Positions 1 through 64,000 of a DNA stretch of 64,000 bases are shown here, one piece after another. Numbering within the stretch: position 1 is the first letter of the stretch; every line of letters starts with the position of its first letter. Position numbers and translations under genes: made by a program. The notes under the pieces were generated by a model that saw only the letters and a program-made list of their open reading frames with translations, searched no databases and was not told the origin of the DNA. The DNA lies in assembly GCA_029204225.1 (NCBI GenBank), contig CM055097.1, positions 372,001 through 436,000 of the forward strand. Direction: 5' to 3'. This DNA comes from Diphasiastrum complanatum. Lineage: Eukaryota > Streptophyta > Lycopodiopsida > Lycopodiales > Lycopodiaceae.

Positions 1-2162
<2,162 letters not shown>

Positions 2163-2309
2163 CCATGTTTTTGTCTGTTGGCCTGTGCCTCTCTTTCTTG
2201 AAAGTGTGTTGGATTTTCTTCTAGGACATGTGCTACTCAGTGGCCATGAATGCGCCTATCTATCAACTAGAATTGTGGTAGATCCTCTGTTGGCACAATT
2301 TTTCTTTTC

Positions 2310-2400
2310 CCAAGGAAGCACTCAAAAATCAATCCCTCAATGGTTACTTGCTTTCATACAAAGAAAAATTTCACAACACCCTTCCACACAAAGTTAGAGG
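2310..2400 (-). repeat. Dispersed repeat, inverted copy of 47365-47460
   Basis: Read on the minus strand, this segment matches 47365-47460 with few differences, for example GGAAGGGTGTTGTGAAAT and GCAAGTAACCA in both. It is one member of a dispersed family, identity unknown. The rest of 2158-3680 shows no gene. Confidence 0.8.
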
Positions 2401-3682
2401 CTCACTACACTCACACCATAGTTTTTTAGAATAGATTTCACCAAAGAACTTGACGGCATTCACTACAAAGAGAGTAAAGAGCATGGGGGCGAGGGTGAAA
2501 GATGAACAAAAACCAAAAAAAATTGAATGTGTTTGATTTCCACCTCCTTTTATAGTGAAATGAGAGATCCCCTTCAATTTGCCATTGGCCCACAACTTTG
2601 TTTTGCCCTTCATGTACTTTTTGCCATGTGTCTTGGTTTTCTGAGCCCCTTTTTCTTTTTGATACCTTCACCCTTTTTTTCCTCATGATGTCACTTTTTC
2701 ACCTTCCCTCTTCATGATGGTTACTTTTGCACTTTCTCCATTGACTCCATGACAAATGGCTGAAAGATGGATTTTATTAAATTCTTCCAATGATTGTCAA
2801 CCTTTCATTTTGTGACACATGGTTTGTGTAGGCACATGGCCTATTTGAGAGGTTTTCTAAAGGGCTAGCAAGGCTACCATGGCTATTAATTGCTAGTACT
2901 TGTCTAGTAGGCTATTGACACTTCAATGAAGAGTGAAGTTTTTGTTGCAAGTCTGAATTTCTCTTTGAAAAGTTTGCTAGGGTCAAGGTTGATGGGTATT
3001 TTTGGCCTCAAATTATAGTTTCTGTTTGTCAGTCTTTCTAGTCAATTATTGCCTTGGCGATGAATTCTTGCATGTTCAAGTTGTAATACTTTCATTTCTC
3101 GATTATTTGCATCACAATTCATGGTGACCACTTCCTTTCCCTTATTGCATCTCTCAGTGTTTTGTTATTAGGTAGTGTTACGTCAATTTATCTCGGTCTT
3201 TTGCCACTGACAGCTCAATCAATGCAATTTTAGATATCCAACTTGCCGATTCTTCCCGCATGGCCAATCCCAGACCAAAACTGACCGTCTTTGAAAAGAA
3301 AAGAAATTTTTGTCTTAGTATATTTTTTTTTGAGTACATCAAAATGGTGCTTGGCGATGCTAGCATTTTTAAAACTTATGCTAGTCACATTTAGGTGGGC
3401 TAGGACCTATTTCTAGGTAAACCGGTATTTTCTTGCTTGTCTCACAAAAATTGACACTCGTCAAATTTTTAGATGGTGCCTAAAATCTATCTAAAAGCAT
3501 ATCTGATGACTCTTAATAGAGCCTTCTAGTGGATAATTCCAAGATTTGCCATATATTGGCTCAAAGAGTTGATAACATATTCAAGATTGGGCATGGTGGA
3601 GATCATTGCATATATGAGGATGCAATAATTGACTGATATGGATATCCCTTCATTTCTTCATTCTCATCTTTGGTTTGAGGGC

Positions 3683-3974
3683 ATTGCTCTTTCGATAGTT
3701 TAAGACCCGGATCCATAGGGAAATTTACAAGCTTGCAATTCATAAAATTGAATTTAGAAAGCATGTTAAAGATATAACTCTACTGAGTAATGTTCAGTAG
3801 CTTCTTGTTTCTGTGTCTATGGATTTTGATTGCTCTTTCGATAGTTTAAGACCCGAATCCATAGGAGAATGTACAAGCTTGCTATTGATAAAGTTGAATT
3901 TAGAAAGCATGTTAGAGATATAACTCTACTGAGTAATGTTTAGTAGCTTCTTGTTTCTGTGTCTATGGATTTGG
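3683..3974. repeat. 146-bp tandem duplication
   Basis: Two adjacent copies start at 3683 and 3829, both beginning ATTGCTCTTTCGATAG. They differ at a handful of positions. The duplication lies at the 3' side of the decayed minus-strand copia relic. Confidence 0.9.
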
Positions 3975-4700
3975 ATCCTCAGACAATAATGAGCTTCTCC
4001 TACGTTTGTCACTTTGAATTCTTGGGATAACATCCTCTTGGTATCATTTGTCAATTCGATATTATTGATGAATAACCATGTATCATCAACATATAGCGTG
4101 ATGATGATAAAAAATTGCCGAATGGACTTGAAATAGCCATTGCAATCTGCAAAGCTTGGTTTGAATCCTTGTTTGATAGGAAATAGTTGATTCAATGAAA
4201 CCATGCTCTCAAACATTATTTCAAGCCATACAACACTTTATGAAGTTTACATACTTGATGTTCTTTTCAATTGAGCACATAGCCTTCTAGTTGGATCGTA
4301 TAGATGTCCTCTTTAATAACTCTAGTGCGGAATGCTATTTGTACATCTAATTGATGTACCTCAAGCTTGGCTATAACATCATAAGATAGTAGTGATCAGA
4401 TAGAAGAGTGCTTGACTATCAAGTTGAATGTTTCAAAGTAGTCAATATTGGGAATTTGCTAAAATCCCCTTGTCACTAGTTGAGCCTTCCTTCTATCGAT
4501 ACTACCATATGCCTTGTACTTGATCTTGAAGATCCATTTGCAGTCGATCATGATATTTTTGCCTATAGAAAACTTAGTAATAGTCCAAGTGTTGTTTTTG
4601 ATTTGTATTCTTTATCCATAGCTTCCTTTCGGACATCCAAATCAGCATGTTGAGTGCTTCTTCAACTGTGGTTGGCTCCTGTGAAAGATAGTGAGCATAC
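3890..4700 (-). pseudogene. Copia reverse transcriptase relic
   Basis: Minus-strand translation, with several stops and shifts, follows the order of a Ty1/copia reverse transcriptase. EPTTVEEAL lies near 4690, a VQIAF...IKEDIY stretch near 4330-4370, HKVLYGLK near 4240, and the active-site YVDD in TLYVDDTWLFINN near 4080-4110. The family normally copies element RNA in cytoplasmic particles. This fragment lacks LTRs and integrase and cannot be functional. Confidence 0.85.
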
Positions 4701-4864
4701 TCAACAGTGAATTTTACAGACTGGGTTCAAATACTTGATGATCTTCTGGGAGGTGCTACTGGCTACGAAATTCAATTTTGTATCGACTGCTTTTGAGTTG
4801 TAGCTGGAAAAATATACCATTAATGAAATAATAATAATAATAATTTTGATTAGCTAGCTGTTGT

Positions 4865-5330
4865 ATATAGTACCCTCTATAAATGAAAATCGCACAAATA
4901 GAGACCACGTACATCCTGTCAGTTGACAGTGCTTGCAAGAATCAAACAAAAAAAGGCGCTATAGGAGCCGTACTAAGAAACCCTGAGGAGACAAAAATAG
5001 CCAACCTAGGAGTATACTTAGGAGATTACTTTCCAACAATACAAATGAGTACAAAAGCCTTATTTTGGGATTACAAATGACACTTAGAATGGGAGATGAT
5101 ATACCACCTGAGAATCATTGGAGATTCAAAATTTCTTATTCAAGGAATGACCATAGAATACCAAATCAGATACAAGATATTAAAGGCCCATGATTTGGCA
5201 ATACAAGGTCTGGTGCAACCACTCCCTAAAGTAGAATGGATGCATGTCCCTAGAGCTGAAAATTTCTGAGCAGATCAACTAGCAAATATAGCATATTGTC
5301 ATGATCGTCGACAATAGAACTTTGGGTGTT
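4865..5330 (+). pseudogene. RNase H-like domain relic (RVT_3 type)
   Basis: The plus frame from about 4883 reads VDSACKNQTKKGAIGAVLRNP, then after a frame break GDSKFLIQGM, and ends with VPRAENFXADQLANIA, where X is an in-frame TGA. This order of first Asp, GDS and AENxxAD is that of plant RNase H domains found in retroelements. At least one stop and one shift disrupt it. No reverse transcriptase is visible beside it, so the parent element type is unclear. Confidence 0.7.
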
Positions 5331-5568
5331 GCTTAAGAAAGAAACCCTATACGGGATCCGGTGAATCAAGAAACTCATACAACTAGTATAAAAGAAAACC
5401 CTCACATTCTAGAACAATTGCAACATTTAATGAGCCGAGAATTTGCTATGACTTGTTTCATGTGCTACTATAGTGACATTGCACATGGCTTGATGCACTC
5501 CCCTTGATATAAAAAGAAAAACAACCATTGATCCACCTACTTGCTTAAAATTGGGATTGATCAATCAA

Positions 5569-6240
5569 AATGGATGAGGCAGGGCCATCCAAGCAATTCA
5601 TGCCCGACAAAAATGCGCTAGTAGTTCTGCTATCTAAGGAAAGTAAACAATCCAAAAAGGATTGGTAGACACACAAAGAAGAAATCCGTAGACTGAAGAA
5701 TCTGGATGTCGCACATAAAAATGAGATATACAATTTAACAAAGTAAGGAAATATTTTCAGATCAAAATTCTTCAAACAATTTGATTCCTACATCCTATAC
5801 ATACCTCTAGTAAAATTTTCCCTCAGCCATTACTCCTTTGAGCTCCAACCATTAATTCAAGATCAACCACGGTTCAGGTGGCCCCTAATTCTAGGATCTT
5901 TTGACTCTTATACAGAAGCTTGTGATAGTCTAAACATATTTTTAGTAATGGTAGGGCATCACAAAGTGAAATAGTTCGACTGGTTGGTCATTATGCAAAT
6001 TAGCTACAAAAGTGGTCATCAAGCCTACGAAGATAAAGCTAAGCAAATAGTGGTATAACCCAAACGAACTTATGGAAACAAGGGCCGATCTTGTGCTCTA
6101 CTTTTGAGATAAGACATCCAAAGAGCAGAAAACATTGAACAAAATGTTCCTATTCCACTTCTTGGAGGGGGCTAATGAGATACTTATTGACAAAAATACC
6201 CCTACAACCTATTGTGGAGAAGAGACCAAGACGCCACAAA
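5569..6240 (+). other. Decayed open-frame region, unrecognised
   Basis: A plus frame starting at ATG 5569 (MDEAGPSKQF) continues with scattered stops to about 6100. It follows the RNase H relic by 240 bp and may be part of the same element, but I recognise no domain. The stretch 6241-6737 holds nothing I can support. Confidence 0.35.
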
Positions 6241-6737
6241 CTGACATGTGAAAAAGTGTCTTTACCAAAAATAAAACTATAATAAATATTACAAAATAAT
6301 AAAAAAAGAGTTTTATCCTAATCAGATCTGGTTGTATTTGTGAGGTATTGATTAAGTGGATAGATTTTTTCAAATAGTAGGAATGGATTTATCTCATTTG
6401 CTTACTCTGACATTTGTCTAGCTGATTGAGTGGGTTTAAGATCTAAGAGACTTGACACTAGGAATGGGTCGCACTGGTTTGGTTATCAAAGTTTATATCT
6501 AGGTCACTGAACATCTTCATAAATCGTACTTTGAGTGGAACTTTATATCTAGGGAGAAGAAAAGATAATAGAAGCTCAAATGAATAGTAGTAGGCATGAT
6601 TTTGGAGTGTTCTTAGTGATTTGGCGCTTATCTATAGGCATTCAGTCAGTTCACAAACCCTTACCATTGATCGGATCTTAGAGGAACAGGATCAATAAGT
6701 GTCAAAGTGACTTAATGAGAAACAACATTGAAGTGTT

Positions 6738-6820
6738 TTGTTATCACCAACGGGCACTATTATCATATATATTTTGTCAACTTTTGAAGTTAAGTATTTT
6801 TCATTTTTTAATGACTTGGG
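6738..6820. repeat. Duplicate of tetraspanin downstream flank (block 1)
   Basis: This matches 49036-49115 closely, including GGGCACTATTATCAT and TTTTGTCAACTTTTGAAGTT. It is the distal block of a partial duplication whose proximal block is at 7670-8408. The two blocks are split by an unrelated insert of about 850 bp. Confidence 0.85.
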
Positions 6821-6824
6821 ACAA

Positions 6825-7665
6825 TGTTGGATTTATTCCCTCTAGCTCTCCTAAATCCCATTTTAATCAACCTCCATTCATGCTGCATATTTACTAACAT
6901 TGTCACGCAATCTGCATATTTACACGCAAATTTGCATAGACGAAGAAAAGGCGAAAGAATCGTGACACTGTGTTTTTACACACGCTATGGTGACAGGCGA
7001 AGTGGACACTATCTTACAGAACGCCAAGGTGCCCTAAAAGCAAAGGCACCCTATAAATCTGATCCTAAGGCTGTTCGTAAGAGTGACGCACTTTTTGCAT
7101 CATCACCAACATTCACTTCAACACTGGTTGACGTCGCACCCTTTTTACGCTCATCCCATGCAGTTGCGCTAACGGATTGGACAACGATTTCAGCCACCCA
7201 CGATTTCCTACAAACAGCACATCCACTCTGTACTTTCACATCTGCACACTTGTAATATTATGTAACATATATATACTGGACACCATTCGTGTAATTGATG
7301 ATGAAGAGAGCAAAAGAAGATGACATAAACGAAGTACATGCCTTGAGCATTGATTTTTCATTTTGTTAGAATTAAGGTTTAATTCCTTTTTACAGACTGA
7401 AATAAGCTTTGTAGAGCACGCGGTTTCGTCCGCTATTGTATTGTGCTCTACTGCATTATTGACATGTATACATGATATACGTAATCTGATACAGTTCATT
7501 GTTCTGCGTTCAGAAATATGTTAATATTGCTATGCTTATCTTTCATTCTGTCTGATCTTTCTAGGTGTTCTTACTGATAATAGATGATTAACATTTAGTC
7601 TTGACTTTCGCGGATCATTTGCGACTAATTATCAGTCGAGCACAGTCTAGCTCTTCACGAATATG
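6825..7665 (+). mobile_element. Insertion inside the duplicated flank, possible solo LTR
   Basis: The intact locus at 49115-49440 lacks this sequence, so it is an insertion or replacement. It begins TGTTGGATTT, a common LTR start, and contains a TATATATA stretch near 7268 that could be an LTR promoter. I could not find a matching CA end or a target-site duplication, so the solo-LTR reading is tentative. Confidence 0.4.
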
Positions 7666-7669
7666 TGAC

Positions 7670-8189
7670 CATATTTTTTCCTTGCATCCAAATGATAATA
7701 ACAAGTGAAAAGCTTTGAACTTCATGCATGTACATCTCATACTTGTCATAGTAGCTTTGCATCTTTCATAGTTTTCCTTATCTCATTAAGCTTGTTGTAT
7801 GGTGGAGTTTGAGTTTGAAAAAGCAGCTTTTGGCTTAAAATTTCACAATGGATGCAAAAAGAAAAACAAAATATTTCGCCTCACTCTATAATTACATAGA
7901 ATAAAACCTTCTTTTGGGATGATCTGAGTGGCAAAAGATACTTCTCCACTCAAAACACCCCCTTGTTGCTAGAGTTATCTCCACACCAAACTGGAATGAT
8001 GCAGGAAGGCTAAATCCAAGCTTCAAACTTATGAAACACCAAACTAGAAGGATAACGAAAGGCTGCATTCAAGCTTCAGACTTATGTGTAAGGAGAAACA
8101 AGTTGATCTTTTATCTTAAAACACCACTAGCTTAAGTAGTATCTTGAGGTTTTATATTCCCATACTTTAGATCATTGCTCCTTCAGGAA
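7670..8189. repeat. Duplicate of tetraspanin downstream flank (block 2)
   Basis: High similarity to 49443-50030, for example TTGCATCCAAATGATAATAA, TTGAGTTTGAAAAAGCAGCT and CACCAAACTGGAATGATGCA in both. It is contiguous with the tetraspanin pseudogene tail that follows. Order and orientation match the parent locus. Confidence 0.9.
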
Positions 8190-8408
8190 CGATTCAGGTA
8201 TAATTTTTCCTATAGCCTGTGTAATAGCCTTCTCTTCAAGAGTTGCGGAAGGCAGCACAGCCTAGGGAATATATGATGATGAGAATGATCAGCACAATGC
8301 TATTTAGGATTGCAACTATTCGCCAATCATGTTTTAAGTTTTGAAGCACTCATGCCCTATAGGAATCGCAATTGAAGTAGAGCTGGGTTTGATCGTTGCT
8401 CCACCTTT
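8190..8408 (-). pseudogene. Tetraspanin 3'-exon fragment
   Basis: Minus-strand duplicate of the last part of tetraspanin exon 2 (parent 50011-50225). It covers the fourth membrane segment and cytoplasmic tail, including the EGYYTGYRKNY end. Substitutions add stops, for example in the CRAGVL region and before REGYY. The similarity stops abruptly at the GGTGGAGCAACGATC motif, after which copia RNase H sequence begins. There is no promoter or first exon, so this is a dead partial copy. Confidence 0.88.
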
Positions 8409-8790
<382 letters not shown>

Positions 8791-8884
8791 ACACTACAAC
8801 ACCCGTTGCGATTTGCGACGTGAATCGTGAGCTTAATTTTTTTCAAAAAAACATGTCACAATGAGAATGTGGGATTCTGACATC

Positions 8885-9065
8885 TTCAGAACATGTTGGA
8901 ATCTGACAGCTACAGAATGCCGACCTCCCGGGCACTCAGTTGGATTGCCGGACGTCGAATTCCGACGTCCCACTTGGACATCACATTCCATCGTCCGCGT
9001 CCAACATGGCGGATCCGATGTGGACGTCGCATTCCGACGTCCCAGCAACACATTGAAATCCGCTG
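8885..9065. repeat. GC-richer block with repeated 21-bp palindromes
   Basis: A palindromic 21-mer (GGACGTCG, then AATTC or CATTC, then CGACGTCC) occurs at 8950-8970 and 9022-9042, with related ACGTCC pieces between. The block is much richer in GC and CpG than its surroundings. No protein domain was recognised in the open frames that cross it. Confidence 0.75.
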
Positions 9066-9387
9066 TTTGTTGCAAAAAAAATTTCAGGGAACAGCCCAAA
9101 AATGCCCAATGTCCCTTTGACGTGCGACATATAAAGGGACATCGGAATCGTTTGTGTGTTTGAATCCGATGTCTCGGATTAGGTAAAAATAAATAAAAAA
9201 TGCATAAAAAATAGCACGCATATTTTTTCAGTTTATTCTTGGAGTTGTGTTCTTGGAGAGGCGCTAGTCTTGGATTGCTTTTAAGACAACATTGAAGGAT
9301 TGCATTCGACATTTGGATCAAGTAACAAGCATGAGGTACTTTCACATTATGAATTGCAATATCTTATTGTATTATTTTTTGAAAATT

Positions 9388-9588
9388 CCTAGTTAGTTAA
9401 GAGATTGCACATTTTGGAATAGGACATTGCTCATATTTCAAAATCCAACATACAAAGTTTCCTAGTTAGTTAAGACATTGCACATCTTGGAATAGAACAT
9501 TGCTCATATTTCAAAATCCAACATACAGAGTTTCACAATTCCTAGTTAGTTAGGACATTGCACGTCTTGGAATAGGACATTGCTCATC
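9388..9588. repeat. Tandem repeat, 3 copies of about 75 bp
   Basis: Copies start at 9388, 9461 and 9541 with CCTAGTTAGTTAAGA and share TTGGAATAGGACATTGCTCAT. The last copy is shorter. Confidence 0.92.
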
Positions 9589-9781
9589 AATTGCAATAAT
9601 ATATATATTGAAAGTGTATATCAATGTATCACAAAATCGCTGCTTTTGCAGTCTTTCTAACTTACGATCAACAAACTAAAATTATTTTTAAAACCTAATC
9701 TACTCGTCGTCGTCTTGACATCCGCTCTACATGAAAACGAGCAAACAAGAAACATTAGTATTTAATCCTTGATCATACTAG

Positions 9782-9857
9782 TGGTTAAGAGTGGACACAT
9801 ATGCGTGTTACATTAATAATGGTTAAGAGTGGACACATATGTGTTTTACATTAATAA
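9782..9857. repeat. Tandem repeat, 2 copies of 38 bp
   Basis: Both copies begin TGGTTAAGAGTGGACACATA and end ACATTAATAA. They differ at only a few positions. Confidence 0.9.
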
Positions 9858-10274
9858 TATACGAAGAATATAAAATTTAAATCTTTCAAAAGAACTTACA
9901 CATGGAGGATGACCCTCACTCTTCAATTTATCGATAATGCCTTGTATGATTCCCTGAAGGCAAAGTTGTACTCTTCCTTGGTTGGTAGACGTCCATAGTC
10001 TGCCAACTATCCATTCAATCTAAGTTGGAATTAGTTTAGGGCTAGGTTAGAGCAACTAGTCATAATGCATGTTAGAAAAAAGAAATCATATGAAATCAAA
10101 GACAAACTATAAGAGTAGTTTAGATTTACTTACCATGCTTGCTTGCAAGCCCGCCTTTCCACTCAAGCCCAACTTAGGGTTGCCTATTCCATGCATCCTA
10201 GTGCCCACGACACCCATGACATCTCTTTGAATCTTGTATTTATCTGGTGTTTTTTCATCACTTTTTACATTGTT

Positions 10275-10532
10275 CTAATCTGACCTTGAACACCAGTGGG
10301 GTTTGGATTGCCCGTTCCTATAAGCTTGTCGTGTTGTATCACGATGATGTCTTATCCACAAGTTCATATGCTTATGGATTTCCTTCAAGTTGAATTTCTC
10401 ATTTTGTGGGAATTTGTCACGAAGGGTACCAACAACCTGGCGTTTAAGTTTATTAGATTGTTTGGACCATTTCGTAAACAATCTATTGCCAAAATGGTGT
10501 TGGCACAAAGAATACAATCGGTACATAACCAC
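10275..10532 (-). CDS. Small basic open frame, unrecognised
   Basis: An 85-codon minus-strand frame is rich in Lys, Arg and His (for example FNLKEIHKHMNLWIRHHR). It ends 46 bp before the left LTR of copia A. It faintly resembles plant transposase-associated proteins, but I cannot confirm this and it may be chance. The stretch 9858-10274 shows no gene. Confidence 0.25.
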   Translation of the reverse strand: MVMYRLYSLCQHHFGNRLFTKWSKQSNKLKRQVVGTLRDKFPQNEKFNLKEIHKHMNLWIRHHRDTTRQAYRNGQSKPHWCSRSD

Positions 10533-10577
10533 CCCCCCTTTACGGTTGGCAATAACGTTCTCTTGTGAAGAAACAAA

Positions 10578-11519
10578 ATGTTTCTATTACCAAAGCTTTG
10601 CTAGCTTTCAGCCCTCTGCCTAACGAAAAATTTTGCAAACACAAAAGTCAAAGGATACAAAGGACACGACACAAAAATATTCGCGAACACCCACGAGAAG
10701 ACACAAGCACAAAAGATTCGCGAAAGAGAATCTTTTGTGACACAGCAGGAGAAAGTCAGACTACGAGAAGGTCAAACGACTCAAAAATTGTCGAGACACT
10801 CTTCTCTACCCGCACGCCCCAAGAAGGACCATCAAGATCATGCAAGTACCCAAAAGTACACATATCTGATCTGATAACATGACATCAGCAGATACACTTT
10901 AGGTTGTGGCTAATGCGCCACTCTTGTAACTTCGTGATTAGTTGTAGATGTTTAATTGCTCTAATCTAGAAAGTTACAAGAGGCGATATATACTTACTGG
11001 ATGATACTTGATAAAAAAAAAAACATAGAGACATACATGAAATAGTCTGAAGCTAGTAAGCAAGAAGACGAAAATACAAAATACATGTCTGCCTGCGTGC
11101 GAGATAATTCTGTCTAGGATCTAAAGATCCAATAGTCCACTAGTAAGCGATACAATCACTCATGAGAGAACTGTATTTCTCTCATGCCAACACATTGTGT
11201 GGATCTGCATGCAGTGCTTGAAGAATCAGAGAAAGATCAATAGATGATTTTCTTGTCTTGTCTGATCTCGAACGTAAATTAGTCTACTGTTATTTGTGTA
11301 TCTGATTTCTCTTGTTCATTTAATTCCACACCTCTTTTTGAATTTCATTGAATGCTACATTATTTTGTTTTTCATAGTACAACAATGTCTGTCTACATTC
11401 TGGAGGACTGTAAGAATGATGCAGCTGGCAGTGACCAGCAGTCATATCTGAACTCCATCCAAATTATTTCCTTTCGCGATTCTTACGTGACTGCGACGAC
11501 CATTTTATAGAGGTCATCA
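10578..11519 (+). repeat. Left LTR of copia A
   Basis: It begins TGTTTCTATTACC and matches 15471-16351 over about 880 bp. The 3' edge is placed just before the primer-binding site. The U3 part has a TTCGCGAA motif and imperfect GAA/TTC inverted pieces. Confidence 0.85.
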
Positions 11520-11520
11520 A

Positions 11521-11532
11521 TGGTATCAGAGC
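11521..11532 (+). promoter_or_regulatory. Primer-binding site, initiator Met-tRNA
   Basis: TGGTATCAGAGC is the standard plant copia primer site, complementary to the 3' end of initiator tRNA-Met. It lies immediately downstream of the left LTR. Confidence 0.95.
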
Positions 11533-11630
11533 CTACCTTGTCATAATCTGACATAGCCAAAGGCTATCAGATCCAGGAGGCCAAGCATTCAAACGATCAA
11601 CCATCAACAAGTGAACAAACATCAGAAGCA

Positions 11631-12306
11631 ATGGCTTCAATCATTAGCATACAAAACAAGATTTGTACAATTCTAGATTCTTCAGGATCTAAATTTCTAG
11701 CCTGGAAAGTTAAGACATCGTTGATACTCAAGGGAGAAGGCTTATTCCCTTGGGTGGATGGCACAGAAGAAATGCCTACAACATCGGACAAAGAGCTACG
11801 CGAGTGGAGGGAGAAAATTGACAAGGCAGTAGCCTTGCTATCTTCATCCATCGAAGATAGTCTCACGCTTGACCTTGCTATACTCTCCAAAGATAAGGAG
11901 ATGTGGGATACACTGCTCACAAGATTTCAGACGAAATCAAGAAGTCAAATAATAATGTTGGAAGATCAGCTGACAAATCTATAGTGGGATGGGAAAGACA
12001 CACTTCTTTTGTAAGGAAGATGAATGATCTGTTTCTATCACTACATAACTCTGGAGCGGAGAATGTAGTGTCATCCGAGAAGCAGCTCACTTACATGCTG
12101 AGAGCCTTATCCAGATCTTTCCAGACAACCAGAACCTTGCTCGCGAAAGATCCCACCATGACCCTCGAAAAGGCAATTATCGAGATTTGAGAGAAAGTCG
12201 AGGCGAGAGAACACCTTGATCACAATGATGGTTCTGACCAGGCCCTAAACGGCAACAAAGAAAAATCCAAGAAACAATCCAAGCCTAAGAGGGAGTCAAA
12301 TCAGAT
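11631..12306 (+). pseudogene. Copia A gag (frameshifted)
   Basis: Starts MASIISIQNK at ATG 11631. FLAWKVKTSLIL and EMWDTLLTRFQ fit the copia gag (UBN2-type) fold, which forms the particle shell. The first frame stops at 11984. The same protein continues in another frame (RHTSFVRKMNDLF, TYMLRALSRSF) to about 12190, then a stop and a Lys-rich linker. The normal continuation into the zinc knuckle is missing here because that part sits inverted just downstream. Confidence 0.88.
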
Positions 12307-13290
12307 GTAGGATCGTGTCATATGTCAGAATGCACTAACTCCAGAATCTTGGTCGTTTTGTAGGAGTCTCTGATAAATGGAGTGCGTGACATCTTACCCT
12401 TCAGACGTGCATCACAGGTGGTCGAACTGGTTGCATTCGAGATGCTGACCCCTGTTATCACTCCATGATGACTTGCTTGATAAAGTGCCATTGAGCTCAT
12501 GTGGCATAGTCTCCCGTGCCACAGAGTGTCTGGGGATTCATCATGAGTCTGATGCATTTGATCTGCAAGCAGGCGTACCTTCAGGTGATATAAATTACCT
12601 TTTCTTCTGCCTTGAGTGACCAGGGTACTGGTATTGGCATCAATCACGTTGCATGCTTCATAAAAAAATGTCACACGCATTCCTGCATCAGCTATTCTTG
12701 CTATAGAAAGCAAGTCTTGCTATAGTGTAGGCACGAACAGAACATCTTCAAGTCGTCTGTCTCTGCCATTAGTATTGAGCCATAGTGAACCAATACCGTT
12801 CACTTGATGTTTGGATCCATCTCCAAGAACTATAAATCTTGAGGGATCAGCACTTCTGAAATCAGACATTATTTGTCTTGATGTCACAAAGTGTGAGGTG
12901 GCTCCTGAATCTAGGATCACCACATGTGTGTCAGATGTAGACGATGCACACATGTCTTCACAGATGTAGACGATCGAACAATTTCTGTTCGATCTTTCTT
13001 TGTCCATTTTTGAGCTCTCAGGCTCCTCGACATAGGATGAACTGTTGTCGTTCTTCTGTTTGCTCTGTGTAGATTTGTTTCTTGGGTTTAGGTGATAGCC
13101 TATGGCTACATGGCCTTTTTTGTGGCAGTGAATACACTCGATCTTTGGATTGAGCCAACACGTATCAACCGTGTGCCCATCTCGTCTACATCTCACGCAA
13201 GTCTTCCTTTCTCCACCTTGTTGCTTTGACCTCCCTTTGCTCTTCGAGCTGTCTTTTCTTGTCTCCTCTGATTGTTTCAATGTGATCTTA
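12307..13290 (-). pseudogene. Inverted block: zinc knuckle, protease and pre-integrase of copia A
   Basis: This block reads on the minus strand although both flanks read plus. From 13280 downward it has zinc-knuckle-like Cys/His motifs (CVRCRRDGHTVDTC, CIHCHKKGH), the aspartic protease motif LDSGATSHF near 12910, the pre-integrase motif LWHGRLCHM near 12510, and the first integrase residues LELVHSDI near 12330. This is the segment missing between the plus-strand gag and integrase core, so an internal inversion of about 980 bp is the simplest explanation. One stop lies after LFVPTL. Confidence 0.92.
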
Positions 13291-13296
13291 GTAGGA

Positions 13297-14060
13297 GGTT
13301 CAAAGTATTATATAACCTTCATTGATGATAATAGTATATTTGCCAGAGTGTACTTCATTTAGAATAAATCTGGAGCACTTGATAAATTCACAGAATACGT
13401 GAATTGGACAGAAAGATGCACAGGCAGCAAAGTGAAGCAGATCAGGACAGATCGAGGTGGCAAATACATCTCGAATCACTTCACTGACTTCTGCAATGAT
13501 TGTGGCATCATTCACAGAAGGACCGCAGCCTACACACCGCAGCACAATGGTGTTGTAGAGAGGAAGAATAGGACCCTGATGGAAGCTGCCAGATGCATGA
13601 TGGCCTACTCGAAGTCTCCAAGGGTACTGTGGCTGAAGCAGTAGCTATAGCCACATACATTTAGAACAGGACAGGGAAGTCTGGTGTCCCTCACATGACA
13701 CCACACGAGTTATGGTGGGGAAGAAAGCCCAACTTGTCTCACATCAGAATCTTTGGCTGTGCAGGTTATGCACATATTCCTGATAAGCTTCAAAAGAGCT
13801 TGATGAGAAAGCCGAACATGGATTTTTGGTAGGTTATGACAACAATTTGTCATACTACAGAGTCTACATGCCATACACAAACACTGTGAAAACAATGAGA
13901 GATGTCAGATTTGATGAGAGCATGACAATGGCCAATGACGATCCCATCAGCTATGAGGTTCTGGAAAGACAGTACTACGATTTGCCACCAGTGATAGAAG
14001 GAGCAAAAGACGAACACGAAAATAAAATTTTTTTGAGTCGCTTCACACTCGAGTGACGAA
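13297..14060 (+). pseudogene. Copia A integrase core and C-terminal region
   Basis: ITFIDDNS near 13315, then IRTDRGGKYIS with the second catalytic Asp near 13440, then YTPQHNGVVERKNRTLMEAA near 13530-13590 with the catalytic Glu. Stops follow at about 13365 and 13642, and a shift leads into the C-terminal VGYDNN segment at 13826. Integrase would insert the cDNA into host chromosomes; this copy is broken. Confidence 0.9.
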
Positions 14061-14219
14061 TCAGACGACGAAAGATTCGAGAGGCAGCCTACTGCTATAG
14101 TACTTGTAAACCAAGATGGTTTCGGACCTAGTAGAGCAGACAAAGGCAAAGGCATTGCTGTCCCAAGACGATCTCCTAGAAGGTCGACAATACCACAAAG
14201 AGCGCCAACAAGATACGTG

Positions 14220-14900
14220 CCAGACAGCTCAGCTTTCATATCAGAAGAGTTCTGCGGATTCAGTGGCAAACCACAGACTTTCGAGGAGGCGATTGAATGT
14301 CCAGAGAAGGATAAATGGATCCAGGCCATGAACGAAGAGATGAAATCCATGAGGAAGAACCAGATATGGACGTTACAGCCATTACCACATAAGCACAAGA
14401 CTATCAAATGCAAATAGGTTTTGAAGCTCAAGTACAGACCAGATGGGAGTGTCTCGAAGTACAAGGCAAGACTGGTAGAGAAGGGATTCTCTCAGAGATA
14501 CGGTATTGACTACTTTGAAACCTTCTCTCCTGTCGTCAAACATTCATCCCTACAATTATTGTTTGCATATGCAGCCGCTTATGACCTCAGGATCCACATT
14601 GTGGACGAAAAGATAACCTTCTTGCATGGTGAGCTAGACAAAGAGGTCTATATGGATTAACCCCCAAGTTATGTCTCAAATTCACTTCCTGATTATGCAT
14701 GCAGAATGCATAGAAGTATCTATGGTCTGAAGCAGTCAGCTCGACAATGGTACAAGAAGAAAGATCAAGCCCTGAAATCATTAGGATTCAAGCCACTGTT
14801 GGTTGATTCCAATGTGTATGTCAGAGTTACAGATGGGTAAATCATCATTGTGGCTATTTATGTGGACGACACTCTGATACTTTGCACATTGGAAGGTTGC
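14220..14900 (+). pseudogene. Copia A reverse transcriptase, C-terminal deletion
   Basis: Begins with FEEAIECPEKDKWIQAMNEE, then KARLVEKGFSQRYGIDYFET, IYGLKQSARQWYKK and the active site IYVDDTLIL near 14860. Stops interrupt at about 14415, 14658 and 14838. Right after the YVDD box the sequence jumps to the HWK.AK region that precedes RNase H, so roughly 150 residues are deleted. Confidence 0.9.
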
Positions 14901-15466
14901 AAAACAAATTTTGCAATATCTTCAATTGACGAGAGATTATGGGTTGTGTTATTGTCATAATATAGGTTTTAGGTTGCTTTTCTATAGTGATGCTAGCTGG
15001 GCATCCCTCAAGGATGATTGTAAAAGCGTCTCAAGAGGATGCACCATTGCATCAGGAGCGGCAGTTCTCTGGGTCAACAAGAAGCAGACCGTTGTGGCTC
15101 AGTCATCCTGCGAAGCAGAGTATGTTGCATCAGCAAAGATGGCCAATGAGATAATTTGGCTTAGACAGTTCTTGGACAAATTGGGTGAAACAAGGAACGA
15201 GCCTCTGGTCTTGCAGATGGACAACACATCTGCAATACACCTCACCAAAGATCCTGTGTTCCACTCAAGAACAAAGCACATCACGATCAAGTACCACTTG
15301 ATCAGGGATCTGATTGAGAAGAAGATGATGCAGACCACCTTCATCGGAACAAAAGACATGGTTGCTGACATCTTCACAAAGGCCCTAGACAAAGGACTTT
15401 CTGTGAGACAAAGGAGCAGTCTTGGAGTTGTCAAGCTATCATGCTTTGAGACGGAGTTGAAAAAAC
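14890..15466 (+). pseudogene. Copia A RNase H
   Basis: A single good frame from about 14911 carries YSDASWASLKDD, SSCEAEYVASAKMANEIIWLRQ, QMDNTSAIHL, RTKHITIKYHLIRDL and MVADIFTKAL. All the usual copia RNase H motifs are present. The frame runs through the end of pol and into the right LTR. It belongs to a dead element because the upstream parts are broken. Confidence 0.92.
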
Positions 15467-15470
15467 CTAA

Positions 15471-16351
15471 TGTTTTTATTACCAAAGCTTTGCTAGCTTT
15501 TAGCCCTCTACCTGACAAAAAAGTTTGCGAACATGAAAGTCAAAGGATATGAAGGACACGAAGCAAAAATTTTTGCGAACGCTCACGAGAAGACACAAGC
15601 ATGAAAGATTCATGAAAGAGAATCTTTCACGACACAGTAGGAGAAAGTTAGACGACAAGAAGGTCAAACGACTTGAAAGTTGTCGCGACACTCTTCTCTG
15701 TCCTCAAGTCCCAAGAGGGACAGCAAGATCATGCAAGTACCCAGAAGTACACATATCTGATCTGATAGCATGACATCAGCAGATACACTTTAGGTTGTGG
15801 CTAATCCGCCACTCTTGTAATTTCGTGATTAGTTGTAGATGTTTAATTGTTTTAATCTAGAAAGTTACAAGAGGCGACTATCTATTTACTGGATGATACT
15901 TGATAAAAAAAAAAACATAGAGACATACATGAAATAGTCTAAAGCTAGTAAGCAAGAAGACGAAAACACAGAATACATGTCCGCCTGCGTGCGAAACAAT
16001 TCTGTCTAGGATATGAAGATCCAACAGTCCGCTAGTAAGCGAGACAATCACTCGTGAGAGAACTGTATTTTTCTCACAGCAACGCACTACATGGATCTGC
16101 ATGCAATGCTTGAAGAATCAGAGAAAGATCAATAGATGATTTTCTTGTCTTGTCTGATCTCGAATGTAAATAAGTCTACTACTATTCATGTATATGATTT
16201 CTCTTGTTCATTTAATTCCGCACCTTGGTTTGAATTTCGTTGAATGCTGCATTAATTTGTTCTTCGTAGTACAACAGTGCCTGTCTACATTCTGGAGGAC
16301 TGTAGGAATGATGCAGCTGGCAGTGACTAGCAGTCATATCTGAACTCCATC
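15471..16351 (+). repeat. Right LTR of copia A, truncated at its 3' edge
   Basis: Begins TGTTTTTATTACC and matches the left LTR to CTGAACTCCATC at 16351. After that the left LTR continues for about 60 bp that are absent here. Differences from the left LTR are spread along its length, implying an old insertion. The stretch 16352-16790 holds no recognised feature. Confidence 0.85.
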
Positions 16352-16789
16352 ATCTTGAGGATCCACGCCCTAATAAAGAGAGTTAGTGATGCATAGAGAT
16401 TTGAAACATAATCTCCCGAGCCTCGCCACTGTCGGATCTCGACATGATTACTACATTCGTAAACATACAATATATTACAATAGACCCTAATATATTGAAA
16501 TGGATTAGAAAAACGAAAATCAACTACAAAAGTTTAATGTATATTAGAATTAGAGTTTCATAATGATAACAAAAAAGAAAAGGATAGATGTGCATTTATA
16601 ACCTACAACAAGACGCAAAAGAATCATATAAGAATCCACGTATAAGAATCAAAACATGCATATGGGAATCATGCTATCTAAATATCAAAAGATAAGAATA
16701 ACATATTTTCAAATTGACTAGGCTTATGTTATTTGTGTTTTGTACTTGTGCATATATGCAGTTTATCACAAGGAGATACATTACATTGA

Positions 16790-17290
16790 GGTGAGTAGCT
16801 TATTGTGAATTGTTGTTGTATTCCATTGGCCTTGTAAAATTCTTTAAATTCTGTGGGGATGAATTCTCCTCTTCCATCTGAACGTAGAGCTTTGATTTTT
16901 CTCTAGGTCGAATTTTCTGCTGATGCCTTGAATTGTTTGAAGAACTTGAATGTTTCTGATTTGTTCTTCGAAAAATAGGTAGCAGTCCTTTGAGAGAAGT
17001 TGTCAATGAAGGTTAGGAAATAAAGAGCTCCCCCTATGGAAGCAGTCTGCATCGGGCCACAATGTCACTATGTACAAGATCTAGCAAACCTTTGGAAGTA
17101 TGAATTGTGTCAGAATTAAAAGGACCTCTAGCATGCTTGCTGATTATATAGCTTTCACATGGAGAAGTTGGCTTGCTAACAGAAGGCAGATCTTGTACTA
17201 GTCTTTGAGTTAACATTTGTTAAATACTATTGAAATTCAAATGGCCTAATCTAAAAATCCATTTGCATGTTGCTAAGATCCATTTCCCTC
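16790..17290 (-). pseudogene. Copia pre-integrase and integrase fragment
   Basis: On the minus strand, LTQRLVQDLPSVSKPTSPCE and LDLVHSDI are pre-integrase motifs, followed by an integrase core reading with KIKALRSDGRGEF-like residues in broken frames. It is a close relative of the plus-strand piece at 36480-36900 (KLVQDPPSVNQPTSPCESY). It ends just before the repeat that hosts the TIR element. Confidence 0.8.
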
Positions 17291-17317
17291 TAAATGTTTT
17301 GGGTCTTATGGAAAATT

Positions 17318-17378
17318 GTCTTAGAAAGCCAATTTGTGATGCTTTTTTGGAGTTTTTTCTTGTGTAGCTCAAATCATT
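17318..17378 (+). repeat. Host repeat, left part split by the TIR element
   Basis: Matches 58078-58137, for example AGAAAGCCAATTTGTGATG and CTTGTGTAGCTCAAATC. The match to the uninterrupted copy resumes at 25575 on the other side of the TIR element, so this marks the insertion point. Confidence 0.88.
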
Positions 17379-17411
17379 AGGGCCCTTTTGGACTCAAAAA
17401 GGGCCTCTTCC
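17379..17411 (+). repeat. Left terminal inverted repeat
   Basis: Starts AGGGCCCTTTTGGACTC and pairs with the reverse complement of 25535-25568, apart from one T in the T run. Each end contains its own hairpin: a GGCCCTTTTTG-like arm, GACT loop, and CAAAAAGGGCC arm. Confidence 0.9.
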
Positions 17412-17739
17412 TTGCCTAAACAAATTTTCTAGTCATAATTGATTTAGTGCTAATCAATCCTACGTGGCACCTTTATCTTGGGTTACCATACAAGGTGAGC
17501 AAGAGTTAAGGCCTAAATGTAGGTCTCATTTTCATAGACTATTGTAGGTTATTTGCATAGACTATAATAGGCAACTAATAGGTAAGTTACAAACTACAAC
17601 TAGAGTAGGGTTAATATAGGATGACCTTTCATTATCCTAACTACAATAGGACCCTAGGGATGGAAACTAGTATATGCCTAATAAAGCTTATATCATGGTT
17701 AGTTCACATTGAATTTTGACACCATTTAATTAAGGTATA

Positions 17740-20453
17740 TTGTAACGTTCTACGTAGATTCTTTTGGGAAATTCGACATCTTCAAGATGACAACCAAGTA
17801 TCACTTCATTTGAAGTTAGAGAAGGATTATGCGAACATAAAATCTGCATGGGGTGTTAACTTAAATCCGTATGAGATGCATTGTTGGAGATTAGAAGGCA
17901 AAAAACATATTGACCTACGGGTAAGAGGTGATTTATACCCTCATAATCCACTAGTAGATGCTCCTCCTAAATTTTTTGATGTACATAGTTTGTTAAGGTT
18001 TGTTGAGGACGGTCGGAATGGACTGCTTGGCTATTGTCAAGCAATGGATTCTTGAAGAATCCAAGCTGAGACATTGGCAAATAAGGCAAACATTCATATC
18101 TTGAGTATGAATGACAATTTAGAGTCATTGCATGGAATAAATATGAAATTGGAGCAGGAGATAAATGGTTTTAAAATAGAGCTTGCCAGTTCTGTCGCAA
18201 AAATTAAATAATTGCAATCTTCAATCAGTATATTTCAGAGGACAATATATGGCTTACAACGAAAGCGTAGAGTCTCGATGGATCAACAAGCACAAAATGA
18301 AAACACTAAGAGACACAAACTAGAAGCTTTGGCACCAGGTGGTGGTGCTAGTAAAAGACATATGAGGGACACAAAAGAGTTCTTGCAAAAGACGGTTGGA
18401 AAAGATTTTATTGCCGAAAAATATATGAAACATTTTTTGAAGGGTAAAGATTTGATTAAGATTGTGGAAGATGAAACAAGTGATTCAATTCGCTTGAGAA
18501 TTGCAAAAAAGTTAGTTGACAAGTTCAAGCCAAATCCAAATGTTAAAGAGATGGTGTACGCATGTGATCAAGGAGGTGTGAGTCGCAAGGGGTATAGAGC
18601 TTTGAAGAAATACATGAAATGCTCTGACAGAAATGGGTTAAAATGCCATCAAATAATACCTACTTATAAACTTGTTGAATCCACCAAACGAGAATGCAAT
18701 TTGATTTTGCTTTCTGAATTAGGAGAGTTTCAGCATATTGAGGATTCTTTTATAGTAACCAATAAGAAGAAATGACCTCCGACATGTTTTCATTATCATC
18801 AAGACAACAATATATTCTTAGATCTGAAAAAGGTCCAGCGATGACGATCCGACATTATGAAGTTAAAACAAATGCTAAGAACATTTATTGTGGATTTCGG
18901 TTTTCAATTGTATGCTTTTCTTTAGCTAATATGTTTTCATAATGAAATTTTTGTTTTACAGATTGCGGAGGTAAAGTTATATTTGTTATTAAGTTGGATG
19001 AAGCAGAAATCGTAAAAGGGCGTAAACTTGAATATGTCACAATCACCTTGATGAATCGTGAATTGCAACAGTTTGGCAGAAGTTATTGTAAAGAATTTAG
19101 CGTGCAATCCGAAAATCACATATGGTGGATAGCTGCATTTGAAGTTCATAGGGAGTCTCACGACGTACTGGAGTGGCTGTTTGAAAAATGTAGTATATCT
19201 AAGATAATACATGCACAAAATGAAGGCAAATTGCTCAATGTTGAAGGAGAAAGCTTTGCTGTAGAATGGCACCTAGCTGCTGATTTGAAAGCCTTGAAAT
19301 GCATGTATGGTTGTGGTCTCGGTGCAAATGCAAAGAATTTTTGTATATATTGTATGTTTGAATCTAGGCGGAACAAAAGTATTTTGAATTGCAACCAACG
19401 TCTTGGACCAAATAGGAACAATCTAGACAAAGCTTGGAATCCTGTGTTGAACATTTCTCTCGAAAGAGTCCATATTTGCACAATGCATGGTGAATTATGA
19501 ATACTGGACAAATTATTATTTTTGCATTGTTGTTATGCATGGAACATGTAGCCCAAATCAAGAGCAGATGTTAGCATTAGAAATCTAGAGATAATTTTAT
19601 CCGATATGGGATTGCATGGGGGCCACGTGAGTCTTACCAAAGACGTTGAGATGAGTGGAAAAACGCAAGATGTTCTAGCAAAAATTTCAATGGGTGGTGC
19701 GAAAGCGAGACACTTATTGTCAAATCATACTGCACGTGAAAGCAGTGTTGAATGGGAGTACTGGAAGAAAATATGTCAATGCACAACAAATATTGGCTCG
19801 GATCTTCGCATGGCAAGCATTTGATGCCTTGTCACAAACTATCAACAAAAAGATTGTGAGAGACGAAGATTTGGATAGATACGCAAGAAAAGTCAAAACA
19901 TTTACTGAATTGATGATCGATGCATGGGGAGAAACACACATAACTCACTATATGGTATGTGTGTCTCATATTTTTTACTTTCGTATTTATGTATTTATAA
20001 AGATTTAAACTAATACAAATTTTCTATGAACAACACATCTTCTATGCTCATGGACCTTGGTTTATAAAAACCTACGGATCATTAGCTATCTGGAATACGC
20101 AAGGCATGGAAAAGAGTCATTACAGGGCAAAGGTTGCATATTTAAAAAATTCACGCCATGGAAGAGAAAAGGGTCTTAATAATGCATTGGTTGAGATATT
20201 TCAATGGTTTTACAGAGGAGTTTTGGGTCGAGAACACTTTCAAAACACAAGAACTGAAGAGTTGAGTTCAATGATTTCCAATTCAAATTCAATTAGAAAT
20301 ACGACATGGCAATCCTCTAATGCTAAAACAAGGCATCAAGAATGGAGGATGTCTAGAGTCCGAGTTGGAAAGAGATGGATGTCGAGTACACCAACATCCA
20401 ATGTTTTGGAAAACAATGCTATAGAAGCTACAGAAACTGATGAGATGGAATAG
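17740..20453 (+). pseudogene. TIR-element gene 1, candidate transposase, broken
   Basis: The open frame around 17810 reads through in-frame stops at 18053 and 18209 into 18212-18775. It gives an RFFWEI...HLKLEKDY start, a predicted coiled coil (LESLHGINMKLEQEINGFKI), and a basic region with CDQGGVSRKGYRALKKYM. After a likely intron ending in TTTTTGTTTTACAG at 18960, a second block has FVIKLDEAEIVKGRK, HLAADLKALKCMYGCGLGA and CIYCMF, a CxxC. That block ends at 19500. Further homologous-looking pieces (IKTYGSLAIWNTQGMEKSHY) lie at 19606-20453 after a frameshift near 19760 and an intron whose acceptor looks damaged. The spaced Asp residues and CxxC suggest an RNase H-like transposase, but this is inference. 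An unrelated element protein is the alternative. Confidence 0.5.
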
Positions 20454-20586
20454 AAGCAATTTATGTTGGATTGTTATTCGAATATTTCTTTGTCATAAAT
20501 ATTAGTGACGAATTGGATTGTTGTTATAAATAGAAATTGTTTTATTTTGTTTTATAATAATATCTATTTTTGGAAACACGTCCCTC

Positions 20587-20594
20587 TATATAAG
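20587..20594 (+). promoter_or_regulatory. TATA box of TIR-element gene 2
   Basis: TATATAAG lies 125 bp upstream of the gene 2 start codon, in a spacing typical of a plant core promoter. Confidence 0.6.
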
Positions 20595-20718
20595 AGTGGG
20601 GGTTTTCATTTTGTTGTCACTTCTTGCTTTGTTGAAATTTCTTTCCTCGTAATTTAGCTTGTCTTGTTCAATTAGACTACTAGTTTGCTGGTAAATTAGT
20701 GTTCTTAGTTGCATCACA

Positions 20719-22166
20719 ATGTCGTCCTCTAAAATAGAGTTGGCCGATTTGCTAGCCCCCACACAGGTTTTAGATCAGTTAGATCGTCTTTATTGTATGT
20801 TCACCGGTAGAGTAGACACGCTTGCCACTCTATGGGCTAATACGGATGCATTCACGTATGTGAGTAAGTATATAGATGAAACTTTGAAGCCTTATGCCAT
20901 ACAAATTCCTAGCTCAACTATCATGTGGATTCCATATAACTTGCTTAGTTATATATGGAAAGGAGATAGACCCTTTATCGCTCGTCTCAACAGATTTATT
21001 AGTCACTTGGGTAACGATCATTACTTGGAGCTGACCAAGGATCAGCTGAAAACTTTTGATCTTGAAAGTGTAGGAAGGAAGTTTCTATCCGGTGATATTA
21101 CTCTTATTTTTTTGCTTAATGAGTTTCCAGCGACTGTGGCCCGCAACGAATACAATCCTAGTGAGCAGGTGAACGAGATGCACGACCCGGGTGAAGAGGA
21201 AGATTTATCTGCAGAGCACGAAGCAGTCTTGGCTGTGCAAGAGACAACAGGTGCATCCACATCAGCGAAGCCAGAAGATATAGATGAGTCCGATGATGTC
21301 ATGCTTCGAATCCATGGCCTTGCTCCAATCATCATTGAGGGGCAAGAGTATGTGTTCATGCATGACTTGCAACATATTCTCAGCTTGCGAGAAGATGAGA
21401 TGTTGGCAGCATAGGAATGGTAGTCCACTTTCGACCACACCCAGCCCGACGACACTTATGAGAAGTTGATCAGCCATGACACGGACACCACCGAGCAAGC
21501 ACTGGCAAGAGTGCTTTGCCAATTGAAAATGCTTCAACCACCACTAGTTCAAACAAGGCCATTCGAGGTACTCGAAGGGAAAACTGCTGACATGAAGTAC
21601 AAAGGCAAAGGAATTCAGCTTGCGCAAACCGAAGACATTGATGAAGGGACCGAGGCAAGTCTGACCCAACAATTCAACTTGTGTATTTTTGTTATGTTTG
21701 TTTGTCTTCATTATACTCATTTTGCAATAATTTGAACCAAATGCAGGATGCAGTGGAGCTTGATGCATTTGCTATGCGAAGGGGTGGCGTTCGGGAGAAA
21801 GTTGAAGCAGGAACTCTGGACAGGTCTATGGCCCACTACATTGGGAACTTGCCCAACAATTTTATTTTATGCTTCAACAACAAGTACAGTCCAGATGGAC
21901 TGACAGAGCTTCTTAAATGCAAAGCACTCTCCAAGCACATGTTGTCACCGTCAGCACCAAAGGCTTACTGTGTCTTCCGAAAAGCCGTTTTGAATGATTT
22001 CTGCCCTAGATTCGAGACCCGGCTCATTCTCTCGGGTCTAATTGGCCCTTATGAGAATGAGAGTGATGCTCCTAAATTAGCATTAGAAATGTTAAAACCA
22101 GTATTGTCATCAGAACAGCGATTAGAAAAGCTGAAATCCTCTCTGAAGGAAATGCACCGAACGTGA
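20719..22166 (+). CDS. TIR-element gene 2, unknown protein, two in-frame stops
   Basis: ATG at 20719 (MSSSKIELADLLAP). The frame runs 231 codons to TAG 21412, meets a second TAG at 21421, and continues open in the same frame to 21658. An intron (GT 21659 to AG 21753, 95 bp, T-rich) joins it to a last exon ending at 22166 (ELDAFAMRRGGVREKVEAG to LKEMHRT). The full length would be about 450 residues. It has an acidic middle (DPGEEEDLSAEHE) and no membrane segment or domain I recognise. Two nearby TAGs in an otherwise long frame suggest recent decay of a once-coding gene. It converges on gene 3. Confidence 0.6.
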
Positions 22167-22294
22167 ATAAAGATTTTGTCATTTTTTTCTTGTGGACTCT
22201 CCTAATTATCTGTTGTAATTCTATGATGTGCTTATTCTTTGAATTTAGAATTTAATTTTTTTTTCTTTGATAAAAATTTCTTTTGTCTTTTCTG

Positions 22295-22393
22295 TGGCGT
22301 GAAAATCAAGCCAGGGCGCGACCAGGGGCCGTTTGACTAGGTTTGACTAGGTCAAACGGCCCCTGGTCGCGCCTTGGCGTGATTTTCACGCCA
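22295..22393. repeat. 99-bp near-perfect palindrome between convergent genes
   Basis: The arms (22295-22338 and 22350-22393) begin TGGCGTGAAAATCA and mirror it as TGATTTTCACGCCA, with GGGGCCGTTTGAC against GTCAAACGGCCCC inside. The loop is about 11 bp (TAGGTTTGACT). It is GC-rich in AT-rich surroundings, 129 bp past the gene 2 stop. It could be a bidirectional terminator or small foldback insertion. Confidence 0.9.
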
Positions 22394-22643
22394 AGGCAAG
22401 AAAACCTATCTTAGCTACAACATGCTTAAAGAAACTACCATTCCCATAGTACTGAAAATTTTAAATCACTGCATTCACATACATGGTACTAAAATTTTCA
22501 AATCACTGCATTCACATAAATAGTACTGAAATCAGATATTAAACTCAATCACAACAATTTGCATTCACATAACCTGAAATTCTTCAATATACTTGACACC
22601 AAATCTTCAGTACATTATAAATAAAATCATGTACATGATATTT

Positions 22644-23819
22644 TTAACTGCGCTCTCTTCTTAGCCTTCTAGCTAGGTGGAGATCCTTCAGGGGTATTGT
22701 GACTCTCTTCTCGTGTACTGCACACAAAAATGAGTCCTCAAAAAGCTGCGTTGGGTACATTTCTGCAGACTCTTGTATCACGGACACCACATCTGCCGTA
22801 ACTCTGTTCCCCAAGGAAAATTCATTAATTATTTCTTTTACAAGCCTCACAAATGGGACCCTAGGTATCAGAAATTTTACAGACTTCTGATAACTCCGTA
22901 TATCTTGGAGCCACTTTGCGACCCTGCGCCTTTTACGCGGTCGAGGAGGTGGTGGTTGCATCCTACGAAGCTCATTTTCAGCCCACAGTGCTGCACGAGG
23001 GGCCGACCTACTACCACACTCTACGGTCCTACTTGGGCCAGCTGCAGCAGAACTTGGAGGTGGTGGAGGAGTAGAAGGTGGTGGAGGTGGAGGTGGTGGA
23101 GGCAGTGGAGGTGGAGGCGGTGCAGGTGGAGGCAGTGGAGGCGATGTTGGCGGTGTGGGCAGTGGTGATGGCTGCTGAGCTGCAGGGTTCCGTCGCTTTG
23201 ATGTAGAGCCTGCCTTGCGAGGATTCTTTCTCTTTCGCTCATGTGCTCCTCCCCCTGACCATCTATGTGTCGCCTTCTGCTTCATCCTTGTTGTGTGCGA
23301 CATTGGGGTGCCCTCATTAGAACCACCCACCAGCAATGACATCATTGGACCCATCACCAGGCCGTGACTTGGGGGTGACATGGTGGGTGTGGTGTCACCC
23401 GATATGCTCAAATCTGCTGTGTCCATGTCCATTGCTGGTGGAAATGGGTCAAAGAAAGCATCATTAAGAACTGGCAACTCACCCGATGCCTCAAGCTCCT
23501 CATCCAAGAACTTCATTGTTTCTTCCCGCTCGGTTGCCGTCGGGGAAGGGCTTTTTTGTCGTGGTTGCTGCTGCTCTTGCTGCTGGTCCTCCTACTGTTG
23601 CTGGTCTTCTTGCTGCTACTGCTCACTATGGTCCTCTTGTGCAGCTGCTGTGTGGGCCCTGTCCTCCTCAGCTTCATGCTGAGTGGCCGGATCATTTCGA
23701 GACGTTGTTGGGCTGCGACTCATGCTTCTGCTCCCATGTCTCTCTCTCTCATCGAGGGTGGCTAGCGCATCCCTATGGAGCAAGGCAGTCACTCTGGGAT
23801 CTCTAGCTGTTTGTTTCAT
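22644..23819 (-). CDS. TIR-element gene 3: proline-rich protein with C-terminal histone H3 fold
   Basis: An intact 290-codon frame runs from ATG 23516 to the stop at 22644. Residues 93-109 are basic (KRKNPRKAGSTSKRR), 111-155 are proline-rich, and 201-290 are a histone H3 fold: WLQDIRSYQKSVKFLI, PFVRLVKEI, and LFEDSFLCAVHEKRVTI followed by KDLHLARRLRRERS. By eye this is about 45 of 89 residues identical to canonical H3, with no gap and no long loop 1. The same frame extends upstream through two TAG codons (23592, 23616) inside a CAG-repeat Gln tract to ATG 23819, whose product begins MKQTARDPR, echoing H3 KQTAR. I take 23819 as the ancestral start because it is the first in-frame ATG after a TATA box at 23955-23962. 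Canonical tail lysines beyond K4 are not recognisable. Confidence 0.85.
22647..22916 (-). other. Histone H3-fold domain of gene 3
   Basis: Protein residues 201-290. The YQKS of the alpha-N helix, PF.RLV.EI of alpha 1, Q-E of alpha 2 and the LFED..LCA.H.KRVTI..KD..LARR.R-ER block are all kept. The Cys and His of H3 LCAIH are retained (LCAVH). Loop 1 has canonical length, unlike many centromeric H3 proteins. Confidence 0.92.
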
Positions 23820-23954
23820 TCCCTGCCATTTCCTCCGACATTGGTTAGCCTTTGAAAACGTATCAGAGAACACGAGAGCTGAAAAATAGAGAATCTCAAA
23901 AAACTGACACTGACACTCAAGCAATGAAGTGGAGAAATGAGGACCCAAGCACCC

Positions 23955-23962
23955 TTATATAG
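23955..23962 (-). promoter_or_regulatory. TATA box of TIR-element gene 3
   Basis: CTATATAA on the minus strand, followed by GGGTGC. A start about 30 bp downstream gives a leader of about 100 bp before ATG 23819. One earlier, out-of-frame ATG lies just upstream. Confidence 0.6.
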
Positions 23963-24177
23963 TGAAGGGTTCTATTTTTAGTAAGTGTCCCTATAAAAGT
24001 TTTGGCCTCTTTTTCAAATATAGTATGTTCTTGTTTTGGATCATGAGTAAAAATCCTAATTGTCGGTTAGCGGAGACTTTCAAAGAAAACTAGTAATATC
24101 ATTAAAATGCATATCACTAAACGATTAAAACCCTAACAAGTAGTACACAACCAACTAATTGTGTTTTCTATTTTTCA

Positions 24178-25044
24178 TTAGATAAAATCCTTTATTCCCA
24201 TTGGACTCCTAAGTCTCCGTATCTGCAAAACCAGACACAAAATTAATAATCCTATATGTATTCAACATTACTATTTAAAATTCAGGAATCTGATGGAAAT
24301 TAGGGACTTACATTTTGTCCATTACAAGTGAAGACAAAATCTGCTGGCACATCAGCAAAAGTCAATCCAAACATATGTCGAAGATCTTCTAGGCTGCACT
24401 CCTTATGATATGAATTTCTCGTATTTCATCATGGGGCAAATGTATGGATATCTCCACTTCTTGCTGATTCGTCTCCGCGTCCAGAGGGTCCCATCGGCCA
24501 CGACCAAACTTATATCGCCTATAGATGAAACTTAAGGAGCATGTTTGACGTGAAATATGATACCTTATGGTCATTGTTTCACAAGAGAGCTTACACCTTA
24601 TTAAATCTCCTTTATGCTCCATTTCCTTTGAATCCCATGTGACAAATATGTTATCTAATAGTGATAATTCTGTTGCTTTCCAAGCCCACATCGTGTTTGT
24701 TTTCCTAAAGGGGACCGCCTTAAATATGGCAACAAATACGGTGATCGACACAAAGATGCTATTTCATCCAATAAAATATCTCGATGCATGTATACGTGTT
24801 GCACATTTGCAAGATATTCGCCATTTTGGTCGATATTGAAATCATGGATCCTTCCTTTCCAATGGTAGTCTTGGTTGTTTCGCTTCCTCTTTGCAACCTT
24901 GTGAGTTCCTTTGCCCGATGGTTGCATGTAAACCCAGTCAAAAGTTGAAAATGTATGGGGCACCCAATGCTCATTGGAATCTTTGATGTGTGCAACAATG
25001 GAAGCTAGTTGATTCTTGGACTTCCTTGATTGAGTAGAGGCCAT
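24178..25044 (-). CDS. TIR-element gene 4, unknown protein, frameshifted
   Basis: ATG at 25044 (MASTQSRKSKNQLASIVAH). The frame has DFNIDQNGEYLANVQHVYMH and breaks near 24750, where the protein continues in a second frame (FVAIFKAVPFRKTN, then LIRCKLSCETMTIRYHISRQ). A second shift near 24405 leads to SLEDLRHMFGLTFADVPADF and a canonical donor GTAAGT at 24311. The acceptor TTTTGCAG at 24223 opens a short last exon ending IKDFI-stop at 24178. About 270 residues in all, basic near the N-terminus. No domain recognised. A GA array lies about 100 bp upstream of the start, in the promoter or leader. Confidence 0.55.
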
Positions 25045-25145
25045 AATGGATGATGTAATGATAATGTAGGATATGCGAAATAGTATGTGAGATCTTCGGA
25101 TAAGGTGAACCAAAATGAAAAAAATAGAATATTTGTGGAGTATAC

Positions 25146-25249
<104 letters not shown>

Positions 25250-25534
25250 CAAAATGAGAGAGAGATAAGAGATACAAGCTTGTGAACATTCAAAATTTGA
25301 AAATAAGGACTAGGCTCACTTAGGATATGGCTGCTAGTAGATAGACAGGCTAGTTGATGTTAACTTGTAGGCATAATTATTGCTTTATCTAGGGTTAATG
25401 TTAGAGGTGTACTTTGTGGGCCCACACTTGACTTAATCTGCACCATTGAATTTGCCATGTCATATGGACCATTCTCTTTCAGTTGTCAATATTTTATTGG
25501 GACACGTGTCGTCACTAACACTAATTATAATTAG

Positions 25535-25568
25535 TGAAGAGGCCCTTTTTGAGTCCAAAAAGGGCCCT
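25535..25568 (-). repeat. Right terminal inverted repeat
   Basis: The reverse complement begins AGGGCCCTTTTTGGACTC and continues CAAAAAGGGCCTCTTC, matching 17379-17411. The sequence diverges directly after CTCTTC. Confidence 0.9.
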
Positions 25569-26638
25569 ACTGCTTATGTAAATCTGAATTTTCCAGTAAG
25601 TGCACTTTCATTTTAGGGATTATTAATGATGAAATTAATAATGCATGCCAGTTCTTTCATGATTTATGATTCTAGGCTATGTTTTGGTCAAATTTGCTTG
25701 TTTTTCATGCTTTTAGCTCAAAATTGATAATAAGAACTAAAATCCAGCAAGATCAGATCATTTGGATGGCTATAATCATGTAAATTGGTTTGCACATGGT
25801 TGAGAAAGAGTTGCATCCAAAAATTTCCACTTTATAGTGAAGAAAAAAAAATCAAAAAATAGCCAAAAATCATTATTTTTGCTTGTTTTTTCATAAAGTT
25901 GGATAGTAGGTGGCTGTAAAACACATTTTAGAGCTTGCCAAAAGTTGAATCAAAGTCTTTTGAAGCTGTCCCTAAAGTTAGAGCCAAGAATTTCATGTAT
26001 TGGGCTTGTAGAAGGTTTAAAAAGACCAAAAATAGCCTATTTTTGTTGTTTTTGGGGGATATAAAGAGATTATTCTAGAAAATTTTACAACATGATTACT
26101 ATTTTTTTTTACCTTCCTAGCAAGCTATCAAACCTGTAAATTAATGGTCGGAGGCTTATGCTCCATCTCCATCTAGTTTAAAGCTATTTTGATTTCTACA
26201 AACCAAGAAATCTTCGTTCTCAGTCTATACCACTTCTTAGGACCGGTATGAATGTTTCACAAAAGTCTAATTGTTGGTAACATCATTTTTGGGCTTGGAG
26301 ATGTGTTCGATTGATTTTCCACCATATGGCCTTCTAGAAGTGTGCCCTACTACAGAATTTGGACTGCTCTGTTCTCACACGTGTGAAGCCTAGGTGGAAG
26401 GTTGATGTGGCAAACATCTCGATCACTTGGTCTCCCTCTGTACTGTGCTTTACAGCGTCTAATTTGGTGCATTGTAGCCAAAGCTATGGCCATTTGAAAA
26501 TTTGGCAATTTTGTGAGTAAAATTGACAAAATTTGGAATTGTTCTGATTGAATGCTAGTCTTTTTCCTAATTTGTGGTACTATGCTTGCATGGATTGATT
26601 GCATGTAAATTTTGGGTGTGATTCTAACATGCATGAGT
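25569..26638 (+). repeat. Host repeat, right part (copy 1)
   Basis: About 1.07 kb similar to 58138-59243, including TTGGTTTGCA, AAGTTGGATAGTAGGTGGCT, GTGAAGCCTAGGTGG and GCATGCTA-like ends. It contains no open frame that I recognise. It ends exactly where the copia D LTR begins (TGTTGG at 26639). Confidence 0.9.
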
Positions 26639-27182
26639 GTTGGAGGTATCCCATGTAAATAAATAAATCAGCCAAAAAACTAGAGATAAGTTGCAAGGGT
26701 CGTGGCATCCTATGTGCGTGAGGTCAGATCCAAAAAATCCTTTCAGAAGTAACCTTCATAGACCATCCCACTGTCTTCAGAATGTCATTTTCCATCAATG
26801 ATAAAGTTTGTGAGAGTTAGTTTCAAGTATTGACTAATCTGTAGGCAAAAAAGTGCTTTTGGACCCTCACAAACATCAATATCTCTCAGATCTATAAGAA
26901 AGAACCCTCCTCCCTTTCAACAAAGCCAGATCCATATCAGATTCAGATGCTGACATTTGCGAGAGTTAGTTCCCAATAGATCTAAAGAAAATAGAGTTTT
27001 TGATTACAAAACTACAAAGAGAACTCTCGTAGAGCCAACCCTCGCATTGAGAACTCTCGCAAATAGGATCCGTAGAAATATTTGCTCTAGATTTGTCTAC
27101 TATGAAAATTTCAGAGCAATCAGAACTAGGATAAAAACAATTATCAAGGAAAAACCACCGTAAGAGACCTAAAATTCTAACA
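26639..27182 (-). repeat. 3' LTR of copia D
   Basis: 544 bp, plus-strand ends TGTTGG...CTAACA, giving the usual TG..CA termini. It is preceded on the minus strand by the purine tract at 27183-27193. The left edge coincides with the break in the host repeat. Confidence 0.85.
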
Positions 27183-27193
27183 CTCTCCCTCAA
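27183..27193 (-). promoter_or_regulatory. Polypurine tract of copia D
   Basis: The minus strand reads TTGAGGGAGAG directly before TGTTAG of the LTR, the expected plus-strand DNA primer. Confidence 0.85.
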
Positions 27194-27215
27194 TGATAAA
27201 ATTACATTCTTCTAT

Positions 27216-29080
27216 TCATAATAGACTACGAAACCTCTCAAATTTACATCTACCTAATGACTTAGTAAAAATATCTGCCATTTGATCTTCAGATTTACAA
27301 AAAACAAGATCAATGGCTCCATCAAAAAGTTTTTCTCGAACAAAATGGTAGTGTATTTCAATGTGCTTGGTTTGAGCATGTAAAACTAGATTTTTGACAA
27401 GGTGAATGCAACTTTGATTATCGAAAGATATAGTAGTCGCATCCACCTGTGGTTGACCTTAATTTACAAGCAATCTTCGTAACCATACCACTTCTTGTGT
27501 AGCATTACTGAGTGCTCGATATTCAGCCTCCGTCGATGATAAGACTAATGTAGGTTGCTTTTTGTTGCTCCATGAAATTGCAGCTGTACCATAACTGAAT
27601 GTATGACCACTGGTAGATCTTCTGTCATCAATATTACCTGCCCAATCGGCATATGTATAACCTACCAACATTGGTGCTTCAGGCTGATCATACTTCAAAC
27701 TAAGATTCAATGTCCCTCGAATGTATTTGAGAATATGTTTAGCAGACTTCCAGTGTGCTTGACTAGGATCTTGCATAAATTGACTAACAACACCAACAAC
27801 ATAAAAAATATCAGGTCGTGTGTGTGTCAAATAAATCAAACTACCCACCAGCTGTCTATACAAATAAGCATCCACTTTCTCAGATTCATCATATGCAGTA
27901 AGCTTCATGTTGACATCCATAGGTGTTCTCAAAGGCTTACAATCCTGCATATTGAACTTATAAAGCAAATCTCATGCATATTTGCTTTGTGTAAGAAAGA
28001 CCATGTCTTCCTTTTGCATACTTCAATGCCAAGACAATAGTGCATCAATCCTAGATCACTCATGTCAAAAGCATTGGAAAAATCTGATTTTATTTCATCA
28101 ATTAAGCTCTCATTACTTCCTGTAATAATCAAATCATCCACGTACAACACAATGAACACTATATCTGAATCTTGCCTTAGAATGTAAAGATTAGGATCAA
28201 CATCACTCTTTACCATTCCCCTTCACTTGAAGTGTTCATCAATGCAAAAGTACCACACTCGTGGTGCTTGCTTCAATCCATAAATGGCTTTGTTGAGTTT
28301 ACAAACAAGATGCTCTCTCCGTGGCTCAACAAATCCTTGAGGCTATACTAAGTACACCTCTTCATCCAGCATTCTATTAAGAAAAGCAGATTTAACGTCC
28401 ATTTGCTGGATTTTCCAACCATAGAAAGCAGAAATAGCAATGATAGAACATATAGTTACCATCTTAGCTACGGGTGCAAAGGTTTCCTCAAAATCAATAC
28501 CTTCCTGCTGCTCAAATCCTCTTGCAACCAACCATGCTTTGTACTTGTTGAGTTGCCCATCAGCTCCATATTTGATCTTGTATATCCATTTACAAGTGAT
28601 AGGCATCTTACCATCAGGTAGCTCAACCAAGTTCCACGTCCTATTTTTCGATATAGCTTCCATTTTTGTTTCCGTAGCTTCACGCCACTCCTTGTGCTCC
28701 TTTGCTTTATCAAAAGTTTTTGGTTCTTGAGCCTTGAGCACAGAACCCATTAGGGCTAGATTCATCTCTAATCTTGCAGGAGGTTTTCGATTTCTAGTTG
28801 ATCTTCTAAGCTCTCCCTGCTCACTTGATTTGGGAGTATCTCCCTTATTAGCATCACTTGTTACTGACAAGTACCACTTAGGCACTCTCCTAGGAATCTC
28901 ATTATTAACCCTGTCTTTTTCCATTGACTCTTCCATATCGACACCAACTTCTTCCTTCACTTGCACTTTAACTTTATCGTCAAAGAAATCAACTGTCAAT
29001 TTTATTTGGTCATTTTGACCCATCTCATCAAAAGTAGCATCTCTGAAAATCACGATCTTTTGTGCATCTGTGTCATACAT
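27216..29080 (-). pseudogene. Copia D reverse transcriptase and RNase H
   Basis: Minus strand, from 28700 downward: EWREATETKMEAI, GFEQQEGIDFEETFAPVAK, MDVKSAFLNR, active site LYVDDLIITGSNE near 28130, then RNase H motifs YADWAGNIDDRRSTSGHTF, SSTEAEYRALSNATQEVVWL, SFDNQSCIHLVKNLVLHAQT and QMADIFTKSL. Breaks occur near 28220-28340, 27960 and 27450. The part 28750-29080 is the integrase C-terminal spacer. Confidence 0.92.
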
Positions 29081-30021
29081 CCTATATGCCTTGGCTCTTT
29101 CATCATATCCAAGGAAAATACACTTAACAACCTTTGCATCCAGCTTCTTTCATTTTTTATCTGGCACATGAGCGTAAGCATCACAACCAAATACTCATAA
29201 ATGAGAAATATTAGGTTTCTTTCCAGTAAAAACTTCGTAAGGTGTAACCCTCCACGGACTTCATAGGACACCGATTCAAGATATGAGTAGCTATGTTGCA
29301 TGCTTTTGCCCAAAAGTATTTGGCAAACCCTTGCCCTAGCCATCTCCACAATGGATCTGTTTTTCCATTCTGCAACTCCGTTCTATTGTGGTGAATAGGG
29401 TGTAGTAGTTTGTCTCTTGATCCCCTGATCTTTGTAAAAATTTATAAACTTTGTTGAAAAAAGCTCACCGCCACCAACTGATCTGAGGGTCTTAATATAA
29501 CAACTAGTTGGTTTCTCAACTAGAGCTTTGAACTCTCTAAACTTGACAAAAGCATCAGATTTCTTGCTTATGAAATAAATCCAGATATGTCTACTATAGT
29601 CATCAATAAATGTGATGAAATAATAACAACCACTAATGGACCTAGTTTGTATTGGTCCACACATATCACTATGAACAAGATCAAGAATGCCATTGGCTCT
29701 TCTTGCTCCATCTTTGGGAAATCTCTCTCTCTCTCTATGTTGTTTTTCCAATATGCAACCCTCACAAATTTTTCCTTCAAAAGAGATATCAGGCAATCCA
29801 ACAACTAGATTACTTCTTTTAAGGATTTGCAAGCCTTGAGCACTAATATGACCAAACCTTTGATGCCAAAGATCACTTCGACTATCAATAGTGCTTACCA
29901 TAGCTTGAGTAAAAGATCTCGCATTCAATTTGTAGAGTCGATTCCCATTGACTCTAGCTCCTGTACACTTTGTAGTGATTCTTGATGTCTTTGACAAGAC
30001 ATTTGTCACTGTCAAACTCAA
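29050..30021 (-). pseudogene. Copia D pre-integrase and integrase
   Basis: Motifs DLWHQRFGHISAQGL near 29860, LDLVHSDMCGPI near 29670, YYFITFIDDYSR near 29610, TTTPYSPQ near 29385. The frame breaks at 29383, and the ERKNR helix continues in 29050-29349 in shifted frames. The catalytic-loop region reads LRSVGGGELFS, so the usual second Asp (SDxGGE) appears replaced by Val, another sign of decay. Confidence 0.88.
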
Positions 30022-30280
30022 CCTTGAGTTGTTGATCAGCCATCATCCCAGATTGTTAGCTAAGCTAGGTACATATTGCAATTGCTTATCTACTTTATCT
30101 TCCCACTGGCTAACTTCACTGGTACCACTCCAACTCCTTTAACAAATAGCAATTTTCCATCAGCTTGTCCAACTTCATCACCATTGGCAGTTTCCTTGAG
30201 TTCAGAAAACCACTCTTTCTTTGAAGTCATGTGCTTGGATGCACCACTATCAATGTACTAGGTATCCTTGGCTTCATCAC
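30022..30280 (-). pseudogene. Copia D protease region
   Basis: The minus strand carries YIDSGASKHMTSKKEW near 30230, the aspartic protease active-site motif, with a stop just before it. Downstream come GVGVVPVKLA-like residues, then stops. Confidence 0.8.
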
Positions 30281-30399
30281 TTGTCATTAATGCTGTAATG
30301 AACAATTTTGAACTCTCACCTGTATCATCTTCATATTGATCATCATCGTATTAATGTTGATCAATATAATCATCTTCATAATAATAGTCATCAAATTGA

Positions 30400-31303
30400 T
30401 GTTGATCAGCATAATTTCCTACTTGCCATTGTCTTTTCTTTGTTCCATCTCCTTCTGTTTCTTGAAGCATTCAAGCTCCCAGTGGCCAGGTTTATTGTAG
30501 GACCTACAATTTCCAGGTTTATTTTGTCTTGAATAGCCACGTCCTTTACCTCGGCCTTGATTCCAATTGTCTCAATTCGGACTATCATTGACTTGCTCAT
30601 GAAAATGTTGAAATGATCCCCGGCTTGAGTTTCCTCCTCTCAATTGATACCTTCCACGACCAAATCTTCCACTTCATCCTCTAACTGCAAGAGCTTGATC
30701 ATAGCTCCTGTTACGATGATTCAAGTTCTCTTGACGTTGCTCTTCTTGCAAGAGCAATCCACCTAGTTCTTCATAGGTTGGAAGATTTTCTTTTGTGGCT
30801 ATACTTGTCACAAACATCTGATGTGACTCACTCAGACTATTCAATGTCAATTGCACAATCTCACGATCATGTACTCACCCTCCAACTGTTGCTAATTGGT
30901 CACAGACCTCTTTGATCTTCAATATGTGATCGACAATAGTTGCACCATCATCCATCCACAATGTATGCAACTTCGTCTTCAGAAATAGTATTCGAGATGT
31001 ATTTGTCATTTCAAACAATGCCTTCAATGTATCCCACCCTTCTTTTGGTCCTTCTGAATTTGAAATATAGGGAATAATTGCATCTCTAACCGATAGGTTG
31101 ATGACATTTTGGAATTTTCGTTTTCTCCTATCAAATCTCCGCTGATCTTCTTCAATCACTGGTCTGGTCTCTTCACCTGTCACGATCTCCCATAGCTCCT
31201 TTTCCATCAAAATATTCTTTAGTTTGAATTTCCAAATTGCATAGTTGTCGACACCTTCCAATTTGCTTGAATCATTAAGGACACTCTAGCTTAGAGTTGC
31301 CAT
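30400..31303 (-). pseudogene. Copia D gag
   Basis: ATG at 31303 (MATLS), then an in-frame TAG at codon 6. It then stays open with LEGVDNYAIWKFKLKNILM, EGWDTLKALFEMTNTSRILF and the usual gag helices to about 30875, and after a stop NSLSESHQMFVTSI. The zinc knuckle near 30490 reads CRSYNKPGHWELEC, where the second Cys is replaced by Tyr. Confidence 0.88.
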
Positions 31304-31374
31304 TACTGGATAGATGAGTCTAGATCACAAAATTTATCACACCACAAAACTGTAAAATTTTTTTTGGTTGGACA

Positions 31375-31550
31375 CCTGATATCGGTACGACTCACGGGTG
31401 CACGACTGCCTGAGATTCTCTTTAGATCACGTGCGTGGATCCGATATCGGTATGATGCGCGGATGTACAACTGCTCAGTATTTTCTTTACTTTTGGTGCG
31501 TGGATCCGATATTGGTACGAATATGATATATCTGTACGATGCGCTTCGAT
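31375..31550. repeat. Tandem repeat, 3 degenerate copies of about 65 bp
   Basis: Each copy has TGATATCGGTACGA or a variant, preceded by TGGATCC in two copies and followed by a GCGC-type stretch. Starts are near 31377, 31437 and 31500. It is GC-richer than its surroundings and occupies the place where the 5' LTR of copia D would be expected. Confidence 0.75.
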
Positions 31551-31720
31551 GGGTTAGAAGGGAAGAGTGGAAGAGATGGTGTTAGGAGCCAGTACCACCA
31601 GAGCCCTGAGGATTGACTAGTGTTTGAACTGTTGGTACTTGAGGCGATCCATGAAACGACGAGCCTTGATTTATTGGTGGAGGCTATTGAAATCTTGTCC
31701 CATCACCACCATCTGATTCA

Positions 31721-32119
31721 TCATAGTGAGGCCCTGATTGGTGAAACTGGACATGCTCTACATGGACAGAAGGTGTGGATTGAGCAACTGCCTTCAATTC
31801 TTACCTCCAGGTTGGCGATATGTTGGTTGAGGGCCTCGACGGAAGTAGTATATGATTGTTGCATTTTGGAGTGCTGCTCCATTGTGGCTTTTAACTTTTG
31901 TGCCAACTTTTGATATGCCACCACTGGAATCTGAGTTTCCTCGAGAATAGCTGGTGGTGCGAAATCATTGAAATCTACCAATTTTAGCTGTTTCTTCTTA
32001 AAAGAATGTATTTCTTGTGCATTTGCTAAGGCCTCGTCTCGTTCTACTATGAGTTGTATTATGGCAGTTTGGTGGTTGGAGATCTTTAGCTGGAGTTGGT
32101 TCTGAAGGTGGCTGAGCAT
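31721..32119 (-). CDS. Unrecognised coiled-coil open frame
   Basis: 132 codons on the minus strand with heptad-like segments (LVERDEALANAQEIHSFKKK, YQKLAQKLKATMEQ, EALNQHIANLEVRI). It lies between copia D and a gypsy pol and may be part of a retroelement gag region. No domain assigned. It has no clear promoter. Confidence 0.35.
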   Translation of the reverse strand: MLSHLQNQLQLKISNHQTAIIQLIVERDEALANAQEIHSFKKKQLKLVDFNDFAPPAILEETQIPVVAYQKLAQKLKATMEQHSKMQQSYTTSVEALNQHIANLEVRIEGSCSIHTFCPCRACPVSPIRASL

Positions 32120-32403
32120 TTGTTGTTGCTATTGATTATAAATAGTGAGATTCTGGATCTGCTGCTGCTGTTGCTTGCATTATGTCTCCAACCTTGCCTT
32201 TTCTTTTTGAATATCTGCCATGGCTTCATTGTCAAACTTCCTCATGGTGTATTGACCTCCTAAGGTACCGAAGAGGTTGTATTGGAGCTCATTTACCAAC
32301 CAAATCGCTTTTTGGGCTATTAGGGGTAATTGCTCCTAAGGGCCAATGTCAGGGAATGTGCGTGTATAATTGGGATATGGCATGAGATTGAATGGAAGAA
32401 AAT

Positions 32404-33009
32404 CTAGAATGGGGGGATATGCTGGATTGTGAGAAAAGATAGGGGAGGTGATTGAGGTATGATTGAGGTATGAGAGGGGATGAGGTATGAGAGGGGATTG
32501 TGAGAAAAGATAGGAGAGGTGATTGAGGTATGAGAGGGGATGTTGGTGGAGGTGATTGTGGGATGAGAGGTGGTAAATGTGGTGACCGGAATGTGTGTCA
32601 GAGACGTGTGGAGTGGGTTAGCTATGATGGTGGTGGATGGGGTTTGTGTTAATAACTGCAATGCAAAATCCTCTACATTAACTGCAGAGTCAAGTAGGGT
32701 GGAAGAATGTATAAGTGAGGGCTTTTGGGAAATTATGGAATCAAAGCCCATGTTAAGAGTGAATGAGGGAGTGGATATGGTATCAAATGGTGGGGGTAGT
32801 GGTAGAAGGAGAGTTGTGTTAGTAGGTAATGGTACTAGAATAGTGGAAGTTATCTGAGTGGACAGAACCATGCCTATTGGACCAGAACTAGAAGCGCCAC
32901 CATCCAAAGAGCCAACTGCTACAACTACCACTTGTCTACATTGTTGGGCCTGTTGGAGCAGGGCCTCCTGTTGTGCTAGAACCTCCTTTGGGACTTGAGA
33001 GGATCTCAA
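32404..33009 (-). CDS. Unrecognised Ser/Thr/Pro-rich open frame
   Basis: 201 codons on the minus strand, starting MRSSQVPKEVLAQQEALLQQ, then low-complexity TTTNIPSHTSITSPIF-type repeats encoded by tandem DNA repeats near 32430-32560. It could be a continuation of the element that contains 31721-32119. Function unknown, possibly non-coding. Confidence 0.3.
   Translation of the reverse strand: MRSSQVPKEVLAQQEALLQQAQQCRQVVVVAVGSLDGGASSSGPIGMVLSTQITSTILVPLPTNTTLLLPLPPPFDTISTPSFTLNMGFDSIISQKPSLIHSSTLLDSAVNVEDFALQLLTQTPSTTIIANPLHTSLTHIPVTTFTTSHPTITSTNIPSHTSITSPIFSHNPLSYLIPSHTSIIPQSPPLSFLTIQHIPPF
32430..32560. repeat. Short imperfect tandem repeats
   Basis: Repeated GATTGAGGTATGAGAGGGGAT and GTGAGAAAAGATAG units in a purine-rich run. 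Confidence 0.8.
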
Positions 33010-33429
33010 GTTCCCTCCAAATTTAGCATACTTTGTCCCTATATCACTGAAATAAGATATCAGGGGAGATGGTGTTGTCAGTGCTCACTGCCTTACCCTT
33101 CTACTTCTTCGTGGGAGGCGCAGATGAGATAGGTTCTACTAATACCTGTGGGGTGGCCTACTTTTCTGTTCTAGGATAGACTTCCTCTAGCTCTTTCAGG
33201 ACGACGGTCGTTCGCTGTTCCAGATATTGTGTGACCAACATGTGCAAGAGATAGCCACATAGTTCTTTTTTGGATCATCCAAGGTTAGAGTCAATGAAAA
33301 CATATCGCTTGGTGGAATGTGATCCATTTTGGTGATCTGGACATCTACCATGTGCATGAGGAGTTCTACAGCTGCCCGGAGCTTTTCTCGAAATATTTAT
33401 TGATGATTTATGTGTATACAGTAATATAA

Positions 33430-35336
33430 AGACACACCTGTAGAAGCTAAAATTAGCATTGCAACAGTGTCGAGATACTTGTTTATCTCTTCATCCAGAG
33501 AAATGTTTTTTTGGTATGAAAGAAGGAATATTGCTCAGACACAAAATATCTAACAAAGGAATAGAAGTCGACAAAGATAAAGTCGAGCTTATAAAGAATC
33601 TCCAGATGCCAACCAATTTACGTGAACTAAGAGCTTTCTTAGGACATGTTGGCTATTACAGGAGATTCATTCAAAATCATGTTTCTATTGCTGCCTCTCT
33701 TACACATCTACTGAAGAAACAAGTGGAATACTTGTGGACGAATGAACAACAGAAAGCATTCAAAGATCTTAAGCAAAGGTTGATCAATGCTCCTATTCTG
33801 AGACCACCCAACTGGGCTATTTTATTTCACAGTTATGTGGATGTTTCTGCATTTGCTATTGGCGTCTGTCTAAGCCAGAAGGACGACTAGAAGAAGGACC
33901 ATCCCATCTACTATGCGAGTCGACAGCTCAGTGCATCAGAGAAAAATTATTCGGCTACAGAAAGGGAAGCACTTGGCATGATTTTCACTATTAAAAAATT
34001 TCGACATTATTTGCTGGGATATGCATTTATTTTTCATGTGTATCATTATGCTCTTAAGTATCTTGTTAATAAACCAGATCTATCAAGATGAATTGCTCAA
34101 TGGGTTCTACTTCTACAGGAATTTACTTATCAAGTAGAGCTTCGTCAAGGAAAATATCATACGAATGCTGATTATCTATCGGGACTCAGCACCGGAAAAA
34201 TTGAAGACCCTATCAATGATGATTTTTCAGACGAACATTTATTCGAGATTTCATCTACAAATTCGCTATATTATGATATTACTACTTATCTTAAGGTAGC
34301 ACCTTATACAATTATTAACAACGTTCTATACAAGCTTGGTGCTGACCATCAACTACGAAGATGTCTCGAAACAAAGGACATTAAAAAGGTCGTTAAAGCC
34401 TTACACTCAGAAGATGCTGATGGACATTTTGCTTTGAAGAATACAGTTAATAAGCCTACAAAAGCAATGAATTGGTCGTTGACACCGATCCTGCCTCTTG
34501 CACCATTTGAGAAGTGGGGGATTGACTTTGTCGGTCCAATCAAACCTGTTACCCGACATACAAAATGTCGTTATATTCTAGTTGCAATGGATTATGCTAC
34601 CAAGAACATTGAAGTAGAGGCGACGAAACGAAACGATGCGAAAACTGTCGTGACGTTCTTATTCAAAAGTATAATCACAAGATATGGTTGTCCACTTGAA
34701 CTAGTAACTGACTGAGGTACACATTTTTTAAATGACACTATACGGTTGTTGACAACTTATTTCCTGATCAAACATAGAAAAACTACACCGTATAATTTAG
34801 AAGCAAATGGGTTGACAGAAAGAGCTAATGGAATTTTATGTAAGATCCTGAACAAAATTACTATTGCACATGCAATGGATTGGGATCAGAAACTACCATC
34901 AGTTCTCTGGGCTTATCGCAACACAGAGAAAATCACGACGAAACAGACACCATATATTCTTACGTATGGTATACATTCTATTTTGCCAGTTGAATTTGAG
35001 ATGAAAATCTTTCGTATTCAAGCTCAACGAACAGATGCAGAATCTATAAACGAAAAGTTGTCTAATATTGAAGAACTAGCTGAAGCTCGAGAGACTTCAC
35101 AAAAACTAACGGAGGAAATCCAGAAACAAAGAAAGAAGAAATATGACAGTCATATAAAAAAATGTGATCTTAAAGATAATGATTATGCGCTGATATATGA
35201 CAGTCGCCATCAAAAGTTCCTCGGAAAACTCCATATGCGATGGCTTGGACCGTATAAAGTCATAGAGGTGTTTGACAATGGTTCTGTGCAACTTCAATCA
35301 CTTGAAGGTGAACTAAGCGAGAGAAAATACTGCTGA
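33430..35336 (+). pseudogene. Gypsy pol: RT end, RNase H, integrase
   Basis: Starts inside the reverse transcriptase (LHPEKCFFG, GIEVDKDKVELI, FLGHVGYYRRFI), then RNase H (YYASRQLSASEKNYSATEREALGMI near 33915), integrase core (WGIDFVGP near 34515, then LVTD) and an integrase C-terminal tail ending at 35336 (KFLGKLHMRWLGPYKVIEVF). Stops occur at 33888, 34090 and 34712. The catalytic YxDD part of the RT and the gag are missing, and no LTR is visible. It abuts a copia gag directly. Confidence 0.93.
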
Positions 35337-36440
35337 TGGGAAGGATGTTGTCTCCCAAGTCAATTGATCTTTCCAGTCTCATTTCTATTCCTATTCCGGT
35401 TGCATCCAATGCTGCACCAGCAGTCGAAGTAGCAGCCACCACTGCTATGGAGAGTGAAGTTGTGGCAATGGAAACCGATGGAGCTGTTGTTGTTGTTGAT
35501 TCTTCAAAGCCAGCATCTGCTTCCACATCTCAGAAGCAGCAGAGTGCATCCACCTCTAAGGATGACGCAACCCAGTCCGATACATCCGACAAAGGACGAA
35601 TAGCTGTTGAAGGCGACACTAGGGCACCTATGACAGATGAAGAAGAACCAGACGACCAGCCCCAGTGGTTTCAATCCATGACAGAGAAAGCCAAGAATCT
35701 AGTGGCTAAAGTATATGAGTTTGACAAATACCACCGACAACTCACGATGCAGCTTATCACCTCAGAGAGAAAATCACTAGACTCTCTGAAGGAGTCCTTC
35801 GAGAAGATCGATTCACTCGAATCAGACAACATGACTACTAGCCAAGGAATTGTGGGACATCGGTGATGGCACAGAAGTTAAACCTGAAGGTGATGCAACC
35901 ACTATCACCAAATGGAGACTGAAAGATGGCAAGGCTTTTGCCATGATCACTCAACATCAAAGACAATCAAATTAGTCACATAAGAGATATTCAGACTGCT
36001 AAAGATGCATGGGACATCCTACCAACACGCTATGATATCATGGACGTCTCCTCCAAACTTCATTTGAGGAAGAAATTCTTCACCCTGAAGCAGTAACTGT
36101 TTTGAGCCAAATCAACACTTTTCAAAATCTTATGGAACAAATGATTGCAACTAGCTCAGTCATAGAAGATACCGATGTTGTCATGACTCTATTATCGAGT
36201 CATAGAAGATACCGATGTTGTCATGACTCTATTATCGAGTCTTTTTCAGGCCTATAAGAATTGGGTCCTAGCAATTTCGATCCAGGAGAAGATCACCCTT
36301 TCAAGAGTGATTTCATTACTTCAACAAGAGGAGGCCATAAAATCTATAATCTGGCAATTTCTACAAACTCAGCCACTGTTATTCTTCCAATAGTCAAGCT
36401 CTTCACACCTCAACTTTTGAATTATCTGATATTCTTTGGC
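35336..36440 (+). pseudogene. Copia E gag with an unusual N-terminal region
   Basis: The frame from ATG 35336 begins one base past the gypsy integrase stop codon. It has a Ser/Thr/Ala-rich start (SASTSQKQQSASTSK), a MTEKAKNLVAKVYEFDKYH helix, then LKESFEKIDSLESDN that leads into copia gag sequence (TKWRLKDGKAFAMI, AWDIL-like and LHLRKKFFTLKQ motifs to about 36090, then LMEQMIATSSVIEDTD). Several shifts occur. The first 150 residues are not standard copia gag and may be a relic of a third sequence. Confidence 0.7.
36159..36238. repeat. 40-bp perfect tandem duplication in copia E gag
   Basis: GTCATAGAAGATACCGATGT and the following 20 bases occur twice, from 36159 and 36199, without differences, so the duplication is recent relative to the decayed element. 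Confidence 0.95.
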
Positions 36441-37745
36441 ATTTCAGATTAGGCCATTTGAATTTCAATAGTATTCAACAAATGTCGAATCAAAAACTAG
36501 TACAAGATCCACCTTCTGTCAACCAGCCAACTTCTCCATGTGAAAGCTATATAATCAGCAACCATGCTAGAAGTCCTTACATTTTTAACTCACAATTCAT
36601 ACTTCTAAAGGCCTACTAGGTCTTGTACACAGCGACATATGTGGCTTGATGCAGACTGCTTCCAAAGGAGAAGTTCTATACCTCCTAGCCTTCATTGATT
36701 ACTTCTCTCGAAGGACTGCAACCTATTTTCTCAAAAAAAAATCAGAGACATTAAAGTTCTTCACGCAGTTCAAAGCATCTATAGAAAATCAGACCCAGAG
36801 GAAAATCAAAGCTCTACGCACAGATGGAGTGGGAGAATTTTTTCCACCGAATTTAAGGAGTTATGCAAGGCCAATAGAGTACATCAACAATTCACAACAA
36901 TCTACTCACCTCAGTTCAATGGTGTAGCTGAACGGAAGAATCAGACACTCATCAAAAGTGCCAAGAGCATGCTGACCCATGTCTTTCTTCCAAATTTTTT
37001 TTGGGCAGAACCTGTTTCAACAACCACCTATCTACAAAATTGATCCATTATCAAAGTTCTGAATGGCAAGACACCTTATGAGGTGTGGATAGGATCAAAA
37101 CCATCACTCAAAATATTAGAGTGTTTGGCTGCATTGCTTATGCTCAGATCCCTGAAGATCTCAAAAAGAAGCTAGATGACAAAAGCACAAAATTAATTTT
37201 TGTTGGCTACTCCCCAGATCACCAGGCATACAAGCCCTATAATTTGGAAACAGAAAAATCATTCATGAGTAGAGATGTCATTTTTGTGAAAGATTGAGAT
37301 TTATCAACCACAAGAGAAAAGCTCAAAATTTTTTCGATCCAAGTATCGAAGAAATTTTTTATCCAAGTATCGAAAAAAATTCTAGGATCAAAAATCAAGA
37401 AATCAATACAAACTTGAAAAATGAGCCTAAACAACAGAGGGTCGAAATTTAGCCAAGAAGATCAAATCGACCGAGATAGTCTCCATCTAGATTTTTTGGA
37501 CGATGCAGCCTTCTACTTCGTGCAAGAATCAAATACAGTTTCGGAGGCGATGTCTACACCTGATGCTCAATGGAAAGCAACGATGGACACTGAATTTGAT
37601 TCTTTAATAGAGAATCAAACATGGATAGTCAAAGGGAAGAAATTTGATTCCATGCAAGTGGATATTCAAGGCAAAGTAAGTATGATGCTGAAGGAAGGCT
37701 GAATCAATACAAAGTCAGGCTGGTTGCCAAAGACTTTCCCAAATT
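36441..37745 (+). pseudogene. Copia E integrase and RT start
   Basis: Pre-integrase LWHFRLGHLNF-type residues near 36440, KLVQDPPSVNQPTSPCESY at 36495, then LLAFIDYFSRRTATYFLKKK, KIKALRTDGVGEFF and, further on, VFGCIAYAQIPEDLKKKLDD and IFVGYSPDHQAYK. The RT N-terminus (DAQWKATMDTEFDSLIENQT) follows at 37560. Homology ends near 37745. Multiple stops. Related to the minus fragment at 16790-17290. Confidence 0.88.
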
Positions 37746-38009
37746 CATTGTAGTGTTCTCGATTCACCTATCAGACATAGATTCGTTTCCAAGGGAATAG
37801 TGCTTCCCTTGCGAAGTTAGCTTGCAAATCCTATCTAACCACACCTAGATTAATCACATCTAGCTATCCACCCTACTTTAACCACAAGAAGAGCAAGGAT
37901 AGAATACAATCGGGGAAGGTGCTTACTTCCTATCCTCTCTACTCTCTTAGAAATCATTAACAACATGCAAATAGAAAGAAGAAACAAATGGAAAGCAAAT
38001 ACAAAATAC

Positions 38010-38142
<133 letters not shown>

Positions 38143-38499
38143 AAGCAAGGATGTTCTAATCACATTTGGGCATAATCTCCTCCTCCTATTGAACACGAAA
38201 ATATGGTAAAAAGGGTGTCTTTTTATGGATGGGGAAGGCCCTTGCCCCTTTCTCATATTGGTTAATTACAATGGCAAGGACCCTAATCCAAGCAATCTAA
38301 AACTAACACAAAATGAATCTAGTGGTATTAGGAAAGCAGAAGGGCACTCACATGATTCATGTGAGTTTTAATTTGGGCCATTTTAGCTTTTTTATTAACA
38401 ACTTGAATTAGGTCATTTTAGAGTTTTAGGCCCCTAGTCACTTATTCCTAATTCTACATGTTCTACAAAACAAATTGCATGCTCATGGGTTGGGCTTAT

Positions 38500-38916
38500 A
38501 CACGCAGAAAGCCAGAGCCCTCGCACTTATTACTCTACCTGTATAATGTGTCGCGGGAGCGGGAGACGCAACTGTTCAATGTCGCGAAAGCGAAACTTTT
38601 TCCATTTTGTCTTCGTATTCGCAAACAATTTTGTGTCTTTTTGAATTTTCTTTTGCGCGAAAGCTTTACAGGAACCTAGACACGCGTCTACACATCACAG
38701 AATACATTTTATTCTAGCAATCAAGACAAATGACACAAGACAAGGAGATGCACAAAAATAGAGCGACTGTATTATCAGTTTAGTTTTTTGAGCGAGATCG
38801 TCAGTGTCTCACTCGTTGGCGGAATGACACTCTGCTCTTTCGCTATGTTCTGCTCGTTGGCAGACCTTAATGCACAACTCTATTGTTTCTAGTATTTTTT
38901 TTTTCTGCTCTACTCG

Positions 38917-39015
<99 letters not shown>

Positions 39016-39465
39016 ATTTCTGTCTATTATCACCTTATTATGAGCCAAAAATGATAGTTTATACCTCCACAGTGTGGAGTTTACAACATAGCTAAACGTA
39101 GAATCACAAGACTAGTTAACGCTAATCAACTAATCAGTTAGTCTCTGTCATTGCCTCTCATTTCACCTGGGCATGAAGTCTATGACTCCAAGCCCGTTGG
39201 GCTGCCGCAGCGCAAAAGGTTCCCCTTTTGTTTGTTTCGTTTCCTTCGTTTCCTTTCGTTCTTTTTGTTTCTTTCGTAATCTTTCATTTTGCATCCCTTT
39301 GCGGTTTGCGGCCCTGGAGGTATGTTTACGATTCACGAATGATTCGCAAATTGTTCGTGCTTTGAGTCAAAGGCACGTTCATTGTCACGAATTGTTCTCG
39401 TTCAGTTCAGCCTTCGTTTCATGTTCGTGCTGCGACAAAATTGCAGGAGTTCGCCACTTCTGACA
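38500..39465 (-). repeat. 3' LTR of copia B (left edge approximate)
   Basis: The minus strand begins TGTCAGAAGTGG at 39465, directly after the purine tract at 39466-39475. The interior has TTCACGAA, TTCGCGAAA-like and GTCTGCC elements similar in style to the copia A LTR. I could not fix the other end; about 38500 is estimated from the LTR length of copia A. It contains a CT microsatellite. Confidence 0.7.
38922..39010. repeat. (CT)n microsatellite inside the copia B LTR
   Basis: About 44 uninterrupted CT units within the region assigned to the LTR. Confidence 0.97.
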
Positions 39466-39475
39466 CTCCCTCTTG
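39466..39475 (-). promoter_or_regulatory. Polypurine tract of copia B
   Basis: The minus strand reads CAAGAGGGAG immediately before the TGTCAG LTR start. Confidence 0.85.
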
Positions 39476-39586
39476 AACCTTGCAGCTTTGCACACTTAAT
39501 CCAATTGTCTTTCTTTGCTTGGAAAACAGTGGCTTGTCGAGCGGTTTTGTGAACAAATCTGCAATCATGTCTTCTGATCTTATATA

Positions 39587-40015
39587 CTAGAACTGGAGCT
39601 CTACTTTTGAGATCAAATCTCGAATGTGATGGTACTTTAGAGGTATGCGTTTTGTCTTTGAATGGAAGACAGGATCCTGGGACAAATAGATGGCACTCTG
39701 AGAGTCCATCATCATCGTGCTTGGCCCTTCTTGTGGTATCCCAATTGCCTCCAGCATCATCTGCAGCCACACTACCTCATTCATGACCTTTGAAGCTGCG
39801 ACATATTCAGCTTCGCAAGAGGATTGAGCCACCAAGGTTTGCTTTTTGTATATCCAGCCGATTGTAGCTCCGCACACTATTGTACATCCTCCAGTAATGG
39901 ACTTGTTGTCATCTCTACAGCTTGCCCAACTTGCATCACTATAGTGATGCAGCTCGAATCTTTTTTCTTCGTTTTCAGCTCTATAGGTTAATCTCATATT
40001 CTGGGTACCCTTCAA
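39587..40015 (-). pseudogene. Copia B RNase H
   Basis: An open frame with YSDASWASCRDDNKSITGG, SSCEAEYVAASKVMNEVVWL, MMDSQSAIYLSQDPVFHSKT and IPLKYHHIRDLI. It is separated from the RT frame by a single stop (40016-40018) and ends early at VELQF. Confidence 0.9.
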
Positions 40016-40018
40016 ATA

Positions 40019-41000
40019 CTATAGGGTTTGTTTGGCCATTTGCCAATGTGCCATGCTAGGATTTGAAGAGAATTGGCTCAATGCATAAACAGAGAAAGCC
40101 AGATTGGGTCTGGTACAAATTGTCGAGTACATCAGACTACCGATTAAGTTTTGGTAGGGTATACCTGCCATATTCTGTTCTTTCTCTTCCGTTTTTGGGC
40201 AATGCTGCTTCGTGAGCTTGGCTCCAGCTATCATTGGTGTAGCCTTTTCCTTGCAATCCATCATGTGGTATAGCTTTAGCACTTTTATGGCATATTCTGA
40301 CTGACTCAAGTGCATTTCACCCTTTGTTCGATCTCCTCTGATCTCCAGCCCTAGGCATTTCATTGCTTCTCCAAGATTTGTGATTTCATAGCTTTCAGAA
40401 ATCTGACTGTTCGTGTCTTTGATCAACATCAAAGAATTTCCTATCATCAACGAATCATCCACAAAAATGGTCAGTATCACAAAATCTTTTCCTACTCTTT
40501 TAATGTAGACATTGCAGCCTAGTTGAGTAGGATTGAAGTCTAGAGACTTCAGAAGACCATCAGGCTTTTTATACCAGGCTTGTGATGCCTGTTTTAGACC
40601 ATAGATGCATCTCTGCAACCGACAGACATATTGTCGATTGTCGGGGTCTTCATAGCCTTCAAGCTACTTCATGAAGATTTTCTTCTCTAGGTCTCCATGG
40701 AGAAAGGCTGTTTTCATGTCAATCTAGTGAATTTTTAGTTTTTTTTTTTGTGGCGTATGCAAGGAGTAGTCTTATCCTTGTCATCTTGACCATGGGCAAA
40801 TATGTGTCGAAATAATCAACACCATATCTCTGCGTGTAGCCCTTCGCGACAAGCCTTCTTTTGTAGCAGCCAATGGTGCCATCTGATTTCATCTTTTTCT
40901 TATACACCCACTTGCAGTCGACTATTTTTTTGTTTTTTGGCAGTGGCTCTAATGTCCATGCCTCGTTTTGCCTCATTGAATCGATCTCCTCTGACATTGC
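40019..41000 (-). pseudogene. Copia B reverse transcriptase
   Basis: The N-terminal frame 40719-40997 has MSEEIDSMRQNEAWTLEPL and GYTQRYGVDYFDT. After a stop and shift, 40019-40618 has CIYGLKQASQAWYKK, active site ILTIFVDDSLMIG near 40470, and the thumb region to HWQMAKQTL. The second part is an undisturbed 200-codon frame. Confidence 0.92.
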
Positions 41001-41183
41001 CTACTTCTAGAATTCTCCCTCTGGACTCTCGATAGCTTCTTGATATGTTGCTGGCTCTTCTGTGAAGTTACAGTATTCAAATTGCGTGTCTTCGCTCCAT
41101 TGAAGATTGTCAGAGTAACGGTTTGGAGGTCTTCTTTGTCTTGTTGACCTTCTAGGTTCATTTTGTCGTTGTTCGAACATTTC

Positions 41184-41760
41184 TTATTCGTGGGGTTGAT
41201 CCTCTGCTTCATGTTGCTCTGGAGTCTGCGGCTCTGCATTCTGATTTGATGTCTGTCCTCGATCTCTCTCTTGAATGGGTAACAGTGTGAAGATCTCATG
41301 GCCTCTTTCGTCTTTCAATCCAGGGAATGTGGACTCATCGAGCTTCACATCTCTGCTCAAAACAATCTTTTTCGTGGTTGGGTTGTAGAGCCTGTACACA
41401 TGTGTTCCGTTTGAGTAGTCGACCATGAGTGTTTGCTCAGATTTGTCATCGAGCTTGCTTCTTTTTTCTTTTGGAATGTGCTTGTATGCTGCACATCCAA
41501 ACACACGTACGTATGACAGATCAAGCTTTCTACTTGTCCACATTTTGTACGGCATTTTGTTTTCCAACGCTGTCGTTGTTGATCTGTTCTGCAGGTGTAC
41601 AGCTGCAGCTATTGCCTCAACCCAGAATTGACTTGGCAATTGAGCTTGTGCCATCATGCATCTGGCTCATTTGACTAGCATTCTGTTTCTTCTTTCTGCT
41701 ACACCATTGTATTCTGGTGTGTATGCAGGAGTGAACTGGTGTTCTATTCCCTGATAACGG
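41184..41760 (-). pseudogene. Copia B integrase C-terminal region
   Basis: AQLPSQFWVEAIAAAVHLQN, MPYKMWTSRKLDLSYVRVFG, CAAYKHIPKEKRSKLDD and VLSRDVKLDES are the standard segments after the integrase core. The core itself is lost at the junction with gypsy sequence near 41760. Confidence 0.88.
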
Positions 41761-41769
41761 TTTACTTTT

Positions 41770-42190
41770 CTGTGGAAAAAAAGTGTGTGTACTAGACATC
41801 GAGGATATTAGGGCCCAAATCTTGCATGAGTGACACGATAGCCCCAATATGGAGCACCCTGATATACAAAAAACACTTGACCTTGTTAAAAGAGAATTTT
41901 ATTGGCCAAAGGTGAAAGGTCATGTGGAGGCATACATTCAAAAGTGTAAACAATGCCAAGCTATTAAAGCGGAAAAACTCAAAGCAACTAGTTTGTCACA
42001 TCCGTTGGAAATTCTCAACAAGAAGTGGGAAAGTATTTCCATGGATTTTGTGATCGGACTTCCCAAGTTAGGGAAGGGTCATAATGCCATTTGGGTAGTA
42101 GTTGACAGGTTTATCAAAATGGTGTAGTTTATTTCAACAAAAACTGTTGTCAAGGCTTCAAAACTTCAAACAACTCTTCATTGACATTTG
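41770..42190 (+). pseudogene. Gypsy integrase fragment
   Basis: HPDIQKTLDLVKREFYWPKV and VEAYIQKCKQCQ form the zinc-binding H2C2 region, followed by ISMDFVIGLPKLGKGHNAIW, the start of the catalytic core with its Asp. A stop at 42125 (FIKMV) ends the frame. It is wedged between copia B (minus) and copia F (plus). Confidence 0.88.
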
Positions 42191-42249
42191 TTCAGGATGT
42201 ATGGATTGTCCATAATGCCTTTTTGTAAGTGACCACCACTCCTATACAG

Positions 42250-43229
42250 ATAATAAGTTATTGTTTAGTAACAATCTGAATTTGTTGAAGGACACCAAAT
42301 GCATGCTATCACATGAATACAGGTTGACTGATATGGGTCCAGCCCATTACTGTCTTGGAATTCAGATTCAACAAATTCGATCTAGCAGACAACTTTTCAT
42401 CAGTCAACAATGACATCTCACCAACGTGCTAGACAAATATGGAATGACCAATTGCAAATCGAGCTACTTCTCACTCGATCCTGGTCTGAAGCTGTCAAAG
42501 GAGCAATGTCCTCAAACCAAGACAAAAAAGGAGAAAATGAAGCGGTATTCTTTTCACTCCATCATCAGCTCACTAATGTATGCAATGCTTTGCACTCGAC
42601 CTGATGTTGCATACTCTATCAGCTCTCTCAGCTAGTTCCAATTGAATCAAGGGCCAACGCATTGGAAGGCTCTCATGAAAGTCATGAAGTACGTCCAAGC
42701 CACAAAGCACCTCATCATCTGTTACAAAGACAACCAATCTGCCAATATTCTTGAAGGTTACATAGATGCAGATTGGGTAGAGATGTCGACACTAGAAGAT
42801 CGACTTCTAGATTTGTGTTCTTGTTCAATGTCATGAAACAGCCAAAAATAGGCCTCAGTAGCATTATCATCAACATAGTCGGAATGCATAGCTGTCATAA
42901 ATGCTACCTAGGAGGCAATTTGGATAAGGAACTTGCTTTCAGATATCGACCTTGCTCAGCCACATCCAACGACTATCTATTGTGATAATCAAAGCACAAT
43001 CGCACTATCTGTACATCCGAGATTTCATTTTCAAAACAAGCATATGGAAATCAAGTATCATTACCTTAGAGAGAAAGTGCAAAGCAACGAAGTGTCATTG
43101 GTTTTTGTAGGACAGATTTTATGGCAATAGATTAATTCACCAAAGCACTATCCAAGGAGCACCATCTCATATTTAACAATATGCTAAATCTGAAGATCAA
43201 AGTTTTTTAGGATCCACATTAAGGGGGAG
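42250..43229 (+). pseudogene. Copia F: RT end, RNase H and polypurine tract
   Basis: RLTDMGPAHYCLGIQIQQI near 42330, LDKYGMTNCKSSYFSLDPG, LMYAMLCTRPDVAYSISSL, DADWVEMSTLEDR, TIYCDNQSTIALSVHPRFHF and MEIKYHYLREKVQSNEVSLV. Several stops. The purine tract AAGGGGGAG ends at 43229. The 5' part, including the YVDD box, is missing. Confidence 0.88.
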
Positions 43230-43690
43230 TGTTGGATTTCAATGCTCAAGCCCAAATTCATTTGGTAATGACCATCCTGAAAGCTGTATATACTTATACT
43301 ATAAAACCAAAAAAAAAAAAGAGGAGAGACTCGAAGTTTCAAGCAGAAGATCAAAATCTAGAATCAAACTTTTTTGATACCTAATCGACACAAAAGATTT
43401 GTAGTATTTTTAGAGTTTCTTGATACCGGATCTACTCGACTCGAGTCGTGTTTTCCTAAGTCAGTCCTGTGATTTCTTGGTCACATGTCGCTTGCAAACC
43501 ATGTTTGATGGGATCCACTATCAAGAGTAACCACTCAATTTAGTTGTAATTCAGTAGAACTTTGTAAATTTAAGATTTTGTTCTAGATGGTTGTATGAAG
43601 TTTCTTGTAGTTGAAGACGAATGCTATAACGATTTTGGTATGCCTTCTATTTTTAGTTACCAGATTAATTGCATAGTAGGATAACTCATA
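43230..43690 (+). repeat. 3' LTR of copia F (right edge not resolved)
   Basis: Begins TGTTGGATTTCAATGCTC right after the purine tract. It contains an A12 run and AGTTTCTTGATACCGG-type sequence. No second LTR is present to define the end, so 43690 is only a guess. Confidence 0.5.
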
Positions 43691-46180
43691 TTTCAGTTAA
43701 GAATCAAGTTGGAAGAATATTTTAAGAGTTCAATAATTTTTCTTGAGGGAAAAATATTTTAGAATGATTCTTATATTTTTGGAGTGGTATGTTGGACATA
43801 TACTCTAGTATCTTTTAATGATCAAGTGTGGTTTCGAATCCAATGAATTATGATTGATGAATCAGAAGATTCAAAATATTAATGATTGACAGATCATGAA
43901 TAGATTCTTAATTTTTATTATAAGATTGTAAGGAAATATGATGATTCTTATGTATGGTGAGTAATTTGTGATATACTGAAAGAGTCAAGAATTTAGATTA
44001 GTTTCTTAAAAATCTAAATTTATTTACTCCAGTGTTTAATTGAGAACATATGTATCTCACAAGCATTTTAGTAAGGTAATTTATTTTAATTAAGGGAAAT
44101 TTGCTGCCCTTAGTAGATGAAATTCTACTACAGGTTGTAGTCCATAGGTGCTTGTATACATAAATAAGTCTAGATCTCCAAGTTTATAGGAGACAGATAA
44201 ATCTCAGTGAGATTCAAATAGATTGTCGATTTCTTACATGTGATGCTAGAAATGGAGCATTTAACTCATTAGAGTAACTGTAGTACTCTGGATCGAGTTA
44301 TAGTTGTCTAAGACTTGATAACCCTAACCGTTAATTTAATAAGCCTATTCAGCATTCCTAAGTAGTATAAATACCTAATCATTTTTCAAATAGTTAAGTT
44401 GATTATCATAGTTATTGAATATAATGTGATATTGGATATCTAGGACCGTATGGTATTCGATTTTGTTGAGGTCCATGTCCCTTTGGGTTAGTAAATACAC
44501 CTATGACAATTCAATCGTACGTAGATGATACATTTTGTCTCGTCCATATTGGGGTACAATGTGGAGTGGTATTCTTTTGGTAACACTTAAGGAGCATGAG
44601 AGATTTCAATGGTTGGATTTATCTCCTAAAACAGGTTGTGATTCTAATTCTATAGTTGGATATAGGATAGCCAAATAGTCTTTTTGACTTTTTGGGTGAA
44701 CAGATCTAGATGCATAGAATTCTTGGAGAAAAAGTTGGTGGTATGAAATATCAGTGATTCCAAAGGATATTTCTTGGTGGTTACTAGTTATTGTAATGGC
44801 CATACTAACAATAAAATCCATTGGTTTTTTGTTTCGGGTATTTTGGAAAATTATGAGATATAGATTGATTCCAAATGGTATCTCATTTACAAAATCTGGA
44901 AGTCCTGAAATATGTTAAACCTCTACTTTTTAGAAATTACTTAAATACGAGACAGTTAAATTGAGATTCATATAATTCCTTCTAGTATAGGACTATTATA
45001 CTTTCAGTTCTAAACGACTTAGTATAATTATATGAAATAGTACTTCCATTTAATGGTGAATATAACTCAGAATCGATTGATGTTTTCAATCGATTAAGTG
45101 GAGTTTAGACTTCCTAGACCCAAATGTTAATCTCTATTTGATAGTTGATTATTGAGATGTAATATTTCTATCATTCGGGATAGGATATTCTATGATTTTG
45201 AGGAACAAATCTGCTGTGTATTAGTATTGGATACTAATTAAAATCTTTGATATCTTATAAGTTGTCTCTTGAGAAATTTTTAATCAAAATTATGAAATTT
45301 CTTTTAAAAGGGGGAGAAGAAAAAATAGGAATAAGACTTTCGATGAATCGGTCAGTTGCATAGATTTTTGAAAAAATATCTAGTATGTGTGCAAAGGTAG
45401 AACTATACAGTTGAAATAGAGAAACTCTCTAAGTGATTATTTTGAATAATCTAGAGAGGAGTTTTGGGGATGTTGAGCTGTGAGATATTCATGAATATGG
45501 GAAGTAGTGGTAAAGATTAAATTAAGGTTCACTGATTGTTGCCAAGTACCATTTTGTTATGGATTGGTTAGCTTGCTTGCTTCATGATGTGTGTTATAGA
45601 CAAATTGCTCTAATCTCGTTTTATTTTTTATTCATGCGTTGTGAGAAACTATATATAACTAATTACATAAATTTATATTTTGTCGCAATTTGCTCAAGAA
45701 AATGTTGTCCTTAAATGACACCATGGCGGCGTCTCGACAAGAAACTAAGAAGCTTATTAGCATCAAGTAGAGGCGATTAGTGATTCATAGTTGTTTCAAG
45801 TATGCAGTTGCATCCGCTATTATTTTGTGCTCGATATTTATCTACTTTCTACATGCTACTTACTGAATACAATTCTAAAGTAATATTGTGCTCAATATCA
45901 TGTCAAAATGAATGTATGCTTCTTATGTGTTTCGTTTCTGTTATCGATTTGTCTACTTTCGCAATTCAATACTTCTATTCTTTTTATGTTTGTCTATCAA
46001 TTTCGCAGAGTATGATGAGTTCAAAGTGAGATTCAAGTATAACGTGACTACTATCACAATAGTATGGTTCGAATTTGATAGGCATAGCTATGTGTTGGAG
46101 AAGAATCATTCCAAAGAGTTCAACATTTGCATCTATTGAATGTAGTTTTCTCGTAGTCGATCTTCTTTCATTTCTCCAAC
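43691..46180. repeat. AT-rich non-coding region related to 60240-61020
   Basis: Scattered but collinear similarity: GTTGGTGGTATGAAATATCAGTGATT (44733) with GCTGGTGGTATGGGACATCAGTAATT (60256), and CATTTACAAAATCTGGAAG (44885) with TATTTACAAAATCGGGAAC (60427). No protein was recognised. It could be a long LTR or untranslated retroelement DNA, because it ends directly before a primer site at 46182. Confidence 0.55.
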
Positions 46181-46181
46181 A

Positions 46182-46193
46182 TGGTATCAGAAC
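46182..46193 (+). promoter_or_regulatory. Primer-binding site-like sequence
   Basis: TGGTATCAGAAC follows CTCCAACA, as in a copia LTR end plus primer site with one or two changes. A gypsy integrase fragment lies 90 bp downstream, so the element behind it is not identifiable. Confidence 0.6.
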
Positions 46194-46269
46194 ATATTAT
46201 CAGATACCTAATATGATATCAGAGTTATAGTTTTTAGAATCAAACTATTCAATAAATTCAAAGGATTTA

Positions 46270-46555
46270 TATTATATTTGAGAAATGGGGCATTGACTAT
46301 GTCGGCCCTATTCGTCCGGCTGCGCACGGTTCTCAAGCCCATTACATTATGGTAGCCACCCTATCTAACCAAATGGTCAAAGCCAAGGTAGTGAGGAAAG
46401 CTGATGCTAACTCCATTGCCAGATTTACCACATATGCATGTGTGGAGTATCAATACTACCCAGCCTATGTTTTGCTCAAGGATGAGCCTCATGCAACATC
46501 CTCGTCATCTTCATCTTCCCAAGAAGAACTTCAAAACCACATTAAGATAGACTAG
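46270..46555 (+). pseudogene. Gypsy integrase core fragment
   Basis: FEKWGIDYVGPIRPAAHG is the first catalytic region of a Ty3/gypsy integrase (compare FEKWGIDFVGPIKP at 34508). The alignment continues to about ADANSIARF, then joins an unrelated tail with a Ser run before a stop at 46553. Confidence 0.85.
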
Positions 46556-46559
46556 GTAG

Positions 46560-47350
46560 GTTTAAATTAGACTTAGCCTAGTTTCTTCTTAGGTTGTTTT
46601 CATCTTACTTAGTTGGTTCATACAACATTGAGTTAGGATTAACATTAGTAGGTTAGATCAAGTCAGTTAAGACTTAGATATTTAGAATCTAGATCTAGGG
46701 CAAACTAGATTAGACCTAGATCGAGTTTTTGTTATTGTAGATTAACTAGATAGCTAGGATAGTTTAGATTAATCTCATTAATTGATTCAATAGATCGATT
46801 AGCAGTAGATGAAATAGCCTTAGTTTAGTCAAAATTAATCCTAGTGATAAAATAGTTAAATCGGTCCCAACCTAGTTAAATATGTTAGATCAGATTAGGT
46901 AACTTAGATCCAGTTAGCTAGCTAGATTAATCCTAGATTAGCTAGACTCACTTACTTAGACAGAGTCCCATTAGTGTCACTCAGCTAGATTAGGATAGCT
47001 AGAATTGTCTAGGTTAGCCTTATTAAGAGTAGATCACATAGCTAGACCCGATAGCAAGTATGTGAAGTAGCCTTAGATCAGTCAATTAATCCTAGCAATA
47101 AGGTGGTTACATTAGTTTTATCCTAGTTACATAAATTAGACTTAGATTAGGTCTACAGTATTAGCTAGATTAGATAACTTAGATCCCATTAGCTAGCTAG
47201 ATTAGCTAGATTTGTTTACCTAGGCAGAGACCCCTTAGCGAAACTGAGCTAGATAGTCTGCTAGTATGGTTTCATGTAATTATGGGATAGATAGAAAGTC
47301 AGTGTAGAAATCTAACTAGATTAAGTTAGGTAGATTATTAATCAGTAGAA
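46560..47350. repeat. Degenerate TAGATTAG-rich repeat block
   Basis: Dense TAGATTA, TTAGCTAGCTAGATTA and TTAGATC motifs, including two larger similar units of about 230 bp (near 46775-46995 and 47030-47260). Both contain GAAGTAGCCTTAG-like, TAATCCTAG and CTTAGATCC.TTAGCTAGCT pieces in the same order. No coding signal. Confidence 0.85.
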
Positions 47351-47364
47351 TGGCTAGTATTAAA

Positions 47365-47460
47365 AATGAGCCTCCAACTTTGTGTGGAAGGGTGTTGTGA
47401 AATCCTTCTTTATGTGGAAGCAAGTAACCAATGAGGGATTCATTTTTGAGTGCTTCCTTG
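47365..47460 (+). repeat. Dispersed repeat, partner of 2310-2400
   Basis: Near-identical inverted match (AACTTTGTGTGGAAGGGTGT). The following 47461-48628 has open frames of up to 142 codons (48261-48689) without recognised motifs. Confidence 0.8.
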
Positions 47461-48628
47461 GGGACAGATAGATTGTGGTTGTTGCAGAGTAAGAATCATC
47501 CTACTTGTTTTGTGGGTATTAAAATTTTTGAATTTTGTATTGCGTTTGTGATTGTCTTTGATAAATATCCTGTTTGGAAAGGAGTATGGGTGAGAACCAT
47601 GAATTAGCTTTATAGCTTTATTGAGTAACAATTTTTTTTTCTTCCAAAATCTGTTTTAAAAGCCCATTTTGTTATTGTTGCCTCCATTTCTATATGGAAA
47701 AACGTATCATGGGATCCATTCTAGGTTTAGCCCTCGTGGAGGAAAAAGGGTGTGAGTGATCTTGTGTCATTCTACAAAGAGACCTGTGTTTTAGAACTCT
47801 TTGTGTTGACAGGCTCAAAGAAAAGCATGCCATGAGTCTATTACAGTTTTCCATTGAGAAATCGGGAGTTAGAGAGTATGCAACTCTAAGGCCAACATAT
47901 GTGTTAAACATATGCAACTCTTTGTAATGAAGGTTCAGAATTTGGAAGTCATTGAACACTAACTACACACTCTCTGGCAGAAAGTAATATACCATACCTC
48001 ATCTTGAATCACAACATAAAGACCTAGTAATGACATAAAATGGAAGAAGGATTGTGGAGAGCAACGTGAATGATGCATTGTGGGCAATTAGAAGAACCCC
48101 CTTGGGATTGCTTGAAGGTAGAGAGAGGCTTGAGATAATAATCATTGTGGGGGTGGCCTCCTTTGGTTTGCTAATACATATATTTTTGTGATGACAATGT
48201 AGAACATGCTTGGAATCTCCATTAAAACATTCAAACTATCTTTGAAATGGCATCAGGAACTTGGCCTATGGCAAATGGGAGCATACTAACAAAAGATATT
48301 GCATAGTCTTATTTCATCAAATTTTCATTTGCAAGCAGAAGGGAATGCTCCAATTATACAACCACTCTTTGACGAGAATATTCGACAAGAATGGTGTAAG
48401 TCACGTGTCCAAGGAAGCATTGAAGGGTGTCAAAGTAGCTACCAATCTGAATGTGAGAATCATACGAACAGAAGTGGTGAAGACAAACGAGCATGGAGTT
48501 TTTGAGAAACAAATAGATCATTTATTGCTTGAAGAGCAAACATACAAAATTACGATTAGCAAAAAATCCCTCCTACACTTGTCTATATTTCAATTTTCAT
48601 TCCACAAGTGGCAACAATTTTTGGCATT

Positions 48629-48802
48629 TAAACATTCATATTTCGTGTACATGCGTGTTTTTGGAATAGATATGAGCTATTGCATGTAAACATTCGTATT
48701 TCGTGTACATGCTTGTTTTTGGAATATATATGAGCTATTGTGTGTAAACATTCGTATTTCGTGTACATGCATGTTTTTGGAATAGATAGGAGCTATTGCA
48801 AG
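48629..48802. repeat. Tandem repeat, 3 copies of 58 bp
   Basis: Copies at 48629, 48687 and 48745 share TAAACATTC, TATTTCGTGTACATGC and GTTTTTGGAATA. Smaller repeats (TATATACACCAACCCACT, CTTGTACACGACT) follow up to 48915. Confidence 0.95.
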
Positions 48803-49035
48803 TATATACACCAACCCACTATTTTTTGTATATATACCAACCCACTCTTTTTTCCATAGACATTTTCAAAGTATTGTCTTGTACACGACTACTATGCTTG
48901 TACACGACTCCTACAATTATGCTTCATATGACCAATTCAAATGACGAAGAGAGCAATCCATTTCTTATATAAAAATGCATTATTTACTTGTTTGATGTGT
49001 ACTATTTGATGGATATACCATGTGCAGAAACTACT

Positions 49036-50010
49036 TTTTTGTTGTCACCAATGGGCACTATTATCATCTAGATTTTGTCAACTTTTGAAGTTAAGTATTT
49101 TTTGTTTTTTCATGACTCAACAATTTTCTTTCAAGTCTCAAAGTCACAAAGATTTTATTGCTTCATTTGGATGTGTGCCTGATTTTGTATATGCACACAA
49201 AAGAAACCCAATTTTGAGCATGTCAATTACTGCAATTGGTGGAGCAAGTCAGTCCAAGAGAAAATTTGATGTTTTGCAAGTGATTTGTACGTGATAGCAT
49301 AGGTTATGAAATTAACACCCTGTGCAGTTCATATGTATTAGAAAATGTTCACAAATAGTCCGAATTACAAGTGCTGGCCTTTAAATGCTTGCTAAAATGC
49401 TTTTTTAGGCTCATTAAAAACCTTAATTCTCAAGTACATAAGACCATATTCTTCCCTTGCATCCAAATGATAATAACAGGTGAAAAGCTTTCAACAAGCA
49501 AATACACACCAGTTTAAAAACATCTTGTATGGTTGGAATATTGCCAGTTCTATGTCATTAATCATACCTCAATCACAAACAGAGGATTAAAAATATACAG
49601 TTTACAACTGATTTCTGGTTTGAGTTTGAAAAAGCAGCTTTAGGCTTGAAATTTATCTCACAATGGATGCAAAAAGAAAAGCAAAACATTTTGCCTCACT
49701 CTAGACTTATATAGAGTAGATCCTTCTTTTGGGATGATCTGAGTGGCAGAGGATACTTCTCCACTCAAAACACCCCGTTGTTGCTAGAGTTTTCTCCACA
49801 CCAAACTGGAATGATGCAGGAAAGCTAAATCCAAGCTTCAGACTTATGAAACACCAAACTAGAAGGATTAGGAAAGGCTACACATTCAAGCTTCAGACTG
49901 ATGTGTAAGGAAAAACAAGTTGATCTCTTATCTGAAAACTCCACTATCTTAAGCAGTACCTTGAGGTTTTATATTCCCATACTTCAGATCAGTGCTCCTT
50001 CAGGAATGAT
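49036..50010. repeat. Parent region of the 6.7-8.2 kb duplication
   Basis: Blocks 49036-49115 and 49443-50010 are downstream of the intact tetraspanin gene and match 6738-6820 and 7670-8189. The middle part 49116-49442 has no counterpart in the copy. Confidence 0.88.
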
Positions 50011-50956
50011 TCAAGTATAATTTTTCCTATAGCCGGTGTAATAGCCTTCTCTTCGAGAGTTGCGGAAGGCAGCACAGCCTATGGAATATATGATGATGAG
50101 AATGATCAGCATAATGATGTTTACGATTGCAACTTTTCGCCAATCATGCTTTAAGTTCTGAAGCACTCCTGCCCTACAGGAATCGCAATGGAAGCAGAGC
50201 TGGGTTTGATCGTTGCTCCACCTTGTGCAATCAGGATCAGCAGTTGGATTTGTGGGGTTATTCCAAAAGGTTGCATTCTGGAAGGCGTATCCACAAGCAG
50301 AAGGGGGCTTGCAACATCCTGACTGCAAATACACATGAAGGAAATTATTATTTTTAATTAGCTGTGGACAGAATAATCTCAAATCAGCAAGTTTGTAGAA
50401 GATGCTCAAAATGATCTGAAAATTGTTATAGAAAATTTCATGAAGTAGAATGTTCTTGTACCTGAAACGAAGACAAGTCTGCCATGTTAAACACGCCTTC
50501 TGAAGAATATTTGCTTAAGTCTTGGCAAATTTTTGCGTCACTTAGGCAGCTCATAATCTTTCTCCAATTGTTGTTGTTGTCCACTCTGCTCTGGAGCCAA
50601 GTGGAGTAATCTCCCAACCTATACTCTTTATATCCTTTTCCCGAAAGAGCATGTCCGGCCCCGGGATTTGTAACAACGAAAGCAAAGATTGTGAAGGCAA
50701 AAAGAAGGATTATCAACAGAAACATCACAAGCGAATAAACCCACAAAAGCCATGCAACTCTACAACAAGAGCCCACAAAACCGGCAATTGAGACCAAAAG
50801 GATGAAGACCCCAATTATTATGACAGGCCACTGCAAAAATCTGACACAATCGGTGCTGTGCTTTGTAGCCAGCCAAATTCCAGCACCGATGATGGGGATG
50901 GAGAGCAGCAGTGTCAGAAAGTTTATGATCCCTGTCAGCTGATTGCTGAACTTCAT
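50011..50956 (-). CDS. Tetraspanin (plant TET family)
   Basis: Two exons: 50462-50956 (165 codons, ATG 50956) and 50011-50322 (103 codons plus TGA), with a 139-bp intron (GTACAAG donor, TTTGCAG acceptor). The 268-residue product matches the usual length of plant tetraspanins, integral membrane scaffolds that organise microdomains at the plasma membrane. Membrane segments lie at about residues 9-31 (LTLLLSIPIIGAGIWLA), 44-67 (VIIIGVFILLVSIAGFVG), 73-97 (SLVMFLLIILLFAFTIFAFV) and 233-255 (VNIIMLIILIIIYSIG). The large extracellular loop carries GCCKPPSACGY at 167-177 and further Cys residues (CDSCRAGVL). The start is favoured by MKFSNQLTGIINFL, typical of the family. It is intact and the only likely functional host gene here. 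Its 3' end was duplicated to 8190-8408. Confidence 0.95.
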
Positions 50957-51021
50957 CTCGATCCACCGAATCTACACTGCAGGATGAGCGGCACTATAGG
51001 GTCGAATGATCTTTAGTTTTT

Positions 51022-51240
51022 AAGATTGATCAGCAATAGCACCACCCAATGGAAAGGTATAAATCAAAGCACAAATTCCACTACCAGCTGCAAAGCCAAG
51101 CCTTTTCCTGAGTCACCAACAAATCTGCACTACAGTGAAGATGAATTCTATCAAAGATTGATCAGTGGCAGCAGCACCTTGTCAGGAGGAAGAAATGAAA
51201 GCACAAATTGCACTGCAAGCTACAAAGCTGAGCCTTCTGG
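51022..51240. repeat. Direct repeat in the tetraspanin upstream region
   Basis: Two similar units (about 51022-51112 and 51152-51240) share AAGATTGATCAG, AAAGCACAAATT and GCAAAGC/ACAAAGC before AGCCTT. They lie 65-285 bp upstream of the start codon, in the leader or promoter. Confidence 0.8.
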
Positions 51241-51691
51241 GAGTCGGTTTAAAAGGTTGATTTGTAGATGAATGGGGAGCTGGGCAGTGGCAACCACGAA
51301 GGAGCATGCATGATGATGAAGAAGAAGAAAAGGTGGGTGATCACTGATCCATCTAGGAAGGTAGCAGGTTAGTTACAAGTGATTGTTGCAGTTAAGAAAG
51401 GAAGAAATAGAGAGAAGAGAGATAGATAGCTTTCCTTCGAAGAGTTTGAGCTGCAATAGAGAGAAGGAAGAAAGCTCTGTGGAATATGGGCAGTCAAGAG
51501 ACGGGCCTGTGTTTTGAAGGGCAGGTATTTTTTTTCTCGCTGACACTTGTAATATAAAATGGCCTTTTCATTATGAAGGATCTTAATCAGTTTGAAGGGT
51601 GCAGTAAGCCTATAAGGCTTTCTTCGAAGGGTGTTCTGAAATTTGAAGGGCGCTGAGAGGTCAAGATGGAACGATAGAGAAAACGCGTTTT

Positions 51692-51696
<5 letters not shown>

Positions 51697-51743
<47 letters not shown>
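51697..51743. repeat. (CT)n microsatellite upstream of tetraspanin
   Basis: About 23 CT units on the plus strand, about 740 bp upstream of the tetraspanin start. On the gene strand it is GA. The stretch 51744-52994 shows no gene. Confidence 0.95.
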
Positions 51744-51745
<2 letters not shown>

Positions 51746-52994
51746 CTTTTGCACGTTTTCATGGGTCAGGAGGGTTTGACCGGGAAACATGACCGGCAAG
51801 TGGCGGTTGGGCCGGTCATCCACGACACGCGTGCTTCGCATTGACCCACAGGCGGAGTTCAAAATAAACGTGTTTTTATTGAAAGCAGGCTGCAATTTTT
51901 GTGTGGAGACCAGTGGAGAGTATTAGTGCAATGCCAATGTTGTTGTTGAGTAAACTTGTCATTTTAGTGGCATGCAATAATGGGGTACTCAAGAGTTTGG
52001 GCCCGACGCAATGAGTAAGTCCCATGAGAGCACTCACTCTCTCAAAGTCACCACATATCAATCACTCATTGCTTAAATATCTCATCAAGAAATGTACAAT
52101 ATGCATCTTTTTTTCAAAATCGTTGTGTTGCACAGTGCGCTTTCTAGCCTACGCGTCAACAGGCGTCAAACGTACGAATGCCACGTGGCCATTTCACACT
52201 GGTCGAACAAAGTCAAACTGCTTATTACGCTTCATAATGTATATGTGAAAAAAGTCAAAATATCCATTACGCAATGGAATGTCTCTGGGCAAAGAACATT
52301 CTGCCCGGTTCGGTTTTCCAAAAATTTTTAGGCTTGGCCCTTTCCGAGCCTCCCCTAAAAAATTCTAAAAGTCCTTACCAGGCAAAATGTCCTCTACCCG
52401 GCACCTTCCATAATCCATAAACCCCCATGGCGTACAAACCAGGATTATGAGGCACTACAAACAAGGATCGTCGGTAGTCTCATTCAAAATCTTTCAAAGA
52501 CATCGATACTTTCATATATATACATATGAATTCGAAACAAAATTTTGATTGGGCTAAGATCATAACCTTTTGAATTTGACACATTCCATTTTATGAAATG
52601 TGCCACGTGGCATTGCAAAGTATTTCAATTTAATTGGGTTGTGGGCTGAAATAGACTGTGGACGACTCATTTACTAATGTTTCAAAATGTGTGGTCCGTG
52701 TTAGGCCAGGCTCAAACAATCGTGTGCTGCCTCCAAGATCGGGGGCTTTTGCCCTACGAGGGCCCTTGTCTCAGGGCACTAGCCCTCAGGCATACAACTC
52801 AAGGCCCTTGAGCCTTCCCCTGCGTACTGACCACGTGGAATTTTTTTCTATTTGTTTTGCGATTTGCTTTTACATTTTTTTAATTTTTTCTAATTTTGTG
52901 AATTTTACATGATAATTAAGCGAACAAAAATTGAATCCTTTTTCACAATTTTTTTTTTTGCTGACATACTATGTGTTTGAATAGGCGATGACCG

Positions 52995-53046
52995 ATTGCC
53001 ACATGGCACACGCAAATTTTCCAAAATGCGTGTGCCATGTGGCAAT
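52995..53046. repeat. Perfect 20-bp-arm inverted repeat
   Basis: Arms 52995-53014 and 53027-53046 (ATTGCCACATGGCACACGCA and its complement) flank a 12-bp loop. TAGGCTATGCAAG/TAGGCGAT repeats follow to 53108. The stretch 53109-54437 holds no recognised feature. Confidence 0.92.
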
Positions 53047-54433
53047 AGTCCTAGGCTATGCAAGTGCACATAGGCTAGGCGATAGTCCATAGGCTATGCA
53101 AGCGCACATTCGTTGGAATTTCATGTGCTATGTATATGTCAATCTTTGATTGCGCTTATGGAGGTGCTTACAAAAAGAAATGAGCGCATAAGGACTTGCA
53201 AACACTGAAAATGAAAATGGGTGTGCCTTGCATTGGTTGAGAGAGAAAAAGTAGTCAAAACAAAGTACTTGATAAGAATATTGTTTTTGTATCATTCTTT
53301 GTTTAGGGCTTTGCAAAGCCCTAAAACCAGAAATTAACATGTTTAAAGTGGAAATTAACATGCTTATATGCATAGAATTGAAAATTGAAATACACAAGAG
53401 CTACAAAACAAGCAAATTTAGGGATTTCAATCTCTTGGCTTGGAAATGGAGGCACTAGTGGTTCATCTTGTCAGCTTTGTGAGGTGCAATTTGGTCTAAA
53501 ATATGTGGTGCTTGTTTTACATTTGGATCTTCAATTGTTTATTTTCTATGGCATTGAAAAGGTGAGTAAGTTTTCCCCAGCTTGAAAGAATGGCGTGAGT
53601 AATGGGTGGATGTATTTGAATACAAGTTTAATTATAAGTTTGTAATAAATAGATTCTTTTCGGACATAATCAGCTTATTTTAAAATAAAATGTCCTTGAG
53701 TTGTATTGAGAAATGCTTGTATGGTTTTAACACACTTTAAAATTATATTTATTTCTACGGTTTTTATTGTTATCAAATTCTCTCCAATCTTCTAGGGGGA
53801 TTCGGGCTATCGTAAATTGTATTGGAGTATTCAAATACGAAATCACAACCCCAAAATTACAGAGAGTGTCAACGAAAGACTAGCAACGGGCGCTCTAGAG
53901 CTTATATTCACTGGGAGCTGTAACATTAGAAAAAAGTCCACAAGTAGCGGACCGGCCAACGAACAAACAACAAGTCCAACACCTTACAACCATACTTTAT
54001 GACAATGAAAATAAAGCATGGCCGAGTCGGCAAGTATAATCAAAACTATCAGTGTTGTAAAATCAGACACGAGTAAATGGTGCAACGTACTCGCAAGCCA
54101 AAAGCGCGAATAATAGTGGTAGACTAGCTCTCAAATGGGCCCAAATGTAAAAAGGGTCCCAAGTAGTTAAATATGAATTTAATGTAAAGTTTTTGTGCAA
54201 CTCAAGTTGTTCTAGCAGATGGTTTCGGGTCCATCAATCCCTAACCCTAGCTTTGTTCATACAAGGGCTTGTGACAAGTCACCCCAGTTAGACAAAATGG
54301 GTTTTGTAAATTTTCATTGGTCCATGTTTGTTGCCCTATAACGTCTTTAATGGGCAGTTGAAAGTGGGGTTGAAGGGCAAGCACGTTGATTTTAGAGAGA
54401 GAACATGTGCCTTTAAAAACTACTAGAAAGAGT

Positions 54434-54540
<107 letters not shown>

Positions 54541-55479
54541 AAAAGATTTCACATAGTTCCTCTTGACAAGTAAACTCTTTGAACCCTTTTATTTTATAGC
54601 ATAATAGGTCAAAGCAAAGCTGTATAAAGTTTTACAGTACAAGGTACCATAAAGTAAAGCAAGTTTTAGGATGTTACTTGCCAACATCCCACAACACAAA
54701 ACCGCACACGCGTTAGTACAATGGGGAAGACATGTGTCATAGTTGGGCATCAGTTGTTATCCGTGTTCGAAAGAAGGTTCACTACCTTATCAACTTAAAT
54801 CTAGTTGCATAACATTCATCCAATCTTTCCCAACCACAGTTCATTAACTAGCACTACGCTCTGCCTTAGGCATGAAACCGTATTAGGGCATTCGCCATTT
54901 TGATTAGTCTTAGGGTATATAAAGCATATGAAATTCCAAACATAAGTTAACACACATATGAAGCTATTATCATTATTTCAAAAATATAACAGGTATGGTT
55001 CACTTACAACAGTAGGTGTCAGGGCAAATCCGTGTTGTTCTGACCCTTTGGCCTCCATGACGTATCATGTGAGTCCGATTACTCTTAAGCTTGGGCAAAT
55101 CCATGTCTTTCAAGCTTAGATGAACCACACCCATTCATAGCACTAGCATACTAACTGCAATCATAGTTTACTTATCCAACAGTTCTACACTTTGCAATTG
55201 CATCGTAAAGTAATGGCATTCTTTATTTAGTTCTATGGAAAGTAGTCTTACATTCAAGCTCCAAGTTTTTAGAACAACTCTTTAGTGTGAACAACGTATC
55301 ACATTCTCATGTGAAATTTATATATAAACAATCTTAACCAGACCCTAAACAATGTTCTATTTTACAACGATGATATTTAGTACGTAGTTCAATATCGCCT
55401 CATACCTATATGCGTGGAGGTACCCATTTTCCAATTAGTAAGTAGCACAGTCACCTTATTTGCTATTAATTCAATACAG

Positions 55480-55794
55480 GAATACCATGAAGCATTACAT
55501 AAGCTTTATAAACCAGATTGATGGCATGCATTAGCAGCTGAGAAAGGTCGTCGTAAAGCATGGCATGATCGATGTTTACATAAGAAGGATTTGAAAGAGG
55601 GAGATTTGGCCTTGATGTACAAAACCAAGCTAATCAAGGGTAAACTTAAATGTACAGGTGAAGGACCATATCGAGTGAAAGAAATTTTATCCTACAAAGC
55701 AGTGGTCTCGGAACATCTTAATGGAAAACGATTTCATACTCCGATAAATGGCAATCGATTATGTAAGTTTTGGCACCCTGATCATCCTACCTAA
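55480..55794 (+). pseudogene. Gypsy integrase C-terminal fragment
   Basis: EYHEALHKLYKPD, a stop, then AAEKGRRKAWHDRCLHKKDL, KEGDLALMYKTKLIKGKLKC and GPYRVKEIL, the tail that follows the catalytic core in Ty3/gypsy integrases. It ends with a stop at 55792. No other part of the element is adjacent. Confidence 0.8.
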
Positions 55795-56457
55795 CTGTCC
55801 ATCTATTATGTTTACCTTTTTTTATTTTTCAATTTTGTTGTTTTGCATTACTTATTTTCTATTTATTTTTTTGAAAAAATATAGTAAGAAAAAGAAAAAA
55901 ATTTGATGATCAAAAGTCTAAAAGGTCATCATCTCAAAAAAAGAGGAAGGAAAGTATTTTCAAGAATATAGGAATCCTTTTTTGAGTAAAAAATAAGCCA
56001 AAAAAAAGACTAGATTTTGATTCAAACAATCATATTAAGCCTCGTCGAGCTCCCAGATGATTTACTAGAGTCAGATTTACACACAATGAACTGGGTGAAT
56101 GTTAGTTTGCAGCAAAAGTATCATGTTTTATGTCGACGAGAGTTCAACTTCATGACACATTGGAAACCTTCATCAAGAATCAAGGAGTCATTATGAACCT
56201 TCGCCGACCTGACATACGGATTCAAGAAAGCAAAATTAGGTTGGGTGAGGGTTAAAACCTTGAAAAAAGTCATTTAATGTAGTAGTTGGGCAGGAGATGG
56301 AGCTAGGCAAGAGTTCCAACCCTTGCCGGATCTACAAAACCTTCGTCGGGCTCCCCTATTGATCAGGAACCTTGGTCGACTTTTTTGATAACTATCTTCA
56401 TAGTACTGAAGATGTCTGTCAAACATTTTTCTAGAACTGATCTACCGAAATAGTACT

Positions 56458-56772
56458 TTGTCTAATAGACCCTCCAAATTTGTCTATATAAGGTCCAAAT
56501 TTGATTCATTTCTCACCAGTGCTAGCGGAGCCCTTGCAAATTTTTTTCGTGATCAAACTTTTCAAAAACTTCCTAAAACCTACAAGCCTTTTGATACACA
56601 CTCTACTCACTTTTACCTTCCCACAATCACGTCTTCGACCGAATGTAATACCTCCGCCTCTCCTACTTCACTCATCAAGAGGGATGTTCTTGTCGAACAT
56701 AACATTATGGCTCTAGCTAGCATTGAAAAAGTGGTTGAATGGATAATCCTCGATGAGCCTTTTAATATGTAA
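56458..56772 (+). CDS. Unrecognised open frame
   Basis: 104 codons, MSNRPSKFVYIRSKFDSFLT... with no known motif, in a region (55795-57219) where translation elsewhere is broken. It could be retroelement-derived or chance. Confidence 0.25.
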   Translation: MSNRPSKFVYIRSKFDSFLTSASGALANFFRDQTFQKLPKTYKPFDTHSTHFYLPTITSSTECNTSASPTSLIKRDVLVEHNIMALASIEKVVEWIILDEPFNM

Positions 56773-57219
56773 TTCAATAGTATGGCCTTTGGAACTTGGA
56801 ACAAGGCAAAGTAAAAAGTTTGTATCAAGTACCAAGGCATTGTGCGCAAGGTGCGGGTTACTAAGGACGCCCTTGTTGCGACAGAAATAGTTTCCGGACC
56901 TAGCTGACCCCTCTCATAAGGTTGCTTATATCGTCATTAAGCCATTCCTTGATACTAGAACCCCTCAGCTCCAAAAAAATAATGGCTATTTGATCGAGGC
57001 CATTCGTGATCTTGTTGTGCAAGTCAGATCAACTTTGCTAAAGCACTTTGTTATGATTGGTAATTTGCTCAAAGAATGCATTTCCTTGCAGATGTTGCAC
57101 AAGATCATGGACTCACGCAAGGAATTTTGTCAATGATGGCACACTTCCTATTGGGAAGCTGGCCACCTTGCTAAAAAATGATAGGCAGGTAATTCGACCA
57201 ATGACGATGTCTGGTTCTT

Positions 57220-57860
57220 GATAAGAGAGGAATACTCTCTGTCCATTGCTTCTCTCTAGAGATCGAAGTCTGATTGGCTAAGTGCCTCTTCGATTGTAGT
57301 CGGTTCATGAATTAACAGACAAGTAGACTCAGGAATATACCTTATGGGCTATTTGCGCACTCGGTTCGATCTTCTTGGAGGTCGCATCGGTTGATGATAC
57401 ATTCCTTGGTCGGGTTGTTGTTGAGTAACAACAATGTCGAAGGTTTGCATGGAACTTTACCCTTGCCTTTGAAGTTGATAAACTAATCCTCGGTAAAAGT
57501 AGTATCCATGCTAAATAAAATCTACTAGGTATTGGAGTCGTACAACTTGTAGGTATTGTCGGAGGAAGTGTAACCGATCAAGATGGTCTTTAGAATTGGA
57601 AGTCAAATTTCTTTCTTGTCTCCTTTGGCATCTGCGTGTAAGCGATGCAACCAAATACTCGTGGGTTATTCACTGAAGGCTTAGATCTTGTCCAAAACCT
57701 CATGGGGTGTTTTGCCTAAGAGGGCCTTACTGTTCTGGATATAAGCTGTAGTGGAAACAGCTTCAGCCCAGAAGCTCTTTGGCAATGATGCATGTGCGAA
57801 TATGCATTTGGCTGACTCCACCAGGGTACAATTCTTCCTCTCGGCTAATTGTCATGTCCA
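57220..57860 (-). pseudogene. Copia integrase C-terminal fragment
   Basis: Minus strand, starting near 57855: RKNCTLVESAKCIFAHASLP, KSFWAEAVSTTAYIQNSKAL, LGKTPHEVL, then a stop-rich continuation with ILIGYTSSDNTYKLYDS. This is the end of an integrase core and the following region. No LTR nearby. Confidence 0.8.
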
Positions 57861-58077
57861 TGTCCTGCATATAGGATTCAATATAGTCCTAGACTTGGAT
57901 ACATGATGGTACTCTAGTAAATCATGCCACATCATACTGAATGTGACCCACAAGTAATCAATAATCAGACACACTAATTGGAGTTAGTACAAGGTTTGGG
58001 ATAGTATATGCATGTATAGAGTATCAATAGCAATCTATGTATAGAGAATCAAAAAAAAAATTGGGTTTTATGGAGAA

Positions 58078-59243
58078 TTGTCCCAGAAAGCCAATTTGTG
58101 ATGTCTTTTTGGAGCCTTTTCTTGTGTAGCTCAAATCTTATGTAGATCTTATTTTCCAGCAAGTGTACTTTTATTTTGGGGATCATTAATGATGGAATTA
58201 ATTATGCATGTTGGTTCTTTTCATGATTTATGGTTCTAGGCTATGTTTTGGTCAAATTTGTTTGCTTTTTCATGCTTTTTGACTCAAATTTGATAGTAAG
58301 AGCTAAAACCTAGCAAGATCAGATCAATTAGATGGCTATAATTCTATAAATTGGTTTGCATGTGATAGAGAAAGAGTTTCATGCCATGAATTTGTACTTT
58401 ATAGTGAAGAAAAAAACCTGAAAAATAGCCAAAAATCATCATTTTTGTTTGTTTTTTTTTTTTTCATAAAGTTGGATAGTAGGTGGCTATAAAACACCTT
58501 GTAAAGCTTTCCAAAAGTTGAATAAAAGTCTTTTGAAGCTGTCCCCGAAGTTAGAGCCAAAGAATTCCATGAATTGGGCTTGTAGAAGGTAAAAAAAGAC
58601 CAAAACATTGCTTATATCTGTGGTTTTTGGGGGATGGATTGCTCTTAATCCATAAGGAGATCATTCTAGAGACTTTTATAGCATGATTAGCATTCCTGTT
58701 TACCTTCCCAGCAAGCTATTAGACCTGTAAATTGATGGCCAGTGGCTTATGCTTCATCTCCATCAAGTTTGAAGCTATTTTGACTTCTACAAACCAAGAA
58801 ATCTTCGTTTTCAATCTATACTGCTTCTTAGGACCTGCATGAATGCTTCAAGGAAGTATAATAGAACATTTAAGACTGTTGGTAATATCACTTTTGGGCT
58901 TGGGGAGGTGTTTGCATGATTTTGGATCATATGCCCTACTAGAAGTGCGCCCTACTACAGATTTTGGATTGTTCTCACACGTGTGAAGCCTAGGTGGCAG
59001 GATGATGTGGCAAGCATCTTGGCCACTTGGTCTCCCTCCGTACTGTGCTTTAAAGTGCCTAAAGCATTCAGAAAACAAAAGAAACTAAAATAGCAACAAA
59101 TGAAATTTTGGCAGTTTTATGAGCAAAATTGGCAAAATTCGTAATTGTTCTTATTGCATGCTAGTCTTTTTCCTAATTTGTCGTATTGTGCTTGCATGGA
59201 TTGATAGCATGTTGATTCTGAGTGTGATTCTGACATGCATGAG
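58078..59243 (+). repeat. Host repeat, copy 2 (uninterrupted)
   Basis: Matches 17318-17378 plus 25575-26638 collinearly, without the TIR element (GTGTAGCTCAAATC is followed directly by TTATGTA at 58136). It serves as an empty-site paralogue. No coding potential recognised. Confidence 0.9.
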
Positions 59244-61285
59244 GGATTTACAGTCGATTTGGGTGGTCATAAGCATGTGCTTTGACGATAGGGTCACAAA
59301 CCGCAGATATTGGCTAACAGATTTCGTAAAACTGAAATTTACGTAAAAAATTCCATAATGACATTTTGTGACTCATGTAGTGTGCTTTGCATGCCAGTTG
59401 GACATTGGTTTAGTGACATTAGGGAATCAAACAACATTTCGATTTTTTGATTTCGATTGCCTTTTGTACTAACAGTATTTTTGTTAGAATTTTTTGACTT
59501 ATGTATACTGAACTAAAAATTGAGTTTTTCCAAAAAAAAAACTTCGAAATTTCGGTCATTTTTTCATTATCTATGGAATCAATTTAGATTAGTGAATTGA
59601 CTAAATTGAGATTTTCAATTGGTGATACTAAATCTAAATTATTTCCTAGTTATAGATAATTTAAATTTGACAGAAGGAACCGCAAAGAACATGAAATTTG
59701 CCGACAGTTTTTATTGTATGACATGTTAACTTTTGGAGTAGGATACTCCCAGGTTTAAAGTTAAAATTGAATTTTTTCATATTTGGTTGAATTTCAAGTT
59801 GGTTAAAATTTGAAATCAGTTACTTGTCTGATATATTTCTAGTTGATACTAATCATTAGAAATGGGTCAAGTGAACGTTTGTGCAAGATACTCGTTAAAA
59901 TTGAATTAACCATCAAACAATATGAAATGGCCAGATAGAATGAGTGATGACAGAACTCTTTATCCGAGCAGTGAAATCTTGTTTGGGTACAATTTAAGAG
60001 TTACTGAAATCCTATTGGTAGAATTTTTATTCATGTAATTTCATATTCTGAGGTTTTGATAGTTTTTGTTAATATTGACGTAGTAATGCCAAAACGATGA
60101 ATAAAAAAAAAGACAGTCCAATTTTATTGGAAAAATTGTAATTGATAGGTTCTGATCAGAAGTAAAAATACTGATTTCATTTCCTGGTTAAATCCTATGG
60201 TGAATTGTATGCAAAAGATCAGATTAATATTGTTTTTCATTCTAGGGAAGGAAGAGCTGGTGGTATGGGACATCAGTAATTTTGGAAAGGAAATTCTAGG
60301 ACTGTAAAGATCTGATTATCAATGGAGTATTTTGGTACCTAGTCGTGATATGGGAAAAAGAAGACCATTCATTAATTGTGGGGTATTTTGGGAATGTTGA
60401 GCTTTAATCTAGATCCCAAATGCACTATTTACAAAATCGGGAACCCTCAAATATATTTCTCGCTTTCTTAATTAAATCCTTTACTTCTTAGTAATTTTTT
60501 GAATATTAGACATCAGACTAGTTTATATCATTCTTTCCAGCATGAAGTTATACTTCTAAAAGATTGTTATATCATATGAATTGCTACGCGTGTGAATAGA
60601 CTTGGAATTGAAATATATTCTAAGGTCAAAGTGTTTCAATTTCTTAAATCTAGGATATCTCTGTTGCATAAATAGATTTTAGTGGAATGATAGATACTAT
60701 CACTCGGGTTGAAAATATTCGAAGGAAGAGTTCTGATTGTAATAGAGTGGATCTTTTTATAAGGAGGACATTTATTACTGACTTTTCATTTAGATATTTT
60801 CACATATCATCTTTCTAGTTAACTTTTATAGAAATCAATAATTTTATTAAAAGGAGGGGTGAAGTGATGGGATAAAATTCTATCTAGGGATCTATTGGTT
60901 GCATGGTTTCTAAACAGAACCAACTGCGGTATAGAAATGTTCAAAGTAAGATACCAAGTTGGAAATTTTTGAATAAGAGAATTCTTTAGGGATTGTGTGG
61001 AACAATCTGGAAGTAGAACATGTTTGAAATTTGAACCATTATCTATAAGTAGTACAGTGAAAAGTCAAAGGTTACTAATTCCATTTTAATTGGAATAGGA
61101 GTAAGTTTGATCAAAATTTAACTTTGGAATGTTTGTATAAAATCAACCTAATCTTAGTTGAGTGGAAGAAATTATGTTATTAGAGGTAAGTTGGATTGGA
61201 AAACTGTTGAGAGTGAATGTTATTCGTCTCAAAGAATTCTCGGATATATTATTTACTCATGAGAAATAGAAATTCTTTTCACAAC
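59244..61285. repeat. AT-rich non-coding region
   Basis: The part 60240-61020 is distantly similar to 44720-45470 (see that entry). The remainder has no gene or recognised element. Confidence 0.5.
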
Positions 61286-61289
61286 TAGA

Positions 61290-61700
61290 AAACTCTGTGT
61301 TTATCCACGCGGAGTATCCACGTGACACCCGACACTTAGCCAATTTTTTGAAATTTTGTTTGCATGGAACATCCATGAGTGGATTATCCACGCGAAAAAA
61401 ATTTGAACACACCTTCGGCAAGTCCACCGGTGTTTTTTTGACACAGCGCCGAAAAATTTATGCGCGTGAATAATCCTTACAAAATTGAATTTTGAAAATT
61501 CTGGCAACTGTTTGGGAGTTTGGCGGCGCCGGACAACAGTTTTATGCATAAAACAATCCATGCATGGATTATCCACGCAAATTCAGTTATCTCAACGACT
61601 TCACCGGACAGAGACAATATTTCGGTTCCATGTTAAAGTTATTCACACGTGGATAAGCCACGCAAATCTGTGTGGATTATCAACGCGGTTTTTTTTTTTG
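61290..61700. repeat. Block of repeated TTATCCACG-type motifs in both orientations
   Basis: TTTATCCACGCGG, GGATTATCCACGCGAAA, GGATTATCCACGCAAATT, CACGTGGATAAGCCACG and GGATTATCAACGCGG occur within about 390 bp, some mirrored as GCGTGAATAATCC. The block is richer in CpG than its neighbours and has short inverted repeats (CCATGCATGG). No gene; 61701-62285 likewise. Confidence 0.75.
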
Positions 61701-62285
61701 CTTGTTGATAATGAAACAAAATTAGCTTAATAAACATTTCTAAAGTGAATTATATTCCAATTCATTGTATTTGTAAAAGTGTTCTCATCTTGTTTACTAT
61801 ATTATAGGGATTTTTGATGAGGTCGGCCACCTTCTTTTGTAAGTCACTTGACTCGAGCTACCAAGAGAGTAATTATGCATGATCTAAGGCTTTGATAGCC
61901 AGGTTTAGGGTCTACCCTAATGGCACTCTACCCTAATCTCATATCTAAGATCATTTGATATGGATTCAGAGCTCATTTTGTACATATTTGAGAGATTATC
62001 AAGAGATGTTGATTTTGGCAAGTTTGCTCTTTTATGAGGAATTGATGCATGATGAATGTGATATTTTTTGTATCTGAACAAAGTAATATACTCTCCACAT
62101 GTGTGACAGGATGTTAGGATCAATTAATTCTAGTTTGATTGTGGTGTTCAAAAGCTCTTGTCAATTAGATGCAAAATAGGTAGAATTGTGTGCTAGTTTT
62201 CTATCTATTAGATATAAGTGAAACCTTTGATACTTTTTTCAATGTTTTACTATCCAAATGAGGTTCATAACCTTTGATTCTAACA

Positions 62286-62297
62286 TGGTATCAGAGC
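62286..62297 (+). promoter_or_regulatory. Primer-binding site, initiator Met-tRNA
   Basis: TGGTATCAGAGC preceded by CTAACA, a usual LTR end. A TGTTAG at 62112 would make a very short LTR of about 174 bp; the true left edge is uncertain. Downstream, 62300-62980, are weak open frames with a possible gag-like FDAMKSEYMMH, not convincing. Confidence 0.8.
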
Positions 62298-63049
62298 CCG
62301 AATGCAATAATCAAGGCTCAAATACAAGGAAGAGAGAAGCAATTACAAGATGATTGTATAATTTTTATTGCCCTTATTACTACCTTAACTTTGATAAGTG
62401 TAAATGAAACTTTAGCAATAAAAGAGTGATTTGATGCAATGAAAAGTGAGTATATGATGCATTGCTTGAGATATTTGTAAAATTATTGATCCTCCGTCAA
62501 AGATACAAAATGTTACTGTTTGCAAATGGGTCTTTACCATATCCTCATGTCTCTTGCGAAGATCCAGCTTACAAAGAGCTTGACCACCACTTGCTGGGTG
62601 AGGAGTTCGTTTTATTCTGCAGGTTCACGATTGTCTTCATTTTTTTTGCTTTTCTACAGCTCCTTCATTTGATCCATTACTTTTGGATCTCTTTGGGCTT
62701 CATAGGAGAGGATTCAACCATCATTGCTCCAGAGAGTTTCTTTTGATCAAGACCGATCTGACTTATCTGTTGCCTAAGTTTTGTCCTTTCCTCCTCAGCT
62801 TCTTTGCTTTATTTCTTTTTGTTGGTTTGCCTGCTTCTTAGATCTTTTTTGGCTGATCAACCAATGTGGTTGGTCTTCGCAAGACACTTGCAATGATCTC
62901 TTAGCCGCTTCGGTAAGACTATCAAGATTTGAAAAACCTGGAGATTTCTCAGATGAACAGTGGTATGTTGGCAAATAGATAGATGGAAGGTGGGGTGGTG
63001 GTGGTGGTGACAACGGTAGATGGTGTGGGCAATAGGCATGTGAATGGAT

Positions 63050-64000
63050 GGAGTGTACAACAACCGATCAAACAAATCTTGATTCTACTAGCAGAGCGCG
63101 CAGTTTACTTGACAAAGGATGAGAAAGAAACGAACGCGAACTCAAAACATTTCTATTTGTGACCAATTCCAAAGATTCGCAAAGGATTCGTGAAATTTGT
63201 CTTGCAATCAACTCGAAAAATTCGCGAAATTTGTCTTGCAGTCAACTTGAAAGATTCGTGAAATAGTTTCTTGTAAAAGCTCGTGGCCTTCTTGTTGAAG
63301 CTCAAAAGATTTGTGAACAAAATCTTGTCGCGAAATATTTTGTTTCTTGTTCAAGTCTCAGATGCCGTGAACAATTCACGGAATCTTCTGGACTGTTCTT
63401 CAAGCTCACCTGTCACGAAACTATCTCGAACAGTTCACGAAATATTCTAGATTTCTTCTTCAAGCTCAAGAATTGTCATATGTCGTGAACAATTCACGAA
63501 AGACAAAAATGTCGCGAAAAGACAAGTGTCGCGAACAATTCAGGAAACACGAAGCTGAGACGAAGAGATGGACTGTCGCAAACAAATTCTATTCGAGCCT
63601 GGAAACAGAGCGTCTATTTGAATATCAACCGTCATAAACGGTTAGATATCTACTATTACAGAGACCTATAAATAAAAGTCCAAAAGACCTATCTTGTAGC
63701 AATATAAATACATGTGCACTACTCGTTGTAACTCATTCAATCAGAGACACAACAACAAGATAAGACAACAAGAGATGTATATTGATGAATCAGATTCAGA
63801 GTTATAAAAACTCATTTTTTGATCAATAGTTTCTTATTGTCTAAATTGTCTTAAGTTGTCTCTTACTTCTGCATATCTGCACGCATATTCAATCATAACT
63901 AATATTGTTCTATTAGTACATAGATCAAATACAATCCCAATTGAAGACACTGATATTAGTCTGATTTATTCAAACTTGCATCGTGTTCTTTGTGGAAGAA
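63050..64000 (+). repeat. LTR-like promoter region, cut by the window end
   Basis: It resembles in style the U3 of the copia A and B LTRs, with many TTCGCGAA/TTCGTGAA/TTCACGAA motifs, and has a TATA-like CCTATAAATAAAAG near 63667 followed by an A-rich leader (CACAACAACAAGATAAG). No coding sequence. Neither end is defined. Confidence 0.55.
63187..63546 (+). promoter_or_regulatory. Cluster of TTCnnGAA modules (heat-shock-element-like)
   Basis: Six TTCnnGAA octamers: 63187, 63221, 63255, 63434, 63493 and 63539, plus a GAATCTTC near 63380. The module is the core of plant heat-shock factor sites. They lie 120-480 bp upstream of the TATA-like sequence. Function is inferred only. Confidence 0.45.

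Follow-up and report, generated by a model that had tools for sequence, protein, structure and literature searches.

A split histone H3 encoded by a terminal-inverted-repeat DNA transposon of Diphasiastrum complanatum, a candidate for silencing-resistant element chromatin

The stretch of Diphasiastrum complanatum DNA analysed here (the window, 64,000 bp, C6:372001-436000) contains a DNA transposon with terminal inverted repeats, identified as such by those repeats, by its many copies and by its precise insertion. Judged by its sequence, which combines an H3-type core with the H3 N-terminal tip, one protein of this element is a histone H3. We propose that this H3 would form nucleosomes that are K4-capable and free of the K9 and K27 silencing marks, and thereby a silencing-resistant chromatin of the element, a reading that we consider evenly poised between right and wrong.

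The borders of the element were drawn from 20 stretches of about 10 kb fetched around its top genome matches. The window copy spans 17375..25572 (8,198 bp), and copies elsewhere stop exactly at both coordinates; at least one exact element end is present in 16 of the 20 stretches and both ends in 5, L011 and L012 being near-duplicates. The preliminary description had placed the H3 gene between inverted repeats, and the 36/37-bp pair listed in Table 1 confirms this, with complementarity of 94% between 17380-17410 and 25536-25566. The terminal repeat, CATTAGGGCCCTTTTTGGACTCAAAAAGGGCCTCTTC, is near-palindromic and, with up to 3 mismatches, has 923 + 905 = 1,828 matches in the genome searched (1.74 Gb, 5,176 contigs), against 0 for the reversed control. 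The H3 gene itself gives 181 matched pieces in the genome, some copies being represented by two pieces; the gene is multi-copy and accompanied by inverted repeats, not a single-copy host gene. Short non-autonomous copies probably exist as well, because some of the listed terminal-repeat pairs are separated by about 1.0-1.1 kb, as at C1:67871296 and 67872435.

Empty sites, found by joined flanks, were recovered for both copies tested, the L011 copy (85% identity over the aligned part) and the window copy (90%, at C12:25100727). At both the insertion is precise and the junction is without duplication or loss, so that the target-site duplication (TSD) is 0 bp; the other both-ended copies (L013, L014 and L027) have no direct repeat by eye except a single G in L013. 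A Helitron was rejected on account of the inverted repeats and the lack of a Rep/helicase match among the ORFs scanned, and the hAT family was rejected since gene A has no hAT/DUF659-type match up to E 10 and there is no 8-bp TSD. Copia-like retroelement fragments flank the element at window positions 14911-15552 and 27459-30021 (by eye). Together with GA repeats and the H3 genes, Copia remnants give the genome a plant-like character (by eye). The same insertion is found in L009, on the small unplaced contig C2485, which matches the window region at about 99.5% identity and represents an alternative haplotype or a recent duplicate.

Table 1. Features of the window copy of the element (positions in the window)
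Feature	Position	Strand	Remarks
Left terminal inverted repeat	17375..17410	+	CATTAGGGCCCTTTT(T)GGACTCAAAAAGGGCCTCTTC, near-palindrome in itself
Gene A exon 1	17787..18861	+	begins MTTKYHLHVKLEKDY; decayed in this copy; coiled coil (by eye)
Gene A exon 2, putative DDE transposase	18962..19954	+	361-aa open frame in L021
Gene A exon 3	20034..20453	+	H-x4-H and E resembling RAG1
Gene C	20719..22166	+	MSSPKIELANLLAP...; at least 2 exons; borders approximate; no assigned function
Hairpin, 43-bp arms	22295..22393	.	between convergent genes C and H3
Open part of H3 fusion gene, 290 aa	22644..23516	-	insert, poly-P, H3 core
H3 core	22644..22934	-	KWLQDIRSYQKS...RRERS
Broken 5' part of H3 gene	23517..23841	-	H3 tip, RS-rich + Q-rich stretch; one-base shift, two TAG
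Gene D remains	24389..25043	-	upstream of H3 gene; no assigned function
Right terminal inverted repeat	25536..25572	-	36/37-bp pair with left one

The open part of the H3 gene in the window copy matches the Pfam Histone profile at residues 179-286 with 87.1 bits (cut-off 26.4; E 1.4e-24), far from the absence of any profile hit that would have spoken against a histone, and the best 60 of its 175 PDB sequence matches are all H3 (top E 2.1e-23). An ungapped alignment to the H3 core with about half of the positions identical had been read from the letters by eye; it holds from SYQKS to LARRLRRER, the identity to canonical H3 being 49% when measured on the near-identical C2485 copy. The fusion of this core to an unusual N-terminal region is likewise borne out by the intact copies L055 and L057, the former matching the Histone profile with 101 bits (same cut-off of 26.4). 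What did not hold is the extension of the gene to 23819, as 23517-23819 is not open in the window copy: by eye, the frame from the ATG at 23819 contains two in-frame TAG codons (23616-23618 and 23592-23594), and a one-base shift separates this ATG from the start ATGs of the family (23841 and 23829). In intact copies the counterpart of 23517-23819 encodes the H3 N-terminal tip. The preliminary description missed H3's own first eight residues, along with the loss of K9 and K27, the conservation between subfamilies and the absence of a TSD. The role that it suggested, an effect on chromatin or a part in targeting, stays hypothetical.

Two of the three copies fetched for the test are intact, L055 (416 aa from MSEEM) and L057 (398 aa); the third, L056, is open and has lost the tail frame. 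The intact protein, which in L055 starts with MSEEMARTKQTARDPRVTALLHRDALATLDERERRESRSRSRSRSP, reads M(SEEM)ARTKQTAR-D-P at its N-terminus, followed by some 280 inserted residues and the H3 core. In the HMMER alignment the C-terminal part of the protein corresponds to H3 from residue 15, at the APR motif, through the end of H3. H3 therefore appears to be interrupted at residue 9 by the insert (about 280 residues in L055), which replaces K9 to K14, and to resume from APR through a complete core. The insert is composed of an RS-rich, a Q-rich, a basic and a poly-P stretch, and holds two conserved segments, the acidic/aromatic FLDEEL...DSFFDPFPPAM and the motif GP(V/M)MGPMMSLLVG. AlphaFold places the four helices of the core in the correct order with a low pLDDT of 60; with this model, Foldseek gives 30 PDB matches, no histone among them and all of them with an E above 0.001.

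The copies fall into two subfamilies, A and B. In subfamily A the tail is present in 23 of 29 rows, and in the 19 copies left after four near-duplicates were dropped K4, Q5, A7, R8, D9 and P10 are all unchanged, position 9 thus being D in 19/19. Variants at the remaining tip positions (R2 to W, G or Q in 7/19, T3 to M or I in 6/19, T6 to M in 2/19) are attributed mostly to decay of the C-to-T type. Three of five subfamily B loci have the tip, all with K4 and with R, G and R at position 9, and the tip is absent from the other two; a stop codon two codons before MAH/MAR/MAC points to the H3 tip as the probable N-terminus of the subfamily B protein. The residue aligned with K27, in a stretch where the alignment is poorly conserved, is R in 22 of 25 subfamily A copies, two others having K and one M; in subfamily B the pattern could be located in four of six loci, and all four have R. 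Genome-wide, the A-type tail (up to 3 mismatches) occurs at no fewer than 161 places, at least, against 0 for the control, and among the matches listed, which are part of the 161 and biased to close matches, the K4 and D9 codons are kept (by eye).

Comparison of the subfamilies shows that the H3 gene has been kept by purifying selection alongside the other genes of the element. Between 22 A rows and 5 B loci (L016, L033 and L037, broken in or near the core, left out), the core has a pS of 0.87 and a pN of 0.22, with shifted-frame ratios of 0.90 and 1.70. The pair L055-L046, with pS 0.87 and pN 0.36 over the whole fusion, is too saturated for a ratio; by part, pS/pN is 0.85/0.42 outside the core and 0.91/0.20 within it. 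With its synonymous sites saturated and its core constrained, H3 looks like a maintained gene of the element and not like passing cargo. Single pairs between subfamilies give a dN/dS of 0.16 for gene A exon 2 (L021-L050, L050 being assigned to subfamily B through its likeness to L049, by eye), 0.14 for gene D (L014-L044) and 0.21 for gene C exon 2 (the window copy and L049). A prediction from the gene order of subfamily A was borne out at L050, where gene A had been fetched alone: about 3.7 kb from its exon 2 lies a B-type H3 (L058) on the expected strand, broken by one stop and one shift.

Within subfamily A the pooled dN/dS is 0.30 for the core (25 copies, the near-duplicates L009, L012, L023 and L036 removed) and 0.39 for the whole H3 gene (19 copies, with L010, L019, L022, L033, L038 and L040, which have no tail, also removed). 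The other sense frames give 0.79-0.99 (0.79 and 0.99 for the core) and the antisense frames 0.38-1.17; we ascribe the one low antisense frame (0.38 for the core, 0.47 for the whole gene) to codon phase. Genes A, C and D give values of 0.50-0.71, no different from frame controls of 0.42-0.99, and the test within subfamily A is uninformative because the copies are too alike. Most of the fetched H3 copies are dead: of the 29 H3 rows, the majority of which were chosen for their resemblance to the window copy, L018 alone has a frame that is open from the tail through the core, and it has lost its stop codon and reads past it. Of the deviations from the majority base, 51-64% are C-to-T or G-to-A, as expected of methylated, silenced copies.

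Other copies have longer open frames than the window copy, whose damage comprises the base shift at the H3 start, two TAG codons in the Q-rich stretch, an AA at the exon 3 acceptor of gene A and a gap in gene D between 24761 and 24765, at which other copies have some hundreds of bp more. In L021 and L027 the frame of gene A exon 1 stays open for longer (exon borders by eye). Exon 2, with 113 matches genome-wide, has an acceptor AG in 9/10 and a donor GT in 12/13 of the loci with the pattern found (of 20), and exon 3 an acceptor AG in only 6 of the 12 loci where its pattern was found. The hairpin in Table 1, a strong one, lies between the convergent genes C and H3, and L058 has many short repeats downstream of the subfamily B H3 gene; hairpin and repeats may act as a shared terminator or give rise to small RNA.

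The motif order of gene A, D...C-x2-C...H-x4-H...E, resembles that of RAG1, and in the weakly aligned stretch its H-x4-H and E fall at the zinc histidines and the catalytic E962 of RAG1. With exons 2 and 3 of L050 joined, the sole Pfam match is RAG1 (E 0.038, 12.6 bits against a cut-off of 25), and all 12 PDB matches up to E 10 are RAG1, weak as they are (E 0.29-0.79). A profile of three gene A copies has RAG1 in 6 of its 8 matches (E 0.47-1.5), the others including glucose-6-phosphate isomerase, which ranks first, and an immunity protein; the RAG1 Pfam match recurs below the cut-off in two of the three member proteins. Neither an A-type gene A chimera nor exon 2 alone has a RAG1 match, the AlphaFold model of exon 2 (pLDDT 38) is too poor for a fold search, and exon 2 has no relatives in IMG/VR or in the prokaryote genomes searched. 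Gene A resembles the DDE transposases of the RAG1/Transib kind weakly, around H-x4-H and E, and differs from them in falling below the Pfam cut-off and in its element's termini: Transib produces a 5-bp TSD and RAG1/Transib ends are of the CAC type, whereas this element has no TSD and ends in CATTAGGG. We regard the RAG1 kinship as a weak lead.

This lead matters for an alternative role of H3, that of a structural or targeting subunit of transposition in place of an anti-silencing nucleosome. Such an accessory could form a tetramer or nucleosome at the element ends or targets, or a reader domain could take hold of its K4 tip, so that integration is directed or licensed. The vertebrate RAG2 reads H3K4me3, which together with the RAG1 matches of L050 and the highly conserved H3 tip argues for an accessory; the RAG1 score below the cut-off, the unrelated isomerase at the head of the three-sequence profile and the lack of a PHD-type match among the ORFs scanned argue against it, and we give it a small but real chance. 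The free ARTKQTAR tip and the long insert could also serve as a decoy, in which the protein titrates the readers, chaperones or methyltransferases of host H3 throughout the genome and weakens silencing indirectly. This is unlikely, as the full core is kept, including H113, C110, D123 and R116, which we take to be residues of the H3-H3 interface, and a decoy tail would need less.

The origin of the protein bears on a further possibility, that it derives from the centromeric H3 (CENH3) and acts in centromere targeting. A canonical H3 query has 13 full-length matches at 97-98% in the genome, nine of them on contig C11 (30.7-51.8 Mb). A CENH3-like core in one open frame was found at L043 (C8:18045600-18047130), possibly a retrocopy or the gene of the host centromeric H3, and it has the RAPF and FEDSFL motifs in common with the element protein (by eye). 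Loop 1 of L043 is one residue longer than in canonical H3, whereas that of the element protein is of canonical length (by eye, against this one host locus), and its tip matches canonical H3; CENH3 identity was rejected on these grounds, canonical H3 is the more probable ancestor, and centromere targeting is hardly credible. It is quite improbable, too, that the element picked up a host H3 at random (transduplication) and multiplied it as a functionless passenger. Most fetched copies are indeed broken, and the parts of Dhillon et al. 2019 (PMC6710886) that deal with the hAT elements of fungal Mycosphaerellaceae argue for such a passenger there; in D. complanatum the core is constrained between subfamilies in spite of saturated synonymous sites, pieces of three other element genes are constrained as well, and the position and strand of H3 are conserved, by which a mere passenger is already largely refuted.

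Under the silencing-resistant chromatin that we favour, the element H3 would pair with host H4 and enter nucleosomes, for the most part those on copies of the element itself or on newly moved DNA. These nucleosomes could bear the K4 mark of active chromatin and could receive neither K9 nor K27 methylation. K9 methylation drives transposon silencing in plants. The insert may recruit further factors, and the resistant chromatin would last long enough for the transposase to be expressed and the element to move. Somewhat more tentatively, we picture a selfish histone whose tail retains exactly its activating half (ARTKQTAR, with K4) and has lost the silencing one (K9, K27), and with which the element, perhaps equipped with a RAG1-related transposase, would wrap its own DNA in nucleosomes out of reach of the silencing marks of the host.

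Histone H3 in transposons is known from fungi. In the excerpts of Manning et al. 2013 (PMC3538342), a hAT element of Pyrenophora tritici-repentis carries an H3-like gene and a further ORF between its terminal inverted repeats; it measures 5.6 kb, has ESTs, occurs in 10 long and 16 short near-identical copies and, like the element described here, has no function assigned to its H3. Like that element, the one described here combines an H3 gene with further genes in a TIR DNA transposon; as far as those excerpts go, the former is fungal and recent, with a hAT transposase and tens of copies, whereas the latter is from a plant, has no hAT match and no TSD, and its H3 is split by about 280 residues and conserved across diverged subfamilies. 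According to the parts of PMC6710886 that describe them, H3-carrying hAT elements also occur in Pseudocercospora fijiensis (about 9.5 kb, hundreds of copies) and in five more genomes of Cercospora, Pseudocercospora and Sphaerulina. The P. fijiensis element is likewise a DNA transposon with a captured H3 in hundreds of copies and differs, in the same parts, by an 8-bp TSD, 20-bp terminal repeats and inactivation of its copies by RIP. The VANDAL elements, in the portion of PMC10398659 that concerns them, are plant DNA transposons that bring their own gene, VANC, against host silencing; VANC proteins are sequence-specific, whereas our candidate is a histone with a putative anti-silencing activity. 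No plant transposon with H3 stands among the top-ranked papers of searches in the open-licence PMC literature. New here are the plant host, the different ends, the split H3 and its long conservation.

A further lineage with a captured H3, besides the fungal hAT elements, suggests that H3 is useful to transposons and not random cargo. If our proposal is true, the element makes its own silencing-proof chromatin, which goes beyond escaping or blocking silencing factors, and its protein is a natural H3 without K9 and K27 but with K4. It would then be a tool to ask whether H3K9 methylation on a transposon's own nucleosomes is needed for silencing in plants. Should the weak link to RAG1 be confirmed, a RAG-type enzyme and the H3K4 tip would be found together in one plant element.
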